This document shows, one piece after another, positions 1 to 64,000 of a stretch of 64,000 nucleotides of DNA (positions within the stretch are counted from its first letter, which is position 1; each line of letters opens with the position of its first letter). Source of the stretch: Halopiger goleimassiliensis. Its GTDB lineage: Archaea > Halobacteriota > Halobacteria > Halobacteriales > Natrialbaceae. Location of the stretch: assembly GCF_000455345.1 (NCBI RefSeq), contig NZ_HG315690.1:186001-250000 (forward strand), written 5' to 3'. The notes beneath the pieces are model-generated. The model saw nothing but the letters and a program-made list of their open reading frames with translations, had not been told where the DNA came from and did not search any database. The translations under genes were made by a program, and so were the position numbers.

Positions 1-685
1 CGGTGTACTCGTCGTGGTAGACGAAGATCGGCAGATCGTAGCCGTCACAGGAGACGTCCTCGACGTGCGGATCGTGCATGATCGGATCGAGACGTCCGTA
101 GCCGCGGAAGTCCCGGTAGACGTAGTAGAAGAGGCGGTAGAACGTTGCCACGTCGACGTCCGCGCCGTACCGCTCGAGGTACTCGTGGACGGTCTCCCGG
201 AGGAGGTCCTCGACGTCGTCGCGGCCCTCGTCGCGGTACAACAGCGGGTCGCGGACGTCCTCGGAGAGCGTCTCGAGGAGGGTACGTTCGTCTGGGCGGA
301 GCGACGGCTCGACGACGTCGTACCGGTAGTGGTTGTTCTCGGCGTCGTAGCCGATAGTGACGAACGCGAACGGCGCGTTGACCCAGTAGCGATCCACTTC
401 CTCGAGGCCGTCGATGCCGTCGAACTCGATCAACGGGCCGTGGACGGACGGATCGTACGCGACGAGGTCGATCCGCGATCCGCGGACCGCCTCGACGACG
501 CGCCGGAACCGGCGACGGATTCGGTCGAACGCGGAGGCCGACGGCCCGTCCGCGACGGAGTCGGATTCCGGTTCATCGCGGTCCCGTGACTCCTCGTCAC
601 CGTCGGCCGACGCCCCGTCGGGCGTCTCCGTCACCCCGACGTCCCCCAGTGCGTCGTTCGTCTCCCGCTCGTCGTGGTCAGTCAT
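1..685 (-). CDS. Type II/IV secretion (archaeal pilus/TadA-like) ATPase, N-terminal part, cut by window edge
   Basis: Reading the minus strand from ATG at 685 gives 228 codons that run off the window. A disordered acidic N-terminus (about residues 1-50) leads into a basic helix and a domain ending with DPIMHDPHVEDVSCDG and PIFVYHDEY. That pattern is typical of the N2 domain of GspE/VirB11/TadA-type ATPases, which power assembly of archaeal type IV pili or archaella. The Walker motifs would lie outside the window, so nucleotide binding is not visible. An in-frame ATG also exists at 721, but a TATA-like TTTAAGG at about 737-743 would start transcription near 715, favouring 685. The family is confident; pilus versus archaellum cannot be told. 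A TadC-like membrane partner would be expected beyond the left edge. Confidence 0.85.
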   Translation of the reverse strand, partial: MTDHDERETNDALGDVGVTETPDGASADGDEESRDRDEPESDSVADGPSASAFDRIRRRFRRVVEAVRGSRIDLVAYDPSVHGPLIEFDGIDGLEEVDRYWVNAPFAFVTIGYDAENNHYRYDVVEPSLRPDERTLLETLSEDVRDPLLYRDEGRDDVEDLLRETVHEYLERYGADVDVATFYRLFYYVYRDFRGYGRLDPIMHDPHVEDVSCDGYDLPIFVYHDEYT

Positions 686-934
686 CGAAACACACCGAAC
701 GTACGCGAGTTCTTCCGGCATATCGGGGACGCGGTGCCTTAAATGAGTGGGCCGAGCGACGAGGGCGGACTGGACGTTTCCGGGGCGGCCGCGTCGAACA
801 ACGGAACACCTGAGACGATATACACCGGCTCGCGAGCGAGGTGTACAATGCCTTTCAGCGGCAACGATAGCACAGTCGTTCGACAGTTCGTGCGTTACGT
901 TGATACGGTGGGAGCACTAACCGCTGTGTACGGA

Positions 935-1411
935 ATGAGGCGCGAGCACTTCACGCTGGTCGTCGACAACGTCGGCTGGGTCGAGACCGACGACGAACCG
1001 AGAAAACCCTCGGTATCGATCGAGTTCACCGGTCCGTCGACGATGCTCCGCGAGCGCCTGACCGGTCCCGACGGCGAGGTCCTCGACGCCGGCGAGACCG
1101 ACGTCGCACTGCGACTCCAGGACCCTCTCGACGACGCCACGGCGGGCGTGGTCAGCGTCACCAACCGCATCACCGGTGAGTTCATCCTCGAACTCAACGA
1201 GGACGCCGACGACGTCCTCCAGTTCATCTCGGCCGCCCGTGGCTACGGCGAGCGAACCAGCGACGACGAAGGCCGATACGAGGTCGAGATCACCCTCGAG
1301 GACGAGCCGGAGCCGTTCGTCACCTACGACAAACGCACCTTTCTGGTCTACGACGAAGACGGCAGCCTCCTGCGCCAGCACAGCCTGATCCCGAGCGGCG
1401 TCGAACTCTGA
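935..1411 (+). CDS. DUF5793 family protein (haloarchaeal, unknown function)
   Basis: Protein of 158 residues beginning MRREHFTLVVDNVGWVE and ending LLRQHSLIPSGVEL, a layout I recognise as the haloarchaea-only DUF5793 family. It is beta-rich and acidic, with no signal peptide, membrane helix or catalytic motif. The frame is open upstream to 743, but the first 64 codons are poor in acidic residues and unlike the family, so ATG 935 is preferred. It stands alone between a minus-strand secretion ATPase and a plus-strand ABC ATPase. Function unknown; a small cytosolic beta domain is all the sequence supports. Confidence 0.85.
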   Translation: MRREHFTLVVDNVGWVETDDEPRKPSVSIEFTGPSTMLRERLTGPDGEVLDAGETDVALRLQDPLDDATAGVVSVTNRITGEFILELNEDADDVLQFISAARGYGERTSDDEGRYEVEITLEDEPEPFVTYDKRTFLVYDEDGSLLRQHSLIPSGVEL

Positions 1412-1440
1412 GTTCCAGCCCGATGGGAATGGACCGGCAG

Positions 1441-1466
1441 CTATAAGTGTTTTAGGCGTGCCTAAA
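1441..1466 (+). promoter_or_regulatory. TATA box followed by perfect palindrome TTTAGGCGTGCCTAAA, probable metal-dependent repressor operator
   Basis: A TATA-like CTATAAG at 1441-1447 is followed by TTTAGGCGTGCCTAAA at 1451-1466: two 7-bp arms (TTTAGGC / GCCTAAA) around a GT spacer. The expected start of transcription is near 1468, so the palindrome lies between TATA and start, where a bound repressor would block RNA polymerase. TTAGGN(4-6)CCTAA-type sites are known targets of iron-dependent DtxR-family regulators (Idr/SirR) in haloarchaea. The controlled gene would be the ABC ATPase starting at 1502. Palindrome seen directly; regulator identity inferred. Confidence 0.7.
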
Positions 1467-1501
1467 GCCACTAGACGCCGGCGGACGCCGGGGAGCCGAC
1501 C

Positions 1502-2689
1502 ATGGCGAACGGACAACTACTGACGACGACCGAGGAACCGCGCCAGGAGGCCGACGAAAGCGGCGACGTCGTCCTCGAACTCGAGGACGTCGCGAAGGAG
1601 TTCGGCAACGAGGCGGTTATCTCCGAGCTATCCCTGTCCGTCCACGATGGTGAGATTCTCACGCTGCTCGGCCCCTCGGGCTGTGGCAAGACGACGACGC
1701 TCCGGCTGATCGCCGGCCTCGAGGAACCGACCCACGGACGCATCCGACTGCAGGACGACGACGTCGCCGGGAACGGACGGTTCGTCCCGCCCGAGGAACG
1801 CGGCGTCGGGGTCGTCTTTCAGGAGTTCGCCCTCTTTCCGCACCTCACCGCCCGTGAGAACGTCGCGTTCGGCCTCGATGACTGGCCAGCGGAGAAACGC
1901 GACGCCCGCGTCGAGGAGTTACTCGAGCTGGTCGGCCTCGAGAGCCACGGCGACCACTATCCCGACGAACTCTCCGGCGGGCAACAGCAACGGATCGCGC
2001 TCGCCCGTTCGCTCGCCCCGGAGCCGGAGATGCTGTTGCTCGACGAACCGTTCTCGAATCTTGACGTCGACCTTCGCGTCGAGATGCGCGAGGAGGTTCG
2101 CCGAATAATCAAGGAGGCCGGCGTGACCGCCATCTCGGTGACTCACGACCAGGAGGAGGCCCTCTCGATTTCCGATCGGGTCGCCGTCATGCACGACGGC
2201 AACATCGAACAGGTCGACGTTCCCGAACGGGTCTTCCAGGATCCGAAATCCCGATTCGTCGCCGGCTTCCTCGGCCACGCGAGTTTCCTCTCGGGATCGG
2301 TCGAAGGCGACTCCGTTCGGACCGCCGTCGGTCGCGTCCTCCGGGACGACGTCAACGGCCTCGCCCAGCAGTACGACGGCAGCGAAATCGATCTGCTCCT
2401 CCGCCCGGACGACGTGACCGCCTATCCGGCCGACGAGCGCGAGGCCAACGGCCGCGTCGTCTACCGGCGGTATCTCGGTCCGACCGTCCTCTACCGGGTG
2501 GAACTGGACTCCGGCGAGACGATCGAGTGCATGCACAACCACTCCGATCGGATCGATCTGGACGAACGCGTCGCCGTTCGCGTCACCGCCGACCACGAAC
2601 TCGCCTGGTTCCCCGCCGATCACCGCGACGTGGGCGACGCCCCTGACGGGGCCGACGCCGGTGGACCGACCGATACCGCCGTGGACTGA
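1502..2689 (+). CDS. ABC transporter ATP-binding protein (CysA/PotA/FbpC class), possibly iron-regulated
   Basis: Protein of 395 residues with a full ABC nucleotide-binding domain: Walker A GPSGCGKTT (57-65), Q-loop in VVFQEFALF (about 107), signature LSGGQQQR (157-164), Walker B LLLDEP (178-183) and switch histidine in SVTHDQEEA (215). A C-terminal TOBE-like beta domain follows from about residue 270, as in importers for iron, sulfate, polyamine or sugar. No permease or solute-binding gene adjoins it; upstream is a DUF5793 gene and downstream a DUF998 membrane protein. The palindromic operator at 1451-1466 suggests use in ferric iron uptake with membrane partners encoded elsewhere. ATPase identity is firm; substrate is inferred from the operator only. 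Confidence 0.9.
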   Translation: MANGQLLTTTEEPRQEADESGDVVLELEDVAKEFGNEAVISELSLSVHDGEILTLLGPSGCGKTTTLRLIAGLEEPTHGRIRLQDDDVAGNGRFVPPEERGVGVVFQEFALFPHLTARENVAFGLDDWPAEKRDARVEELLELVGLESHGDHYPDELSGGQQQRIALARSLAPEPEMLLLDEPFSNLDVDLRVEMREEVRRIIKEAGVTAISVTHDQEEALSISDRVAVMHDGNIEQVDVPERVFQDPKSRFVAGFLGHASFLSGSVEGDSVRTAVGRVLRDDVNGLAQQYDGSEIDLLLRPDDVTAYPADEREANGRVVYRRYLGPTVLYRVELDSGETIECMHNHSDRIDLDERVAVRVTADHELAWFPADHRDVGDAPDGADAGGPTDTAVD

Positions 2690-2953
2690 CGATTCGACCC
2701 TCTCGGTCGACCGGCGGCTCGTTCGATCCGATCGATCACTGCTCCGTTCGTCGACAGCAAACGCCGGTGACTCCCCCTCGTGTTCCGCTGCCAGTACTTA
2801 TTTGACTCCGATCGCTCAAGAAGTCAAAATAACCGACACAATGGGGCAGAGCCGATACTCGCGACGCGGTCCCTTCACGGCGACGAGACCAGGCACGACG
2901 GGACCAACAGCCGGTTGTAGTGCTTCTACGAGCGCTGAGCCCGCCGCAAACCG

Positions 2954-3580
2954 ATGACGAACGCATCCCGTCACGACGTCGCAACGATCTGTGGACTCGC
3001 CGCGCCGGCGGTCGCCCTCGGTGCGATCCTCCTCGCAACGGTGCTCGCAGCGCCCGAGACGTTCACGTGGCGCGGCCGAGCGCTCTCGGACATGGGGCGG
3101 TACGGGACGCGAACCTTCCTCCTGTTCAACGGCGGACTGATCCTCGGCGGCTCGTTCGGCGTCCCGTTCGCTCGGCTGCTCTGGATCACCGCAGGGAACC
3201 GCCTCGAGCGGCTCGGTGTCGCCCTGCTGGTGGTCGCGACCGTCGCGCTGATCGGCGTCGGCGTCTTCTTCCTCGGCCACGACACGTTCTACCTCGAGAC
3301 GGAGTTCCACGGACCGGTCGCGCTGTTGCACTTCGGAGTCGCGCCGGTCGCCCAGTGGGTCTACGGGAGCGGGCTGGTTCTCGAGGGCGATGCGCGACTC
3401 GGCCTCGCCTCGATCTGGCTCGGCATCGTACACCCGCTAACGTGGCTTGGCTGGCTCGTCAGTCGACTCGCGGCGGGCGATCCGTCGGCGTGGTTCGCGG
3501 TTCCCGAGTTCGTCGCAGCCCTCGCGTTCGGCCTCTGGGTGTTCGCGGTGGCCGCGGATCGGTACCGACGAACGATGTGA
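2954..3580 (+). CDS. DUF998 domain-containing membrane protein
   Basis: Protein of 208 residues with about six hydrophobic helices, beginning with VATICGLAAPAVALGAILLA, and a loop containing LSDMGRYGTR after the first helix. The LSxMG-x-Y loop and the six-helix plan are typical of DUF998, a family of small integral membrane proteins of unknown activity in archaea and bacteria. The 264 bp upstream hold AT-rich motifs (TACTTATTTG near 2794; AAAATAA near 2824) but no clear TATA at leaderless distance. It is not obviously co-transcribed with the ABC ATPase, although both are on the plus strand. No catalytic residues can be proposed. Confidence 0.85.
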   Translation: MTNASRHDVATICGLAAPAVALGAILLATVLAAPETFTWRGRALSDMGRYGTRTFLLFNGGLILGGSFGVPFARLLWITAGNRLERLGVALLVVATVALIGVGVFFLGHDTFYLETEFHGPVALLHFGVAPVAQWVYGSGLVLEGDARLGLASIWLGIVHPLTWLGWLVSRLAAGDPSAWFAVPEFVAALAFGLWVFAVAADRYRRTM

Positions 3581-3672
3581 ACTCGTGCAGAACGAGGAGT
3601 AGAGCCCTCCATTCGGGTTTTGTACCTGTCTCGCACACAACGCTTAAGCCCGAACCCTCCTTACACGCGACC

Positions 3673-3951
3673 ATGCATAAGGACGAACTCCTCGAGCTTC
3701 ACGAAGAACTCGTCATCATCATGGAGTACTTCTCGGAGCGCGAGGAGGTCGACGAAACGCTGTTCGATCCCTACCGAGAACTCGACGTCGACCCATCGCA
3801 CGTTCACAAGTCGAAAAGCGAGCACAAACACGCCGTCTTCGTCCTCGGGAACGCGCTGGCAAACGCCATGAGCGAGGACGAGTTCTCGAGCGCGGGCCGG
3901 ATCGGCAAGCGGATGAAGGAGCTCGCGGAGGACGCCGAATCCAAAATCTAG
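3673..3951 (+). CDS. UPF0058 family protein
   Basis: Short protein of 92 residues beginning MHKDELLELHEELVIIMEYF, mostly alpha-helical and acidic, matching the UPF0058 family found across archaea. Function is unknown. The frame is open much further upstream, but that part overlaps the DUF998 gene in another phase and lacks haloarchaeal composition, so ATG 3673 is chosen. A TATA-like CGCTTAAGCC at 3641-3650 lies about 27 bp before the ATG, consistent with a leaderless transcript. Transcribed alone. Confidence 0.85.
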   Translation: MHKDELLELHEELVIIMEYFSEREEVDETLFDPYRELDVDPSHVHKSKSEHKHAVFVLGNALANAMSEDEFSSAGRIGKRMKELAEDAESKI

Positions 3952-4016
3952 GTGAAACGTATCGGCGAGCAGATTTTTAGCCAAAAGTATTTGTTTCGGT
4001 TCCCGCTTGTTGAACT

Positions 4017-6470
4017 ATGGACCCGCGCACGCAAGAGCGCGTCGAACAATGGGACTCTCGCCCGTTCAGTGGGGGCTACGATGAACTCTCCGATCTCGCT
4101 GACCGGGGGTTCTCGGGGTCCGTCTCCGCTGCCGGCACGTGGCTGTTCATGCTCAACGGCCGCGTCGTCGGCGTTTTCGACGGTGACATCGAGGACTTCG
4201 AGAACGCCTCGGGCACGATCTACGACGCGCCGCATCCGTCACTGCCGTTGCTGTGTTCGATGAAAGAACAGGGCGGCGAGACGCAGGCGAAGTACTACAC
4301 GAACGACACGCCGCTGCGAGAGGTCGACGAGACGCTCCAGGACGGCTCCTTCACGGGGTACGTCGAACTGAGCGAGAACGTCCTCAGCGGCGACTACTAC
4401 GCCGTGTACTACGGCGGCCGGCGGATGGCCGCGGCGTTTATCGGCAACGCGGAGCGGCTTGTCACCGGCGACGAGGCCTTCGAGCGAGCGGCCGACGAGG
4501 TCGGGATCTACGAAGTGATGGACGTCGACGTCGACGTGACCGACGTCCCAGGTTCCGACGGCGGCACCACGACCGGCGACGCCGGCGGCGGTGGCTCGGA
4601 GCCGACGACGGACGACGGAGCCTCGAGTGGGCCGAGCGACGACGCGGTCACCGGTAGTTCGAACGCCGGCCGTGGATCGCCCTCGGCGGACCCGTCCGAA
4701 TCCGCCATCGATCCGATCGACATCTCCGGCTCCGAACCGTCGGTCGACGATCCGACGATCGACGACGGTGCCGGCGGGATCACCGCTACCGACGCCGTCG
4801 ACGACGGGGGATCGACCGATGGCATCACTGCCGACTCCGCGGACAGTGATCCGTCGGCGGATTCGGACGCCACGGTCGCGCCGCCGGTCGACGCAGACGC
4901 CGAGGCCGACGACGGTCCCGACTCGGTCACGTTGACCGAATCGACGGCCTCGAGTGCCGAGTCCGCCACGTCGACGGGAACGACCGACGACGCGTCGACT
5001 ACGCCCACGGCGGACGCCGAGGCCGCATCCACCGAGTCCGAGGACGCGGCGACGGCCGCCTCCGGCGACGGCGTCGGTGCGTCCTCGCTCGATCCCGACG
5101 AGGTCGAGGCCGCGGCGGCGGAACTGGACCAAAACGACATCTCCTGGACCGACGAAGACCGGGAGGACTCCGCCGATAACTCTGCGACGAAACGACCATC
5201 CAGCGAGGCCACGGAGGGCGACGAATCCGGCCTCGAGGAGCGGTTCGAAGAGGAAGAGCAGTGGCGCGAGACCAAGAGCATTCCGTCGATCGATCCCGAC
5301 AAGACCGCCGACGGCTCGAGCGAAGCGGCGACGACGGTCCGATCCGCGGGGACCCAGAAACCGCGAACCGTCGGCAAACGGGCCGACGCCGCCTCGGGAT
5401 CGTCGGCCGAGAGTCGTTCCGACGGCTCGGCGGCCTCGGCACAGCGCCAGCGGGCGCGTCGCTCGACCGCCGGCAGTGAGACTGCGAGCCGATCGTCGTC
5501 CGGCAACGCAGGGTCGAACGACGAGACGGTCCAGAAGCTGACCCAGCGCGTCGAGCGTCTCGAGGAGAAACGCGACGAAATCGCGTCGAAGGCGGAGGAA
5601 CTGGCCGCCGAACGGGATCGGCTCAAGGCCGAGAACGAGGAGCTGACAGAGCAGGTCCAGCAGCTACAGTCCCGGATCGACGACCTCGAGACGGAACTCG
5701 AGGAGGCCCGGCAGGGAAGCGACTCAGACGGGCATCAGCGCAGCACCGTTCTCGAACCCGACCGCGCGCTGTCGGGGACGAACCTCTTCGTCCGGTACGG
5801 CTCGAAGAGCGATCCGACGCTCGAGACGGCTCACCAGGGGGAGGCCGACCAGGCGGACGTGGCCGCGAACCTCCGGCTCGAGCACCACACCGAGTTCGAC
5901 GCGAGCGACGTCGCCGTCGACGGACGGCCCTACGAGGAGTTCCTGCCGGAGACGATGGAGTTCCGGTTCGTCGACTGGTTGACCGAGGTGTTGCTCTACG
6001 AGATTCGCGACACCGGTCACGCCGACGGACTCGGCGACCTCTACGACGCGATTCCCGCGATCGATCGTGCGGAACTACACTCGACCATCTCGCTGGCGGA
6101 CGACGACACCGAGGACGTCCCCGACGTCGTGCAGTTCGACATCGTCGCGTACGACAAGCGGGGCAACCCGCTCGTCCTCGTCATGCTCAACGACTCGCGG
6201 GAACCGGCCTCCGAGGAGTTGCTCGCGGATCTCGAGGAGGCTGCCTCCGCGGTGAAGGCGAACTACCCCGATCTGGCCGCCGCGATCGCCGTCACCTCGA
6301 GTTACTTCGAACCCGGAGCGCTCGACGTGACCGAACAGGCGACCAGCAGCGGAATCCTGAGTCGCGGTTCGAAACTGAGCTTCGTCAACCTCTCGCGGAA
6401 GGAGGGGTACCACCTCTGTCTCGTCGAATCGCGCTCCGAAGGGTTCCACATGACCGTCCCCGAACTCTGA
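4017..6470 (+). CDS. Large haloarchaeal protein: N-terminal sensor-like domain, acidic linker, coiled coil, C-terminal nuclease-fold-like domain
   Basis: Protein of 817 residues in four parts. Residues 1 to about 180 form a conserved globular domain (LFMLNGRVVGVFDG, SGDYYAVYYGGRRMAAAF). About 180-500 is a Ser/Thr/Asp-rich disordered linker. About 500-565 is a heptad coiled coil (VERLEEKRDEIASKAEELAA). About 585-817 is a conserved alpha/beta domain containing DIVAYDKRGNPLVLVML. I recognise it as a haloarchaea-specific family (I believe DUF7527; sometimes labelled a transcriptional regulator), but no DNA-binding motif is visible. The C-terminal beta-hairpin resembles the core of the PD-(D/E)XK fold without its lysine. 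TATA-like AGTATTTG at 3987-3994 fits leaderless start 4017. Stands alone. Function unknown. Confidence 0.8.
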   Translation: MDPRTQERVEQWDSRPFSGGYDELSDLADRGFSGSVSAAGTWLFMLNGRVVGVFDGDIEDFENASGTIYDAPHPSLPLLCSMKEQGGETQAKYYTNDTPLREVDETLQDGSFTGYVELSENVLSGDYYAVYYGGRRMAAAFIGNAERLVTGDEAFERAADEVGIYEVMDVDVDVTDVPGSDGGTTTGDAGGGGSEPTTDDGASSGPSDDAVTGSSNAGRGSPSADPSESAIDPIDISGSEPSVDDPTIDDGAGGITATDAVDDGGSTDGITADSADSDPSADSDATVAPPVDADAEADDGPDSVTLTESTASSAESATSTGTTDDASTTPTADAEAASTESEDAATAASGDGVGASSLDPDEVEAAAAELDQNDISWTDEDREDSADNSATKRPSSEATEGDESGLEERFEEEEQWRETKSIPSIDPDKTADGSSEAATTVRSAGTQKPRTVGKRADAASGSSAESRSDGSAASAQRQRARRSTAGSETASRSSSGNAGSNDETVQKLTQRVERLEEKRDEIASKAEELAAERDRLKAENEELTEQVQQLQSRIDDLETELEEARQGSDSDGHQRSTVLEPDRALSGTNLFVRYGSKSDPTLETAHQGEADQADVAANLRLEHHTEFDASDVAVDGRPYEEFLPETMEFRFVDWLTEVLLYEIRDTGHADGLGDLYDAIPAIDRAELHSTISLADDDTEDVPDVVQFDIVAYDKRGNPLVLVMLNDSREPASEELLADLEEAASAVKANYPDLAAAIAVTSSYFEPGALDVTEQATSSGILSRGSKLSFVNLSRKEGYHLCLVESRSEGFHMTVPEL

Positions 6471-6650
6471 GCGCCGTCACACCGCGGGCACGGTCGGACT
6501 CGTTCTCGGACGTCCTTGGAAACGGTCGCTTTCGATGGGCGGTGGTGCCGTAACGTGCGCCGTCGAGCGAGTCGCTGTTGCGCGTCGCTCGATAGCCCTT
6601 GCCGATCGATGGAACTGGAGAAACGAGAACGCGAACGAACGAGAGAGCCG

Positions 6651-6956
6651 TTAGCCTTCGATCTCGGCGACGTCTTCGATCTTCATTCCCTCGAGTTTGT
6701 CGACGATGTCGTCGATCTTGCCGTCGAGTTCGTCGACGAACTCGGCGGTGCGTTCGGTCTTGATCGCGCCCTGGCTGGAGGGTTCGATGAGGTTCTCCTC
6801 CTCGAGCACGCGAAGGGAGTACCGAACCTTGTGGTGCGGATAGCCCGTCTCGTTCGACATCTTGACGATCCCGATCGGCTCGTTCTCGATGACCATCTTC
6901 AGGACCTGGAGATGTCGTTCCAGCATGTCGACTTCCTTCTCAAGTCGGTCTATCAT
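6651..6956 (-). CDS. Small winged-helix DNA-binding protein (haloarchaeal)
   Basis: Protein of 101 residues: an N-terminal helix (MIDRLEKEVDMLERHLQVL), then a winged-helix core with IVKMSNETGYPHHKVRYSLRVLEEENLI and an acidic helical tail likely to dimerise. The pattern is a single-domain archaeal transcription regulator. TTTAAA at about 6985-6990, read on the minus strand, lies close enough before ATG 6956 for a leaderless or very short-leader transcript. It is divergent from purA, with about 325 bp between the two starts, but nothing shows that it controls purA. Target unknown. Confidence 0.8.
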   Translation of the reverse strand: MIDRLEKEVDMLERHLQVLKMVIENEPIGIVKMSNETGYPHHKVRYSLRVLEEENLIEPSSQGAIKTERTAEFVDELDGKIDDIVDKLEGMKIEDVAEIEG

Positions 6957-7280
6957 GGCATTTGTTAACTTGTCTTTAGACCCTTTAAAGGTTACCCTCG
7001 CAGGAGAGACGGTACCGGACGACTCGAGTATCGTGCTTGCCAGTAGTTAACGCTTCGGATCCCGGCGAAGGCGGCAGTATCCGTGATATCGGTCGTCTCT
7101 GTACTCTCTCCGGACCGGTCCTACGGCTTTCGGTCCGGGGAGATGCGGTCGCCTCTGCCCTCTCCAGCGACCGGACGAACGACGAACCCTGAACCGTAAC
7201 CACGTCCGTGTACACGATGGGCCGCGGTGGCCGTCAATACCGTAATCTGTTTATCGGCACGGCAAGAACCCGCCGCTGTT

Positions 7281-8657
7281 ATGACCGTCACAATCGTCGG
7301 GTCGCAACTCGGCGACGAAGGCAAAGGTGGCGTCGTCGATCTCTACGGCGACGCTGCCGACGTCGTCGCCCGCTATCAGGGCGGCGACAACGCTGGACAT
7401 ACCGTCGTCCACGACGGCGAAACGTACAAACTGTCGCTCGTTCCGTCCGGTGCCGTCCGCGGCAAGGTCGGGGTACTCGGCAACGGGTGCGTCGTCAACC
7501 CGCGGACGCTGTTCGACGAGATCGAGACGCTTCGCGAGAAGGGGCTGGATCCCGACGTCCGGGTGGCCGAACGTGCACACGTCATCCTCCCGTTCCACCG
7601 CGTCCTCGACGGTATCGAGGAGGACGTCAAGAGCGAATCCGACCAGGAGGTCGGGACCACCGGCCGCGGCATCGGCCCGACCTACGAGGACAAAGCCGGT
7701 CGCCGCGGCGTCCGGATCCGCGACCTGCTGGATCCCGACGTCCTGCGGGACCGTCTCGAGTACGTCGTGCCCCAGAAACGCGCGCTCGTCGAGGACGTCT
7801 ACGGCGTCGACGTCTCGGACCTCGAAGATCCCGAGGCGTTCGACGTCGACGCGCTCCACGAGGAGTTCGGCGAGTTCGGCCGACGGCTGGCCGAGGAGGA
7901 CATGACAGTCAACGCGAGTGCGTTCCTCAGCGACGCGATCGACGACGGCCGCAACGTGATGCTCGAGGGGGCACAGGGGACGATCATCGACATCGATCAC
8001 GGCAACTACCCCTACGTCACCTCCTCGAACCCGACCGCCGGGGGCGCGGCCGTTGGCACCGGACTCAGTCCGGGCGTCGTCGGCGACGGCGAGATCGTCG
8101 GGATCGTGAAGGCGTATCTCAGCCGCGTCGGGAGCGGTCCGCTACCGACCGAACTCGGTGGCGTGCCCGGCGACACGCCGGGCTACGACGAGGAAGGCGA
8201 CGGCCCCGAAGAGGAGATCGCAACCTACATCCGCGACGAGGGTGGGGAGTACGGCACCGTCACGGGGCGGCCCCGACGGGTCGGCTGGCTCGACATGCCG
8301 ATGCTGCGCCACTCCACCCGAGTCAACGGCTTCACCGGCCTCGCGATCAACCACGTCGACGTCCTGTCGGGCCTCGACGAGGTGAAAGTCGGCTACGCGT
8401 ACGAACTCGACGGCGAGGAACTCGAGACGATGCCCTCGACCACCGAGGAGTGGGGCCGCTGTGAGGCGAAACTCCGGACGTTCGACGGCTGGCCGGACGT
8501 CGACTGGAGCGAGGTCGCCGAAGAAGGGTACGAGGCCATCCCCGAAAACGCCCGCACCTACCTCGAGTACGTCAGCGACGAACTCGACGTCCCCATCTAC
8601 GCGGTCGGCGTCGGCCCGGGCCGCGAGGAGACCGTCGTCCTCGAAGACCCCTACTGA
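7281..8657 (+). CDS. purA: Adenylosuccinate synthase
   Basis: Joins IMP and aspartate using GTP to give adenylosuccinate, the first committed step to AMP, in the cytosol. The 458-residue protein starts with the diagnostic VGSQLGDEGKG GTP-binding loop, followed by GGDNAGHT (catalytic His), VGTTGRGIGPTYEDK, and LEGAQGTIIDIDHG with TSSNPTAGG. Length matches archaeal PurA. The open frame reaches 7227, but ATG 7281 puts the conserved glycine loop at the normal N-terminus, and a TATA-like TGTTTATCG at 7249-7257 is about 27 bp upstream, giving a leaderless message. A Trm112-like gene follows 120 bp downstream. Confidence 0.97.
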   Translation: MTVTIVGSQLGDEGKGGVVDLYGDAADVVARYQGGDNAGHTVVHDGETYKLSLVPSGAVRGKVGVLGNGCVVNPRTLFDEIETLREKGLDPDVRVAERAHVILPFHRVLDGIEEDVKSESDQEVGTTGRGIGPTYEDKAGRRGVRIRDLLDPDVLRDRLEYVVPQKRALVEDVYGVDVSDLEDPEAFDVDALHEEFGEFGRRLAEEDMTVNASAFLSDAIDDGRNVMLEGAQGTIIDIDHGNYPYVTSSNPTAGGAAVGTGLSPGVVGDGEIVGIVKAYLSRVGSGPLPTELGGVPGDTPGYDEEGDGPEEEIATYIRDEGGEYGTVTGRPRRVGWLDMPMLRHSTRVNGFTGLAINHVDVLSGLDEVKVGYAYELDGEELETMPSTTEEWGRCEAKLRTFDGWPDVDWSEVAEEGYEAIPENARTYLEYVSDELDVPIYAVGVGPGREETVVLEDPY

Positions 8658-8777
8658 GCCGTTCGGGACGCGTTCGGTCCACCGCGCCGACCCCCTCCGA
8701 GTCGTGAAGGGAGGGACGAAGCGACTGAACGAGACGTTCCCGAAACCTTTTGCTGGATGCGACACGCCTACGTAGAT

Positions 8778-8972
8778 ATGAAGGAGTCGTTGCTGGACAT
8801 TCTCCGCTGTCCGCTGGACAAACACGAACTCGAACTCGAAGACGCAGCGTACGACGGCGACGAAATCGTCGACGGGGCGCTCGTCTGTGGCGACTGTGGC
8901 GAACGCTATCCGATCGACGACGGTATCCCGAACCTGCTGCCGCCGGATATGCGCGAGGAATCACCGGCCTGA
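8778..8972 (+). CDS. Trm112-like methyltransferase-activator zinc protein
   Basis: Protein of 64 residues beginning MKESLLDILRCPLDKHELEL, with a second cysteine pair in ALVCGDCGERYPIDDGIPNLLP. One CP and one CxxC motif plus the YPI(D)DGIPxLLP tail are the hallmark of Trm112/YcaR zinc-ribbon proteins. In archaea Trm112 binds and stabilises several SAM methyltransferases that modify tRNA, rRNA or proteins. An in-frame ATG at 8757 would add seven residues, but the shorter form matches the family. The next gene begins 15 bp after the stop, so they may share a transcript. Confidence 0.88.
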   Translation: MKESLLDILRCPLDKHELELEDAAYDGDEIVDGALVCGDCGERYPIDDGIPNLLPPDMREESPA

Positions 8973-8987
8973 CCGGCCTGATCGTCC

Positions 8988-9578
8988 GTGTCCGGGACTG
9001 AACTCACCGTTCACGTCAACCGCGGGACCGCCAACACGCTCGAGGCGGATACACAGACCCTCGAGACGGACCGGCGGGTCCGCCTCGTGTTGCGCGGTCA
9101 CGACCGTCCCGCACACGTCCACTGCCGGCTCGAGGGCGACCTCGATCGGGTCGCCCGGATCGAACAGTCGAACTACTACATCGAACCGGAGCAAGTCACG
9201 ACCGTCCCGATCGCGATCGACAACGGGGGCCTCGAGGAGCCGATCGAGGGCCACCTCGAGGTCGTCACCGGCTACGGGTCGGAATCGGTGGCGATCGAAC
9301 TGACGGTTCGGCCACCACCACCGGAGGTCGAGGTCGACGAGACGCTGCGGCAACCTGACCGGCAGCCGAGGGAGCCTGGCGCGTTCGGTCGCACACTCAC
9401 GAGGCTTCGGGAGGAGTTCGGGGTGGATTCCTCCGCGCTGGCTGTCGTCGGGCTGGCCGTGCTCGCCATCGGCGTCGCGACGATGACCGCCGCGACGGTC
9501 GGAGGGTTCGTCGCCTATCTCGGGCTCGTGTTCGTCGTCGTCGGCGTTCTCGTCGCGCTGTGGCTCGTTCTCGCGTAG
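8988..9578 (+). CDS. Haloarchaeal membrane protein, beta-rich N-terminal domain plus two C-terminal helices
   Basis: Protein of 196 residues with a GTG start 15 bp after the Trm112-like gene. Residues 1 to about 110 look like a beta-sandwich (LTVHVNRGTANTL, VHCRLEGDLDRVARIEQSNYYIEPEQ). A proline-rich spacer follows, then two membrane helices (about 146-168 and 173-195) ending the protein. There is no signal peptide, so the N-terminal domain is probably cytosolic. I recall this as a haloarchaea-only family (DUF7524, uncertain). Function unknown; probably transcribed with the preceding gene. Confidence 0.75.
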   Translation: MSGTELTVHVNRGTANTLEADTQTLETDRRVRLVLRGHDRPAHVHCRLEGDLDRVARIEQSNYYIEPEQVTTVPIAIDNGGLEEPIEGHLEVVTGYGSESVAIELTVRPPPPEVEVDETLRQPDRQPREPGAFGRTLTRLREEFGVDSSALAVVGLAVLAIGVATMTAATVGGFVAYLGLVFVVVGVLVALWLVLA

Positions 9579-9584
9579 TCGACC

Positions 9585-10706
9585 TCACTCGCGTTCGCGT
9601 CCCTCGAGCCGCCCGTCCTCGTCGAACCGTTTTGCGCGCAGGTACCGTGCCCGGAACCGGTTCGCGCCGTCCTCGAGGTCGGCCTCCCGAATCTCGTCGA
9701 TCCGACCGTCCGCGACCGCGTCGACGAGTTCCGCGAGCTGGTTGAACTCGCTTTTCGTCAACTCGAGTTCGTAGGTGCGTTCGGTCTCGTTCTCGAGGAT
9801 CGTCCACTTGCGGGCGGCCGCGATTACGAGCGAACAGGGCTCGCGACAGGGGAAGGCCCCGTCGCCGCCGTCGACGGCGAGGTCGTCGCCTTCCTCGTAC
9901 TCCCACTCGCGACGGCGGAGACACTGCGAGTCGACGCAGCAGGCCTCGGCCAGCCAGTCGACGGCCTCCCGGGGCAGTTCGTCGATCAGCTCGTAGATCC
10001 CGGTCTGGCGCTCGGCCGTCTCCCGCCAGTGATCGATGTCGAGGGTCCCCCGTCGCTCGCGGTGCCAGTTCGCGATCGTGGCGGGGTAGAGGAAGCCGAT
10101 CGTCTCGACGAGTTCAGCCCCCGAGAGGCCGGTGAAGGCCCATCCCGATCGGAGCGTCGGAGCCGTTTTCAGCGGCCTGTAGCGGCCGTCCGCGTCGTGG
10201 GTCGCGATGTCGCGAGCCTCCCGGGGGTCGTCGTACACCTCGAGGTCGGCGACGTCGGCGTCGGCGTCGTCGACGTGCCACAGGTCGTACGCCCGTTCCC
10301 CCGCGGCGTCGACGTCGAGGAACCGGGTGGTGATCGCCAGTTGCCCCCACTCGCGGTCGATACCGTCCCGGAGCGCCTCGTACCGCTCGGGAACCGTGAG
10401 GGGATCCTCGGTCGGATCGTCCGCGACGTCCTCGTCGATCGGCGCTCGCTCGCACCAGCGGAGAAATGCTCGGCGGGCCGTGCCCTCGCCGCCGACGGTC
10501 CGTTGCCAGTAGGCCCAGTTCGAGACGTACGCCTCGCAGGACGCCAGCGCGTCCGCGAGATCCGAGGGGTCGACCCTCGTGGCTGACGTCTCGGGAGTCT
10601 CGAGGACGAACGCCTCGTCGCCGCGCTGGAGGGAGAGGCCGTCGAAGTCGACGCCGTCGGCGGCCGCCTCGCGAACGTGCTCGAAGTGCGTCGGATCGAT
10701 CGACAC
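9585..10706 (-). CDS. DR2241 family protein, partner of CbiX cobaltochelatase
   Basis: Protein of 373 residues. The middle has a conserved block (SGWAFTGLSGAELVETIGFLYPATIANWH), then AEACCVDSQCLRRREW and FPCREPCSLVIAAARKW. These four or more cysteines match the 4Fe-4S-binding part of the DR2241 family, with a helical stabilising domain at the C-terminus. The gene begins 2 bp after cbiX on the same strand, an arrangement known in haloarchaea. It probably assists metal insertion or corrin-ring chemistry in cobamide synthesis. The exact reaction is not established. Identity is strong from the cysteine pattern and gene order. Confidence 0.88.
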   Translation of the reverse strand: MSIDPTHFEHVREAAADGVDFDGLSLQRGDEAFVLETPETSATRVDPSDLADALASCEAYVSNWAYWQRTVGGEGTARRAFLRWCERAPIDEDVADDPTEDPLTVPERYEALRDGIDREWGQLAITTRFLDVDAAGERAYDLWHVDDADADVADLEVYDDPREARDIATHDADGRYRPLKTAPTLRSGWAFTGLSGAELVETIGFLYPATIANWHRERRGTLDIDHWRETAERQTGIYELIDELPREAVDWLAEACCVDSQCLRRREWEYEEGDDLAVDGGDGAFPCREPCSLVIAAARKWTILENETERTYELELTKSEFNQLAELVDAVADGRIDEIREADLEDGANRFRARYLRAKRFDEDGRLEGRERE

Positions 10707-10708
10707 GG

Positions 10709-11617
10709 TCAGTCACCCGTCACGGCGGCGTTCCCCCGGACCTCCGTCGCGGCGTCGTCGAAGTCGGCACCGGCGTCGGCCGCTCGCTCGAGGATGACGT
10801 CGGCCATCAGGGCCTCCGTTCCCACGGCCCCAGCGTACCAGATCCGGTGGCCGTCGACCTCGGCAGGGACCGACCAGCCCTGGCGGTAGTCCTCGGTCAG
10901 TCCCACGTCTTCGGGGATGTCCTCCTGTGTGTGGTAGCCGTCGGCGACGAACAGCGGCACGACGACGACGTCTCGCGGGCCACGCCCGCTCGAGGATTCC
11001 GAGGCCCGTCGGGCCTCGCCCCCGAAGTAGTCGGTGACGTCGTCGACCTCCGGTTCCTCGTCCATGAACAGCGCCCGCACCTCGTCGAAGCGGTCGCGCT
11101 GGCGGATCCGCTCGGCGTGGTACTCGACGGCCTTCGCCGAGTTTTCGTTGCGTTCGGTGCCGTGGCCGACGACCGCGAGGCCGAATCCCTCGCCCACGTC
11201 CGGATCGCCCGTCACGCTCTCGGCGCGGCCGACGATCACGTCGGTCATCGCGTCGTGGGTGCCGACCGGGCCGCAGTAGTGGATCGGCTTCCCGACGTCC
11301 GTCGCCTCGAGCGTGACGCTGTCGGCGCTCGTACCGTCGGAGTCCCACAGGTCCGGATCCCAGCCCTCGAGGCGGAGTTCCCGCGGAATCACCCGCTCCG
11401 TGAAGTACCCCTCGCTGATGAACAGCGGGACGACGAACACCTCCTCGGACTCGAGCGTGCGGATCACCTCCCGGAAGTGGGGTTCCTCCTTCCAGAACGC
11501 CTCCCGCACCTCGTCGAACGCGCCCGTCTCGCGGACGGTATCCGCGTGGGCGTAGGCCGGGTCCGACGCGTTCGGGTTCAGGTGTGACCCGTGAGCGGCG
11601 ATCACCAGGGCTTGCAT
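10709..11617 (-). CDS. cbiX: Sirohydrochlorin cobaltochelatase CbiX, long two-domain form
   Basis: Inserts Co2+ into sirohydrochlorin in anaerobic-type cobalamin synthesis. The 302-residue protein carries two CbiX-like halves: VIAAHGSHLNPNASDPAYAH at the N-terminus and GLAVVGHGTERNENSAKAVE near the middle, each followed by VVPLFIS(EGY) or VVPLFVADGYHT. This is the fused CbiXL form rather than the small archaeal CbiXS. Open frame extends to 11704, but ATG 11617 directly starts the conserved MQALVIAAHGSH, and a TATA-like TTTATATG read on the minus strand near 11642-11650 gives a leaderless start. DR2241 follows after 2 bp. CbiA is encoded far away at 54832. Confidence 0.93.
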   Translation of the reverse strand: MQALVIAAHGSHLNPNASDPAYAHADTVRETGAFDEVREAFWKEEPHFREVIRTLESEEVFVVPLFISEGYFTERVIPRELRLEGWDPDLWDSDGTSADSVTLEATDVGKPIHYCGPVGTHDAMTDVIVGRAESVTGDPDVGEGFGLAVVGHGTERNENSAKAVEYHAERIRQRDRFDEVRALFMDEEPEVDDVTDYFGGEARRASESSSGRGPRDVVVVPLFVADGYHTQEDIPEDVGLTEDYRQGWSVPAEVDGHRIWYAGAVGTEALMADVILERAADAGADFDDAATEVRGNAAVTGD

Positions 11618-11726
11618 ACCGACCCGTTCGGATGGGCCGAGTTTATATGCGGCGACACCGGTACCTTCTGTCCGGTAGCCGTGTCGAACTGGACGGGCGT
11701 CCACTGTCGACCCCGAACGTCCGGGA

Positions 11727-12080
11727 TCAGTCCTCGATCGTCAGATCCGTCCGCGCCTCGCACGTCGCCTCCTGCGCGCGGAGTTCCGCGACCGCCGTGT
11801 ACCTTCCCGGTCGTGGATCCGTCCACTCGGCGTCGTAGGTCGTCGATTCGCCAGGCTCGAGCCGATCGGTGCTGAGCATCTGGGCGAACATTCGACCGTC
11901 CGTGTAGCGCCAGATCTCCCGTCCCTCGTCCTGGACGACGAACTCCGCTTTCGCGGCGTCCGAAAACTGGAGGTCGACCGTGTCGCTTCCGTCGTTCGTC
12001 ACGGTGAACGCGAACTCGACGGTCGTCGATCCGGTCCCTGTCGTCGATACCGACGCCTCGAGCGTCCCCTCGAGTGCCAT
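11727..12080 (-). CDS. BsuPI-related putative proteinase inhibitor domain protein
   Basis: Protein of 117 residues starting MALEGTLEASVSTTGTG with an immunoglobulin-like beta-sandwich pattern: FAFTVTNDGSDTVDLQFSDA, EGREIWRYTDGRMFAQ, LEPGESTTYDAEWTDP and GRYTAVAEL. This order matches the BsuPI (intracellular proteinase inhibitor) family. No signal peptide is present, so it appears cytosolic. Open frame continues to 12200, but the upstream residues are basic and proline-rich, unlike a haloarchaeal protein, so ATG 12080 is preferred. Target protease unknown. Confidence 0.82.
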   Translation of the reverse strand: MALEGTLEASVSTTGTGSTTVEFAFTVTNDGSDTVDLQFSDAAKAEFVVQDEGREIWRYTDGRMFAQMLSTDRLEPGESTTYDAEWTDPRPGRYTAVAELRAQEATCEARTDLTIED

Positions 12081-12436
12081 ACCGGACGTTCGTGGGTGAG
12101 ACGTAAAATCGTTCGCCGCGCTCGGCGGCGACCTCTTTCTAGGGGTGGGAATACCAAGCACAGTACTTAACCACCGAGGTCGCGGACTACCAGCCGTCAC
12201 CGGTCGATAGCAAGCCCGGTGAACGGCGGTGTACTGCGTGCCAACCCGGGACGGACCACGCCTCCACCGGTGATACTCGAGCGCACGTGGAGTCGAGCCC
12301 CGTACGCGTGGTCCGTCTCCGCTGCTCCGACGGATCGGACGTCCGGCGGACGAGTTCGACGGTCGGATTTTCGGGAGGCTTCGCGTGGACGGTCGACAGC
12401 AGTAGGTCTATTTGGGCCCGTCCCCTACCCGAGTGC
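12081..12436. other. Intergenic region between divergent genes
   Basis: These 356 bases separate the BsuPI-like gene (minus) from the DUF2797 gene (plus). A TTAAGTAC/GTACTTAA motif near 12160-12168 can serve as a TATA on the minus strand, and CTATTTGG at 12408-12415 is a plausible TATA for the DUF2797 gene (leaderless at 12437). I find no RNA gene or convincing ORF here. Confidence 0.5.
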
Positions 12437-13189
12437 GTGCAACTGGTCGGCTACGAGCCGAGCGGTCGGGGCTCGGCGCTGGTGCTCGCCACCGAGGAGG
12501 GCCTCGAGCGCCGGCCCCTCGAACCCGGCGCGGACCTCTCGTACACGCTGGGTTCCCGCCGCTGTGCGGGGACGATCGACGACGGGGACCACGTCGCCTG
12601 CGACCGCCCGTCTGCGCCGTACTGCGAGTACCACACCAGCACGTGGGTGTGTGCCCGCTGTACCGGCACCTGTCTGAAAGACGAGATGGACTGCTACGAG
12701 GAGCACGCGGTCTACCTCGCCGCCTTCGGCCCCGACACGTTCAAGGTCGGCGTCACGAAGTCGCGACGGCTCGAGACTCGGCTTCGCGAACAGGGTGCCG
12801 ACCGTGCTGCCCACGTCCACACCGTCTCGAACGGGCGTATCGCCCGCGAACTCGAGGCCGAGATCGCCGAGTGGCTGGTCGATCGCGTCCGGACGCCGGC
12901 GAAAGTGGCTTCGCTGGCCTCGACGGTCGACGCCGACGCCTGGGCGGACGTGCTCGCGGAGTTCGACGTCATCGACCGCTTCACGTTGGAGTACGGCCTC
13001 GACCTCGAGAGCCGGCCGGTCCCGGAGACGATCGCCAGCGGGACCGTCCGCGGCGTGAAAGGGCGGTTGCTCGTCCTCGAGAACGGCGGCACCACGTACG
13101 CGGTCGACATGCGGGATCTGGTCGGCTACGAACTCGAGACCGGCGGGGCGAGTCGGAACCTCCAGTCGTCGCTCGGTTCGTTCGGGTAG
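12437..13189 (+). CDS. DUF2797 family protein with zinc-binding cysteines and GIY-YIG-like segment
   Basis: Protein of 250 residues with GTG start (VQLVGYEPSGRGSALVL). It contains a cluster of cysteines and histidines (RRCAG, YCEYHTSTWVCARCTGTC, DCYEEH) that probably binds zinc, then YLAAFGPDTFKVGVTKSRRLETRLREQGA. This matches DUF2797, a family distantly like GIY-YIG nucleases (xYLxxF..KVGxT..R..EQGA). A TATA-like CTATTTGG at 12408-12415 is about 25 bp before the GTG, which decided the start over the longer open frame from 12287. Its 3' end faces a Tat-exported protein gene 16 bp away. The activity of the family is not established. Confidence 0.88.
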   Translation: MQLVGYEPSGRGSALVLATEEGLERRPLEPGADLSYTLGSRRCAGTIDDGDHVACDRPSAPYCEYHTSTWVCARCTGTCLKDEMDCYEEHAVYLAAFGPDTFKVGVTKSRRLETRLREQGADRAAHVHTVSNGRIARELEAEIAEWLVDRVRTPAKVASLASTVDADAWADVLAEFDVIDRFTLEYGLDLESRPVPETIASGTVRGVKGRLLVLENGGTTYAVDMRDLVGYELETGGASRNLQSSLGSFG

Positions 13190-13205
13190 CTACCGAGGGG
13201 GTCGA

Positions 13206-13838
13206 TCAGTCGTCGACGAGCAGCAGATCGCCCGTCTCGCCCCACCGCTCGAGTCGTTCGTCGTCGACGCCGTATTCGATGTGATGGGGCCGCCGTTCCT
13301 GCCAGCCGTCCGCCGTGAGCAGATCGGCAACCTCGCGGGCGGCTTCGCCGTAGTAATCGCCGCGGTGGAAGTGCGAGGCCGAGAGATCGAGGACGTCCAG
13401 GTGCGCGTGGATCGCGACCCGCTCGTCGTCGACGTCCCAGCAGTGGACGTGGTTCCACTCGTCGCCGAACCGGAGTCGGCGGACGGATCGGTCCGGTGGA
13501 ACGAGGTCCCGCTGGTCGTCGTCCCAGGCTCTCGCCGTCGCGTCGGGGAGAAACGAGGTCCACTCGAGGCCGTCCAGGCCCGAGAAACTCCGGACGACTC
13601 GCTCGAGCGCGGACTCCGATTCCGCCGCTCGAACGTGAACGTTGATCGGGAGGGCCGGATACCACTCGCCGTCGTCGGATCGCTTGTACAGACACCGCGG
13701 ATAGGTCGCGTCGCGCTCGAGGTCGAGGACCGCATCCGTGCGGTCGTCGCCACTCGCGACGGCGGTCCCGGAACCGAAGATCGCCGCGCTTCCTAGTGCA
13801 CCGACGACCTGTCGTCTCGTGGGCCGCCGATCTACCAT
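13206..13838 (-). CDS. Tat-exported haloarchaeal protein of unknown function
   Basis: Protein of 210 residues with a twin-arginine signal: TRRQVVGALGSAA at residues 7-19, followed by a short hydrophobic stretch and a probable cleavage after AVASG. The mature part is acidic with many tryptophans and histidines (WNHVHCWDVDDERVAIHAHL, LSASHFHRGDYY), suggestive of a beta-rich extracellular domain. I do not recognise the family beyond haloarchaea. The 3' end converges with the DUF2797 gene. Tat export of folded proteins is standard in haloarchaea. Function unknown. Confidence 0.8.
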   Translation of the reverse strand: MVDRRPTRRQVVGALGSAAIFGSGTAVASGDDRTDAVLDLERDATYPRCLYKRSDDGEWYPALPINVHVRAAESESALERVVRSFSGLDGLEWTSFLPDATARAWDDDQRDLVPPDRSVRRLRFGDEWNHVHCWDVDDERVAIHAHLDVLDLSASHFHRGDYYGEAAREVADLLTADGWQERRPHHIEYGVDDERLERWGETGDLLLVDD

Positions 13839-14069
13839 GGATAGTTTCGGGACTGGGACGCGGTTGGCCGGTCGGCGGGCTGGTCTCGGGGAAACTGCGA
13901 CGACACCATACCGGTCGGTTCACGAGGACCGCCACGAGGGTTCGGCCTGAGTTCGCGGGGTCGACCGTGATGCGGTCGGCCGACCTCGAGACGGCGGTCG
14001 AACGCCGGAGACCTGCCACCGATCGTGGACATGACAATCCTTTTCCGCGGCGGTAGAGAAGCCGAGTGT

Positions 14070-14426
14070 ATGTCGGACGAAAACGAATCCACCGAGGGTG
14101 GCGACGACGGCGAGGAGAAGTCCTTCCGCGAGCGAGTCGAGGAGATTCGCGAGCAGCGCGCCGAAGAAGGCGAGGGCGAGGGTGACGCCCCCGAGAGCCC
14201 GTTCGGCGGTGGCGGCGGTCCCGGCGGCATGGGCGGCAACCCGTTCGCACAGATGATGGGCGGTATGATGGGTGGCGGCCCGGGCGGTCCGGGCGGCGCA
14301 CCCGGCGGCCGCGGGGAGGAAGTCGGCAACGAGGAACTCGTCCGCGAGGTCCGCCAGCTGCGCGACGAGATGCGCGACCAGACCCGCGCGCTCAAGCGCA
14401 TCGCCGACGCGCTCGAAGACGAGTAA
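14070..14426 (+). CDS. Acidic protein with Gly/Met-rich centre, haloarchaeal hypothetical
   Basis: Protein of 118 residues. The N-terminus is highly charged (EEKSFRERVEEIREQRAEE). A low-complexity Gly/Met/Pro segment (about residues 48-85, with MMGGMMGGG) follows, then a short coiled coil (VRQLRDEMRDQTRALKRIADAL). An in-frame ATG exists at 14025, but MSDENES is a typical haloarchaeal start. The coiled coil suggests oligomerisation. No enzymatic motif is visible. It sits 83 bp before tyrA on the same strand. Confidence 0.8.
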   Translation: MSDENESTEGGDDGEEKSFRERVEEIREQRAEEGEGEGDAPESPFGGGGGPGGMGGNPFAQMMGGMMGGGPGGPGGAPGGRGEEVGNEELVREVRQLRDEMRDQTRALKRIADALEDE

Positions 14427-14509
14427 TTCGCTTTCTCACCGTCCCCGAACGCGGACTCGAGGGTCGGTAATCGAACGGCTTTTGGAACGCCGACGGATAG
14501 CTGCCACCG

Positions 14510-15334
14510 ATGGACGTACTGATCGTCGGTGCCGGCGCGATGGGCACCTGGTTCGGCCACGCAATCGACGCCGACGTGGCCTTCGCCGACGTCGACCCCG
14601 AGGCCGCGACGGCAGCGGCCGACGCCGTCGACGGCGCTGTCGCCGACTTAGAGGGCGACGACTCCTACGCCGTCGTCTGTCTCGCCGTCCCGATGCGTCA
14701 CGTCGCGGCGGCGGTCGCCGATCACGCTCACCGCGCCGAGCGGGCCCTGATCGACGTCTCCGGAGTTATGACGCCGCCGCTCGAGGCGATGGCCGAACAC
14801 GCGCCCGAGTGCGAACGGGTGAGTTTACACCCGCTGTTCGCCCCCGAGCGCGCTCCCGGCGTCGTCGCCGTCGTCCGCGACGATCCGGGGCCGACGACCG
14901 ACGCCGTGCTCGACGGCCTGACCGAGCGCGGCAACGAGTTGCGCGAGACGACCGCCGCCGAACACGACGAGGCGATGGAGACGGTCCAGGCGGCGACCCA
15001 CGCGGCCGCCCTCGCCTTCGCGCTCGCGGTCGAGCCCGCCCCGGAGGGGTTCGAGACGCCGGTCTACGACCGGCTTCGGACGGTCGTCGAGCAACTCACG
15101 GAAGGGACGCCCCGGGTCTACGCCGACATCCAGGAGACGTTCGACGGCGCGGCGGCCGTCGCCGACGCCGCCGCCGACATCGCCGCCGCCGATCCCGACG
15201 AACTCGAGGCGCTCTACCGAGATGCGGCCACGCGGTGGCAGCCCGACGTCGACGGTCGGACGGCGGCGGTCGACGGTGACGGGGCCGACGCCGACGCTTC
15301 GACGACTGACCGAGCCGGCGGTGATCGCCCGTGA
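14510..15334 (+). CDS. tyrA: Prephenate/arogenate dehydrogenase
   Basis: Oxidatively decarboxylates prephenate (or arogenate) on the route to tyrosine. The 274-residue protein begins with an NAD(P)-binding Rossmann loop (VLIVGAGAMGTWFG, residues 3-16). It then shows VVCLAVPMRHVAAAV, LIDVSGVM and VSLHPLFAPERAPG, the last matching the TyrA signature around the catalytic histidine (xxHPxFgP). No chorismate mutase or ACT domain is fused, so it is the short archaeal form. It overlaps the Rsm22-like gene by 4 bp (GTGA), so translation is probably coupled. Substrate preference is not readable from sequence. Confidence 0.92.
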   Translation: MDVLIVGAGAMGTWFGHAIDADVAFADVDPEAATAAADAVDGAVADLEGDDSYAVVCLAVPMRHVAAAVADHAHRAERALIDVSGVMTPPLEAMAEHAPECERVSLHPLFAPERAPGVVAVVRDDPGPTTDAVLDGLTERGNELRETTAAEHDEAMETVQAATHAAALAFALAVEPAPEGFETPVYDRLRTVVEQLTEGTPRVYADIQETFDGAAAVADAAADIAAADPDELEALYRDAATRWQPDVDGRTAAVDGDGADADASTTDRAGGDRP

Positions 15335-16836
15335 CCGACCAGCGCGAGGCCGTTCGCTCGAACGCCAAGTACCTGCGCAACGTCCGCCCGATCGATCCCG
15401 AGGAGATCCACGAGTACGTCGAGGGGACGCCCCACCCGGCAGTCGTCCGGCAGATCCTCCGGGAGGAGGCGGCCGACCTCGAGTTGATCGAACGCGAGGA
15501 CGGGACGTTCGTTCCGGTGTCGGAGGAGCCGGTGTCGCCGCGTCGTGGCCCCGTCGAGGAACTTCCCGCCGACTACGAGCACGCGCTCGAGGAGCTGCTG
15601 GTCGAGCGCTACGGCGTCGACTGGGAGGACGGCGCGAGCGGCGACCTGTTGCGATCGGCGATCCGGCGGTTCAAGGCCCGCTACCTCGCGGGCCACGCGG
15701 TCGAGTACGACGACGACGTCGCCGCGGGGTACGCGATCTACCACCTGCCGCCGTACTACGCGGCGATCCAGTACGCGCTCGACGACCTCGCGGATCGCGG
15801 CCTGCTGGACCGGACGCTCCGGGTGCTGGACGTCGGCGCGGGCGTCGGCGGGCCGGCGCTCGGTCTGGCGGACTATCTCCCCGACGACGCCCTGCTCGAC
15901 TACCACGCTGTCGAACCGAGCGCGGCCGCGGACGTCCTCGAGGAGCTACTCGCCGAAACCGGTCCGAACGTCCACGCGACGATCCACCGGACGACGGCCG
16001 AGGCGTTCGATCCGGCGGACGCCCTCGGCGACGCCGACGGCGAGTCGGCGTTCGACCCGACCGCTCCCGACGACGGGTTCGACCTCGTTCTCTGCTGTAA
16101 CGTCCTGAGCGAACTCGAGGAGCCGGCCGCGGTCGCCCGATTGCTGCTCGAATCCCTCGCACCCGACGGGACGATGCTCGCGATGGCTCCCGCCGACAAG
16201 AACACGAGCATCCAACTGCGCGAACTCGAGCGTGAACTCGAGGACGAACGGCTGGGTGATACCGAGGCCGACGACGATGGCGGCCGCGTCACCGTCTACG
16301 GTCCGGCCGTCCGGTTCTGGCCGGGCGAACGGCCGACGGATCGGGGCTGGTCGTTCGACGCCCGTCCCGACCTCGCGGTGCCGTCCTTCCAGCAGCGGCT
16401 GGACGAGGCTACGCCCGCGGCCGACGACGACCACGACCCCGGCGAGTTCGTCAACGTCGACGTGCAGTTCTCCTACTCGTTGTTGCGTCTGGACGGCACC
16501 CGACGGATCGATCTCTCGCTTGACGCCGGCGAGTGGGCGCGCATGGCCGAGATGGACCGCCACGTCACCAACCGGATCGACCTCGTGGCGGCGAAACTCA
16601 GCCGATCGCTCAGCGACGGGCCGGACGCCAATCCGCTGTTCAAGATCAGCGACGGCAGCGAGGCCGTCGACCACTACGCCGTCGTGACCAACGAGACGGC
16701 GCTCAATCGCGACCTGCTCGAGGCCGACTACGGCGACGCGCTGGCTTTCGAGAGCGTCCTCGCGCTCTGGAACGACGACGAGGGCGCGTACAACCTCGTC
16801 GTCGACGAGGAGACGGTCGTCGACCGCCTCGCCTGA
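15331..16836 (+). CDS. Rsm22-like small-ribosomal-subunit methyltransferase family protein
   Basis: Protein of 501 residues with GTG start overlapping the tyrA stop by 4 bp. After a helical N-terminal part (about 1-165) comes a SAM-binding core: VLDVGAGVGGPALGLADYLP (about 170) and LVLCCNVLSELEEP. A C-terminal region ending LALWNDDEGAYNLVVDEETV follows. This arrangement matches the Rsm22 family, whose eukaryotic members work in the mitochondrial small ribosomal subunit. The archaeal target is unproven. The family's cysteine-rich Fe-S motif is not obvious here. Co-transcription with tyrA looks certain; a functional link does not. Confidence 0.87.
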   Translation: MTDQREAVRSNAKYLRNVRPIDPEEIHEYVEGTPHPAVVRQILREEAADLELIEREDGTFVPVSEEPVSPRRGPVEELPADYEHALEELLVERYGVDWEDGASGDLLRSAIRRFKARYLAGHAVEYDDDVAAGYAIYHLPPYYAAIQYALDDLADRGLLDRTLRVLDVGAGVGGPALGLADYLPDDALLDYHAVEPSAAADVLEELLAETGPNVHATIHRTTAEAFDPADALGDADGESAFDPTAPDDGFDLVLCCNVLSELEEPAAVARLLLESLAPDGTMLAMAPADKNTSIQLRELERELEDERLGDTEADDDGGRVTVYGPAVRFWPGERPTDRGWSFDARPDLAVPSFQQRLDEATPAADDDHDPGEFVNVDVQFSYSLLRLDGTRRIDLSLDAGEWARMAEMDRHVTNRIDLVAAKLSRSLSDGPDANPLFKISDGSEAVDHYAVVTNETALNRDLLEADYGDALAFESVLALWNDDEGAYNLVVDEETVVDRLA

Positions 16837-16975
16837 ACGCGCGTCGCCGACCGTCCGAATCCGCGCTCTCGAGTGTGAAGGGATCCACCGGCGCTCGGGT
16901 CCCGGGTCGGACGGTGTGGTACGAACTTCCGTCCGAAGCGGTGGGCTTTTCGTGTCGGCTTCCGAGCCACTCGGT

Positions 16976-17782
16976 ATGAGCGACGACCTCGAGATCCTGT
17001 TGACCAACGACGACGGGATCGACAGTACGGGCATCCGCGCCCTCCACGACGCCCTCTCGGAACAGGCGAACGTCACCGTCGTCGCCCCCGCGACCGACCA
17101 GAGCGCTTGCGGCCGCTCGATTTCCCACGAAGTCGACGTCACCGAGCACGAACTGGGCTACGCGGTCCACGGGACGCCCGCCGACTGCGTCGTCGCCGGC
17201 CTCGCGGAACTCGGCCCGTTCCCCGACCTGGTCGTCTCCGGCTGTAACAAGGGTGCGAACCTCGGGGAGTACGTCCTCGGTCGCTCGGGCACCGTCAGCG
17301 CCGCCGTCGAGGCCGCGTTCTTCGACGTTCCCGCCATCGCCACCTCGATGTACGTCCCCGTCGACGACGCCCCGTTGTCCGAGATCGACCTGACGGCCGC
17401 CGACTACGCCGAAGCCACCCGGATCACCACGTTCCTCGCCGAACACGCCCTCGAGGCGGGCGTCTTCGATCACGCGGCCTACCTGAACGTCAACGTCCCC
17501 CTGCCCGACGGCGAACCGGCACCCGTCGAGATCACCGAACCCTCGAAGCGCTACGAGATGGACGCGGTTCGAGACGGGACCGCCGTCCACCTCAAGGACC
17601 GCGTCTGGGAGACGATGGACCCCGACGAGATCCCCGACCCCGAAGGGACGGATCGGCGCGCCGTCGCCGAGGGTCGCATCAGTATCTCCCCCCTCGCCGC
17701 ACCCCACACGACGAACCACCACGAATCCCTCGAGCGACTCGTCGACAGCTACACCGACGGCGTCGACCCCTCGAGCGACTAG
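16976..17782 (+). CDS. surE: 5'/3'-nucleotidase SurE
   Basis: Metal-dependent phosphatase that dephosphorylates nucleoside monophosphates in the cytosol. The 268-residue protein starts MSDDLEILLTNDDGIDSTGI, with the invariant NDDG metal-binding motif, then APATDQSACGRSIS, VHGTPADCV and VVSGCNKGANLG. All SurE catalytic blocks are present and the length is normal. The frame is open from 16916, but the conserved start is at ATG 16976. It follows the Rsm22 gene by 139 bp with no close TATA, so may have its own weak promoter. Confidence 0.95.
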   Translation: MSDDLEILLTNDDGIDSTGIRALHDALSEQANVTVVAPATDQSACGRSISHEVDVTEHELGYAVHGTPADCVVAGLAELGPFPDLVVSGCNKGANLGEYVLGRSGTVSAAVEAAFFDVPAIATSMYVPVDDAPLSEIDLTAADYAEATRITTFLAEHALEAGVFDHAAYLNVNVPLPDGEPAPVEITEPSKRYEMDAVRDGTAVHLKDRVWETMDPDEIPDPEGTDRRAVAEGRISISPLAAPHTTNHHESLERLVDSYTDGVDPSSD

Positions 17783-18119
17783 GCGACGGCGACCGGCGGC
17801 GTAGTGCGACGGGTCTCGATCGGAACGTTCTGCTTCCGGCGACTTCCGTCGGTAGCGATGAGCGACTGACCGTTGGCCACGACCTCGCGACCGACTCGAG
17901 ACGGCTGTCTCGTGCGTGATCGCCGAATCAGAATGCTTCCTCGGCACGATCGACCGGCCCCTTGCGGATTGCAAGGTGGATTCCCTTCAGGAATCGGATC
18001 GTCGTCGCAGTCGAGACATCGCGGGTGAACGGACTGCCGGCGGCACAAATATAAATCAGTGGATAGAATCCCACTGTAACTACCTCACCCCACCGATCGT
18101 CCCAGCGGAGGGTTCCACC
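17783..18119. other. Intergenic region with possible minus-strand coding remnant and promoter of the winged-helix gene
   Basis: Of these 337 bases, the right end holds a TATA-like AATATAAATC (about 18048-18057) for the gene at 18120. The left half, read on the minus strand to a stop at 17779-17781, has about 45 codons with GC-rich third positions (VGREVVANGQSLIATDGSRR). There is no credible start codon. It may be the tail of a decayed gene; I cannot name it. Confidence 0.35.
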
Positions 18120-18515
18120 ATGGTATTCAATACACTCTGGACTCGCATCTCGTCGCTCTGGCGGAGCAGTTCGTCCGACGAGACGGAATCAGACGAGTCC
18201 ACGACGACCGAGGAATCGACGACAGACGAGTCCGAAGACGAAACGCTCAGCTACGCCGAACAGTTCGAGTACGGCGTCGACGAGCGCGAACTCCCGGACG
18301 AGGACAAGATCCTCCGGATGCTCGTCGAGCGCGGCGGCCGCGTCGACGCCGCGACCGTCCGCGACGAGACCGGCTGGTCGGAGGACCGCCTCGAGGCGGT
18401 CATCGACAGTATGGAAGACGACGACCAGATCAGCGCGATCACCGTCGGCCGCAAGCGCGTGATCTGTCGTCGCGGCTTCGAACCGAAAGGATACCGGTCT
18501 CACCTCAACGAGTAA
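18120..18515 (+). CDS. Winged-helix transcription regulator with Ser/Asp-rich N-terminus
   Basis: Protein of 131 residues. Residues 5-55 form a low-complexity Ser/Thr/Asp/Glu tract. The rest is a compact winged helix: EDKILRMLVERGGRVDAATVRDETGWSEDR (written in parts: ILRMLVERGG and AATVRDETGWS) and IDSMEDDDQISAITVGRKRV for recognition helix and wing. The pattern is common in haloarchaeal MarR/PadR-like regulators. TATA-like AATATAAATC is about 65 bp upstream, implying a 5' leader of roughly 40 nt. Start 18120 is chosen because upstream in-frame residues are not haloarchaeal in composition. Target unknown. Confidence 0.8.
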   Translation: MVFNTLWTRISSLWRSSSSDETESDESTTTEESTTDESEDETLSYAEQFEYGVDERELPDEDKILRMLVERGGRVDAATVRDETGWSEDRLEAVIDSMEDDDQISAITVGRKRVICRRGFEPKGYRSHLNE

Positions 18516-18640
18516 CCGTTTCACCCGATCGGCGTTTTCACCGTCTCACGCGTCACCGACAAGTCGCGACGCCGGACTTTCCACCTTCGGACGCACATTC
18601 AGGCCGAACGGCTATCCGCCGCACCGGCCTCGAAACGACT

Positions 18641-18787
18641 ATGTTAGAACTCGCACTGCTGTTTTTCGTCATCGCAATCGTCGCGGCCGCCGTCGGCGCG
18701 ACCGGCATCGCAGGGATCACCATGTCGATCGCGAAGTGGCTCGTGTTGCTGTTCCTCGTACTGGCCGTCGTGTCGATGCTGCTGTGA
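18641..18787 (+). CDS. DUF1328 family small membrane protein
   Basis: A 48-residue protein, MLELALLFFVIAIVAAAVGA at its start and ending LLFLVLAVVSMLL, with two membrane helices joined by TGIAGITMSIAKW. This is the layout of DUF1328 (UPF0391), tiny membrane proteins widespread in bacteria and found in haloarchaea, often linked to stress. The family's GIAG(x)A...AK motif is clear. It is too short to stand out by length, but the hydrophobic pattern and ATG-to-stop frame are unambiguous. Function unknown. Confidence 0.85.
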   Translation: MLELALLFFVIAIVAAAVGATGIAGITMSIAKWLVLLFLVLAVVSMLL

Positions 18788-18986
18788 CGGTGCGGGACGG
18801 TCGAACCGAACGTTCTGCGACGCTCGAGCGAGGGTCGGTCCGTACCGACTCGAGTGACTCGTCGGATGGCCCTAGCGGCGAGGAACAGCGAGTTTCGACG
18901 AAGACCGGACCGAACGAGGGCAGGTCTGACGAGCAACTCGCGTCGGCGTCACGAGAGCGACCCGACCAACCGTCGCTCGGCTCGAA

Positions 18987-19784
18987 TTACCGCCCCTTGA
19001 ACTCGGGTTCGTAGTCGTCCTCGGCGAACGCTCGAGCGCCCTCCTCGTGGTCCTCGGTGGTGAGCAACTGGCCGAACTGCTGGCGGTCGAAGGCGACCCC
19101 CTCCTCGAGACCGGCCTGGACGGCCGTCCGCGCCGACTGCTTGATCGCCTGGGTCGCCAGCGGCGGCTTCGCGGCGATGGTCTCGGCGAACTCGTCGACC
19201 GCCTCGTCGAACTCGTCGTCGCCGTAGACGCGGTTGACGATGCCCAGGTCCGCGGCCCGGTCCGCGGTGATGTGCTCGCCGGTCATCGCGAGTTCCATCG
19301 CCGCCGCGGGGCTGGCCAGCTGGCTGACCATCTGGACGCCGCCCGCGCCCGGGAGCAGTCCGAGGTCGACCTCCGGCAGGCCGAAGCGGGCCTCCTCGTG
19401 GGCGATCCGCATGTCACAGGACATCGCCGTCTCGAGGCCCCCGCCGAGACAGTAGCCCTCGACCTTCGCGATCACGGGCACCGGGAACTCGCGGATGAAC
19501 TCGTAGTGGCTGCGTTCGGACGTCGCACCCGCGGACTCGTCGCTGAACTCGTTGACGTCCGCGCCGGCACAGAAGTTCCCCTCGGCCCCCTCGAGGACGA
19601 CCGCCCGGAGGGCGACGCCGTCGGCCTCCTCGTTTTGCGCCTCGAGCAGGCGCAGGCCCTCGACGACGTCCTCGCGTAGCTGGCTGCTCAGGGCGTTCAG
19701 CGCGTCCGGGCGATTGAGCGTCACGTAGCCGACGTTCGTTTCGGCGTCGAACTCGACGACGGTGGTTTCCAGTTCTTCGTGCAT
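18987..19784 (-). CDS. Enoyl-CoA hydratase/isomerase family protein
   Basis: Crotonase-fold enzyme acting on acyl-CoA thioesters, most likely hydrating 2-enoyl-CoA in fatty-acid or amino-acid breakdown. The 265 residues include VGYVTLNRPDALNALS, the first oxyanion-hole segment GNFCAGADVNEFSD, and the second GYCLGGGLETAMSCDMRIA, followed by FGLPEVDLGLLPGAGG with the usual glutamate. Length is typical. Its start faces away from the aldehyde dehydrogenase (divergent, 288 bp between). Exact substrate cannot be read; isomerase activity is an alternative. Confidence 0.92.
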   Translation of the reverse strand: MHEELETTVVEFDAETNVGYVTLNRPDALNALSSQLREDVVEGLRLLEAQNEEADGVALRAVVLEGAEGNFCAGADVNEFSDESAGATSERSHYEFIREFPVPVIAKVEGYCLGGGLETAMSCDMRIAHEEARFGLPEVDLGLLPGAGGVQMVSQLASPAAAMELAMTGEHITADRAADLGIVNRVYGDDEFDEAVDEFAETIAAKPPLATQAIKQSARTAVQAGLEEGVAFDRQQFGQLLTTEDHEEGARAFAEDDYEPEFKGR

Positions 19785-20072
19785 CAGTCGCGATTTCTTC
19801 CACTGGCACCTATAAGGTTTCGTTGCCTGACAGCGTTACTGGATAGATTCGGCCGATTCTGGACCGTCTCTCACCCTCGGCTCGCAAGTTCGACGCCACC
19901 ACTTTTCCACCATTCGTGACGACACGGAAGGTATCGAACGCGGGGCTGTCCTTCGCATCTGTTGTGAATATTCGTGGCACCGAACCGACGACGACGAACG
20001 ACTGTCGGCGAACGCGGAGACTCACCGTCGATCCGGAGACGACTTTTCCGCGGCAGTCGCGTACGGCGGGTC

Positions 20073-21563
20073 ATGGCTCTGGACCTCTCGATCGACGACG
20101 AGTGGAACGCCGTCTACGTCGACGGCGAGTGGACGTCCGCGGCGAGCGATGGTGAGATACCGGTCGAAGACCCGTCGACGCGCGAGGAGATCGCTCGCGT
20201 TCCCGCGTCGAACGAGGACGACGTCGACGCCGCCTACGAGGCCGCCGCGACAGCCCAGACGGAGTGGGAACAGCGGCCGCCGGTCGAGCGCGAGCGGATC
20301 GCCCAGCGGTTCGCCCAGTTGCTCCACGAGTACGAGGAGGCGATCGTCGACCTGCTGGCCCACGAGGCCGGCGGCGCGCGGATCATGGGCGAGACGTCGG
20401 TCCAGATCGCGAGCGACCACGCGGGCGAGGCGGCCACGATACCGCGCCGAATGAAGGGCGAACACGTGGATTCCAACGTTCCGGGGAAGGAGAACGTCGT
20501 TCGACGCGAGCCGCAGGGGGTCATCTCGGTGATCTCGCCGTGGAACTTCCCGCTGAACCTCTCCGGCCGTGCGGTCGCACCCGCGCTCGCGGCCGGGAAC
20601 GCCGTCGTCCTCAAACCCGCGTCGAACACGCCGATCACGGGCGGCCTCCTCATGGCGAAACTCTACGAGGAAGCCGGGCTGCCGGACGGCCTCCTCAACG
20701 TCGTCCCCGGGCACGGCTCGGAGATCGGCGACGCCGTCGTCGGTCACCCCCGGAGCGACCTCATCGCGTTCACCGGCTCGACCCCCGTCGGCCGCGGCGT
20801 CGCCGCGACCGCCGGCGAGAACCTCTCCGAGCTGGCGCTCGAGCTTGGCGGCAACAACGCCCACATCGTCACCGCGGACGCCGACCTCGAGGCGGCGATC
20901 GATTCCGCGGTGTTCGGCTCGTTCGTCCACCAGGGCCAGGTCTGTATCTCGATCAACCGTCACCTCGTCCACGAGGCCGTCTCCGACGAGTACGTCGAGA
21001 AGCTGACCGCTCGCGCCGAGTCGTTACCCACCGGCAGCGCCCACGACGAGGACACCATCGTCGGGCCGATCATCGACGAGGGCCAGCGCGACGAGATGCT
21101 CGAGTACGTCGAGAAGACGGTCGACCAGGGGGCGACGCTCGAGACGGGCGGCGGGACGATCCCGATGGAAGGAGTCGAGGACTCGTTGCTGGTCGCGCCG
21201 ACGGTGCTCTCCGGCGCGACGAACGACATGGCCGCGGCCTGTAACGAGCACTTCGGTCCGATCGCGCCCGTGATTCCCTTCTCGGATATCGACGAGGCGA
21301 TCGAACTGCACAACGCCACCGAGTACGGGCTCTCGGGATCGGTCCACGCCGGGGACGTCGGACAGGGGATGCGGATCGCCGAACGGATGGACACCGGGAA
21401 CGTCCACGTCAACGACCAGCCGATCAACGACGAGGCCCACGTGACGTTCAGCGGGACGAACGCCTCCGGCGTCGGCGCGTACAACAGCACCGACGTCATG
21501 GACGAGGTCACCGAGAAGAAGTGGATCTCCCTGCAACACGACGAGCGGGAGTATCCCTTTTAA
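20073..21563 (+). CDS. NAD(P)-dependent aldehyde dehydrogenase
   Basis: Oxidises an aldehyde to its acid with NAD(P)+. The 496-residue protein has the substrate/cofactor segment VISPWNFPLNLSGRAVAPAL, VVLKPASNTP, FTGSTPVGRG, catalytic Glu257 in LELGGNN and nucleophile Cys291 in HQGQVCISINR. It ends with HVTFSGTNASGVG and YNSTDVMDE as in benzaldehyde/vanillin-type members. The frame is open from 19974, but MALDLSIDDEWNAVYVDGEW is the natural family start. Monocistronic; tRNA-Ala lies beyond on the other strand. Substrate unknown. Confidence 0.93.
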   Translation: MALDLSIDDEWNAVYVDGEWTSAASDGEIPVEDPSTREEIARVPASNEDDVDAAYEAAATAQTEWEQRPPVERERIAQRFAQLLHEYEEAIVDLLAHEAGGARIMGETSVQIASDHAGEAATIPRRMKGEHVDSNVPGKENVVRREPQGVISVISPWNFPLNLSGRAVAPALAAGNAVVLKPASNTPITGGLLMAKLYEEAGLPDGLLNVVPGHGSEIGDAVVGHPRSDLIAFTGSTPVGRGVAATAGENLSELALELGGNNAHIVTADADLEAAIDSAVFGSFVHQGQVCISINRHLVHEAVSDEYVEKLTARAESLPTGSAHDEDTIVGPIIDEGQRDEMLEYVEKTVDQGATLETGGGTIPMEGVEDSLLVAPTVLSGATNDMAAACNEHFGPIAPVIPFSDIDEAIELHNATEYGLSGSVHAGDVGQGMRIAERMDTGNVHVNDQPINDEAHVTFSGTNASGVGAYNSTDVMDEVTEKKWISLQHDEREYPF

Positions 21564-21650
21564 AACGAAGGAGAGTCAGAAGGGGCGAACATGCGACTGG
21601 AGGTCTGTACTCGACAGTATCGAACCCTGACCACGACGGAAAATTTCGAG

Positions 21651-21722
21651 TGGACTCGCCGGGATTTGAACCCGGGGCCTCTCCCATGCCAAGGGAGTGA
21701 TCTACCGCTGATCTACGAGCCC
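21651..21722 (-). tRNA. tRNA-Ala (anticodon GGC)
   Basis: Read on the minus strand, GGGCTCG (21722-21716) pairs with CGAGTCC (21658-21652) as the acceptor stem, including the G3:U70 wobble pair that is the alanine identity mark. The anticodon arm is CTCCC-TTGGCAT-GGGAG, giving anticodon GGC. The T arm is CCGGG-TTCAAAT-CCCGG. The discriminator base is A and CCA is not encoded. No intron. Confidence 0.97.
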
Positions 21723-21836
21723 GCGTTCGCAACCAATTCTTCCCGACGGCCATAAATAAATCTCTCGAAACGGACCGTCGGCGGGTGGACGGTACCAGTC
21801 GACACGGGACGACTGTTCGAGAGCGCCCGTCCCCAC

Positions 21837-22673
21837 TCAGGAATCCTCGAGCGGCCGCGCCTGTGACCGATACCGCAGGTAGAGGGGGATCGAAAGCAGA
21901 TTTAGCCCCGGGAGGGCCGACAGGACGGCCCAGAACCAGGGTCCCTGTCCCCAGTCGGTCTGGGTCCGGAGGTACCAGCCGTCGTAGGCGACGGCGGCTG
22001 GCAGGACTAGCAGGTTAACCAGGAGAAACGGCACGAGCAGCCACGGCTGGAAGAGGAAGTCGGTCAACAGGCTGGCGAAAAACGCCAGGTTGAACGCCAG
22101 CCCGGCGTAGATACCGGGCAGTGCTGTGGGCGACCCGCGCGGGCGAGTCGGCGGCACGACGGGCACGAAGTAGCCGTCCTCGACGGTCACGAGGAGCCGT
22201 TTCCCGTGTAATTCGGCGAACGAATCGGCCGGAATATCGAGCGCCGACAGCAGGCGCGACAGCCGTTCGTTGGTCCCGGTCTCCGGCCAGGCGAAGTAGG
22301 TCGTCACGCTGTCGCTTCCGATCTCGAGGTCGAGCGCGAGCGCCTCCGCTGTCTCGATCTCCCAGGGGTAGTCGTCGGGAACGACCCCACCGTCGACCAC
22401 CGCGGCGTCGACGACTTGCGCGCGGATCGTCTCCGTCCCGGCCTCGAGGCCGCTCGCGGTCGGGCCGAGTTCCGCCTCGAGTTCGAGGAACGTGGTTGCC
22501 GTCTCGTCGGCGTCGGACTCGAGGGCGGTCTCGAGGTTCGGTTCCTGGTCGTCCTGACTCCCCGCGTCGTCCACATCGTCGCGGTCCGACTCCGCTCGGT
22601 CCGGGGACGCGGCGTCCTCGGCGTCGCTCTGGGTGGTCGATTCGACGTCGTGATCGCGGGTTCGATCTGTCAT
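21837..22673 (-). CDS. Haloarchaeal membrane protein, unknown function
   Basis: Protein of 278 residues. The first about 60 are extremely acidic and disordered. A soluble domain follows (LELEAELGPTASGLEAGTETI, ALALDLEIGSDSVTTYFAWP, LHGKRLLVTVEDGYFVPVVP). Two to four C-terminal membrane helices come next (GIYAGLAFNLAFFASLLTDF, WLLVPFLLVNLLVLPAAVAY, WAVLSALPGLNLLSIPLYLR), with a short charged tail. I do not recognise the family. It lies downstream of lemA and the GIDE gene on the same strand, 69 bp after the GIDE stop, so it may belong to the same membrane operon. Confidence 0.75.
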   Translation of the reverse strand: MTDRTRDHDVESTTQSDAEDAASPDRAESDRDDVDDAGSQDDQEPNLETALESDADETATTFLELEAELGPTASGLEAGTETIRAQVVDAAVVDGGVVPDDYPWEIETAEALALDLEIGSDSVTTYFAWPETGTNERLSRLLSALDIPADSFAELHGKRLLVTVEDGYFVPVVPPTRPRGSPTALPGIYAGLAFNLAFFASLLTDFLFQPWLLVPFLLVNLLVLPAAVAYDGWYLRTQTDWGQGPWFWAVLSALPGLNLLSIPLYLRYRSQARPLEDS

Positions 22674-22742
22674 AGGTAGGGTGGTAAACGGGAGCGCGGC
22701 TCCCGCGGCAGTTCGCGTGGAACCGTCCTGGGCCCGTGAGTC

Positions 22743-23705
22743 TCAGATGCCCAGCAGGCTCAGCAGGAAGAACACCGAGACGGCGCTGAGCAGGACGCCG
22801 CTGCCCATCCAGATCGGCGTCTGGCGACGGAGCGACGAGGCCGCGGCCGCTTCCTCGCCTTTATCCGAGATGACGAACCGATTGGTCATCTCGTCGTGAC
22901 TCATGACGAGTCGCTCGTCGGTCGTGATCGCCGAGTCGGACTTGTCGTCCTGCTCGCGAGCGTACCCGAAGACGTAGACGTCCTCGTCGGGTTCGATGAC
23001 CCACTCGGTGTAGCGCCGTCGTCGCTTGGCCGGATTGACGTTGCTCAGGATCGCCCACATCGGGGCGCTGGCGATCGCGTACAACCGTAGCAGCGACCGA
23101 ACGCTCAGGTTCGCCGGGTGAAGTTCGGCCTTGATGCGATCGCCGACGCTTTTGGTACGGGCCTCGTCTCGAGTCGACGATTCGAACTCCTCGACGGCAT
23201 CGGGCGTCGTATCGTCGGTGCGGACGGTCTTCTGGGTCGTGTTGTCGTCCTCGACCTCGAGGTCGACGTCGTGGGGATCGACCGGTACGCGACCGGTCTC
23301 GTCCTCGACGTAGAAGTCGTGGCCGATCTCGCCCTCTTCGACCGTGACCCAGACGCGCCACTTGCGATTCTTGCCGATCTCGATCATCCGGCGTTCTTCG
23401 ACGCGATATTTAGCGTACAGACACTCCCCGTCCGAGATCGGCTTTTCGACGAGTCCGTCGGCTGGGACGGCCGTTCCGGTGATCTCCGCCCGACCCCCGG
23501 CCAGCGAGCGGATGTTCTGCGTCGGCGTGTTCTTGATCAGCTGGCTCGTCTTGTACTTCCGGAAGCCGGTGTAGACGAGAAAGAGCCCGACGATCAGCAG
23601 GAACAGGTAGCCAAGCGCCGAATCGAACAGGAAGCCCGGCGTCGACGTCACTGCCCCGAACGGCTCCCCGGCAGTCGCGAACGTAGTTCCGGTTGTCATC
23701 GTCAT
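22743..23705 (-). CDS. GIDE-domain membrane protein (MUL1/E3-ligase-like in name)
   Basis: Protein of 320 residues. An N-terminal segment is followed by a membrane helix (GYLFLLIVGLFLVYTGF, about 31-47), then a cytosolic domain with RAEITGTAVPADGLVEKPISDGECLYAKYRVEE (seen as ITGTAVPADG and GECLYAKYRVEE) and a final membrane helix at 296-320. This is the GIDE domain, first named from the mitochondrial ubiquitin ligase MUL1. Prokaryotic members lack the RING finger, and none is seen here, so ligase activity should not be assumed. The start is 11 bp after the lemA stop, a pairing found widely in prokaryotes. Confidence 0.85.
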   Translation of the reverse strand: MTMTTGTTFATAGEPFGAVTSTPGFLFDSALGYLFLLIVGLFLVYTGFRKYKTSQLIKNTPTQNIRSLAGGRAEITGTAVPADGLVEKPISDGECLYAKYRVEERRMIEIGKNRKWRVWVTVEEGEIGHDFYVEDETGRVPVDPHDVDLEVEDDNTTQKTVRTDDTTPDAVEEFESSTRDEARTKSVGDRIKAELHPANLSVRSLLRLYAIASAPMWAILSNVNPAKRRRRYTEWVIEPDEDVYVFGYAREQDDKSDSAITTDERLVMSHDEMTNRFVISDKGEEAAAASSLRRQTPIWMGSGVLLSAVSVFFLLSLLGI

Positions 23706-23716
23706 CCCCTGTGTGG

Positions 23717-24304
23717 TTAGTCGGCGACGTTGAGCCGTTCCTCGTAGTCGGGCGCGTCCTTGGCCTCTTCTTCGGCTTCGAAGTGCTCTTTTTCCTCGTA
23801 GCCGAGTTGCTGTGCGAAGATGACGTGCGGGAACTGCTCGATGCGGGTGTTAAAGCGCGTGACGATGTCGTTGTAGACGGTCCGTTTGTCCTGCAGGTCC
23901 GCCTCGATCGATTTGACGCTCTCGATCTGATCGAACATCTCGCTGGTGCCGTCGAGGTCGGGGTAGTCCTCGACGCGCATCTCGAAGTCCATCAGCGCCT
24001 GCTGGACCTGCTGATCGGCTTCCGCCTGCTCCTTGGGCGTCTCCGCTGCGTTCGCCTGCTCGCGGGCTTCTGCCAGTTCGACGTAGATGTCTTCCTGGTC
24101 CATCGCCTTCTTCGCGAAGGCAATCACGCCGTCGAGTTCGTCGTTACGGCGCTGTAACGACGTTTCGATGTCCGCGTAGTGTTTGTCGACGCGGTTTTTC
24201 AGATCCACCAGACTGTTGTACAGGCTGATCCCGTACCAGACGGCGATCGCTGCGACGAGGATAATTACGAACAGGACCACTAATACGATCGTGAGTAGGG
24301 CCAT
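23717..24304 (-). CDS. LemA family membrane-anchored coiled-coil protein
   Basis: Protein of 195 residues with one N-terminal membrane helix (residues 3-25), then YNSLVDLKNRVDKHYADIET, the hallmark LemA start of the helical bundle (N/D-x-V..ADIxxxLxxR). The bundle ends with YNDIVTRFNTRIEQFPHVIFA. The soluble part would face outward or inward as a four-helix bundle; function is unknown. First gene of a probable three-gene operon with the GIDE protein and a further membrane protein. AT-rich ATATATTTA at about 24329-24338 on the minus strand provides the promoter for a leaderless or short-leader transcript. Confidence 0.92.
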   Translation of the reverse strand: MALLTIVLVVLFVIILVAAIAVWYGISLYNSLVDLKNRVDKHYADIETSLQRRNDELDGVIAFAKKAMDQEDIYVELAEAREQANAAETPKEQAEADQQVQQALMDFEMRVEDYPDLDGTSEMFDQIESVKSIEADLQDKRTVYNDIVTRFNTRIEQFPHVIFAQQLGYEEKEHFEAEEEAKDAPDYEERLNVAD

Positions 24305-24684
24305 GTTCCAATCCAGTACACTTCTGCCATAAATATATTTCGGAGAAGTATAATTTTGATATTCTATACAATTTCATATCGAAAATGGTTGCCGTACCCC
24401 GATTCGATACCAACGGAGGACGCAGATACGATTTCGGAAGTGGTTGCTCTTCCACCTCGAGCGGCGGTAGTGTAGTGGAGAGCGGACCGCCGAGCGAGGA
24501 GAAGTCCGCTGTAGTCCGATACCCTTTTACTGGTACTCCCCGGAATGCCGATGGGAAGCGCACGGCCGCAAATCCGACTCGCCACCCGCTATTCGGGGTG
24601 GCTTGGGATTGCGGAAGTGCACCGACAGTCCCCCGTGGACTGTCGCACGTCTCGAGCGGTCAGTGCGGTTCCTATCCTCGAACA
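24305..24684. other. Divergent promoter region between lemA and rps15
   Basis: The left 80 bases are unusually AT-rich (24325-24385) and carry the lemA promoter. The right half carries a TATA-like CTTTTACT at 24523-24530, then a folded transcribed leader described separately. A further inverted repeat AGCGGAC/GTCCGCT (24481-24487 and 24504-24510) lies just upstream of that TATA. No ORF is supported. Confidence 0.6.
24553..24684 (+). promoter_or_regulatory. Structured 5' leader of the rps15 operon
   Basis: From the TATA at 24523-24530 the transcript would start near 24553, about 132 nt before the rps15 ATG, long for a haloarchaeon. It folds strongly. Hairpin A (24560-24620) stacks GCAC/GTGC, CCGCAA/TTGCGG and GCCACCC/GGGTGGC with small internal loops. 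Hairpin B is a perfect 9-bp stem CGACAGTCC/GGACTGTCG (24623-24631 with 24637-24645) and a 5-nt loop. Such a leader could be an autoregulatory site for S15 or another encoded protein. A guide RNA (H/ACA type) is an alternative, but I see no clear ACA box after hairpin A. Confidence 0.5.
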
Positions 24685-25152
24685 ATGGCACGAATGCACA
24701 CCCGCCGTCGGGGCTCGTCCGGTTCGGACAGGCCCGCGGCAGACGAACCACCGGAGTGGAGCGACGTCGACCCCGAGGACATCGAACAGCGGGTCGTCGA
24801 ACTGGCAGAGCAGGGCTACGATCCCAGCCAGATCGGGATCAAACTGCGTGACGAGGGCGTCACCGGCACGCCCGTCCCGGACGTCAAACTGGCGACCGGG
24901 AAGAAGATCACCGAGATCCTCGAGGAGCACGACGCCGAACCCGAGATCCCCGAGGATCTGCGGAACCTGATGGAGCGTGCCGTGCGCCTGCGCGAGCACG
25001 TCCGGGAGAACCCCCAGGACTACCAGAACAAACGCGCCCTGCAGAACACGGAGTCGAAGGTTCGACGCCTCGTCGACTACTACCGCGGCGACGAACTCGA
25101 GCCGGACTTCACGTACTCCTACGACGTCGCGAAGGAACTCTTAGAGGAGTAA
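24685..25152 (+). CDS. rps15: 30S ribosomal protein S15
   Basis: Binds the central domain of 16S rRNA in the small subunit. The 155-residue archaeal form begins MARMHTRRRGSSGSDRP, has QIGIKLRDEGVTGTPVPDVK and ends with the universal S15 helices (LRNLMERAVRLREHVRENPQ and NTESKVRRLVDYYRGDEL). ATG 24685 gives the expected start; the longer open frame upstream crosses the folded leader. First gene of an operon: the RecJ-like gene starts 4 bp after its stop, followed by pcc1 and rps3ae. Confidence 0.97.
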   Translation: MARMHTRRRGSSGSDRPAADEPPEWSDVDPEDIEQRVVELAEQGYDPSQIGIKLRDEGVTGTPVPDVKLATGKKITEILEEHDAEPEIPEDLRNLMERAVRLREHVRENPQDYQNKRALQNTESKVRRLVDYYRGDELEPDFTYSYDVAKELLEE

Positions 25153-25156
25153 CGCG

Positions 25157-26338
25157 ATGGGAGCCGACGTCCGCGACGCCGACGCGACCGACGGAACGCC
25201 GGGCCTCGAGAGCGCCGGCTTCGTTCAGGTCGTTACGCGTGCGGACGGTGACGCGCTCGCCGCGAGCGGGATCATCGCCCGGGCCCTCGCCGAACGGGAG
25301 ACGCCGTTCCAGGTGACGGTCGGTCGGACCGTCGCCGAGCGGACCGAGCGAGTCGAGGCGGCCGACGCCGGCACCGACGACCTGACGCTCTCGATCGGCG
25401 CGACGGACGGCGACGCGCCGCGACTCGACGACCCCGATCGACCCGCGACGACGGCCGCCGTCGAGGTAGCCCGCGATCTGGGTGCGTCACCCGATCCGGT
25501 GCTCGCACTCGCCGGACTCGTCGCCGCCGGCGTCGAACCCGGTGCCGGCGACACCGAGTGGCTCCTCGAGACCGCGCGGGATCGCGACCTGGTCGATCGA
25601 CGGCCGGGCGTCGCCGTCTCGACGGCGGATCCGGTCGACGACCTCGCGCACTCGACGCGAGTGCGTGCGCCGTGGTCGGGTGATCCGGCCGCGACGAGCG
25701 AGGCGCTGGCTGAGATCGACGTCGAGGGCACCGAACCCGATCTCGAGAGCGAAGACCACCGGGCGATCGGCTCGCTGGTCGCGCTCGACGCCGTCGGCGC
25801 GCCTGACGCGACCGAGCACGCGGCCGAGGCGATCGGCCGGGCGCTGAAACCCTACGCGACGCCGTCAGGGCCGTTCGCAACCGTCGGTGGCTACGCCGAC
25901 GTGCTCGAGGCGACCGCCCGGACGGAGCCGGGAACGGGTGCGGCGCTCGCGATGGGTCACGACGCCCGCGATCCGGCGCTCGACGCCTGGCGAAGCTACG
26001 GGCGGCGTGCCCACGAAGCGATCGAGGGTGCCTCGACGGGGCGGTACGACGGCCTCTACGTCGTCGACGTCGACGACGGACCGGTGACGGCGGTCGGACG
26101 CCTCGTCGCGGCCTACCGCTCGCCGGAGCCGACGGTGCTCGTCACCGGCGACGGCGAGGCCGCGCTCGTCGCTCGCGAGGGGCCGGTCGAGGGCGCGACG
26201 GTCGAACGGATCGCCCGCGAACTCGAGTCGGCGACCGACGCCGTCGCCTACGACGTCGGCCCGCAACGAGGCTACCTGCAGTACGCGCCGTCGACGGAGG
26301 CGTCGACGGTCGTCACCACGGTGAGGGAGGTTCGATGA
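25157..26338 (+). CDS. RecJ/DHH-like exonuclease homologue, apparently catalytically degenerate
   Basis: Protein of 393 residues sitting where haloarchaea carry a RecJ-like (DHH superfamily) gene between rps15 and pcc1. VTRADGDALAASGIIARAL matches the first metal-binding motif (xxDxDgxaAa), but one Asp spacing differs. I cannot find the central DHH triplet; the nearest string is EDHRAIGSLVALDAVG. The C-terminal half resembles DHHA1 (YDGLYVVDVDDGPVTAVGRL, GPQRGYLQYAPS). Active RecJ degrades single-stranded DNA or RNA. Here loss of key residues suggests a structural or regulatory role. It overlaps pcc1 by 4 bp (ATGA). Confidence 0.8.
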   Translation: MGADVRDADATDGTPGLESAGFVQVVTRADGDALAASGIIARALAERETPFQVTVGRTVAERTERVEAADAGTDDLTLSIGATDGDAPRLDDPDRPATTAAVEVARDLGASPDPVLALAGLVAAGVEPGAGDTEWLLETARDRDLVDRRPGVAVSTADPVDDLAHSTRVRAPWSGDPAATSEALAEIDVEGTEPDLESEDHRAIGSLVALDAVGAPDATEHAAEAIGRALKPYATPSGPFATVGGYADVLEATARTEPGTGAALAMGHDARDPALDAWRSYGRRAHEAIEGASTGRYDGLYVVDVDDGPVTAVGRLVAAYRSPEPTVLVTGDGEAALVAREGPVEGATVERIARELESATDAVAYDVGPQRGYLQYAPSTEASTVVTTVREVR

Positions 26339-26631
26339 AACGCGCCACGATCCGAACGACCCACGACGATCCCGACGCCGTCGCCCGGGCGCTTCGCCCG
26401 GACAACACCGACGAGATGGAGACGACGGTCGCCGAGGACGGCCAGCGGGTCGTCACGCGGATCGAGCGCTCGACGACCGGCGGCCTGCACGCGACAGTCG
26501 ACGACTACGTGGTGAACCTCGAGGTCGCGACGACGGTCGCGGACGCGGCTCGCTCCGGAGACGAACAGCCTGCACGCCCAGCGGACACGGGTACTGTGTC
26601 CGACGACGAACCAGAACACGACAATGAGTGA
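26335..26631 (+). CDS. pcc1: KEOPS complex subunit Pcc1
   Basis: Small dimerising subunit of KEOPS, which makes the t6A modification at position 37 of ANN-reading tRNAs. The 98-residue protein has the Pcc1 fold: PDAVARALRPDNTDEMETTV, then VVTRIERSTTGGLHATVDDY and a long helix VVNLEVATTVADAA, followed by an acidic tail not present in all species. Its ATG overlaps the RecJ-like stop by 4 bp, and its own end overlaps rps3ae by 8 bp, so the three genes are tightly translationally linked. Confidence 0.9.
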   Translation: MKRATIRTTHDDPDAVARALRPDNTDEMETTVAEDGQRVVTRIERSTTGGLHATVDDYVVNLEVATTVADAARSGDEQPARPADTGTVSDDEPEHDNE

Positions 26632-27265
26632 ACGATCAGTCTCACGCGCGAAACAGGAGAAGCGGTGGTACACCGTCCTGGCACCCGAACAGTTCGATCG
26701 CCAGGAACTCGGTGAGACCCCCGCGGACGAACCGGAAAAGGTCTACGACCGAACTATCGAAACGACGCTCGGCGAACTCAACAACAACGCCAGCGAGAAC
26801 AACACGAAGCTCACCTTCAAGGTGACCGACGTCGGCAGCGACACCGCGTACACGGAGTTCGAACAGCACTCGCTGACTCGCGACTACCTGCGCTCGCTGG
26901 TCCGACGCGGTGCCTCGAAGATCGAGGCCTACGTCACCGTCCTCACGACGGACGATTACCGCGTCCAGGTCCAGCCCGTGGCCTTCACGACCAAGAAGGC
27001 CGACGCGAGCCAGGAGAAGGCCATCCGCGAGCAGATGGTCGAGATGGTCGAGGAGGCCGCAGCCGAACGCACCTTCGAGGAACTGATCGGCAGCGTCGTC
27101 GAGGGACGGCTCTCCTCGGCGATCTACGGCGAGGCGAAGACGATCTACCCGCTGCGCCGCGTCGAGATCCAGAAAGCCACCCTCGAGGCCCACCCCGAGG
27201 AAGTCGCCGAGGAGGAGGCGACCTCCGTCGACGTCGACGAGGAAGACGTCGCTGCCGGCGACTAA
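26624..27265 (+). CDS. rps3ae: 30S ribosomal protein S3ae (eS1)
   Basis: Archaeal/eukaryotic small-subunit protein eS1. The 213 residues include KRWYTVLAPEQFDRQELGET, TLGELNNNASENNTKLTFKV, SLTRDYLRSLVRRGASKIEA and YPLRRVEIQKATLEAHPEE, with an acidic C-terminus typical of halophiles. Overlaps pcc1 by 8 bp and ends the rps15 operon. A T-run after the stop (CGTTTTTG near 27286-27292) may serve as a transcription terminator. Confidence 0.97.
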   Translation: MSERSVSRAKQEKRWYTVLAPEQFDRQELGETPADEPEKVYDRTIETTLGELNNNASENNTKLTFKVTDVGSDTAYTEFEQHSLTRDYLRSLVRRGASKIEAYVTVLTTDDYRVQVQPVAFTTKKADASQEKAIREQMVEMVEEAAAERTFEELIGSVVEGRLSSAIYGEAKTIYPLRRVEIQKATLEAHPEEVAEEEATSVDVDEEDVAAGD

Positions 27266-27370
27266 CGGCGCGAGCGAGCGATTTCGTTTTTGCCGACAGC
27301 GTCGTGCCGGTAGCTGCAGGTAGCTGCTGATCGAGCGAAACCGGCGATGCGACGCGATCGGTCGAGACGC

Positions 27371-27820
27371 CTACAGGGATTTCGTCATGCAGGTCGCCGT
27401 CGACGGACACAGATCCTCGAACTGCGCGGTCGATCCGATCGCGTCCGGCACCGTGGCTCGGTCGGTCTCCTCGTACCCCCGATTTGCGAAAAAAGTCGAC
27501 GCGGTCGTCGTCAACAGGTACAGCCGCTCGAGGCCCGCAGTCCGTGCGCGGGCCTCGAGTGCCGAACAGAGCGCGGTTCCGTACCCGTTTCCGCGGGCCG
27601 ATCGATCGACGACGAGCGAGCGGAGGAGGCCGTCGCTGCCGTAGGTTTCGAGGCCCCCGATGCCGACTCGCTCGTCGCCGTCGTAGCCGACGAAGAACGC
27701 CGCCGACTCGTCGCGAACGTCCCGACTGGGGAGATCGTTCGCCTCGAGCAGGGATTCGACGTACGCGAGGCCACGATCACGGTCGGCGGCCGGTTGAAGC
27801 GTGATCGACGCGCCGCTCAT
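27371..27820 (-). CDS. arsN2: ArsN2-type GNAT N-acetyltransferase
   Basis: GNAT-fold acetyltransferase using acetyl-CoA. The 149-residue protein has the acetyl-CoA loop VVDRSARGNGYGTALCSALE and the ArsN2-specific C-terminus LYLLTTTASTFFANRGYEET plus AQFEDLCPSTATCM. ArsN2 proteins are linked to resistance to organic or inorganic arsenic, but no other arsenic gene lies in this window. Another in-frame ATG at 27847 would add nine residues; MSGASITLQPA looks like the normal N-terminus. It lies 43 bp after truD on the same strand and may be cotranscribed. Family call is good; an arsenic role is inference. Confidence 0.85.
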   Translation of the reverse strand: MSGASITLQPAADRDRGLAYVESLLEANDLPSRDVRDESAAFFVGYDGDERVGIGGLETYGSDGLLRSLVVDRSARGNGYGTALCSALEARARTAGLERLYLLTTTASTFFANRGYEETDRATVPDAIGSTAQFEDLCPSTATCMTKSL

Positions 27821-27863
27821 GTGGTCACTGACGACGATGTGCCACAAGTCGCTGCCGATGGCT

Positions 27864-29213
27864 TTACCCGAGGTCGATCGGATCGACCTTCAGGTACTCC
27901 CGGGCGACGACCGTGGCGTACGACCCTTTGGGCAGCGCGAACGACAGTCGAAGCGGATCACGGTCGAGGTCGAGGTCGGTCCGCACCAGGATCGCCCGCC
28001 GCGTCCCGTTCGAGTGGAACTCCCCGGGCAGATCGAAGTCCGCGGGCTCGAGGTCGAGGTCGGCGAGGACCTCGCGTTCGATCTCGCCCTGCTCGCCGTC
28101 GGCGAGATCGGTTTCAGTGCCGACCAGCGGCGCGGTGACGAACGCGCGGCCGCGCTCGCAGTGGCGGGTTACGGAGCGGACGCGGCGGTCGTCGACCCGC
28201 TGGAGGCGGTCCGTGTCGGGTAACGCGAGGCCCTCGGGGGCGTCGGTGTCGGCGAAACAGACGACGTCGCCCTCGACGGGGCTGTCGAACGGCAGGCCGC
28301 GCTCGAGGCGTTCGGAGAGCATCAGGTTGAATGCGTACGATTGAGCGGCGTGGACGAACAGCCGCTGGAGATTGGAGGGGAGGCGCTCGAGCGCGGCGCG
28401 GAACGTCTCGCTATCGGGATCGCCGTCGCACTCGGCCAGTTCGTGCAGCATCGAGCGCTCGTAGCGCAGGCGATGGGGAAACTCCTCGAGCGCCTGTTGC
28501 CAGTCGCGGGTCTCCTCGACGAAGCCGCGTGCTTCCCGGGTGCCGTCGGGTTCGGCCGCGGTCGGGTTCCCGAGGTAGGCCATCACGGCACCCTCCCAGT
28601 CGCCGCGGACGATCGCGAGGCCGACCTCGTGGGTTACCGGCCGGCGACTGCCGAACCGCTGCTGGCCGAAGAAGTTGGGGACGCCGATCGTCGTCCCGTC
28701 TTTGTCAGGGTCGTCTGTCCCTGCGAAGGAGGCGAGTTCCGCGGTGATCTCGGTCGCCTGATCGGGCCGTTCGGGCTCGCTCACGACGAGTTCGAAGGCG
28801 TTGCCGGCGAGGTCGCCGAACTCGAGCGAGCGCCCGGCCCGGCCGACGACTTCGATGTCCGCGCCGTCGACGTCGGGCAGGTCCTCGGGATCGGCACCGT
28901 AGATCGAGAACAGCTGGGTGGTGACGGCGTACTTGTCCTTCGTCCCCGCCCAGTCGACGCGCTCGCGGGAGACGCCGAGGGCGTCCGAGAGGCGGGACGC
29001 GAAGTCGTTGGTGTCCCAGCCCGACAGCGTCGCGCGAACGACCAGATGCGGGTAGGCGTCGGTCGACGCGTCGACGGGTTCGGTCGAAAACCGCTCGAGT
29101 TCGCGGACGCGGAACCGCTCGTCCTCGTCGCGGAGACGGCCGCCGACCCCGTCGGCGTCGCTGACGTAGTACTCCATCCCGACGGCCTGCTCCCGCGGAT
29201 GTGCCGGACGCAT
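27864..29213 (-). CDS. truD: tRNA pseudouridine(13) synthase TruD
   Basis: Converts U13 of tRNAs (and, in some organisms, other RNA sites) to pseudouridine. The 449-residue protein contains [19 protein letters not shown] with the catalytic aspartate, [34 protein letters not shown] and [16 protein letters not shown], all TruD landmarks including the inserted TRUD domain. The frame is open to 29429, but ATG 29213 ([16 protein letters not shown]) gives a normal N-terminus. ArsN2 follows 43 bp later. Confidence 0.95.
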
Positions 29214-29277
29214 GCTTGCTACCGAGGGTTCGAACGCCGACGGTAAAGCGGTTCGTTCTCGAGGCGACGACTGATCC

Positions 29278-29877
29278 TCAGGGAGCCAGCGGACCCGACA
29301 CGACGCTTTCCTCGAGGACGGATCGAACGTCGTCGGCGTCGGTCGAGCGGGCCGTCGGCCCCAACTCGAGTTGGAGGCCGCCCGCCTCCCGCGCCAGCCA
29401 GTTGACGAAGTTGTTTGGGCTGACGCCACCGTACTGGCCGCCCGTGACGACCGAAACCGGCACGTCGACTACTTCCTCGAGCGCCGAGGCGACGCCTCGT
29501 TTGACGGCTCGATCGATCCGCCCGCCGACGAGCACTTCGTCGTCGGCCAGTCCGTGGACGCTGACGACGGTCTCGAATCCCCGGTCGGCGATCCGGTCGA
29601 GCAACGGGTACTCCGCGGGGGAAAAGGCGCTCGAGGGCGGGTGCCACGAATCGAAGGCTCTCCCGTCGGTCTCCTCGCCCAGACAGGCCCAGCAACTGGC
29701 TGCCGGCAGGTCCGTCGCCAGTTCCAGCGCGAGTTCGGCGGTACCGGGTTCGACGCTCCCGCCGTGGGCCGCACAGCAGCACACCTCGTCGGTCGCTCCG
29801 TCGTCGTAGAGCAGTTCGACGTAGTGGCCCGTCTCGGTCACCTCGAGTGGTCGAGTCGTCAGGGTCGGTCGCGACAC
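29278..29877 (-). CDS. Poly-gamma-glutamate hydrolase family protein
   Basis: Protein of 199 residues with [44 protein letters not shown] and [16 protein letters not shown]. The HGG-x(3)-E, (S)xH and later VSVHG histidine fit the zinc-peptidase-like PghP family (phage and bacterial poly-gamma-glutamate hydrolases). No signal peptide is seen, so it is probably cytosolic. Its natural substrate in an archaeon could be poly-gamma-glutamate made by some haloarchaea, or a gamma-glutamyl cofactor tail. Lies alone between truD and the aroA'/trp genes, same strand. Confidence 0.82.
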
Positions 29878-29954
29878 GACTGGTCGTTTGCACGCGTCGC
29901 GGGAAAAACGTCGGACCGATCCGGCCTCGAAGACGAGCGGAGTCGAGCAGTCAG

Positions 29955-30752
29955 TCAGGCCTCGAGCGCGAGTCCGGCTTCTTTCAGTGCGGCTTCGGCG
30001 TCGAGATCGTCGTGGACGACGGCGGAGACGGCGGTCGCGATGGCCTCCGGATCTTCGTGCTGGAAGATCGATCGGCCCATCGAAACGCCCGCGCCGCCGG
30101 CGTCCATGACGCCGCGAACCATCTCGATCGTCTCCCGGTCAGTCCCCTTCGAACCGCCGGCGATGACGACCGGCAACCGCGTGGACTCGACGACGTGTCG
30201 GAAGCTCCCGGCATTGCCGCTGTAGCCCGTCTTGACGAGGTCGGCTCCGAGTTCCTCGGCGAGGCGAACGGCGTGACCCAGTGCCTCGGGGTCCTCGGGA
30301 TCGACGCCCGGCCCGCGGGCGTATGCCATCGCGAGCACGGGAATGCCGAGCCGTTTCGCATCCGCCGTGACCTCAGAGAGCTGAGTGATCTGGTCCGGTT
30401 CGTGATCCGAGCCGACGTTGATGTGGAACGAGACGGCGTCGGCCCCGACCCGAACCGCTTCCTCGACGGTCCCGGTCATCCGCTTGTCGTTCTCGTCGGG
30501 ACCGATCGTCGTCGAACCGTTGAGGTGGACGATGTAGCCCTTGCCGTTCTTGTTGTCGTGGACGCGCGGAGCGATCCCCTTCTGCGTGAGGACGGCGTCT
30601 GCGCCGCCACGGGTGACGCCGTCGATCGTCGATTCGATGTCCTTCAGCCCCTGAACGGCACCCATCGTGATACCGTGATCCATCGGGACGATGACGTAGT
30701 TCCCGTCCGTTCCGATCCGCTGAAGCCGTGCGTCGAGTCCTGTGGTAGTCAT
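29955..30752 (-). CDS. 2-amino-3,7-dideoxy-D-threo-hept-6-ulosonate (ADH) synthase
   Basis: First enzyme of the archaeal route to 3-dehydroquinate, an aldolase-type transaldolase that makes ADH from a 6-deoxy-5-ketofructose phosphate and aspartate semialdehyde. The 265 residues contain VIVPMDHGITMGAVQGL, DAVLTQKGIAPRV, VSFHINVGSD, DLVKTGYSGNAGSF (Schiff-base lysine) and VVIAGGSKGTDRET. It lies 24 bp after trpA on the same strand, so aromatic precursor supply and tryptophan synthesis appear to share one transcript from the trpC promoter. Confidence 0.94.
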   Translation of the reverse strand: MTTTGLDARLQRIGTDGNYVIVPMDHGITMGAVQGLKDIESTIDGVTRGGADAVLTQKGIAPRVHDNKNGKGYIVHLNGSTTIGPDENDKRMTGTVEEAVRVGADAVSFHINVGSDHEPDQITQLSEVTADAKRLGIPVLAMAYARGPGVDPEDPEALGHAVRLAEELGADLVKTGYSGNAGSFRHVVESTRLPVVIAGGSKGTDRETIEMVRGVMDAGGAGVSMGRSIFQHEDPEAIATAVSAVVHDDLDAEAALKEAGLALEA

Positions 30753-30776
30753 TGCGGGTCAGTAGCAAGCTTGCAG

Positions 30777-31736
30777 TTATGGGTGTTCTGGTTCCGGTAC
30801 GTCTCCGTCGTCGGCTCCGCGTCGGGCACCGCGTTTGAGTTCCGCGGCCTTCGTCTCGAGACGCTCGACAGCCTCGTCGGTGTCGTCGCTCGAAGCGATG
30901 TTCTGCGACTCCGTCGCAGTGCCCGCTGAGCTATGCTCAGCGATGATGTCCACGAGCGCGCTGCCGACGATGACGCCGTCAGCGCCGGCTTCCACGATCT
31001 CGGCGGCGTGATCGCCCTCGCTGACGCCGAAGCCGACGGCCTTCGGTACGTCGTACGCCGAGAGACGCTCTAGGCTCTCGTGGGTTGCCGTCGAGACGTC
31101 GGCCCGAGCGCCGGTCGTCCCGAGGCGGGCCTGCACGTAGGCGAAGCCCGAGACTTGGGACATGATCCGATCCAGCCGCTCGCCCTCGGTCGTCGGCGCG
31201 ACGATGAACACTAGGTCGAGGCCGTGATCGTCGCAGGCCTCCCGCAGGGGGTCGGCCTCCTCGGCGGGCAGGTCCGGGACGATGATCCCGGAGAGGCCGG
31301 CTTCGGCGGCCCGCTCGACGAACGGCCTCACGTCCGGCTTGCGCTGCGGCGAAGCCACGTCGCTATCCGAGGCGCGTGGTGCCTCGCGTCCCCCGTACTG
31401 GAGGATCATGTTGTAGTACGTCATCACCAGCAGCGGGGCTTCGGTCTCGAGGTCGTCGACGAGTTCGAAGAACCCCTGGGGGGTCGTGCCGGCCTCGAGC
31501 GCGCGGTTGATCGCCGCCTGGATCGTCGGTCCCTCGGCGATCGGCTCCGAGAACGGCAGGCCGAGTTCGATCAGGTCCGAGCCGCCCCGATCGAGGGCCT
31601 CGACGTACGCCTTGGTGTCCTCGAGGGTGGGATCGCCCGCGGTGATGTAGGTGATGAGCGCGGGGTGGTTCTCGCGGATGGCGGCCTCGACGTCGCTGTC
31701 GTACTCGCCGTCTTCCGACCGTCCGTCGTCACTCAC
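30777..31736 (-). CDS. trpA: Tryptophan synthase alpha chain
   Basis: Cleaves indole-3-glycerol phosphate to indole and glyceraldehyde-3-phosphate. The 319-residue TIM barrel has [47 protein letters not shown]-like [28 protein letters not shown] and [12 protein letters not shown]. The catalytic Glu is in IELG. The second catalytic acid, Asp in most bacteria (PFSDP), is Glu here (PFSEP), and the C-terminus has an extra acidic tail. Overlaps trpB by 8 bp. Confidence 0.96.
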
Positions 31737-32997
31737 CGTCGAACACCTCCACGTCGGGCGCGGCCTCGAGGTCGCGCTTCTCTGTTTCCTCCAGCACCGT
31801 CTCGAGGTCCTTGTCGCCGCGGCCGGAGACGTTGACGATCACGAGGTCGCCCAACTCGTCCGTCTGCTCCTCAAGGTACCCGAGTGCGTGACTCGATTCC
31901 AGCGCCGGGATGATCCCCTCGAGGTTCGAGAGGCGGTGAAAGCCGTCGAGCGCGGCTTCGTCGTCGACGTTGACGGGCGTCACGCGTCCCGTCTCGACGA
32001 GGTGGGACAGTTCGGGACCGACGCCGGCGTAGTCTAACCCCGCGCTGACGCTGTGGGACTCGACGATCTGGCCGTCGTCGCTCTGGAGGAGCTTCGTCAT
32101 CGCGCCGTGGAGCACGCCGTCGGTGCCCGTCGAGAGCGTCGCCGAGTTGGGTGCGACGCCCGCATCGGTGTCGATCTCGAGGCTCGAGCCGCCGGCTTCG
32201 ACGGCGTACAGGTCGACGTTCTCGTCGGGGACGAACGCGTGGAACGCCCCCATCGTGTTCGAGCCGCCGCCGGCACAGGCGACGACGCTGTCGGGAAGCC
32301 GACCCGCTTTCTCCCGGATCTGTTCGCGGGCCTCCTCGCCGATGACCGACTGGAAGTCCCGGACGAGTTTCGGGAACGGGTGGGGACCGACCACGCTACC
32401 GATGACGTAGTGGGTCCGCTCGACGGTCGTCGCCCAGTCGCGCATCGTCTCGTTGATCGCTTCCTTCAGCGTGCCGGAGCCGGCGGTCACCGGGTTCACC
32501 TCGGCTCCGTTCATCCGCATCCGGTAGACGTTCGGCCGCTGGCGGTTGATGTCCGTCCGGCCCATGTAGATCTCGCAGGGCACGTCGAGGTGGGCCGCCG
32601 CCATCGCCGTCGCCGTCCCGTGCTGGCCGGCACCGGTCTCGGCGATCACCCGCTCCTTGCCCATGTACTTCGCGAGCAGCACCTGCCCGAGCGCGTTGTT
32701 CAGCTTGTGCGCGCCGCCGTGGACCAGATCCTCGCGCTTGAGGTAGATTTCGCGGTCGTATCGCTCGCTCAGGCGGTCGGCGCGCTGCAGCGGCGTCGGT
32801 CGGCCGCCGAAATCGCGCATGCGCTCGCGGAACTCGTCCATGAAGCCGTCCTCGTTCTCGAGGACGTACCGCTCGTAGGCGTCCTCGAGTTCTTGCAGCG
32901 CCGGCATCAGGGCCTCGGGGACGTACTGGCCGCCGTACTCGCCGAACGTCCCGTCGGCGTCGCGTCGCGTCTCTCGGTCGTGATCGCCCGTGCTCAT
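31729..32997 (-). CDS. trpB: Tryptophan synthase beta chain
   Basis: PLP enzyme condensing indole with serine to give tryptophan. The 422 residues include [40 protein letters not shown] (Schiff-base Lys in GGAHK), [17 protein letters not shown] and [20 protein letters not shown]. This is the TrpB1 form that partners TrpA. It overlaps trpA by 8 bp and follows trpC by 42 bp. Part of its coding sequence (32736-32757) is repeated exactly upstream of trpC (33921-33942). Confidence 0.97.
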
Positions 32998-33039
32998 GCT
33001 GTCGTGGCCTCGCTGATCTGTGGTTGTGTCCTCGTCACG

Positions 33040-33819
33040 TTACTCGCCTCCGTTCGCGCCCGTCAGTCGGCGCGTGTTCGCCGCGACGTCGGTCTCGCCT
33101 TCGCCGTGGTCCATGATCGCGCTCCCGATCAACAGCGCGTCCGCGCCCGCCTCGCGCATTCGCCGAACGTCGGCCGGGTCGGACACGCCGCTCTCGGCGA
33201 TCAGCGTGACGTCGTCCGGAACTGCAGGGGCCACGGACTCGAAGGTTTCGAGGTCGACCTCGAGTCGCGCCAGGTCGCGGTTGTTGACGCCGACGATCTC
33301 CGCGCCCGCCTCGAGGGCCGTCTCGAGTTCCGCGCGGTCGTGAACCTCGACGAGCGGCTGAAACCCGCGCTCGCGGGCCGCGTCCACGAGGGCTGCGAGG
33401 TCGTCGACGAAGCGGGCGATCAGCAGGACGAGATCCGCTTCGACGACGTCCAGTTGGTCCTCTCGGAGGACGAAGTCCTTCCGGAGAACGGGAACGTCGA
33501 CCGCCTCGCGGACGCGGGTCAGCGCCTCGGGCGAACCGCCGAAGTGAGTCGGCTCCGTCAGCACCGAAATCGCGGCCGCACCGCCCTCGACCATCGCCTC
33601 CGCCAACGCGACGGGGTCGTCGTCGCGGGTCCCCTCGGCGGTGGGACTCGTCGGTTTCACTTCGGCGATGACGGGGTCACGCCCCGCGGCCTCGGCGCGC
33701 TCGAGCGCGTCGGGCAACGATCGCGCGTCGGCGGCAACGCGCTCCGGACCGCCCGATCGCTCCCGCGCGGCCTCGAGGATCGACGCCACCGCGGGCGCGA
33801 GCTCCGTTTCGGAGTTCAT
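33040..33819 (-). CDS. trpC: Indole-3-glycerol-phosphate synthase
   Basis: Cyclises the carboxyphenylamino-deoxyribulose phosphate intermediate to indole-3-glycerol phosphate. The 259-residue TIM barrel carries [16 protein letters not shown] (catalytic Lys), [51 protein letters not shown] and [15 protein letters not shown]. First gene of trpC-trpB-trpA-ADH synthase. ATG 33819 follows the TATA (33847-33852) by about 28 bp, so the transcript should be leaderless. The other trp genes (D, E, F, G) are not in the window. Confidence 0.96.
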
Positions 33820-33822
33820 TAT

Positions 33823-33852
33823 TGTACATCGACGTACTCATATGTACAAATA
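33823..33852 (-). promoter_or_regulatory. trpC promoter with two TGTACA palindromes
   Basis: On the minus strand the trpC TATA (TATTTG, 33852-33847) is overlapped by one TGTACA (33843-33848). A second TGTACA (33823-33828) covers the expected start of transcription; the two are exactly 20 bp apart, on the same DNA face. TGTACA is the TRP-box core bound by the tryptophan-sensing repressor TrpY of Methanothermobacter. A similar repressor in this organism is inferred. A CGTAC at 33833-33837 may be a third, degenerate site. Confidence 0.6.
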
Positions 33853-33920
33853 CCTTGCGCCATCGGGACGTCCCGGGCTGGAGCGCCGGTGTCGAAGGGA
33901 ACGGACGGCCCGACGCTCGT

Positions 33921-33942
33921 GCTTGAGGTAGATTTCGCGGTC
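33921..33942 (-). repeat. 22-bp exact copy of a trpB coding segment
   Basis: These 22 bases upstream of trpC are identical to 32736-32757 inside trpB, same orientation. On the minus strand both encode DREIYLK (the trpB strand just before the PLP lysine loop). The copy here continues L-K-H-E-R-R-A before diverging, and belongs to no intact gene. It may be a remnant of a duplicated trpB or of another PLP enzyme. Confidence 0.6.
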
Positions 33943-33992
33943 CAGCGGAGAGACCGGCGATTATTCAAGCCCGTGGCGCGTACGCTGTCTCC

Positions 33993-34463
33993 ATGGAAGA
34001 CGTCACGGACGCCGGTATCTACGCCCGGGAGTCGACGTACCTCGACCGCCACGTCCAGCTCGGCGTCGCGAGCGGGCGCGTGCTGAGCGTGTCGTTTCCC
34101 GACGTGCCGGACGACGACGCCGAGTCGGCGCATTCGATTCTCGACCGGATCTTCGAGTACCTCGACGGGATCGATCCCGTCACGTTCGACGACGTCCAGG
34201 TCGCGCTGACCGTGCCGACCGACCAGCGGGCCGTCCTCGAGCAGGTCCGGGAGATTCCCTACGGCGACCAGGTCGACGTGGAGACGCTGGCCCGGATGAC
34301 CCCGGACCTCGACCACGAGGACGAGGACGACCGCATCACGGTCCGGACGGCGTTAGACGAGAACCCCGCACCCCTCCTGATTCCCGACCATCGCGTCCGC
34401 GACGGCCCGAGCGCCGCCCCGCCGGCCGTCGAGCAGAAACTCCGCTCGCTCGAGGAACTGTAG
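33993..34463 (+). CDS. MGMT-like (alkyltransferase-like) protein without the active-site cysteine
   Basis: Protein of 156 residues with the O6-alkylguanine-DNA alkyltransferase DNA-binding fold: VREIPYGDQVDVETLARM (helix-turn-helix) and PLLIPDHRVRDG where active enzymes have PCHRV. The acceptor cysteine is Asp132, so it cannot accept an alkyl group. Alkyltransferase-like proteins, which flag alkylated guanine for excision repair, usually have Trp or Ala there. It may bind damaged DNA similarly. TATA-like GATTATTC at about 33958-33965 gives a leaderless start. Divergent from trpC. Confidence 0.87.
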   Translation: MEDVTDAGIYARESTYLDRHVQLGVASGRVLSVSFPDVPDDDAESAHSILDRIFEYLDGIDPVTFDDVQVALTVPTDQRAVLEQVREIPYGDQVDVETLARMTPDLDHEDEDDRITVRTALDENPAPLLIPDHRVRDGPSAAPPAVEQKLRSLEEL

Positions 34464-34544
34464 CGTGGGATCGAGCGCGTCGTCGTGAGCACAGCGTACT
34501 GGCGTGGTGACCTCGTGCCGACGGTGGTCCTGCGGGGGACTCCG

Positions 34545-35366
34545 CTAGGAACGCAGACGCTCGAGCGCCGCCGAAAGCGACCACCGACCGACGAGGTGGT
34601 GGGCCACGGCGACGCTGAGGTAGGCGAGGCCGACGCCGGCGACGACGTCGATGGCCCAGTGGATTCCGAGGTACATGGTCGACACCGCGACGGAGACCGC
34701 GACGAACGCGGCGACGGCGGCCCACTTCGGGTAGACGTCCCGGGTCCGGTACGCCAGGAACGCGACCGTCGCGGCGAGCGAGGCGTGCAGCGAGGGGAAG
34801 ACGTTCGTGTTCCGGTTGACCTGCCGGGTCAGGTGCTGGTACTGGGGGTAGGTATCGTACAGCAACGCCTCGACGAGTTCGGGCATCATGTTCCGCGGCC
34901 CGAAGGCGATGACGAAGGTATAGAGCACAAGCCCCAGCGTGTAGTTCAGCGTGTACGCCGTCAGGAGTTCCCGCAGCGGGCGCGTGTTCGACAGCGCGAA
35001 GTAGGCGACGGCCGGGAAGAACAGCAGGAAGACGTAACCGTAGATGTACATAAAGGAGAAGTAGGCCGTCACCCACGGCGTCGCGAACGACTGCAACCAG
35101 AGGATGAACTCGCCCTCGAGGTCGTAGATCCCCCACGTGAACTGCCAGCCGATCATCCACGAGACGTCCGGGACGATCTGTCTCGCGACGTTGTTGAACA
35201 GGAGCACGAGAACGAGGACGACGGCGGCCGGTGTCGCCGCCCGGATCCGCGACCGCCACTCGCGGTACGTATCCCGGAGTCGGTAACGGCCGACGAAGAG
35301 GCCGATTCCGAGCACCGTCAGGACGGCCACGACGACGGTCAGTTGGACCACGACGCCGACCAGCAT
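34545..35366 (-). CDS. PAP2 family phosphatase (membrane)
   Basis: Protein of 273 residues with about six membrane helices. The PAP2 catalytic motifs are NVFPSLHASLAATVAF (motif 2 His) and YLGIHWAIDVVAG (motif 3 His and Asp). The first motif (KxxxxxxRP) is weak; FGPRNMMPELVEALLY occupies that region, as in the PAP2-like inositol-phosphotransferase branch. Likely acts on a lipid phosphate or diphosphate at the outer face of the membrane. The start codon overlaps the stop of the upstream solute-binding protein gene by one base (TGATG), so translation is coupled. Confidence 0.87.
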   Translation of the reverse strand: MLVGVVVQLTVVVAVLTVLGIGLFVGRYRLRDTYREWRSRIRAATPAAVVLVLVLLFNNVARQIVPDVSWMIGWQFTWGIYDLEGEFILWLQSFATPWVTAYFSFMYIYGYVFLLFFPAVAYFALSNTRPLRELLTAYTLNYTLGLVLYTFVIAFGPRNMMPELVEALLYDTYPQYQHLTRQVNRNTNVFPSLHASLAATVAFLAYRTRDVYPKWAAVAAFVAVSVAVSTMYLGIHWAIDVVAGVGLAYLSVAVAHHLVGRWSLSAALERLRS

Positions 35367-37132
35367 CAGCGGACCACCCGGAGCGTGCCGTCGTCGGCGT
35401 ACCGGAAGCCGATCGATTCGAACGCGCTTCGCGCCGCGTCGGCGTCGAGTTCGCCGTCGGTTCCCAGGAAGGGAGCCACCGGATTCCCGTCGTCCCAGGT
35501 CAGGTCCGCCGGCGTCCACTCCTCGGCGACCGGCATCGCGGTCGCCCGTGCGTGCCCGTGGAAGACGTCCTCGACCAGCCATGCCTCGTCGATCAGGCGG
35601 GCGACGACCCGGCGGAAGTTCGGGTTGGAGTACGGCGTCTTGCGGGTGTTGAACCCCACGTGGTAGAACCCGCGGGACGAGGAGGTGAGTACGTCGACGG
35701 CGGTGACAGTCCCCTCGATCACGTCGTCGACGACGTAGCTCTCGAGGGGGAGACTGGTGAGATCGGAGTCGCCGCTCTCGACGAGTTCGATCGCGGAGGT
35801 ACTCCGGGGATCGATCTGGATCCGGATCCGGCCGGCCGTCGGCGACGGGAGGTCCGGGTCGCGTCGCGTGAAGTGGTCGTCGACCCGCTCGAGAGTGACG
35901 TGTTCGCGCTCGGATCGGTCGGCGAACTCGTAGGGGCCGCTGCCGACAGGTGGGACGTTGTCCGTCGTCAGCGCCTCCGTCGTCCCTTCGGCGACGTCGA
36001 CGCCGGGGACGGACGGTGGCGACGACCGATGCTCCCAGATATGGGCCGGTAGCACAGGCACCAGCAGCGCCCGCGCGGCCGCGTCCGCGCCGGCGTCGAC
36101 GGAGAGTTCGACGCGGTGCTCGTCGGCTGGGTCCACGCTCTCGACGAGCGAGACGCGTCCCCGGAACCGCGGCGCTGGCGCTGGAAACCGTCGCTCCCCT
36201 CGCGTCGTATCGCGCAGGAATCGATAGGTGAAGGCTACGTCGTCGGCGGTGACCGCTTCGCCGTCGTGGAACCAGCAGTCCTCGCGGAGGTCGACCGTCA
36301 ACGTGCCGTCGTCGAACTCCCAGTCGGCCGCCAGCCACGGCCGGACCTCGTCCCCGTCGACCGTCGCGAGCGAATCGTAGAGCAGGTCCGTGAACGTTCC
36401 CTCGTTCCGGTACTCCACGGACAGCGGGTTCAGGTTCATCGAGACGCGGGGATCGGTGTGGGCGGCCTCGAGGGTCAGGTCGTCCCCGCTGGCTTCGAGA
36501 CCGAGGTAGCCGAGTCGGGTCCCCGTATTCGCTTGCCCCCAGCCATCGAACCGATCCGTTCGCACGAGGCGGTGTTCCTCGCGCACGCAGATCGGCAGGA
36601 ACGGAAGCTCGGTCGCGAACGCCTCGAGCATCTCCGCGACGGCGTCGGCACGTTCGTCGCCCGCGGCCTGGCGCTGGGCCTCGAGCAGGTCGTCGACGAC
36701 CAGGTTCGTATACCCGTACGGGTTCTGCCAGCCGGCTTCTTCGGCGAATCGGGAGTGCAACGCCCCGTAGAGGAAGTCCGGATCGACGCCGCCCGGATGC
36801 GGCCCGACGTAGACGTCGAAGTCGTGGTTGACGAGTACCGCCCGAAGCACCTCGTCCTGGGACCGCATGTCGATCGTGACGTCGATTCCGACCGCCTCGA
36901 GGGCTTCACCGATCGCTCGCGCGAGCTGGATGCTCTCGCGGTCGCCGTCGGCGGTGTACGTCGTGATCGAGAGCGACAACTGGTCGACGTCGTCACGGTT
37001 GACCGCACTGCGGAGCTGGCGAACGCAGCCGGCGGTCGCCGTCGTCAGTCCCGTCGCGGCGAGCAGGCGACGCCGACTGACGCCGTCAGCCCCTGCCCGG
37101 TCACTCGAGGCGATGCCTGTCATCGAGTCCAA
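35366..37132 (-). CDS. ABC transporter solute-binding lipoprotein, peptide/nickel (SBP_bac_5) family
   Basis: Protein of 588 residues. The Tat signal SRRRLLAATGL (residues 19-29) leads to the lipobox TAGC with lipidated Cys36, so it is exported folded and membrane-anchored. The mature part has the family-5 pattern (VDLREDCWFHDGEAVTADDVAFTYRF, PPVGSGPYEFADR, GFNTRKTPYSNPNFRRVVA), but two segments near the N-terminus resemble a second, rearranged copy of the C-terminal lobe (VLRAVLVNHDFDVYVGPHPG). No permease or ATPase gene adjoins it; the next gene is a PAP2 phosphatase. Ligand unknown (oligopeptide, nickel or sugar). Confidence 0.88.
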   Translation of the reverse strand: MDSMTGIASSDRAGADGVSRRRLLAATGLTTATAGCVRQLRSAVNRDDVDQLSLSITTYTADGDRESIQLARAIGEALEAVGIDVTIDMRSQDEVLRAVLVNHDFDVYVGPHPGGVDPDFLYGALHSRFAEEAGWQNPYGYTNLVVDDLLEAQRQAAGDERADAVAEMLEAFATELPFLPICVREEHRLVRTDRFDGWGQANTGTRLGYLGLEASGDDLTLEAAHTDPRVSMNLNPLSVEYRNEGTFTDLLYDSLATVDGDEVRPWLAADWEFDDGTLTVDLREDCWFHDGEAVTADDVAFTYRFLRDTTRGERRFPAPAPRFRGRVSLVESVDPADEHRVELSVDAGADAAARALLVPVLPAHIWEHRSSPPSVPGVDVAEGTTEALTTDNVPPVGSGPYEFADRSEREHVTLERVDDHFTRRDPDLPSPTAGRIRIQIDPRSTSAIELVESGDSDLTSLPLESYVVDDVIEGTVTAVDVLTSSSRGFYHVGFNTRKTPYSNPNFRRVVARLIDEAWLVEDVFHGHARATAMPVAEEWTPADLTWDDGNPVAPFLGTDGELDADAARSAFESIGFRYADDGTLRVVR

Positions 37133-37477
37133 CTGTGCGTTCGCCGACTGGGATATAACAGTATTGCGTTGCTACCTCGCGCCGAACCCGTATTTCGGCC
37201 CGTCGCGCTCCCTGTCTGTAGCTCCGTTCCGGAGGTCGGCCCGTATCCGTCGCGAGACAGTTCAGCCACAGCAAGGGCTGTTAGCCGGGGCCTGATACGG
37301 ATTGCTGTACCGACGTACCCGCTATACTCGCCTCTGTCGCGGGTACGCCGGAACCGACGGACAGTAACCGTCTGACGCGATTCGTGGCCCGTCTGACCCG
37401 GTCCATGGCCTCGGACGTCCGTCCCCTGGACCCGCGAGGACGAAACATCAATGGGTGGCCGCCGACTACGACCCGGT
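37133..37477. other. Intergenic region with inverted repeat GTACCCGC / GCGGGTAC
   Basis: These 345 bases lie between divergent genes. The promoter side for the solute-binding protein is AT-containing (GATATAACAGTATTG near 37151-37165). A perfect inverted repeat has arms 37315-37322 and 37339-37346; its right part CGGGTACGCCG (37340-37350) also occurs in the inverted repeat at 59178-59220. No ORF is supported. Confidence 0.6.
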
Positions 37478-37756
37478 ATGAGCGTCGCCGCCGAACGGAT
37501 CGAACGGCTCGAGGAGCTGGCTCGGTCGGCGACGGAAGCCGGCGACGAGGACCGCGCGAAGTACTACGTGCGCCTCGCACGCCGCATCGCGGAGCGTAAT
37601 CGCCTCTCCTTGCCGCGATCGTTCACGCGGTTCACCTGCGACCGCTGTGATGCTTACCTACGGCCGGGGGACAACGCACGCGTCAGACTTCGGGACGGCC
37701 ACGTCGTCGTCACCTGCGCCTGTGGCGAACACGATCGATATCCCTACGAGGACTGA
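37478..37756 (+). CDS. rnp4: Ribonuclease P protein component 4
   Basis: Archaeal Rpr2/Rpp21 subunit of RNase P, which trims the 5' leader of pre-tRNA. The 92-residue protein has a helical N-terminus (IERLEELARSATEAGDEDRA, YYVRLARRIAERNRL) and a zinc ribbon made by FTCDRCDAYL and VVTCACGEHDRYPY. The frame is open to 37451, but ATG 37478 fits the family. The yhbY-like gene follows 78 bp later and mscS after that, all on the plus strand; rnp4-yhbY adjacency recurs in haloarchaea. Confidence 0.93.
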   Translation: MSVAAERIERLEELARSATEAGDEDRAKYYVRLARRIAERNRLSLPRSFTRFTCDRCDAYLRPGDNARVRLRDGHVVVTCACGEHDRYPYED

Positions 37757-37834
37757 CACTGGCCGCGGCCGTCACTCGAGGCGTCTCGTCCCGGTTCGCG
37801 AAGATTCAAACGGACGGGGCCGTAATGGCGGAAT

Positions 37835-38083
37835 ATGGATCGAGAGGAACTCCAACGGCGTGCACACGACCTCGACGTGACCGTCTGGGTCGGGAAAAGC
37901 GGTATCGAGGCCGTCGTCGACGAACTGGACGACCAGCTATCGAACGAGGACCTCGTCAAGACGAAGTTCCTTCGGGCCGCCCGCAGCGACGGGTCGACGG
38001 AGGAACTGGCCGCGACGCTCGCCGACCGGGTCGACGCCGACGTCGTCGACACCCGCGGACACACCGCAGTCTTCTATCGATGA
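37835..38083 (+). CDS. YhbY-like RNA-binding protein (CRM domain)
   Basis: Protein of 82 residues forming one CRM domain: LQRRAHDLDVTVWVGKSGIE with the conserved GKxG loop, VVDELDDQLSNEDLVKTKFL, and ADVVDTRGHTAVFYR. In bacteria YhbY associates with pre-50S particles; in archaea a role in RNA processing is likely. Next to the RNase P subunit gene, which fits. TATA-like motif not obvious. Its stop overlaps the mscS start by 4 bp (ATGA). Confidence 0.92.
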   Translation: MDREELQRRAHDLDVTVWVGKSGIEAVVDELDDQLSNEDLVKTKFLRAARSDGSTEELAATLADRVDADVVDTRGHTAVFYR

Positions 38084-38988
38084 CGGCGGAGCCAGTCGCC
38101 CCCCGGGGTGACGACCTCGGACCGATCGGTCGCACCCTCGAGGAGGCAGGACTGGAATCCGTCGCGGGCAGTCTCGAGGGGGTGATCCTGTTCGTCGTCG
38201 CGTTCGTCGCCGTCTTCGCCGTCGGCCGGCTGGTCGTCGTGCCGCTGGTCCGGCGAGCGATGGATCGGCGGGGGCTGGATCGCCACGCCCAGAACCCGCT
38301 GCTGATGGTGACGCGGTTCGCGGTCGTCTTCGTGGCCGTCGGCGTCGCGTTCGGCTTCGCCGGGTTCGGCAACTTCCTCGTCTCGATGGCCGGCATCGCC
38401 GCCGCGGGCGCACTCGCGGTCGGGCTCGCCGCACAGAACGTCATCTCGAACTTCGTCTCCGGCGTCTTCATCTACACCGACAAGCCGTTCAAGATCGGCG
38501 ACTGGATCGAGTGGGACGACCACTCGGGCGTCGTCGAGGACATCAGCCTCCGGGTGACCCGGGTTCGGACGTTCGACAACGAACTGCTGACGGTCCCGAA
38601 CTCGGAGTTGACCGACAGCGTCGTCAAAAACCCCGTCGACGGCGAGAAGCTTCGATTGAAGTTCGTCTTCGGCATCGGCTACGACGACGACATCGAACGG
38701 GCGAGCGAGATCATCGTCGACGAAGCCGAACGCCATCCCGACATCCTCGACGACCCTGCGCCGTCGGTTCGGCTGACGGAACTCGGCGACTCCGACGTCG
38801 GCCTCCAGGCCCGGTTCTGGATCGCCGAACCCTCGCGGGCCGACTTCGTCCGGATCAAAGGCGAGTACGTCACCGCCGTCAAGCAACGGTTCGACGAGGA
38901 GGGCATCGACATCCCGTATCCGGTCCGCACGCTCGAGGGCGGTCTCACGCTCGGCGGGAGACGACAGGTGGGGCAGCCGGCCGAGTGA
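38080..38988 (+). CDS. MscS-type mechanosensitive ion channel
   Basis: Membrane channel that opens under tension to release solutes on hypo-osmotic shock. The 302-residue protein has three N-terminal membrane helices (about 34-57, 78-98, 103-125). The pore-lining TM3 is ALAVGLAAQNVISNFVSGVF, then the beta domain DKPFKIGDWIEWDDHSGVVE and TVPNSELTDSVVKNP, and the alpha/beta cage. All are canonical MscS features. ATG overlaps the yhbY stop by 4 bp; the longer open frame from 37825 crosses yhbY and is discarded. Coupling a channel to RNA-processing genes seems incidental. Confidence 0.94.
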   Translation: MTAEPVAPRGDDLGPIGRTLEEAGLESVAGSLEGVILFVVAFVAVFAVGRLVVVPLVRRAMDRRGLDRHAQNPLLMVTRFAVVFVAVGVAFGFAGFGNFLVSMAGIAAAGALAVGLAAQNVISNFVSGVFIYTDKPFKIGDWIEWDDHSGVVEDISLRVTRVRTFDNELLTVPNSELTDSVVKNPVDGEKLRLKFVFGIGYDDDIERASEIIVDEAERHPDILDDPAPSVRLTELGDSDVGLQARFWIAEPSRADFVRIKGEYVTAVKQRFDEEGIDIPYPVRTLEGGLTLGGRRQVGQPAE

Positions 38989-39028
38989 CGGGCGGCTCCT
39001 GCAGGAGAACTTTCGCCGTCGCTTCCGG

Positions 39029-39808
39029 TTAGCGCGACTCGACCGTCACGTTCTCCGGCGGCTCGAACTCGAACAACTCGTCGTCGAGGTCCCCGTTGAA
39101 CGAGACCGTCTCGAACCGCTCGACCATCTCGTACCGCTCGCCGTCCCCGAACTCGAACACCTGGCGCTCCTGTAGCGGGTAGTCGTACTCGGCGTCGATC
39201 CAGATCGTCTGCTCGACGACGTCTATCTCATCGGGTGCTTCGACCGTCTCGAGCGCGTAGACGTACTCGGTGTCGCCGAGCAGGACGGAGACGCCCTGTT
39301 TGACCGCTTCCGATCGCAGGTCGACGCCGAGGACGTGGGCCTCGCGTCCGGCGACTTCCTCGGTGCCCTGGTACTCCAGATCGTACCAGTCGCGTTTCCA
39401 CTCGGCCATCTCGGCGCGGTCCGAGCGCACGGCGTCGTCGTCGAACGGTTCGGACGCCTCGTGGCGCTCTACAAGCGACCGTTCGGGGTAGTACCACCAC
39501 GCGCCGGACGGGTCCGAGACGAAGACGTGCCCTTCCCGTTCGGGGTCGGTCGTCTCGAGTACCTCCTCCCGGTCGTACACGTACGGGCGTTCGTAGATTC
39601 GGAGAGTCTCCGAGATCGTCTCGGAACCGCCGGTGATCTCGATCGTTTGCTCGCCCGTGACGTCCTCCAGGTCGTCACTGTAGACGAACGTGCTCTCGAA
39701 CAGTGCTTCCGGGTCGGGATCGTCGCTCGAGGGCGACAGGGCGACGCACCCGGCGAGACCGACCAGTACGACCACGCCCAGAAGCACCGCGAGTCGGCGA
39801 GACGGCAT
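39029..39808 (-). CDS. LolA-like / outer-membrane-lipoprotein-sorting-type lipoprotein
   Basis: Protein of 259 residues starting MPSRRLAVLLGVVVLVGLAG with lipobox LAGC (Cys21), so a Sec-type lipoprotein anchored outside. The mature part has FESTFVYSDDLEDVTGEQTI, YVYDREEVLETTDPE, WDLEYQ-like WYDLEYQGTEEVAGREAHVL and LDDELFEFEPPENVTV, the half-barrel pattern of LolA/LolB-like DUF proteins in haloarchaea. These archaea have no outer membrane, so a lipid- or hydrophobic-ligand-binding role is inferred. Another in-frame ATG at 39847 is disfavoured because it would put charged residues before the signal. Confidence 0.83.
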   Translation of the reverse strand: MPSRRLAVLLGVVVLVGLAGCVALSPSSDDPDPEALFESTFVYSDDLEDVTGEQTIEITGGSETISETLRIYERPYVYDREEVLETTDPEREGHVFVSDPSGAWWYYPERSLVERHEASEPFDDDAVRSDRAEMAEWKRDWYDLEYQGTEEVAGREAHVLGVDLRSEAVKQGVSVLLGDTEYVYALETVEAPDEIDVVEQTIWIDAEYDYPLQERQVFEFGDGERYEMVERFETVSFNGDLDDELFEFEPPENVTVESR

Positions 39809-40020
39809 AGCGGGTACCCCGACCAGAACGATCCTAAGCTTTTTCATGTGCTGATCGGCGGTGATCGCTGAAATACTAGCGGTACGTCACTTTCAATGCC
39901 GACCGACTCGAGCGCGTAACCCACAGGTACCGACGATCGATCGGGATCTCAGGACGGTGTTTACGGTTCGTAGCGTCGACGCTACGGGGCGGAAGCGGCG
40001 GCGGAATGAAATATGAATGT

Positions 40021-40320
40021 GGAGGCCGCGATTGCCCGGCGTTCCGGCCGGGGGAATCCCGGTTGCCTTCTCCACCCCGCGACCCGTCGAGCGACAGGTG
40101 TCCGGCGGTCCACTGCTCGCTTCCGCGCCTGATGGGCTGTCGCCGGCTAACCACGATGGGACGTCCCTGCGGACGGCCACCGTGGACCGCTGTCCCCGAC
40201 GGACGAGGCTTCCACGTTGGCTCCCGGGGCCCCGGCCGGTCTGACCGGACGCCCGCGGTGTTCGGTCCCCGCTAAAGGCCATAGTGCGGGTACCGAGCAG
40301 GGCCTAACTGCCCGACCTAT
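40021..40320 (-). ncRNA. Signal recognition particle 7S RNA
   Basis: On the minus strand the conserved helix 8 loop CATCAGGCGCGGAAGCGAGC (within 40111-40134) has the GGAA tetraloop and AG(C)A internal-loop bases that bind SRP54. The 5' AGGTCG (40318-40313) pairs with 3' CGGCCT (40028-40023), closing helix 1 as archaeal SRP RNAs do, and GGTACCCGC lies near the 5' end as in the Alu domain. Length of about 300 nt matches haloarchaeal 7S RNA. Ends are estimated to within several bases. SRP targets membrane and secreted proteins during translation. Confidence 0.85.
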
Positions 40321-40338
40321 CCATCTCCTGGTAGCGGG

Positions 40339-40350
40339 CGTATACTTAAG
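40339..40350 (-). promoter_or_regulatory. TATA box of SRP RNA
   Basis: Minus-strand CTTAAGTATACG (40350-40339) lies about 25 bp upstream of the predicted 5' end of the 7S RNA at about 40320, the standard archaeal spacing. Confidence 0.65.
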
Positions 40351-40421
40351 GACTTTTCGCCTCTCGAACCGCCGGACATCGTGGGGGTCGGTCGGCGGGC
40401 CAGCCCGTAACTTGCCGTCTC

Positions 40422-40488
40422 AGTCTCACCATCGCAGTCTCGGGTGAGACTAGGACGGCATCTCAGTCTCGTCGTCTCCGGCGAGACT
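40422..40488. repeat. Cluster of AGTCTC / GAGACT hexamers
   Basis: AGTCTC occurs at 40422, 40436 and 40465; its complement GAGACT at 40446 and 40483. The pair 40436/40446 forms a perfect 6-bp hairpin with 4-nt loop, and 40465/40483 forms another with a longer spacer. The cluster lies 70-140 bp upstream of the SRP RNA TATA and about 100 bp upstream of the promoter at 40594. It may be a binding array for a regulator. Confidence 0.5.
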
Positions 40489-40629
40489 ACCTACGAGAGC
40501 CTCCCGCCCCGAACGGTCCCGGTGAACCAGCGATATATATTCCTTGAACATCTCTCTAGAGTCTATAATCGAATAACCAACTCGGGAGAAAGCATTATAT
40601 CGTCCACTTGTCGATGGATATGGTGTACG

Positions 40630-40761
40630 ATGGAAGACGTAATTGCGAGTTTTGGTCTCGGACGTCCACTATCGATTCGCGAACGTGACGAGGGTCGAAC
40701 GATCCCGTCGGTCGGTCACTCGATGGCCGTTCCAGGGCGGGTCGAGCCGGTGAACCGATGA
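40630..40761 (+). CDS. Possible 43-residue leader peptide upstream of NAD-synthase-like gene
   Basis: ATG 40630 opens a 43-codon frame (MEDVIASFGLGRPLSIRERD at its start) whose TGA overlaps the ATG of the next gene by 4 bp. The TATA at 40594-40600 would start transcription near 40625, just before this ATG, so it is probably the first ORF on the message. Codon third positions are less GC-rich than in neighbours and the peptide resembles no family I know. It could be a translated leader or a real micro-protein. Confidence 0.4.
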   Translation: MEDVIASFGLGRPLSIRERDEGRTIPSVGHSMAVPGRVEPVNR

Positions 40762-41612
40762 CGGCTGCGGACTCGGGTACACTCCAGACGGACGTCCCCC
40801 GGAACGACCGCGGACTCGCGACGACCGACGAGGCGGCCACCCGGCTCGAGGCGGCCTTCCCCCGGTTTCTCGAGCGGCTGGTCGCCGACGCGGACGCCGA
40901 CGGCCTCGTCGTCGGCCTGGACGGGGGCGTCGAGACGGCGCTGGCCGCGTCGTTCGCGGTCGACGCCGTCGGTGCCGACGACGTGACGGGGCTGGTCATG
41001 CCGGCGTTTATGAGCCACGAGGCCGTCACGCGACAGGCCGAAGCCGTCGCCTCCTCGCTCGGCGTCGACGCCTTGAAACTGCACCTCCAGCCGCTGCTGG
41101 CGGCGTTCAAGGAGACGGTCGGCCAGTCGGCCGGGCCGTCGGACGACCTCGTCGCCGGGACCAACGCCCTCTCGCGGCTCCGGATGGCCTGTGCGTACTA
41201 CGTCGCGAACACGACGAACGCGCTGGTCGTCGGCCCGATCAACCGGACGCAGTACCTGCTGGGGGCCGCGACGAAACACGGCGAGACGGCGGCGGACTGT
41301 CTGCTGTTCGGCGACCTCTACCGAACGGAAGTGGAGTCCCTCGCTCGAGCCGTCGGGGTTCCCGAGGAGCTGACCGTCGAGACGTCTGGATCGCCGCTTC
41401 ACCCCGGGGAGTCGCCGGCAGCGACGCTCGAGATTTCCCCGGAGGAGGTCGACGCTATCCTTCGGTTGCACGTCGACGAGGGTCTGGGGAAGGACGCCGT
41501 CGCCGAGCGAATCGACGTCGACCCGACGATCGTCGATCGACTCCGCGAGTGGTGCGATCGAACCGACCACAAACGTCGTCTCCCGCCGACGCCCATCGGC
41601 AGCGCCCGATGA
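40758..41612 (+). CDS. NAD(+) synthase-like protein with altered ATP-binding loop
   Basis: Protein of 284 residues with the fold of ammonia-dependent NAD synthase: FLERLVADADADGLVVGLDG, LRMACAYYVANTTNALVVGPINRTQYL, KHGETAADCLLFGDLYRTEV and PHVDEGL-like helix at the end. The PP-loop that binds ATP, SGGxDS in active enzymes, reads DGGVET (residues 55-60) here. The TKxGD motif reads TKHGE. These changes suggest loss or change of activity; a second, canonical nadE is expected elsewhere in the genome. Starts 4 bp inside the preceding mini-ORF. Confidence 0.82.
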   Translation: MTAADSGTLQTDVPRNDRGLATTDEAATRLEAAFPRFLERLVADADADGLVVGLDGGVETALAASFAVDAVGADDVTGLVMPAFMSHEAVTRQAEAVASSLGVDALKLHLQPLLAAFKETVGQSAGPSDDLVAGTNALSRLRMACAYYVANTTNALVVGPINRTQYLLGAATKHGETAADCLLFGDLYRTEVESLARAVGVPEELTVETSGSPLHPGESPAATLEISPEEVDAILRLHVDEGLGKDAVAERIDVDPTIVDRLREWCDRTDHKRRLPPTPIGSAR

Positions 41613-41667
41613 GCCGGTAGGAAGGGCTCTCTCGAGTCGCGATCCGGCCCCGACCGGCCGCCGTCGC

Positions 41668-42366
41668 TCACTCGATGTTCCCGTGATCGGCCGCGCCGCT
41701 TTCGCCGCGTTCTTTCGACGAGAGTGGGATCGCGAACGCGGCCAACACGAGGTAGTAGAGTCCGACGACGGCGGCGACGAACGAGCCGTCGATCCCCGGA
41801 AGCCCGGCGCTGGCGGGAAACGGCTCGTCCGGGGAGAACGCCCAGAGGTGAAAGAGCCACGCGACTCCTGTCGCGCCGAGCAAGGGGAGATAGACCCGGC
41901 GAAGGCGGTGGCTGAACGCACCGCGGTAGCTAATCTTCGGTGTCGGATCGCGGTAGTCCTCGCTCAGCGTCGCACGCCAGGCGTCGTGTTCGACGCCCTG
42001 GGACGGATCGAGCGCGTTGGCGAAGAGGTTCTCCTGGAGCACCCGGACCCGGGACCGCCAGATGTCGTAATCGCGGAATCGCCGGGCCTCGATGAACAGG
42101 AACACGGTCCCCATCATGATCCCCGCCAGGATCACGGCGTGGGAGACCTCGCCCGAAAACGCGTAGGCGACGATCGCCGACATGACCGTCACCGCCCAGT
42201 TCGTCGTCGTATCGAGCCGGTCGCGCCACCCGACCGTCCGTTCCATCTCGCCCCGGTAGAGGTGCGCCGCGACGGATCCGAGGCCGGTGCTCTGATCGAC
42301 CATCTCGCGACCGACCTCCTTCTGGGCGGGTTCCTCGGGGTCGAACTCGTGGTCGCGGTCGCTCAT
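41668..42366 (-). CDS. DUF2270 family membrane protein
   Basis: Protein of 232 residues. An acidic N-terminus precedes STGLGSVAAHLYRGEMERTV, then two membrane helices (NWAVTVMSAIVAYAF and HAVILAGIMMGTVFLFIEAR), the segment RRFRDYDIWRSRVRVLQENL and two further C-terminal helices. The LYRGE...W..RlD.TtNW and RfrfYdvWR(A/S)Rvr motifs mark DUF2270. Function unknown. It lies 65 bp after the stop of the K+ channel gene on the same strand and may be cotranscribed. Confidence 0.88.
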   Translation of the reverse strand: MSDRDHEFDPEEPAQKEVGREMVDQSTGLGSVAAHLYRGEMERTVGWRDRLDTTTNWAVTVMSAIVAYAFSGEVSHAVILAGIMMGTVFLFIEARRFRDYDIWRSRVRVLQENLFANALDPSQGVEHDAWRATLSEDYRDPTPKISYRGAFSHRLRRVYLPLLGATGVAWLFHLWAFSPDEPFPASAGLPGIDGSFVAAVVGLYYLVLAAFAIPLSSKERGESGAADHGNIE

Positions 42367-42431
42367 CGGGTCGATCCTACGCCGGGCCGGGACTACACGC
42401 TTTCACCGGGGACTGCTGGCCGCGGCGTAGC

Positions 42432-44081
42432 TCACGCCGGCCTCGAGTCGAACGCCGCGTGGAAGCCCTCGAGTTCGTCCTCGGTCCCGGCCACGAGCAG
42501 CCGATCCCCCGGGGACAGCTCCCGCCCACCGACAGCCGTCTCCAGCTCGCCGTCGCGCTCGAGCGCGACGACGGAACAGCCGGTCAGGGCCCGGATCGCC
42601 GCGCTATCGAGTTGCTTGCCGGCCGAGTTCGGCACGTCGACGAGACGGAGTTCGATGCGATCGCCGAACGTCATCGCCTCCCGCTCGAAGATGCGCAACG
42701 CGAGCATCCGACCGGCGACGTTCGGCAGGCCGAGCGAGTAGTCGGCACCGGCGTCTCGCAGTCGGTGGACGTTCGCCGCCACGTCCGCAGCCGCGAAGAT
42801 CTCGAGGTCGGGGTTGAGTTCGCGGGCGACGAGCGTCGCCAGCAGCGCCGTCTCGTCGTCGTCCAGCGCGAGAATCACGGTGCCGGCGGCACCGACGTCC
42901 GCGGCGGCCAGTCCCTCCTCGGTGGTCACGTCGCCGACGGCGTCGACCAACTCGCCGTTCTCGCGGTCGAGGACGGTCCGTTCGATGCCGGCGCGCTCGA
43001 GATCGCCAGCAGCCGACGAGCCGACGGTACCGGTGCCGACGACCACGACCGGCTCCTGGAGCGGCCGATACGGCGATCCCTCGGAGTCGGTCGCCTCGAC
43101 GACCGGTCCGAAGTCGCCGTCGGTGCCGGCCACGAGCAGGGTCGTGTTGTCGTCGACGTGGACCTCCCCCGGCAGCGAGCGGAGGAAGTCCCCGCGAACC
43201 CAGGCCCCGAGGACCGTCGCCCCGTCCGCCTCGACGCGCGTCGCGGCCGAGAGGTCGCGGTCGTGTAACGGGCTGTCCGGCTCGATCGGAAACTCGCGCA
43301 GTTGCAGCTCCCCGTCGAGATCGATCGCTCCCTCGAGGTCCGTGTCGACGACCGGGCGGACCTTGTCTCCCAGCGCCTTGCCGAGACGGTGTTTCGGCGA
43401 GATCACCTCGTCGGCCCCGGCGTAGCGGAGGTAGCGCGCACGCGAGGGATCGGCGACGAGCGTCAGTACCCGCGGTCCGTCCGTCCGCGCAGCCAGTTCG
43501 ATGACCGCACTGATGTGTTCGCCTTCCGAGGCGTCGACGACGACCGCGAGCGCCTCGCCCACCTGTGCGTTCTCGAGCGTCGCGTCCGCGGCGGGATCGC
43601 CGTGAAGGACGACGAGTCCGTCCTCGTGGAGCGACTGGGCGCGCTCCTCGTCGGGTTCGAGGACGACGTACTCGGTACCGGCGGACTCGAGTTCGTCCAC
43701 GAGCGACTTACAGAGCGGCGTGTAGCCGACGATGACGACGTGACCCGCGAGTTCGGCGACGTCGGCCGGCGGCGTCGCCTGGACGATGCGATCGAGCCAC
43801 GGGACGACGAACAGGGGTACTGCCACGAAGATGTACGCGATGCCCGTCAGTTGGATCGCCACCATCAGTGCCGTCATCTCGAGCGTCTCCCAGGGAGCGT
43901 CCTGGCCGTACCCCGTCGTCGTCATCGACTGGACCACTACTTCGAACGACTGGTACCACGGCCGTGGATCGCCTTCGAGGGTCGCCATCCCCCAGGAGTA
44001 CAGCGACGCGTAGAGGCCAGTCAGCAGGACCAGCGAACCGAGATAGGCCGCGAGCCGATAGCCGAGTCGAACCACACTCAT
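42432..44081 (-). CDS. Potassium channel / TrkA-type NAD-binding protein, two-helix pore with tandem RCK domains
   Basis: Protein of 549 residues. Membrane helices at about 12-31 and 68-92 flank a pore loop SMTTTGYGQDAPW containing the K+ selectivity filter TTTGYG. Two RCK (TrkA-N/TrkA-C) units follow: HVVIVGYTPLCKSLVDELES and, later, VVVVGTGTVGSSAAGDLERA, each with an NAD-binding GxGxxG-like loop (first one is GYTPLC, degenerate). A third TrkA-C lobe ends the protein. It is a ligand-gated K+ channel of the MthK/Kch type, important for salt-in osmoadaptation. Confidence 0.92.
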   Translation of the reverse strand: MSVVRLGYRLAAYLGSLVLLTGLYASLYSWGMATLEGDPRPWYQSFEVVVQSMTTTGYGQDAPWETLEMTALMVAIQLTGIAYIFVAVPLFVVPWLDRIVQATPPADVAELAGHVVIVGYTPLCKSLVDELESAGTEYVVLEPDEERAQSLHEDGLVVLHGDPAADATLENAQVGEALAVVVDASEGEHISAVIELAARTDGPRVLTLVADPSRARYLRYAGADEVISPKHRLGKALGDKVRPVVDTDLEGAIDLDGELQLREFPIEPDSPLHDRDLSAATRVEADGATVLGAWVRGDFLRSLPGEVHVDDNTTLLVAGTDGDFGPVVEATDSEGSPYRPLQEPVVVVGTGTVGSSAAGDLERAGIERTVLDRENGELVDAVGDVTTEEGLAAADVGAAGTVILALDDDETALLATLVARELNPDLEIFAAADVAANVHRLRDAGADYSLGLPNVAGRMLALRIFEREAMTFGDRIELRLVDVPNSAGKQLDSAAIRALTGCSVVALERDGELETAVGGRELSPGDRLLVAGTEDELEGFHAAFDSRPA

Positions 44082-44634
44082 CCGCCCCGGAGGATGGCCG
44101 GACGGAATTCGTCGTCGACCATTCCCTACCGGGCCGCTACAGGGGAGCCGACTATCGTTCTTGGTGGGGCCAGTGCAAGGCGCGGGCCGGGATCGGCTGG
44201 TTCGTCACTGGCCGTTCGCGAGACGGAGCGGCCCTCACTCCGCTTTGGCCTCGGTATCGCCGGTTTCGAAGCCCTCGTCGAACTCGCCCGCCGAGGGACC
44301 GGCGTCGAACGCCCCGGTCGAGACGCCGAGATCTCCATCGTCTCCCGATCGGTCGCGGCGAGGGCGCTGCCGGCGTCACGTCCCTTGAGCGGTCGGACGT
44401 GGAGTTGCATCGTTCGGACTCGAGTACGGTCGACAGTCGATGGCAGTGGCTATCGGGGTACGTCGACGCGCGAAAACGGCGGGACGGGCCGACCCGGAGT
44501 CCTCGCGGGACCACACGCGCCGACGAACGGGCGGTTCGCCGGGCGCTACGGTGCCCGGGGGCCGGTACACCGATCAGGGTCTGCCGGGTCGGCGAACCGG
44601 CGACGCGGAGGCGGTCGGGCCGCGACCGCCGAGG
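44082..44634. other. Intergenic region with decayed sequence
   Basis: This 553-bp gap between the K+ channel and Hsp20 genes contains the Cdc48-like remnant (44235-44410). Reading frames elsewhere in it are arginine-rich and lack the acidic signature of this genome, so I regard them as non-coding. Confidence 0.5.
44235..44410 (-). pseudogene. Frameshifted remnant of a Cdc48-type AAA ATPase N-terminus
   Basis: From ATG 44410 the minus strand reads MQLHVRPLKGRDAG and then ALAATDRETME, closely matching the Cdc48/VAT N-domain start (MKLxVKPLKxxDAGxGLAAIDRxAME). After that the frame is lost. One base must be restored at about 44333 to continue DLGVSTGAFDAGPSAGEFDE and an acidic tail ending at TGA 44235-44237. 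The rest of the N-domain and both ATPase domains are absent. So this is a short decayed copy, or a tiny stand-alone N-domain gene with a sequencing error. The remaining bases of the 44082-44634 gap show nothing I can support. Confidence 0.5.
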
Positions 44635-45003
44635 TTACTCGAGCGGGATCTCGCGGCCCTGGACGTCGGTGCCGGCGGTCGGCAGCCGGACCTCGAGGAC
44701 GCCGTTGGTGTACTCGGCGGTGATTGCCTCGTCGTCGATCGTCTTGGGGAAGCGGAACCGGCGGTGGTAGGTTTTCTTCCGGCTACGGTCTTCGTCGACG
44801 TGCTCGGCGGCGACGTTGAGCACGCCGTCGTCCCAGGCCAGATCGATCTCGTCGGTCTCGAAGCCCGGCACGTCGATCGTGAGGACGAACTCGTCGTCCT
44901 CCTCGTACAGTTCGTAGTCGTCGCCCCCGACGTCGCCGAACAGCCGGGACGGCACGTCGAGGCTCTGCATCCAGGTGCTGGGCGTGGGCGTTCGCAGCAC
45001 CAT
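44635..45003 (-). CDS. Hsp20/alpha-crystallin family small heat-shock protein
   Basis: ATP-independent chaperone that holds unfolding proteins. The 122-residue protein has the alpha-crystallin domain: YELYEEDDEFVLTIDVPGFE, VLNVAAEHVDED, YHRRFRFPKTIDDEAITAEY and NGVLEVRLPTAG (the family's GVLxVxLP). It lacks a clear IxI C-terminal motif beyond GREIPLE. A Shine-Dalgarno-like GAGGTGAT (45016-45009) sits 5 nt before ATG 45003 and a TATA-like ATTTATTA near 45048-45055, which fix the start over the internal ATG at 44970. Confidence 0.94.
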   Translation of the reverse strand: MVLRTPTPSTWMQSLDVPSRLFGDVGGDDYELYEEDDEFVLTIDVPGFETDEIDLAWDDGVLNVAAEHVDEDRSRKKTYHRRFRFPKTIDDEAITAEYTNGVLEVRLPTAGTDVQGREIPLE

Positions 45004-45160
45004 GGCTGATCACCTCGAGTTCAGTAGATGATTGACTGCGGTTCGTAATAAATTCATCGAAGTACGTGGTTGGCAACCACATGTCAGACAGTACCAGCCC
45101 GGAACGAACCGCATGGGAGAGAGGAAAAGGCCCATTAGCCGGCCGACACATCCTCGATAC

Positions 45161-45511
45161 ATGGGACTTGGCAGCACCGCAAAGAAGCTACAGGGCCTCT
45201 CGGATCGCGCCGAGGCGATGTACAAACAGGTACAGCAACTCCAGCAGCGAATCATCAACCTCGAGGAGGAGGTCGACGAAACCCACGATACCGTCGATCG
45301 ACTTGACCATCAGTTGACCGAACAGCGCGCGCTGTTGCTCGCCATCGCCGAGGAACACGACATCGACGGCGAACAGATCCTCGCCGAGGCCGCCATCGAC
45401 GACGTCGACGAGGATGACGGAAGCGCGCCGATCGACGACGTCGACGCGGCCGAGGACGCCGAAGAGACCGAGGAATCCGGCGACGACGCCGGCGACGCGG
45501 CGGCCGAATAA
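45161..45511 (+). CDS. DUF5798 family coiled-coil protein
   Basis: Protein of 116 residues, MGLGSTAKKLQGLSDRAEAM at the N-terminus, a long helix with heptad pattern (YKQVQQLQQRIINLEEEVDE, VDRLDHQLTEQRALLLAIAE) and an acidic Asp/Glu/Ala tail. I recognise the haloarchaeal DUF5798 family. The frame is open to 45032, but the family start is ATG 45161. Cytosolic; coiled coil suggests oligomerisation. Divergent from hsp20. Function unknown. Confidence 0.85.
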   Translation: MGLGSTAKKLQGLSDRAEAMYKQVQQLQQRIINLEEEVDETHDTVDRLDHQLTEQRALLLAIAEEHDIDGEQILAEAAIDDVDEDDGSAPIDDVDAAEDAEETEESGDDAGDAAAE

Positions 45512-45718
45512 CGGCGGTGTCGGCCTTCTCGGCCCGGTTCTGGCCTCCGGCCGCAGGACGGTCCGTCCGCTTTACGGCTCTCCCTCGCTCGGTGATCGTC
45601 GACGGTACCCGCCGACCGGTTGGGAGACGGACACCGCTACGTATAACGGTTCTACACGCTCCCGACTCTCGCGGGAAAACGACAACACCTAACAGCCGAG
45701 GCAACATTTGCCAACACG

Positions 45719-46699
45719 ATGACGACCCACGAGCGACCGGTGGATTCGGTACTCGAGACGATCGGTCGAACGCCGCTCGTCCGCGTCCAGGACGCCCCCG
45801 AGGGCGTGCGGATCTACGCGAAACTCGAATCGTTCAATCCCGGCGCGAGCGTGAAGGATCGAATCGGCCAGTACATGCTCGAGCGAATGCTCGAGCGCGG
45901 CGACGTTTCCCCAGGCGGGACCGTCATCGAACCGACCGCGGGGAACACTGGTATCGGCTTCGCCATCGCGGCCCAGCAACTCGGGCTGGACGCGATCTTC
46001 GTCGTCCCCGAGCGGTTCAGCGTCGAGAAACAGCAGTTGATGGCCGCGCTGGGGGCCGAGATCGTCAACACGCCGACCGAAGACGGGATGGGCGGCGCGA
46101 TCGAGCGCGCCCACGAACTCGCCGCCGAACTCGACGACGCCGTCGTCCCTCAACAGTTCTCGAACCCGTTGAACGTCGAAGCTCACTACGCGACCACCGC
46201 ACCCGAGATATACGAGGCGCTCGACGGCGAGGTCGGGGCCGTCGTCGCTGGCTGTGGCACTGCCGGCACGCTCATGGGACTGGCCCGCTACGCGCTCGAG
46301 CAGGATTCCGACACCTACGTCGGGGCCGTCGAGCCCGAGGGCTCGCTCTACGGCGAAGTCATCGGCGAGGACCGTGAGGAAAACGAGTACAAGATCGAGG
46401 GGATCGGCACCCACGACCCCGAGACGAACGAACTCTTCGATCCCGAACTCGTCGACGCCGTCTACCCGATCGCCGACGAGGACGCCCACGACGAACTGAA
46501 ACGGCTCGCCCGCGAGGAAGGCCACCTGGTCGCCTCGAGCGCCGGTGCAGCGAGCGTCGCGGCCAAACGCGTCGCGAACGAAATCGCCTCCGGCGACCTC
46601 GCGGTCCCGCACGACACGGTCGTCACGATCTTCCCCGACTCGAGCGAGCGATACCTCTCGAAGGGAATCTACGGCTCCTTCGAGGAGTGGACGTCCTGA
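45719..46699 (+). CDS. PLP-dependent cysteine synthase / cystathionine beta-synthase family enzyme
   Basis: Replaces the beta-substituent of a serine derivative to make cysteine or cystathionine. The 326 residues contain IGRTPLVRVQ, AKLESFNPGASVKDRIGQYM (PLP Lys in SVKDR), IEPTAGNTGIGFAIAA and AGCGTAGTLMGLARY for phosphate binding. YVGAVEPEGSLYGE and YKIEGIG resemble the cystathionine beta-synthase branch more than CysK (CysK has GxHKIQGIG). No regulatory CBS domains. Stands alone; exact substrate unresolved. Confidence 0.92.
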   Translation: MTTHERPVDSVLETIGRTPLVRVQDAPEGVRIYAKLESFNPGASVKDRIGQYMLERMLERGDVSPGGTVIEPTAGNTGIGFAIAAQQLGLDAIFVVPERFSVEKQQLMAALGAEIVNTPTEDGMGGAIERAHELAAELDDAVVPQQFSNPLNVEAHYATTAPEIYEALDGEVGAVVAGCGTAGTLMGLARYALEQDSDTYVGAVEPEGSLYGEVIGEDREENEYKIEGIGTHDPETNELFDPELVDAVYPIADEDAHDELKRLAREEGHLVASSAGAASVAAKRVANEIASGDLAVPHDTVVTIFPDSSERYLSKGIYGSFEEWTS

Positions 46700-46760
46700 T
46701 CCGAGCTAAAACGGGTTCGAGGAGACGACTGGGTGCCCGATTACGATTCGGGGTCGCCCG

Positions 46761-47063
46761 TTACTCGTCGGGTTCGATCGCGTCCACCGACGGCCCGTCC
46801 GCGCCGGGTAGCGTCGGGCCGGGATCGAACTCCTCGGCGGGGCCGAACGCGTGGTCGCGTTCGGCCGGGGGATCCTCCGTCGTACCTGCCTCGAGCGTGC
46901 GCGCGTCGAGGACTTCGAACGTGTCGTCGCGTTCGACCTCCCAGACTCGCAGGACGAGGTGGGCCTTGCAGTGGTACTCGACCACCTCCATCCCCGTCGT
47001 CCGGTTCTTCAGCACAAGCTGGCAGGTCCCGTCGTTCGAACAGTCCCCGAACCGGTCACACAT
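46761..47063 (-). CDS. Small haloarchaeal protein with putative metal-binding cysteines
   Basis: Protein of 100 residues starting MCDRFGDCSNDGTCQLVLKN and containing EVVEYHCKAHLVLRVWEVER, so three to four Cys and two His could bind zinc or an Fe-S cluster in the first 40 residues. The rest is acidic and disordered. I do not recognise a named family. It follows the cysteine synthase gene convergently, and the next gene on its strand is a CoA-binding protein. Confidence 0.7.
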   Translation of the reverse strand: MCDRFGDCSNDGTCQLVLKNRTTGMEVVEYHCKAHLVLRVWEVERDDTFEVLDARTLEAGTTEDPPAERDHAFGPAEEFDPGPTLPGADGPSVDAIEPDE

Positions 47064-47132
47064 GAGTTCTGATTGCGAGTACAGCGCTTGCGGGTAAGTC
47101 TTTGTCGGTGGTACCGTCGTGCAAGCGCCGCC

Positions 47133-47549
47133 CTACGCGACGCGACGCCGGTGTTCGACCTTCATACACCGATCCTGGACCACCGCACGCCCATCCGCCT
47201 CCGCCCGGGCCGCCGCCTCGTCGTCGCGAATCCCCTGCTGGGTCCAGACCACCGCAACGTCGTCCCGCTCGAGGGCCTCGTCGACGATTTCCGCGACCTC
47301 CTCGCTGGGCCGGAAGATACAGACGACGTCGATCTCGGCTTCGACGTCCGAGAGGGAGTCGACCGCCTCCCGGCCGAGCACCTCGTCGGCGTACGGGTTG
47401 ACCGGGATCACGTCGTAGCCGTGGTCCTGGAGATACGCCGGCACGTCGTGGGCCGCCTTCCCCGGCGTGCTCGAGCAACCGACGACGGCGACGGTGTCGT
47501 ACTCGAGGATCTCCTCGATGTCGGGTTCTGTATCGGAGTCGGGTGCCAT
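47133..47549 (-). CDS. CoA-binding domain protein (YccU-like)
   Basis: Protein of 138 residues with a Rossmann-type CoA-binding domain: DTVAVVGCSSTPGKAAHDVP (glycine loop VVGCSxxPxK), YLQDHGYDVIPVNPYADEVL, VDVVCIFRPSEEVAEIVDEA and VVWTQQGIRDDEAA. This is the stand-alone CoA_binding_2 family. The frame is open to 47600, but MAPDSDTEPDIEEILEYDTV is the usual start. Metabolic role unknown. Confidence 0.9.
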   Translation of the reverse strand: MAPDSDTEPDIEEILEYDTVAVVGCSSTPGKAAHDVPAYLQDHGYDVIPVNPYADEVLGREAVDSLSDVEAEIDVVCIFRPSEEVAEIVDEALERDDVAVVWTQQGIRDDEAAARAEADGRAVVQDRCMKVEHRRRVA

Positions 47550-47603
47550 AGCCGAGCCTACGCTCGCTGGCTGTAAATATCGTGGCCCGACGGCTGGCAC
47601 GCG

Positions 47604-48218
47604 TCAGAGACCGGCACTCCGGATCCGTGGACCGTCGCCGTCGGTCTCCTCGATGGTCAAGACGCCGTCGAACAACTGTTTGAGCGTGTTCATCGTCTGG
47701 TCGTCGTGGGCCGTCGAGTCGATGACGTAGATGCCCAGCGCGTCGGCGCTCTGGATGCGGCCGGTGAATACGTGCAGGAACCGGAAGACGGTCCGGAGGT
47801 CGGAGTACATCAGCAACGTCGAGATGGAGTGCAACAGGACGCGGTTGTTCGTCACCCCTCGGGTTTCGTAGAACTCCTGGAGGAACTCGGAGAGCTTGAT
47901 CCCGATTCCGGTCATGTCGACCGGCGACGAGGCGTACTTGACGCGCGGGTCGTCGCCACCCGTTCCGATCCCGCGCTGTTTCGTGACGCAGTCGACGATG
48001 CCGACGTCCGCACTGTCGGTACGGTCGTCGAACTCATCGAGAATCTTGTCGGCGCTGTCTTTCGTGGTCACGACGATCGATCCGTCGCCCCGCCGTGCAC
48101 CCTGAACGAGAACGTCGACGGCGAGATCACGCTTGCCAGTCATCGGTGGCCCGGCAACGAGAACGTTCGTTCCCGGCTCGACCTCGTCGACCGGAACGTC
48201 GTCTACGAAGTCATACAT
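47604..48218 (-). CDS. RAD55/KaiC-like RecA-superfamily ATPase with altered P-loop
   Basis: Protein of 204 residues starting MYDFVDDVPVDEVEPGTNVL. The P-loop is VAGPPMTGKRDLA, where the usual Ser/Thr after GK is Arg, so ATP hydrolysis may be lost. The RecA core continues with VVTTKDSADKILDEFDDR, NNRVLLHSISTLLMYSDLRT and LGIYVIDSTAHDDQTMNTLK. It belongs to the large haloarchaeal RAD55-like (HTR-like) family often found near regulators. An open frame to 48335 exists, but it is AT-rich and non-halophilic in composition. TATA-like TACTATATCC lies about 90 bp upstream. Function unknown. Confidence 0.83.
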   Translation of the reverse strand: MYDFVDDVPVDEVEPGTNVLVAGPPMTGKRDLAVDVLVQGARRGDGSIVVTTKDSADKILDEFDDRTDSADVGIVDCVTKQRGIGTGGDDPRVKYASSPVDMTGIGIKLSEFLQEFYETRGVTNNRVLLHSISTLLMYSDLRTVFRFLHVFTGRIQSADALGIYVIDSTAHDDQTMNTLKQLFDGVLTIEETDGDGPRIRSAGL

Positions 48219-48383
48219 GTAGGGCACTCGTGTCGATATGAAATCACGTGACGGCTCCCGCTGATACCACTGACCACGTCGGTTCTGGTGTATGTATGCG
48301 GTATCCGGGATATAGTACTTTTGATCAGCTATCAATTACCATGAGGGATTTCCAATAGTGTCGAGTGCGCTTCGTACGGACAC

Positions 48384-49232
48384 CTAGAGACCCCCGTACT
48401 CGAACGTCCGACCGACGACGAACGCGAGCGCCGCGAGGAACATCCCGTACTTCAGTTGTTGCTGGCCGGCCGTTGGATCCGCGAAGCTCACGTATCCCGC
48501 GTAGAGCATGACGGCGTTAGCCGGGAGGACGACGCCGAGATACGCGACGCCGAAGTATCCCAGGAAGTACGGTACCGGGCTGGCGACGACGCCGGCGACC
48601 AGCAGCGCCGCAGCGATCCAGAGCGCTCGTCGTTCACCGATCGCGATCGGCAGCGTGTTCAACCCCTCCTCACGGTCGCCCTCGACGTCCTCGACGTCCT
48701 TGACGATCTCACGAGTCAGCGTCGCGACCGCCGCGAGGATCCCCAGGACTACTGCCGGTGCCACGTCGCCGACCGCGCCGGCACCGTAGAGGAACGTACT
48801 CCCGACCAGGTAGGCGACCAGGGCGTTTCCCAACCCCGGCAGGCCCTTGAACACCTGCGTGTACGTCACGAGCGCGACGAGGTTGACCCCCGCGATCACG
48901 ATCGCCGGCAGGGGGAGCAAGAGCGTAAGACCCACCGCGATCGCGAAGAGGACGATACTCACCGCGAGCGCACCGCGCGGACTCACCGCCCCGCGCGGAA
49001 TCGGTCGGTCGGGCTGGTTGATCCGGTCGATCTCCCGATCGAAGTAGTCGTTGATCGCGTTGCCAGCGCCCACCGCGAGCCCCGTCGCGACGACCGCCGC
49101 CGCCACCGCGATCGATTCCGCGGCGACGCCGCCAGCCACGAACGCCCCGATGAACGTGAGCGCGCTCGCGGCGACCACGTTGACCGGTCGCAACAACTCG
49201 ACTACCCCGCGGAGGGTCGCGCCCGCTGTCAT
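48384..49232 (-). CDS. Geranylgeranylglycerol-phosphate geranylgeranyltransferase (DGGGP synthase)
   Basis: UbiA-type membrane prenyltransferase that adds the second geranylgeranyl chain to make the archaeal diether lipid core. The 282 residues form about eight membrane helices. NAINDYFDREIDRINQPDRP carries the Asp-rich diphosphate/Mg motif NDxxDxxxD, and LTREIVKDVEDVEGDREEG carries the second (DxxDxxGD). IPRGAVSP follows as in archaeal homologues. Essential for membrane lipids. Stands alone. Confidence 0.94.
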   Translation of the reverse strand: MTAGATLRGVVELLRPVNVVAASALTFIGAFVAGGVAAESIAVAAAVVATGLAVGAGNAINDYFDREIDRINQPDRPIPRGAVSPRGALAVSIVLFAIAVGLTLLLPLPAIVIAGVNLVALVTYTQVFKGLPGLGNALVAYLVGSTFLYGAGAVGDVAPAVVLGILAAVATLTREIVKDVEDVEGDREEGLNTLPIAIGERRALWIAAALLVAGVVASPVPYFLGYFGVAYLGVVLPANAVMLYAGYVSFADPTAGQQQLKYGMFLAALAFVVGRTFEYGGL

Positions 49233-49309
49233 ACCCTCCTCTGTTCAGGCGGCTCTGTTAAGCGGTACGATCCAGTTCGACTGGGACCGGCGGAAAAGGG
49301 TACGAGTCG

Positions 49310-49492
49310 CTACCGCCACTCCTCGAGATCACAGAGGTCCGCACCGTCGATCGAGATCCACCTGGTCACGCGCTCGTCACCGTCGGCGTCGACCGGGACG
49401 GCCGTCCAGACCTCCTCGTCGTCGGTGAGGAGCTCGAGCGGTGCCACACTGGCCCGGGCGTCGTCCGTCACGGAGGCTTCGTCGAGCGTCAT
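49310..49492 (-). CDS. Small acidic haloarchaeal protein
   Basis: Protein of 60 residues, MTLDEASVTDDARASVAPLE at the start and ending RWISIDGADLCDLEEWR. Very acidic, no membrane segment. Homologous small proteins ending in ISIDxxxLVDLxxxR are common in haloarchaea (I believe DUF7511). Function unknown. Between the lipid prenyltransferase and tRNA-Arg. Confidence 0.72.
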   Translation of the reverse strand: MTLDEASVTDDARASVAPLELLTDDEEVWTAVPVDADGDERVTRWISIDGADLCDLEEWR

Positions 49493-49633
49493 GGGATATC
49501 TGAACGTAGGCGTTCCCCAACAAGAACCGGTTCGGCTATTACCACGTCGTGGGAACCAGGCGGTCCGGAAGGGCGGTGCTCGAGCGGTGAAAATCGAGTG
49601 ACTTATACGGAGCCGACGGAAATGAACGCGTGA

Positions 49634-49708
49634 GGGCGCTTAGCTCAGTCTGGACAGAGTGCTTGGCTTCGGACCAAGTTGTCGCGGGTTCAAATCCTGC
49701 AGCGCCCA
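49634..49708 (+). tRNA. tRNA-Arg (anticodon TCG)
   Basis: GGGCGCT (49634-49640) pairs with AGCGCCC (49701-49707) and the discriminator is A. The anticodon arm CTTGG-CTTCGGA-CCAAG gives TCG (arginine, CGA codons). The T arm is CGGG-TTCAAAT-CCTG, with G-U/mispair-tolerant ends. TATA-like CTTATACGG at about 49601-49609 supplies the promoter. No intron, CCA not encoded. Confidence 0.95.
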
Positions 49709-49881
49709 TCACTTTTCAAGACGGTTCGAATCCAACAGTCGTCGACATTCCAACCAAATACCGCCATAGCACAGGATAGTATCAGATAATTAATATTGGC
49801 CCGCGTCCTTTGTGTGGCGACTCCCTCGCTCCTCGAGCCTCCACCATTCCTGATTTAACGGTCCACCTATATGGCCTGGAT

Positions 49882-51141
49882 ATGTCCCAGCAGGTGGCGG
49901 ACGTCCAGGAGACGATCGCGATGTCTCCCGAGCCCGCAGCCCGGTTTACGGAGGTACCGCGGACCGAGCGGCGTCGGGTCTTCTTCTCGCTTCCGGACGA
50001 GGTCCAGAACGCGCTGGTCGCGGACATGAGCCGAGCCGAACTCGAGCAGTTCATCCAGCGACTCGATCCGGACGAGGTGACCGAGGTTCTCAGATTCGCC
50101 GACGAAGACACGCGCGAGTCGCTGCTCACCACGCTCGATGCAGAGCGCCGGGAGAAGACCGAATTTCTCCTGTCGTTCGACGCCGAGAGCGCGGCGGGGC
50201 TGATGAACCTCGAGTACGTCACCGTGGAGCGAACGCGGGACCTCTCGGAGGTCAGCGAACGGGTTCGACGGTTCGAAGAGCGTACGGGGAGCGTGCCGAC
50301 GATCTTCGTCACCGACGACGGCGAACTCGTGGGTGAACTCCCTGCCTCCTCGCTGGCGGTGGCGGATCACGACACGGAGACGATCGACGACTACCTCCAG
50401 GAGACGCCACGCGTCCGGTACGACCGCGAGGACGAGGATGTGGTCGAGGTGTTCATGCAGAACCGCGAACGGGCGGTCGCCGTCCTCGACGAGGAGGGCG
50501 ACATTCTCGGCGTCATCCACGCGGAGGACCTGCTGGCGATCCTCGAGGAGGCACAGGGCGAGACGCTCTACGAGTTCACGGGCGTTGCCGAGGAGGAGAG
50601 CGTCCTCGACGGGCCGATGGCGAAGGTGCGGCGGCGATACAAGTGGTTGATTCTCAACCTCGGAACGGCGTTTCTGGCCGCGGCGGTCGTCGGCCTCTTC
50701 GAGTCGACTATCGCCGCGGTGGCCATCCTGGCGGCGTACATGCCGGTCGTGGCCGGGATGGGTGGCAACGCCGGCACGCAGGCGATGGCCGTCACGGTGC
50801 GCGGAATTTCGCTGGACGAAGTGTCGCTCGAGACCGGCAAGCGGGTGATCTTCAACGAGGTCGTCGCCGGTGCGATCAACGGGCTGATCACCGGCGCGCT
50901 CGTGGCCGTGATCGCGATCGCGTTCTCCTACGCCGAGTTCAGCGTCCTGCTCGGCGCCGTGATCGGCATCTCGATGGTCGCCAATCTCGTCATCGCGGGC
51001 TTTTTCGGCGCGATCACGCCGTTGCTCCTCGAGCGGATCGGATACGATCCGGCCACGTCGGCGACGATCTTCATCACGACGGCGACGGACGTGCTGGGCT
51101 TTTTCGTCTTCCTCGGGTTGGCCGAGGCGATCCTGCTGTAA
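49882..51141 (+). CDS. mgtE: MgtE-type magnesium transporter
   Basis: Mg2+ channel/transporter of the plasma membrane. The 419-residue protein has an N-domain (VFFSLPDEVQNALVADMSRA), paired CBS domains (about 130-250: DDYLQETPRVRYDREDEDVV, AVAVLDEEGDILGVIHAEDL) and five C-terminal membrane helices. These include VAILAAYMPVVAGMGGNAGT and QAMAVTVRG, where the GGNAGxQ segment lines the pore, and PATSATIFITTATDVLGFFV. Start ATG 49882 (MSQQVADVQETIAM) is chosen over the longer frame at 49810. AT-rich AATTAATATT near 49788 may be the promoter. Confidence 0.95.
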   Translation: MSQQVADVQETIAMSPEPAARFTEVPRTERRRVFFSLPDEVQNALVADMSRAELEQFIQRLDPDEVTEVLRFADEDTRESLLTTLDAERREKTEFLLSFDAESAAGLMNLEYVTVERTRDLSEVSERVRRFEERTGSVPTIFVTDDGELVGELPASSLAVADHDTETIDDYLQETPRVRYDREDEDVVEVFMQNRERAVAVLDEEGDILGVIHAEDLLAILEEAQGETLYEFTGVAEEESVLDGPMAKVRRRYKWLILNLGTAFLAAAVVGLFESTIAAVAILAAYMPVVAGMGGNAGTQAMAVTVRGISLDEVSLETGKRVIFNEVVAGAINGLITGALVAVIAIAFSYAEFSVLLGAVIGISMVANLVIAGFFGAITPLLLERIGYDPATSATIFITTATDVLGFFVFLGLAEAILL

Positions 51142-51235
51142 CTCCCCTCGAGATCCGTGGCCGATTCGACACCGACCGGTTTCTGCCCGCGAGGTGGCCA
51201 AAAGACCATAGGGGTCGACCCACTGCCATCGTGGC

Positions 51236-52066
51236 ATGAACGGACTCGCTGGCAAGACGGCGGTCGTCACCGGTGCCGGGTCGGGAATCGGACGGGCGTC
51301 CGCCCACCGGTTCGCTGCGGAAGGTGCCAACGTCGTCGTGGCCGATATCGACGTCGAGAACGGCCGGGAGACCGCTGCCCGGATCGAGAACGCCGGCGGA
51401 AATGCGACCTTCGTGAAGGTGGACGTCTCCGATCTCGAGTCGGTTCGGCGGATGGTCTCGGTCGCGGTCGACACCTACGGCTCGCTGGATGTCGCCCACA
51501 ACAACGCCGGCATCCTCACCGACTTCGTGGAGACGACCGGCATCGCGGAGGAGCAGTGGGACCGGATCGTCGACGTCAACATGAAGGGTATCTGGGCGTG
51601 CATGAAGGCCGAACTCCCCGTGATGAAACGCCAGGGCCACGGCGCGATCGTCAATACGGCGTCGATGTCCGGTCTCGTCGGCATGCCGGGACTCTCGAGC
51701 TATTCGGCGAGCAAACACGGCGTCGTCGGGCTGACGAAGTCGGTCGCGCTCGAGTACGCCGACGCGGGGATTCGGGTCAACGCGATCGCACCCGGGCCGA
51801 CGAAGACGAACATCCAGTCCAGCATGCTCGGCGACTCCGGCGGGGCGTCGGTACTGGACCCGATCAGAAGGGTCGTCAGTGCGATCCGGTTCCTGCTTCG
51901 ACAGTGGCGGGCCGACTTCGATACGTCGGCGATGCGGGACGTGCCGATGGACCGGATCGCCGATCCCGAGGAGATGGCGGGCGTCGTGGCCTTCCTCTGT
52001 TCGTCCGACGCCTCCTACGTGACGGGCCACACGATCCCGGTCGACGGCGGGCAGGCGGCGGACTGA
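51236..52066 (+). CDS. SDR family oxidoreductase
   Basis: NAD(P)-dependent short-chain dehydrogenase. The 276 residues carry VVTGAGSGIGRASAHRFAAE (cofactor loop), VVVADIDVENGR (Asp-38-type acidic residue favours NAD), HNNAGI, catalytic Ser in VNTASMSG and YSASKHGVVG (Tyr and Lys). An insertion of about 35 residues before the end (VLDPIRRVVSAIRFLLRQWR) is longer than usual. Substrate unknown. Stands alone 95 bp after mgtE. Confidence 0.92.
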   Translation: MNGLAGKTAVVTGAGSGIGRASAHRFAAEGANVVVADIDVENGRETAARIENAGGNATFVKVDVSDLESVRRMVSVAVDTYGSLDVAHNNAGILTDFVETTGIAEEQWDRIVDVNMKGIWACMKAELPVMKRQGHGAIVNTASMSGLVGMPGLSSYSASKHGVVGLTKSVALEYADAGIRVNAIAPGPTKTNIQSSMLGDSGGASVLDPIRRVVSAIRFLLRQWRADFDTSAMRDVPMDRIADPEEMAGVVAFLCSSDASYVTGHTIPVDGGQAAD

Positions 52067-52106
52067 GCGATCCGGACGGTCGCCTCTCGAGCGTACTCCG
52101 GATCCG

Positions 52107-52295
52107 TTACCGACTGCTCGGCCCCAGTTCTTCGCGCTCGAGGCCCCGAAACGGGACGTCCTCGCCGAGTTCGAACAGGGTGGCGTGGCTGCACTCGTAA
52201 CACTCGAGGCTGACCGTCTCCCGATAGGTGAGGATACCGACGGCAGGGCTCTCGCAGAACGGGCACCGGAGCCATTCGTGTAACTCAGTTCCCAT
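52107..52295 (-). CDS. Small zinc-ribbon protein
   Basis: Protein of 62 residues with two CxxC pairs, LRCPFCESPAVGILTYRE and VSLECYECSHATLFELGE, forming a zinc ribbon. Similar tiny zinc-finger proteins are abundant and conserved in haloarchaea; most are uncharacterised, with some affecting motility or biofilm formation. Convergent with the SDR gene (40 bp apart). Confidence 0.82.
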   Translation of the reverse strand: MGTELHEWLRCPFCESPAVGILTYRETVSLECYECSHATLFELGEDVPFRGLEREELGPSSR

Positions 52296-52626
52296 ATCAC
52301 TACCCGTGACGGGCGACGGGATAATTCGTCTACCACACTATGCACCCATGAGCATCGATCGAGCCGACGATCGAGAGGAACTCTCCTTTCGTGGGCGATC
52401 TCCGACGGGATTGGCGTTTGGATCGGACCGACCGTGTCCGGTACCTTCCGCGACAGTTTGCCGTTCCGGCTCTACCTCCGCTCTCCCGGACGGACGAGAA
52501 CTACCGGTTTGGGTACCGACTCGCTCGAGTCCGGAGTTCGCCGGTCGGCAACGAACGGACGTCCGCTACGCTACCAGGACGATTGCTACTCGAGTACCCA
52601 CCCCTGGTGGGTGGCGAAATCGAAAA
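52296..52626. other. Intergenic region
   Basis: These 331 bases lie between two minus-strand zinc-ribbon genes. I see a hairpin just after the right-hand gene (annotated separately) and no reading frame with haloarchaeal composition. GC is lower than average, which fits non-coding or decayed DNA. Confidence 0.45.
52596..52612 (-). terminator. Hairpin after small zinc-ribbon gene
   Basis: ACCCACC (52596-52602) and GGTGGGT (52606-52612) form a perfect 7-bp stem with a 3-nt loop, 15 bp beyond the stop of the minus-strand gene at 52627. No T-run follows, so its role in termination is a guess. Confidence 0.35.
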
Positions 52627-52782
52627 TCAGGAGATACGGTGGAAGTCGCCGTTTCCACAGGTACAATCCGCCGAGACGCCGATGGGACGGATCGTTCCGT
52701 CGGGGAGCTGTTCGGAGACGAACACCGACTCACAGGCCCGACACTTCGCGACGACTTTCGAGACCGATTCTGATCTGCTCAT
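52627..52782 (-). CDS. Small zinc-ribbon protein
   Basis: Protein of 51 residues starting MSRSESVSKVVAKCRACESV with a CxxC pair, and a second pair in VSADCTCGNGDFHRIS (CxC). A zinc ribbon is likely. The frame is open to 52812, but MSRSES is the better start. Function unknown; a separate gene from the zinc ribbon at 52107 despite similar size. Confidence 0.72.
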   Translation of the reverse strand: MSRSESVSKVVAKCRACESVFVSEQLPDGTIRPIGVSADCTCGNGDFHRIS

Positions 52783-52878
52783 GGTATCACATTCGGCAGG
52801 TTCCCGTATCACGGTTGTTCCAATCTGCTTTGGAACCGCGATTGCTGAACTTCGTCGAAATCGAGCAACGTTCGAGGA

Positions 52879-52954
52879 GCATTCTCACTGCCGACGCCGA
52901 ACGAGAATCGCTGCTGGCATTCTCACTGCCGACGCCGAACGAGAATCGCTGCTG
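52879..52954. repeat. Perfect 38-bp tandem repeat, two copies, each with inverted-repeat ends
   Basis: 52879-52916 and 52917-52954 are identical 38-mers with no spacer. Within each unit ATTCTC and GAGAAT are complementary around a GC-rich middle (GCCGACGCCG), so each can fold into a hairpin. They lie in a non-coding 238-bp gap between the zinc-ribbon gene and the MaoC hydratase gene. Confidence 0.85.
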
Positions 52955-53020
52955 GGTGTGAAAGGCGAGAGCGACGGATCGAAAACCCAACGGAAAGGGT
53001 GGACGTACCGAGAAGCCACG

Positions 53021-53665
53021 TTACGCCTCGGGCGGTTCCTCGATGAGGACCACGGCTTCGCCGTCGATCACGGTTCGATCGTCCTCGGCTGTGACCGCCG
53101 TGCGGAGGCGATACCGGCGGTCGCCGAGGTCCTCGACGATCTCACACTCGGCCGTCACGATATCGCCGATCTCGACGGGAGCGTGGAACTCGAGGTCCTG
53201 GGAGAGATAGACGGTGAGGCCGGGCAACCGGGCGAGCGCTGCACTGATCGTTCCGGCAACGAGCGTACCGTGGGCGATCCGGCCGCCGAACTGGGTTTGG
53301 CCGGCGAACTCCTCCTCTAGGTGGAGGCGGTTCGTGTCGCCGGACACCTGGGCGAACGCGGAGACGTCCGCGTTCCGGATGGGTTTCGAAAAGCGGACGA
53401 AGTCGCCGACGCCGAGGGCCGCGTAGTCGTCGGTCGACCGTTCCAGCGTCCACCGTTCGTCTCCGTAGGAAACGTCGGAGACGTCGGGGTCGGTGACGGT
53501 GGCTTCGTCCAGCGGGCCAGGGTCGTCGGTGCTTCGCGGCGTCAATCCCATCGCTGCCAGGACGGCGTTGTTGGCTTCGACGTAGCTGTTGAGGACGTGT
53601 TTCGAGATGCTCGACCAGTTCGCAGTCGTGTCGGTAGCGTCGAACGGTGGGGACTGACTACTCAT
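53021..53665 (-). CDS. MaoC family (R)-enoyl-CoA hydratase
   Basis: Hot-dog-fold enzyme hydrating trans-2-enoyl-CoA to (R)-3-hydroxyacyl-CoA, a step that feeds polyhydroxyalkanoate (PHA) synthesis. The 214 residues contain an N-terminal extension of about 80 residues, then FSKPIRNADVSAFAQVSGDT and GRIAHGTLVAGTISAALARL, where Asp and His of the hydratase motif (DxxxxH) lie in SGDTNRLHLEEEFA. The frame is open to 53746; MSSQSPPFDATDT is the better start. The N-terminal part resembles PHA-linked haloarchaeal MaoC proteins. A ketoreductase is encoded at 56229. Confidence 0.9.
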   Translation of the reverse strand: MSSQSPPFDATDTTANWSSISKHVLNSYVEANNAVLAAMGLTPRSTDDPGPLDEATVTDPDVSDVSYGDERWTLERSTDDYAALGVGDFVRFSKPIRNADVSAFAQVSGDTNRLHLEEEFAGQTQFGGRIAHGTLVAGTISAALARLPGLTVYLSQDLEFHAPVEIGDIVTAECEIVEDLGDRRYRLRTAVTAEDDRTVIDGEAVVLIEEPPEA

Positions 53666-53863
53666 AGGTTGCAGCGGTGTTCCGGCGCTACGTACCGCTG
53701 TGTAGTACGGATACCGTAGTGACGGCCTTGGTCGCAACGCCAACACACGTTGGGAACACGGACGGAACGGTCAGCCCTCGCTGATCGTCGACGCCGTCTT
53801 GGGCGGGGAATCGACTGTCACTATCGAGTAACGCCTCCGGAACGCCGGATCAGGGTTCCCCGA

Positions 53864-54697
53864 TTACGCGGTCGGCGAAACGCTCGGCAGGAACGCCTCC
53901 GTGGCAGCGTTGAACGCGCGCGGTCGATCCTGGTTGACGAGGTGGCCCGCGTCGTCGAAGGTGAGACGCTGGCCGTCCGCGACGGCCGACGCGATCTCCT
54001 CCCCCTGGGCCTTGACGAGTGGTGCTTCCTGTTCGCCGTGGACCACCAGCGTCGGCGTCGTAACGTTGCCCAGGTCCGGTGGATCGAAGCGATACAGCGC
54101 GCCGAAGATCTTGCGGAACTCCTGGCGCGAGACTTCGCCGACCGCCTCGAGCGCCTCGGCGCGAACGGACGGATCGACCGAGAGCCACCGCTGGCCGGTC
54201 GTCGCCTGGATCGAGGTCAGCAGGGAGCGAAACGCCGTCTCCGAGTCGGTCATCGAAAGCGTCGTCGCAAGCGCGGGCAGCGGGGAGACGAACGGTTTCA
54301 GCCCCTGCGGAAGGTCGAGGGGCGGCATCGACCGAACCGCACCTGCGAGAATCGCCCCCGACGGCCCGTCGGGGTGGCGCTGGAGGTACTGCTGGACGAC
54401 CATCGATCCCAGCGAGAGGCCACAGAGGATCGGCGCTTCGATCTCGAGGTGGGCGAGCAACGTCTCGAGGTCGTCCGTGAACAGGTCGATCGAGTAGCGG
54501 TCGCGATCGGTCGCACCCGTCTGGCCGTGGCCGCGTACGTCCATGGTGACAACCTGGTAATCGTCGGCGAAGTACTCCACCTGGGGTCGCCAGGCCTGGC
54601 CGTTCATCCAGCCGCCGTGGACGAACACGAGCGGCGGGCCGTCGCCGGTCGTTTCGTACCAGAGCGTCCCGTCCTCGAGCGCGAGTTCTGCCATCAT
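53864..54697 (-). CDS. Alpha/beta hydrolase
   Basis: Hydrolase with the classic fold. The 277 residues have the oxyanion motif FVHGGWMNG, VTMDVRGHGQTG, nucleophile elbow GLSLGSM (Ser), and PTLVVHGEQEAPLV plus the general-base His in DDAGHLVNQDRP. Resembles 3-oxoadipate enol-lactonase and esterase groups; substrate not readable. ATG 54694 (second Met) is equally possible as start. Divergent from cbiA with 134 bp between the starts. Confidence 0.92.
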   Translation of the reverse strand: MMAELALEDGTLWYETTGDGPPLVFVHGGWMNGQAWRPQVEYFADDYQVVTMDVRGHGQTGATDRDRYSIDLFTDDLETLLAHLEIEAPILCGLSLGSMVVQQYLQRHPDGPSGAILAGAVRSMPPLDLPQGLKPFVSPLPALATTLSMTDSETAFRSLLTSIQATTGQRWLSVDPSVRAEALEAVGEVSRQEFRKIFGALYRFDPPDLGNVTTPTLVVHGEQEAPLVKAQGEEIASAVADGQRLTFDDAGHLVNQDRPRAFNAATEAFLPSVSPTA

Positions 54698-54831
54698 CCC
54701 TTCTGCGGGCGCGGCGTATTTATGCTGGTGGGTCGCCTCGCGGCTACCGGACGTGACCGCAGACCGACGGTTCGGGGGACCGCTTGGGGATCACCGACGG
54801 CTTCAAGTCGTGGTCTTCGAACGGATACACG

Positions 54832-56145
54832 ATGCAGGGATTCGTGCTCGGCGGCGTCAGTTCCGGCGTCGGGAAGACGGTCGCGACGCTGTCGATCGTG
54901 CAAGCGCTCGCGGACGCCGGCTACGACGTCCAGCCGGCGAAAGCGGGGCCGGACTTCATCGATCCCAGCCACCACGAGGCGGTCGCCGGACGGCCGTCTC
55001 GCACGCTCGACCTGTGGCTCTGTGGCGAAGAGGGGCTCCGGCGGAACTACCACCGCGGCGATGGCGACGTCTGCGTCGTCGAGGGCGTCATGGGGCTGTA
55101 CGACGGCGACGCCTCGAGCACGGCGATGGTCGCCGAGGCGCTCGGGCTTCCGGTGGTCCTGGTCGTGGACGCGAAGGCGGGCATGGAGAGCGTCGCGGCG
55201 ACCGCGCTCGGCTTCCGGGAGTACGCCGACGCGATCGGTCGCGACGTCGAGGTCGCCGGCATCGTCGCCCAGCGCGCCCACGGCGGCCGCCACGAGCGGG
55301 GGATTCGGGACGCCCTCCCGGAGGAACTGGACTATTTCGGCCGGATCCCGCCGACGCCGGATCTCGAGATTCCGGATCGACACCTCGGACTCGAGATGGG
55401 CGAGGAAGCGTCGCTGCCGATCGACGCGTTGCGGGACGCCGCGGAGACGCTCGAGGCAGAACGGTTGATGGAGGTCGCGACGGACGCGACTGCGCCCGAA
55501 TCCGTACCCGCGTCGCAGGGAACCGACGCCGTCGACGCCCGGATCGCCGTCGCGAGCGATGCCGCCTTCCGTTTCACCTATCCGGCGACGATCGAGCGGT
55601 TCCGCGAGCGGGCCGACCTCGTCACCTTCTCGCCCGTTGCGGGCGATCCGGTACCCGACTGTGACGGCGTCTATCTTCCAGGGGGGTACCCGGAACTACA
55701 CGCCGAGGCCCTCGAATCGTCGGGAACGCTGACGGAACTCGGCGAGCGTGCCAGCGAGGGGCTGCCTGTGCTGGGCGAGTGCGGCGGTCTGATGGCGATG
55801 AGCCAGTCGCTGACGACGGTCGACGGCGAGCGCCACGAGATGGCGGGGATCCTCCCTGCGGACGTGACGATGCACGATCGATACCAGGCGCTCGATCACG
55901 TCGAACTCGAGGCCCGCGACGAGACGCTGACGGCCGACGCGGGCGAGCGGGTGCGCGGCCACGAGTTCCACTACTCGAGCGCCGCCGTCGACGGCGACGC
56001 ACAGTTCGCGTTCCAGACGGTCCGCGGTGACGGAATCGACGGCGACCACGACGGCCTGACCGAGTACGACTCGCTGGGAACCTACACGCACGTCCACGCG
56101 GAAAGCAGCGCCTTCGATCGGTTCCTCGAGCGGCTCTCGGCGTGA
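54832..56145 (+). CDS. cbiA: Cobyrinate a,c-diamide synthase
   Basis: Amidates the a and c side chains of cobyrinate with glutamine and ATP in cobamide synthesis. The 437-residue protein begins MQGFVLGGVSSGVGKTVATL (P-loop), has AKAGPDFIDPSHHEAVAG and VVEGVMGLYDG (Walker-B-like), and a type 1 glutamine amidotransferase half with VLGECGGLMAMSQSL (nucleophile Cys) and GHEFHYSS (His). The frame opens at 54784, but family start is ATG 54832. A lone cobalamin gene here; cbiX is at 10709. Confidence 0.94.
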   Translation: MQGFVLGGVSSGVGKTVATLSIVQALADAGYDVQPAKAGPDFIDPSHHEAVAGRPSRTLDLWLCGEEGLRRNYHRGDGDVCVVEGVMGLYDGDASSTAMVAEALGLPVVLVVDAKAGMESVAATALGFREYADAIGRDVEVAGIVAQRAHGGRHERGIRDALPEELDYFGRIPPTPDLEIPDRHLGLEMGEEASLPIDALRDAAETLEAERLMEVATDATAPESVPASQGTDAVDARIAVASDAAFRFTYPATIERFRERADLVTFSPVAGDPVPDCDGVYLPGGYPELHAEALESSGTLTELGERASEGLPVLGECGGLMAMSQSLTTVDGERHEMAGILPADVTMHDRYQALDHVELEARDETLTADAGERVRGHEFHYSSAAVDGDAQFAFQTVRGDGIDGDHDGLTEYDSLGTYTHVHAESSAFDRFLERLSA

Positions 56146-56228
56146 TCCCGTATCCGGAACGTGACCGGTCGTCGTCTGTTGATACGGGGTTACAGAGTTA
56201 ACACGGAGGACGTGGTGACGTCAACTGC

Positions 56229-57011
56229 ATGTCCGAAACCGTCCAGCGACTCGAGCCTCTGGAGCGTCGGCCGTTAAGCGATCGCACCTGTCTCGTCACC
56301 GGGTCCTCGCGGGGGATCGGCCGCGAAATCGCGTTCGAACTCGCCCGCTGTGGCGCGGACGTCGCGGTCAACTATCGCTCCTCGGAGGAGCGCGCCCGCC
56401 AGGTGACCGAGACTATCGAGGCCAACGGCGAGACGGCCGTCCCCGTGCAGGCCGACGTCGCCGATCCGGAGGCCGTCGAACGGATGGCCGCCGAGGTACG
56501 GGACGAACTCGGCGAGATCGACGTCCTCGTCAACAACGCGGGGATCACCGTCGATCGCAAATTCGAGGAGATGACCTACGAGGACTGGCAGACGGTCATC
56601 GACGTCAACCTGAACGGGGCGTTCAACTGTACGAAGGCGTTCTACGAGGACATCAAAACCTCCGAGCACGGTCGCCTGATCAACATCTCGAGCGTCGTCG
56701 GCCAGCAGGGCAACTACGGGCAGGCCAACTACGCCACCTCGAAGGGCGGTCTCTTCGCGTTCACCCGAACGCTGGCGCTGGAACTCGCGAGTACGGGCTC
56801 GACGGCCAACTGCGTCGCGCCCGGTTTCACCGAGACGGACATGCTCGAGAAGGTGCCCGAACGGATCCAGGAGAAGATCCGCGAGGACATCCCGCTGGAT
56901 CGGTTCGCCGATCCCGAAGACGTGGTCGGGATGGTGCGCTTTCTCGCCAGCGACCACGCAGACTACATGACCGGCCAGGTGATCGGCATCAACGGCGGGA
57001 TGGAGTGGTGA
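56229..57011 (+). CDS. SDR-type 3-oxoacyl reductase (FabG/PhaB-like)
   Basis: Reduces a 3-oxoacyl thioester with NAD(P)H. The 260 residues have CLVTGSSRGIGREIAFELAR, VNYRSSEERARQV (basic residue after second strand favours NADP), VLVNNAGITVDRKFEEM, catalytic Ser in NISSVVGQQGNYGQ, YATSKGG (Tyr, Lys) and IGINGGMEW at the C-terminus. The NAGIT-D and QxGN-GQ-YA patterns match PhaB, the acetoacetyl-CoA reductase of PHA synthesis, and the MaoC gene nearby fits that. FabG-type fatty-acid use is unlikely in archaea. Confidence 0.9.
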   Translation: MSETVQRLEPLERRPLSDRTCLVTGSSRGIGREIAFELARCGADVAVNYRSSEERARQVTETIEANGETAVPVQADVADPEAVERMAAEVRDELGEIDVLVNNAGITVDRKFEEMTYEDWQTVIDVNLNGAFNCTKAFYEDIKTSEHGRLINISSVVGQQGNYGQANYATSKGGLFAFTRTLALELASTGSTANCVAPGFTETDMLEKVPERIQEKIREDIPLDRFADPEDVVGMVRFLASDHADYMTGQVIGINGGMEW

Positions 57012-57122
57012 CCGCCGGCGGCCCGCTTGCTCTCGCCCGTCGGCCCGGCCGTTCGCTGCGGGCCGGCGAACCCCTCGCCGCTTTCACAACCGGTTTGACC
57101 GGTCGGCGGTTTGGGCCACGAC

Positions 57123-58058
57123 GTGAAGGGGGCAGACCTCGAGGTGACGCCGGTCGTCGCGCTCGCGTTCGCCGTCTTCGCCGCGAGCACGAGCGCGATC
57201 CTCGTTCGCTGGAGTCAGGCCCCCAGTTCGGTCGCCGCCTTCTACCGCGTGCTGTTCACGACGGCGATGGTCGCGCCCGTCGCGCTCTACGCTCACCGCG
57301 AGGAGTTCGCCCGCCTCTCCGGGCGTGACCTGGCGTTCGCGGTCGTCGCGGGCGTCGCCCTCGCGATCCACTTCGCCGCCTGGTTCGAGAGCCTGAATCA
57401 CACGAGCGTCGCCGCGAGCGTCACGCTCGTCCAGAGTCAGCCGGTCTTCGTGGCGATCGGTGCTGCACTCGTCCTCGGCGAGCGCGTCGACGGCGTCACC
57501 GTCGCGGGAATCGGCATCGCCATCGTCGGCGCGGCGGCCATGTCGCTCGGCGACGCCGGGGAAGCGCCCCTGTCGGACGCGACGATGTACGGCAACGCGC
57601 TCGCGATCCTCGGGGCGATCACCGTCGCCGGCTACGTCCTCGCGGGCCGGTCGATCCGCCAGCGGGTCTCCCTGTTTCCCTACGTGACCGTCGTCTACAC
57701 CGCCTGCGCGCTGACGCTGCTGGCCGTCGTCGGCGTCCAGGGGCACGAGTACGTCGCGTATCCGACCCGCGAGTGGCTGCTGTTTCTCGGAATGGCCGTC
57801 GGCCCCGGCGTCTTCGGCCACACCGTCGTCAACTGGACCCTGAAACACCTCGAGTCGGTCGTGGTCAGCGTCGCCTGGCTGGGCGAACCGGTCGGTGCGA
57901 CGATTCTGGCGCTGCTCCTGCTCGCCGAGGTGCCCGACGCGATCACCGTCGTCGGTGGACTCGTCGTCCTTACGGGGATCTACGTGACGACCATCCGTCG
58001 GGAACGCAGGACGTCGCCACCGACGGACGGCGACGTTCGATCGGCCAGACGGGACTGA
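57123..58058 (+). CDS. DMT-superfamily transporter (EamA domains)
   Basis: Protein of 311 residues with ten membrane helices made of two EamA repeats: VTPVVALAFAVFAASTSAIL, RWSQAPSSVAAFYRVLFTTA and ALAIHFAAWFESLNHTSVAA in the first, GNALAILGAITVAGYVLAGR and VVSVAWLGEPVGATILALLL in the second. Exports or takes up a metabolite such as an amino acid, nucleotide sugar or drug. GTG 57123 is preferred to the TTG at 57111. Follows the ketoreductase by 112 bp. Confidence 0.9.
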   Translation: MKGADLEVTPVVALAFAVFAASTSAILVRWSQAPSSVAAFYRVLFTTAMVAPVALYAHREEFARLSGRDLAFAVVAGVALAIHFAAWFESLNHTSVAASVTLVQSQPVFVAIGAALVLGERVDGVTVAGIGIAIVGAAAMSLGDAGEAPLSDATMYGNALAILGAITVAGYVLAGRSIRQRVSLFPYVTVVYTACALTLLAVVGVQGHEYVAYPTREWLLFLGMAVGPGVFGHTVVNWTLKHLESVVVSVAWLGEPVGATILALLLLAEVPDAITVVGGLVVLTGIYVTTIRRERRTSPPTDGDVRSARRD

Positions 58059-58082
58059 CGACGGCCGCGCCGACTGCCGTGA

Positions 58083-58181
58083 TCAGAGCGATCGACGGTA
58101 CCGGACGAACTCGTGGTCGCCATCGTCGGCTCGTCTCCGATCGATTTCGACGTAGCCGGAGCGCTGGTAGAGCGCTCGAGC
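58083..58181 (-). pseudogene. C-terminal remnant of a GNAT acetyltransferase
   Basis: The minus strand here encodes ALYQRSGYVEIDRRRADDGD and ends FVRYRRSL before TGA 58083-58085. LYxRxGYxExxR and the closing basic tail are the last strand and tail of GNAT N-acetyltransferases. It is in the same frame as the TrmB gene and separated from it by TrmB's own stop codon (58182-58184). The acetyl-CoA-binding part is missing. It looks like the stump of a gene whose front was replaced by TrmB. Confidence 0.6.
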
Positions 58182-59000
58182 TCACTGGGCCGGATCGCTG
58201 TTGGCGGCCAATCCGGTCGAGACGAGACGGCGAAGGAGGACGACGACGCCGTTCTCGAGCCCGCTGGCGATGATCGCCTGCTCGTCCCCCTTGGTGTCGC
58301 CGTCGTCCGGATAGTACGACCCGATCAGGACCGTGTCGCGATCGACCAGCAAGATGCGACTGATCGCGACTTCGTGGTCGGACCGTTGTCCCATCAGGAA
58401 GTTCAGTTCGGTCTGGAACACGCTCGTTCCCGGAAACTCGGCCTCGAGTTCCCCGATAATAGGCTCCGTCTGACCGCCGAGAATGATAGAGAGGTCGCGT
58501 TCGTCGGCTTCGTGGAGTTCCTCCACGACGGACTCCGAGAGAACGGACTCGTCGACGACGAGTAACGCGACTTCGGACTCGGCCCGGTCGATGAGATCGA
58601 GCGTTCGGGATTCGATCGCGTCGTGTCCGGTCAACGACCACACTTCCTGGAGGTGGTCCTCGCTTTGGTCGGTCTCCCGACGTTCGATCGACTCGAGGTG
58701 GCTCTCGAGCGTATCGATTCGATCGTTGTACTTCTGCCGGAGCGTCCGGACGGCCTCGCTGATCCCGACGGAGCGAAACTGCTGGGGACTCGAGTGCTGG
58801 ACTTCGACCAGCCCCTGGGACTCGAGCACCCGCATCGCGTCGTAGACCCGGGTTCGTGGCACCTCCGAAACCTCGTGGATGTCTTTCGCCGTTCCGGTCG
58901 AGAGTTTGGTCAACGCGAGAAAGCATCGTGCCTCGTACTCCTGCAATCCGAGCTCCTGGAGGAGGCTCACCGGCTCCTCGGTAGTGTCGTCCTGTGTCAT
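58182..59000 (-). CDS. TrmB family transcription regulator
   Basis: Protein of 272 residues. The N-terminal winged helix (LQELGLQEYEARCFLALTKL, IHEVSEVPRTRVYDAMRVLE) matches TrmB, followed by a coiled-coil dimer helix (RQKYNDRIDTLESHLESIE) and a ligand-domain region (residues about 125-260). TrmB regulators sense sugars or metabolites and repress or activate transport and glycolytic genes. Neither neighbour is a sugar gene. The start region (58998-59011) is duplicated in an inverted repeat 190 bp upstream. The 3' end adjoins a GNAT remnant in frame. Confidence 0.92.
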   Translation of the reverse strand: MTQDDTTEEPVSLLQELGLQEYEARCFLALTKLSTGTAKDIHEVSEVPRTRVYDAMRVLESQGLVEVQHSSPQQFRSVGISEAVRTLRQKYNDRIDTLESHLESIERRETDQSEDHLQEVWSLTGHDAIESRTLDLIDRAESEVALLVVDESVLSESVVEELHEADERDLSIILGGQTEPIIGELEAEFPGTSVFQTELNFLMGQRSDHEVAISRILLVDRDTVLIGSYYPDDGDTKGDEQAIIASGLENGVVVLLRRLVSTGLAANSDPAQ

Positions 59001-59334
59001 GGCCCAACCACGCGTTCAGTGATTTGAACACGTTTACTACGGAGCGACGAAGGGAAAAGGATTCGTGTCTCGACCACTCGCCGTTCCGCCAATCCCGTCT
59101 CGTTCCCCGTCGCGACGAAATACTCGATTCACTCGGATTATCACACAAGCTACTTGACCCTGGGAGGGATACGATGAAACGGCGTACCCGGCATGGCCCA
59201 ACCACTACGGGTACGCCGTTCCTACCTCCTAGAGATTGCAGTTAGAACTGCACCAGTCCGCTCGAGACTGCTGTCTCGTCGACGTATAGCCGCCGGCGAG
59301 AGATCAGTATGGTCTCCCGTTTGTCGGCGCTCGA
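59001..59334. other. Intergenic region upstream of TrmB gene
   Basis: These 334 bases hold the inverted repeat 59178-59220 and no supported ORF. AT-rich spots occur near 59024-59035 (TTTGAACACGTTTAC) and 59128-59150, which could be promoter elements for the TrmB gene. Confidence 0.5.
59178..59220. repeat. 13-bp perfect inverted repeat with 17-bp spacer
   Basis: AACGGCGTACCCG (59178-59190) and CGGGTACGCCGTT (59208-59220) are exact reverse complements. The spacer GCATGGCCCAACCACTA contains CATGGCCCAACCAC, also present at 58998-59011 over the TrmB start codon. GTACCCG and CGGGTACGCCG recur in the inverted repeat at 37315-37350. Confidence 0.85.
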
Positions 59335-59637
59335 TCAGACCCAGTCGTCGGGAAGTCGGTCCCGATTGTCGTCTAACAGCCTCAGGGCGGGTTCGATCTC
59401 CTCGAACCGAGGCCCACGCGTCAGTCGGCCGGCCTCCCTGTCCCACTCGATAAACCCGCAGTCGTCGAGTTTGGGCGCGTGTTCGTGTCGAAGACGGACC
59501 TCGTCGATTTCGGAGCGACCGAGAATCGAGTCGCGTTCGACCTGTTCGGACAGCTGTCGCGGATTGTGTTCCAGCAGGCCGACGAGTATTCGACGTCGAT
59601 GAACGGCGGCCAGTGCGTCGAATAGATCATCGTTCAT
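59335..59637 (-). CDS. Small winged-helix regulator (haloarchaeal)
   Basis: Protein of 100 residues, MNDDLFDALAAVHRRRILVG at the start, then a winged-helix core (EVRLRHEHAPKLDDCGFIEW, DREAGRLTRGPRFEEIEPAL). The pattern ALAxxxRRxIL...L...HxHLPKLxxxGxIxWD marks the large haloarchaeal DUF7344-type regulators (name uncertain). A TATA-like TTTAAGG at about 59671-59677 on the minus strand gives a short or no leader for ATG 59637. Target unknown; divergent from the SprT gene. Confidence 0.85.
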   Translation of the reverse strand: MNDDLFDALAAVHRRRILVGLLEHNPRQLSEQVERDSILGRSEIDEVRLRHEHAPKLDDCGFIEWDREAGRLTRGPRFEEIEPALRLLDDNRDRLPDDWV

Positions 59638-59810
59638 CGGTTGTTTCGAGCGTCGATACGAGCCGTCTATCCTTAAACTGGTTACATTTTCACGGATGTT
59701 CGTCGTTTTGATTAACCGAGTGACCGTCGTCAGGCCGCCCCTCAGCGTTCGAAACCGTCGGATGGCGACGAACTCCGATCGGCTCGGGTAGTATTCCGAC
59801 TGCCATTTAC

Positions 59811-60488
59811 ATGTCGGCTGACAGAGACGACTGGGCGTGGGTGACCCCCGATCGCCTGACCGCCCGCTGGTCGTTCGCCGTAGAAAGAGTTTCCCGTCAG
59901 TCGTTCGTTCCTGCGCCCGTGACCGACGGCGAGTACACCCTCGAGGACGAACTCCTCGCCCGGGCGCGGATCCACGCCCGCGAGGTCCTCGACGAACACG
60001 ACATCGAGATCGACCGCGACGCGCTCGAGTGGGACGTCTCCGCCCGTGCGAAGCGACGGGCGGGCGCGTGTCGGTGGAACGCCGACCGCGAGGTGGCGAC
60101 GATCGTTCTCGCGCGGCGGGCCTACGAAGCCTACGACTGGCCGGAGTTCGCCGCGGTGGTCCGTCACGAACTGGTCCACGCCTGGGAGTTCCAGCAGTTC
60201 GGCGAGTCGGGTCACGGCCCGCGGTTTCGGAACCGAGCCGCAACGCTCGATGCGCCGCGACACTGCCAGTCGTTTACCGAACCGCGGTACGTCCTCCGGT
60301 GTCTCACGGCCGACTGCGAGTGGGAGACCAAGCGCCATCGCGCCTCTCAGCCAGTCAAGGCTCCCGACCAGTATCGGTGCGGCAACTGCGGCGGTGCCTA
60401 CGAGGTCGAACACGTCGACAGCGGCCGGACCTGGACCGCCGCCAGCGAATTCGGCGGCGTGAAAGCGGCGCTGGGCGATCGCTGGTAG
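59811..60488 (+). CDS. SprT-like zinc metalloprotease domain protein
   Basis: Protein of 225 residues with the zincin motif HELVH (119-123) and a third ligand in GHGPRFR (His136). A C-terminal zinc ribbon is made by LRCLTADCEWETKRHR and YRCGNCGG. This order, SprT protease domain then zinc ribbon, is typical of archaeal and eukaryotic SprT/Spartan-like proteins. Spartan cleaves DNA-protein crosslinks; whether the archaeal forms do so is not shown. Stands alone; start at ATG 59811. Confidence 0.88.
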   Translation: MSADRDDWAWVTPDRLTARWSFAVERVSRQSFVPAPVTDGEYTLEDELLARARIHAREVLDEHDIEIDRDALEWDVSARAKRRAGACRWNADREVATIVLARRAYEAYDWPEFAAVVRHELVHAWEFQQFGESGHGPRFRNRAATLDAPRHCQSFTEPRYVLRCLTADCEWETKRHRASQPVKAPDQYRCGNCGGAYEVEHVDSGRTWTAASEFGGVKAALGDRW

Positions 60489-60556
60489 CGGAGCCACGCG
60501 ATCGGATTTCGATCCGTCGCACAACACTTATTCGCCTTCTTCGAGGGCCTAGACGT

Positions 60557-61096
60557 ATGGGAATACTCGATCTGATGCTGGGACGTACGGGGCCTGGCGA
60601 GCAGGGCGTCGAAGGCCAGTCGTACACGTTACCCAAGGACTCACACGACTTCGTCTATCCCGTCGCCGTCCGAAAGCGCGAACTCGAGGCGTTCGACGCC
60701 TTGCTCGAGGCCGACGCGGACGCGCCGGTGATCGACGGCGACACCGAGAAACTCCAGGAAACCCTCGACAGCGTCTTCGAGGAGGCCGACGTCGACGCGG
60801 AGGAACTCGCCGAACGTAACCGGAAGCCGCGCGTCGAGACCGAACGGATCGTCGATAGCTGGAGCGAGCGCGTCGAGAACGACCTCGGCGTGGTCTACGC
60901 CAGACCCGATACGCTGCCGACGCTGTCGTCGTTCGTCAAACGCTGCAAACAACGTGCCGACGACCCGGACGACGGGTTCGAACTCCCCGAATCCTTCCCC
61001 GAGGTACTGGCACTGCTGGGCCGACTCGAGGAGGTAACCGACGACCAGTACCGGGCCGTCGTTCACACCGACCTGCTACCGGATCGAACCGCCTGA
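60557..61096 (+). CDS. Haloarchaeal hypothetical protein
   Basis: Protein of 179 residues starting MGILDLMLGRTGPGEQGVEG. Mostly helical and acidic (KLQETLDSVFEEADVDAEEL, LPTLSSFVKRCKQRADDPDD), ending DQYRAVVHTDLLPDRTA. I do not recognise a named family beyond haloarchaea. The ATG at 60557 is chosen; the longer frame from 59837 crosses the SprT gene. TATA-like CACTTATTCG at about 60525-60534 sits about 27 bp upstream. Function unknown. Confidence 0.78.
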   Translation: MGILDLMLGRTGPGEQGVEGQSYTLPKDSHDFVYPVAVRKRELEAFDALLEADADAPVIDGDTEKLQETLDSVFEEADVDAEELAERNRKPRVETERIVDSWSERVENDLGVVYARPDTLPTLSSFVKRCKQRADDPDDGFELPESFPEVLALLGRLEEVTDDQYRAVVHTDLLPDRTA

Positions 61097-61167
61097 CCCG
61101 TCGAAGCCGGCGGCGGCCGCAGCGAAACGTCAGTTCTTTCTTTGCCACGGACCGCCTATCACCGTGT

Positions 61168-61461
61168 ATGGACGACGACGAGATTCCGGAGTGGATGATC
61201 CCGCTGGACGAGGATATCCTCGAGTTGTTCCGCGCTGACGAGGACGTGTTCGCCCCGTCGCACGTCGTCGAGGCCGACATCTGCCCCGATCCACAGGCGG
61301 CCTACCGGTGTCGCCAACTGGCCGATCACGGCTTGCTCGAGAAGCACATGACCGGCGTGTACGAGATTACCGACCTCGGCGAACGGGTTCTCGACGGCGA
61401 CGTCGACCCCGACGAACTCGCGGACGAGAGCGGCGGCGAGACGACAACCGAGGACGACTGA
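61168..61461 (+). CDS. Small winged-helix protein (PhiH1-repressor-like)
   Basis: Protein of 97 residues, EIPEWMIPLDEDILELFRAD, then FAPSHVVEADICPDPQAAYR (recognition helix) and RQLADHGLLEKHMTGVYEIT with LGERVLDG. This matches the haloarchaeal family related to the phage PhiH1 repressor, with a winged-helix and a PxWM start. It may regulate genes or be a decoy of phage origin. No partner gene. Acidic tail ends the protein. Confidence 0.82.
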   Translation: MDDDEIPEWMIPLDEDILELFRADEDVFAPSHVVEADICPDPQAAYRCRQLADHGLLEKHMTGVYEITDLGERVLDGDVDPDELADESGGETTTEDD

Positions 61462-61531
61462 CCTCATCCGAGCGGCTGGGGGTCAGTATCGACGCGCCCG
61501 GAATCCATTCTCCGAGTGCGGCCGGAACCAG

Positions 61532-61897
61532 TTATCCCGCTCCGTCTCGGTCCTCGAGCGCCTGCGGAACGTGTTCGTCGAGCAGCGCGACGACGTCGTC
61601 CCCGCCGAGAAACCCCTCGGAAACGCTCGCGACCTGCTCGCCGTCGTCGAATATCACCAGCGTCGGCACCGACGAGACGTCGAATCGGTCGACCAACTCG
61701 AGGTCCGCTTCCGGGTTCACCATGCCGATCGGAACTCCGGTTTCCCGGGCGACGTTTCCGAGGACCGGTTCCATCGCCTGGCACAGCGAACAGCCCTTCG
61801 TGTAACACTCGATCAGCGCCACGTCGTGGTCGCCGACGAACGCGTCGACGTCGTCGCCGTCCTCGAGACGGACGGGTTTGACCGTGCGCTCTTCCAT
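61532..61897 (-). CDS. Thioredoxin-like protein with CSLC active site
   Basis: Protein of 121 residues with the thioredoxin fold: VALIECYTKGCSLCQAMEPV, with CxxC as CSLC rather than CGPC, VNPEADLELVDRFDVSSVPT with the cis-proline and LVIFDDGEQVASVSEGFLGG. The altered dipeptide between the cysteines usually changes redox potential, so a specialised reductant or isomerase role is possible. No signal peptide. Lies between a small regulator and the hut genes; not cotranscribed with hutI (48 bp apart, same strand). Confidence 0.88.
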   Translation of the reverse strand: MEERTVKPVRLEDGDDVDAFVGDHDVALIECYTKGCSLCQAMEPVLGNVARETGVPIGMVNPEADLELVDRFDVSSVPTLVIFDDGEQVASVSEGFLGGDDVVALLDEHVPQALEDRDGAG

Positions 61898-61944
61898 AAC
61901 CGCCGTACGGGCCGAACGCGGAAACCGGTTCCGTCGCGTCCCGG

Positions 61945-63210
61945 CTACTCGTCCGTTCGAGCGCGCCGTTCGACGACGTCGCCGCCTTTCACCACCGTCT
62001 CGACGAGGGTCGCGTCGTACGCGTACGGCAGGTGGCGGTACGACGGCCGTTCGAGGACGACGAGGTCCCCCGCCGATCCTGCCTCGAGGCGGCCCACGTC
62101 CGAGCGGTCGAGGGCGGCCGCGGCGCGGTCGGTGATCGACAGGATCGCCTCGCCCGGGGTCATCCCGACGCCGACGCAGGCAAGCGTGGCGGCAAAGCCC
62201 ATGCTCAGGGCGTAGCAGTTGGGATTGAAGTCGCTCCCGACCGCCGGGACGACCCCGCGCTCGCGGTAGGGCGCGAGGCCGGGGTACTCGCCGCCGAGGC
62301 CGAACGCGGTCCCGGGAAGCAAGACGGGCGTCACGCCGGCCTCGAGCAGCGCGGCGACGTCGTCGTCGGTCGACTGCAGCAGGTGATCGGCGCTGGCGGC
62401 CGAGAGGTCGGCGGCCAGTCGCGCGCCGCCGAGGTTCTCGAACTCGTCGGCGTGGATCTTCGGCGTCAGCCCGTACTCAGCGCCCGCCTCGAGGATCCGG
62501 CGGGACTGCTCGACGGTGAAGACGCCCGCCTCGCAGAAGACGTCGCAGAACTCGGCGACGCCCTGCTCGGCGACCGCCGGCAGTTGCTCGTCGACGACCG
62601 CGTCGGCGTACTCGTCGGCGTCGCGCCCCTCGGGGACCGCGTGAGCACCCATGAACGTCGGGGCGACGTCGATCGGGTGGCGCTCTGCGGCCCGATCGAT
62701 CGCCGACAGCATCCTCAGTTCGGTCTCGGTGTCGAGTCCGTAGCCCGACTTGACCTCGACCGTCGTCGTTCCGCGGGCGAGCATCCGATCGAGGACATCG
62801 AGCAGTCGTTCGACCAGTTCGTCCTCGTTCGTCGATCGAACCGCCCGGACGGTCCGCAGGATGCCGCCGCCGTCCTCGAGTATCTCCTGGTACTCCTTGC
62901 CGCGCAGTTTCGCCGCGAACTCGTCCGATCGGTCGCCGGCGAACAGCGCGTGGGTGTGGCAGTCGACGAACCCCGGGAGAACACACCGTCCGCTCGCGTC
63001 GATCGCGGTCGCGGCGTTCTCGAGGGGATACTCGCGCGTCAGGGCGTCGCTCGGTCCCGTCTCGACCACGGTCCCCTCGTCGATCACGACCGCGGCGTCG
63101 GTCTGGGTCTCGAGGACCGATTCCGCCGGCGGATCGGCCGACGCCTTCGGGTCGTGCTCGGCCGGGCCGACCACTAGTTCGGACGCGTCGTGGACGATCG
63201 TGTAGCTCAT
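61945..63210 (-). CDS. hutI: Imidazolonepropionase
   Basis: Hydrolyses imidazolone propionate to N-formimidoyl-glutamate in histidine breakdown. The 421-residue amidohydrolase has the metal-binding HxH in [20 protein letters not shown] (His85, His87), [43 protein letters not shown] and [10 protein letters not shown]-like [16 protein letters not shown], all HutI markers. The start ATG 63210 overlaps the hutG stop by 4 bp, so translation is coupled. The longer frame to 63684 crosses hutG and is discarded. Confidence 0.95.
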
Positions 63211-64000
63211 GCTCGCCCCTCCAGATAGCCGGACATCGCGTGTGCGATCGTTCGCGCCGCGGCGTCGACGGTTCTCCCGTCCCGATCGAGCGGCGGCGCG
63301 CACTCGACGACCTCGACGCCCGCCAGCCGGACGTCCCCGGCCAGCGCGCGTACGGTGGCGAATAGCTCTCTCGTCGAGAGTCCACCCGGCGTAGGTGCGC
63401 TGACCCCGGGAGCGGCCGCCGCGTCGAGCACGTCGCAGTCCACGCTGAGGTAGCAGCGGTCGACGCCCGCGAGCGCGTCTCGGACCGTCTCGAGGACCGC
63501 GTCGGTGCCCTCGTCGAAGGCCTCGGCGGATACGATAGCCCCGCCGTGCTCGCGGACGTAGTCGACGTACGAGCCGGAGGTTTCGAAGTGGCGCGCACCG
63601 ACGGCGACGTACGTCTCGAGGCCCGCCTCGAGCAGTTGTCGGTAAGGCGTGCCGCTCGTCGGGCCGTCGACGACCGCACGGCAATCGAGGTGGGCATCGA
63701 CGTTGACGACGCCGACCGTCTCCTCGCGCTCGAGCAGCGGCGCGACGTTGCCGTAGGTCAGCGAGTTGTCCCCGCCGACGAAGACAGGCAGTGCCGTCGA
63801 CTCGTGGATCGGTCGGACGTGCTCGCGAACGTGTGCCTGTACGTCGGCGACGTCACCCGACGGCGGCGCGAGGTCACCGAGATCGCCCACCCGAAGCGGG
63901 TCCCCGGCGGTCGGATCGGTGCCGGAAGTCAGCGCGGTCTTGACGCCCGCGAGCGATCGCCGGATCTCGAGCGGCCCCTCGCGCGCACCGCGGCGACCGA
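63207..64000 (-). CDS. hutG: Formimidoylglutamase, 5' end beyond window edge
   Basis: Arginase-fold, Mn2+ enzyme hydrolysing N-formimidoyl-glutamate to glutamate and formamide. At least 264 codons lie in the window and the reading frame continues past position 64000 (upstream residues read [20 protein letters not shown]), so the N-terminus is missing. Mn-binding motifs are [22 protein letters not shown] and [15 protein letters not shown]. The stop overlaps the hutI start by 4 bp. HutU and HutH would be expected just outside. Confidence 0.93.

Follow-up and report, generated by a model that had tools for sequence, protein, structure and literature searches.

The tryptophan genes and their promoter

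The window, the whole 64,000-nucleotide stretch of Halopiger goleimassiliensis DNA that was analysed, carries on its minus strand an operon that begins with trpC and runs through trpB and trpA to a gene for ADH synthase (Table 1). ADH synthase performs the first step of archaeal aromatic synthesis, and its gene has a counterpart in H. salinarum, OE1472F (PMC4162585). The divergent neighbour of trpC (33993-34463) encodes a protein with a 6-O-methylguanine DNA methyltransferase DNA-binding domain. An exact 22-bp direct repeat, GCTTGAGGTAGATTTCGCGGTC, is found inside trpB (32736-32757) and in the intergenic region between trpC and the methyltransferase gene (33921-33942); repeats of at least 15 bp between the trpB and trpC-upstream regions were absent from the other 80 loci.

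The trpC gene starts with an ATG at position 33819, and on the trpC strand the promoter reads CGCAAGGTATTTGTACATATGAGTACGTCGATGTACAATA-ATG. Two TGTACA hexamers lie just 5′ of the gene. TGTACA is the TRP-box consensus bound by TrpY in Methanothermobacter. A preliminary description of this DNA had noted two such hexamers at a 20-bp distance, covering the TATA element and the start site, and both are present there; the middle box AGTACG and the conservation of the promoter were missing from that account. With first bases at -29, -19 and -9, the three boxes follow one another at a 10-bp step, which places them on one face of the helix. Three bases separate the end of box 3 from the ATG, and the near-leaderless trpC transcript should start at box 3, as judged from the position of the TATA element. 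The bases ATGAAC, which would provide the tentative fourth box, open the gene in 57 of 81 trpC genes.

Table 1. Genes and promoter elements of the trpC operon in the window
Feature	Position	Strand	Remarks
trpC, indole-3-glycerol phosphate synthase; heads the operon	33040..33819	-	Haloarchaeal TrpC equivalog NF041303, 430.6 bits; PF00218
trpB, tryptophan synthase beta	31729..32997	-	TIGR00263, 598.9 bits
trpA, tryptophan synthase alpha	30777..31736	-	TIGR00262, 238.6 bits
ADH synthase (2-amino-3,7-dideoxy-D-threo-hept-6-ulosonate synthase); last of the run	29955..30752	-	TIGR01949, 356.6 bits
Box 1, TGTACA	33843..33848	-	-29 to -24, counted from the A of the start codon; shares bases with the 3′ end of TATA; columns kept in 81 haloarchaeal promoters
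Box 2, AGTACG (weaker)	33833..33838	-	-19 to -14; 10 bp to either neighbour; C-15 invariant in 81/81, G-18 in 80/81
Box 3, TGTACA	33823..33828	-	-9 to -4, where transcription is predicted to start; G-8 and C-5 invariant in 81/81
Tentative fourth box, TGAACT	33813..33818	-	Would overlap the start codon (A-TGAAC-T), in 10-bp register with boxes 1-3
TATA element, TATTTG (CTTATG or CTTTTG in relatives)	33847..33852	-	Putative role, from position and archaeal promoter rules
BRE-like element, CGCAAG	33854..33859	-	5′ of TATA; A-37 and A-36 invariant in 81/81; putative role

The hexamer is over-represented in the window, where it occurs eight times; dinucleotide shuffles predict 1.8 copies, and the highest count in 100 shuffles was five. 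The whole 3.9-Mb genome has 288 copies of TGTACA, so that at any one exact spacing some 0.02 pairs would be expected. Only one pair of TGTACA hexamers in the genome has a gap of 10-20 bases, the pair at the trpC promoter.

Conservation and spacing of the boxes

Eighty trpC loci from named haloarchaea, together with that of the window, provided 81 promoters for comparison. The array is found directly 5′ of trpC in all 81, although these do not amount to 81 independent tests since haloarchaeal species are related. In addition to C-15, G-8, C-5, A-37 and A-36, G-28 is invariant in 81/81. Despite the relatedness of the species, conservation is absent from the 81 promoters upstream of about -45.

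An array score was calculated from three hexamers at a fixed step, with steps of 7-13 compared and dinucleotide shuffles as the control. The 10-bp step ranks highest in 81/81 trpC promoters, and 80 of the 81 arrays exceed the shuffles at p<0.01. Within 1.0 Mb of sequence around 80 trpC genes, 10-bp arrays that score at least 16 are found at trpC promoters only, and at this score there are no arrays with steps of 8, 9, 11 or 12 bp at trpC. In the same 1.0 Mb, 123 of 205 TGTACA copies lie within the 60 bp 5′ of trpC.

A related array at the trpD promoter

The gene trpD is on another contig (C2:31941-32915), where it is the first gene of a second operon, trpDFEG. The preliminary description proposed a search for TGTACA pairs 5′ of other trp genes, and the motif does recur at the trpD promoter, CTTAAGTTCATGTACTGATTTGTGCATTGTAAGACTACTACGTACATTGGTG. 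The boxes there are at relative positions 0, 10 and 30 and are variants of the hexamer, TGTACT, TGTGCA and CGTACA. The trpC promoter reads GTACTCATATGTACA on its reverse strand and the trpD promoter reads GTACTGATTTGTGCA, and they have in common the two-box unit GTACKNATWTGTNCA.

This unit has exactly two matches in the 3.9-Mb genome, the trpC and trpD promoters. Across 22 haloarchaeal genomes it has 18 matches, and 17 of these are at trpC or trpD promoters as placed by coordinates; a reversed control pattern gives two matches in the same genomes. Since the unit was derived from the trpC and trpD promoters, its retrieval of them is expected, and the result lies in its near-absence elsewhere. 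The sole match in the 22 genomes away from trpC and trpD is at G007:C21:48229-48243. The trpD arrays are weaker as a group, with p<0.05 against shuffles in 28 of 29 and p<0.01 in just 13. When the whole genome was searched with the three-box pattern and up to three mismatches allowed, no further convincing site was found; there were five other three-mismatch matches, compared with four for the control, a count that excludes the trpC site, which matched on both strands. A lone TGTACA is present at L083:1331-1336, 5′ of an ACT-domain gene that resembles formyltetrahydrofolate deformylase.

A TrpY-family protein

The trp operons of a haloarchaeon are known to respond to the supply of aromatic amino acids. 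Both trpCBA-OE1472F and trpD1FE1G1 of H. salinarum are induced when these amino acids are missing, with a 12.5-fold rise for OE1472F (PMC4162585). In M. thermautotrophicus, the TRP boxes in the trpY-trpE interval are bound by TrpY, which represses trp with tryptophan; TkTrpY of T. kodakarensis (TK1227) neither binds nor controls trp, and the haloarchaeal TrpY homologues form a separate branch that was left without a function in a 2019 study (PMC6737238). The example of TkTrpY indicates that homology alone is no proof of function. A literature search that combined TrpY with TGTACA returned no match, and bench data on haloarchaeal TrpY were not found in the literature. To our knowledge, few archaeal amino acid regulons have a known site.

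The preliminary description had left the presence of a TrpY-like protein as a conditional, and the genome does encode a TrpY-family protein (G000:C1:2899953-2900453, minus strand). The gene was located with a family-like probe sequence, and its identity was then settled by the NCBIfam model NF053754, which it matches at 241.9 bits (cut-off, 180), with residues 2-164 on profile positions 1-163. Fourteen named control genomes gave matches to NF053754 in Haloferax volcanii, Methanosarcina acetivorans and Lactococcus lactis; two of the matches exceed the cut-off, presumably those of the archaea. A C-terminal ACT domain is recognized by PF01842 (28.8 bits against 27, residues 97-159). No helix-turn-helix Pfam domain is matched by the TrpY homologue, and assignment of the DNA-binding part therefore rests on the family model; the VDRRVVD region is kept in other Halobacteriota. 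A sequence search of the PDB with the homologue gave no relative with a solved structure. An ACT-domain candidate at C1:1800669 (L087), 5′ of a homoserine dehydrogenase-like gene, was rejected, its ACT domain being N-terminal and its sequence giving no TrpY match.

The TrpY homologue starts with MFDEIM; it has no tryptophan anywhere, and its residue 2 is F, the residue that haloarchaeal TrpY has there in place of W. W2 is retained in nearly all non-haloarchaeal members of the family that were read. The products of the trp genes (window 30777-33819) are also tryptophan-poor, with counts of zero in TrpC, zero in TrpA and one in TrpB. In haloarchaea trpY is not linked to trp; here it is at 2.90 Mb of contig C1, with trpC at 0.22 Mb and trpD on C2. 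Its own promoter has no TGTACA, and the array detected there is weak (score 12.5, p=0.028).

The family is present in 30/30 haloarchaeal genomes checked and in 117/119 Halobacteriota. Four haloarchaeal loci with altered trpC operators (L043, L045, L046 and L060) belong to the genomes with the four lowest TrpY scores among the 30, and residue 44 of TrpY is D in these four genomes (L336-L339) and N or Y in the remaining 26. This may reflect co-evolution of operator and protein, possibly as a single event, since the four genomes may constitute one clade. Over the 30 genomes, operator strength and TrpY family score are not significantly correlated (Spearman 0.17, p=0.38).

Arrays outside the haloarchaea

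Non-haloarchaeal Halobacteriota, grouped here in families f6 to f23, are probably for the most part methanogens, as judged from their phylum. Arrays are present at trp promoters in a number of these families, and this supports the earlier suggestion that one motif is common to methanogens and halophiles. Arrays at trpC in eight f7 and four f13 genomes have p<=0.02 in 11 of 12. The twelfth promoter (L241) gives p=0.115 with three boxes; in locus L214, where four boxes are scored, the same promoter gives p below 1/300. One f13 promoter, TATACATCAAAGTATAACTTTGTACATG, agrees with the haloarchaeal layout in every box. In families f6, f10, f15, f17, f21 and f23, four-box arrays are found 5′ of trpE (p<=0.03), and in L226 five boxes stand in a row 5′ of trpE, TGTATATTGA-TGTACATATC-TGTATGGTAA-TGTATAAATA-TGTACAAAAC.

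In other lineages no array was found. Two f14 genomes that lack a TrpY gene have no array at their trpE promoters, and three f9 genomes, with a TrpY of a distant branch, have none. Only two f12 genomes (L177 and L259) have the Methanothermobacter arrangement, with trpY divergent from trpC-trpD, and there is no TGTACA array in them. The TrpY proteins of f9 and f12 group in a long branch of their own. In f8, f19, f20 and f22 the stretch searched, which may not include the promoter, contained no array. These presence/absence contrasts, which involve few lineages, fit TrpY as the binding protein. In the f14 genomes without TrpY (L257 and L258) another motif, ATATATGTCAAAA followed by TAAATAT, is found 5′ of trpE; perhaps it is the site of another regulator.

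Proposed operator and alternative explanations

The array is almost certainly an operator of the trp operons. The alternative that the conserved block is no more than a strong core promoter with its start-codon context, in which TGTACA occurs by chance, draws on the BRE- and TATA-like elements inside the block and on the A+T-richness of promoters. It is very improbable, as chance does not account for the lack of other 10-bp arrays in 1 Mb, for a two-box unit almost exclusive to trp promoters or for the lack of signal at any step but 10 bp. A role in activation, or a dual one, with the bound protein raising trp transcription, has a precedent in Tar (TK0271) of Thermococcus kodakarensis, which activates the trp and aro operons (PMC6737238). 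The boxes here overlap the TATA element and the start, however, which is the geometry of a repressor, and activator sites are usually upstream of the BRE; activation is thus an improbable function for the array.

The main rival explanation is that the trp operator binds a regulator other than TrpY, the most plausible candidate being an Lrp/AsnC protein like LrpA2 (trh1). Lrp proteins are able to occupy several phased sites. LrpA2 (OE2776F) of H. salinarum goes up 14.9-fold when aromatic amino acids are missing, and it has been proposed as a regulator of the pathway (PMC4162585). Against LrpA2 as the binding protein, the arrays track the main TrpY branch in a few contrasting lineages, and the hexamer is identical to the Methanothermobacter TRP box bound by TrpY. 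Binding by LrpA2 or a similar regulator is therefore considered unlikely, albeit less so than activation. We know of no target site for LrpA2.

The array is probably the operator of a tryptophan-responsive repressor, and that repressor is most likely TrpY. The identity of the box, the presence of the family and the contrasts between lineages together make TrpY the likely binder, and it is likely that TrpY controls trp in this organism. Sequence comparison establishes the layout of the array, its conservation, its restriction to the two trp operons and the occurrence of a TrpY-family gene; we infer TrpY as the binding protein, tryptophan as its co-ligand, repression as the sign of control and a cooperative, side-by-side mode of binding. 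The proposed repressor would consist of an N-terminal DNA-binding part and a C-terminal ACT domain that serves as the amino acid sensor. Its putative sites, three TRP-box hexamers one helical turn apart, extend from the TATA element to the predicted start of the near-leaderless trpCBA-ADH synthase transcript. When tryptophan is plentiful, TrpY units would sit next to each other on the phased boxes, along one face of the helix, and block TBP/TFB and RNA polymerase, and trpDFEG would be controlled by the related array.

It is plausible, on balance, that a phased TRP-box switch is older than the split between haloarchaea and their methanogen relatives. TrpY would form a row with one unit per helical turn, on three boxes in halophiles and up to five in the relatives, and the haloarchaeal branch would have kept its role despite the loss of trp linkage and of W2. 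The analysis yields an exactly located operator, a regulon of two operons and a candidate regulator, in genera amenable to genetics such as Haloferax. As the operator layout is common to other Halobacteriota, both the role and the age of a TrpY switch are directly testable.

Comparison with known systems

TkTrpY is a TrpY-family homologue, as is the protein described here, and it has been shown not to bind or control trp (PMC6737238). Tar resembles the proposed system in that it controls trp and aro genes in an archaeon, but it is an activator, and both the protein and the site are different. The haloarchaeal Lrp-type proteins (trh1/LrpA2) are likewise amino acid-linked regulators, and LrpA2 responds to the lack of aromatic amino acids (PMC4162585).

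The closest comparison is with the TrpY/TRP-box system of Methanothermobacter, from which several features differ. The trp genes are in two operons here, as opposed to the single trpEGCFBAD of M. thermautotrophicus. The trpY gene is unlinked, whereas in Methanothermobacter it adjoins the trp operon and is divergent from it, an arrangement that is typical and not essential. Residue 2 of TrpY, also not essential, is F here and W, the only tryptophan, in the Methanothermobacter protein. Unlike its Methanothermobacter counterpart, the trpY promoter here has no clear box array. The putative binding boxes here are in a strict 10-bp register on a near-leaderless promoter, a further difference from Methanothermobacter. 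The unlinked gene, F2 and the lack of clear autoregulation leave the family definition untouched, but because of them the regulatory system is best called TrpY-like for now. What it has in common with that of Methanothermobacter is the TGTACA consensus, the placement of several boxes over a trp promoter, a TrpY-family protein and a trp operon as the target.
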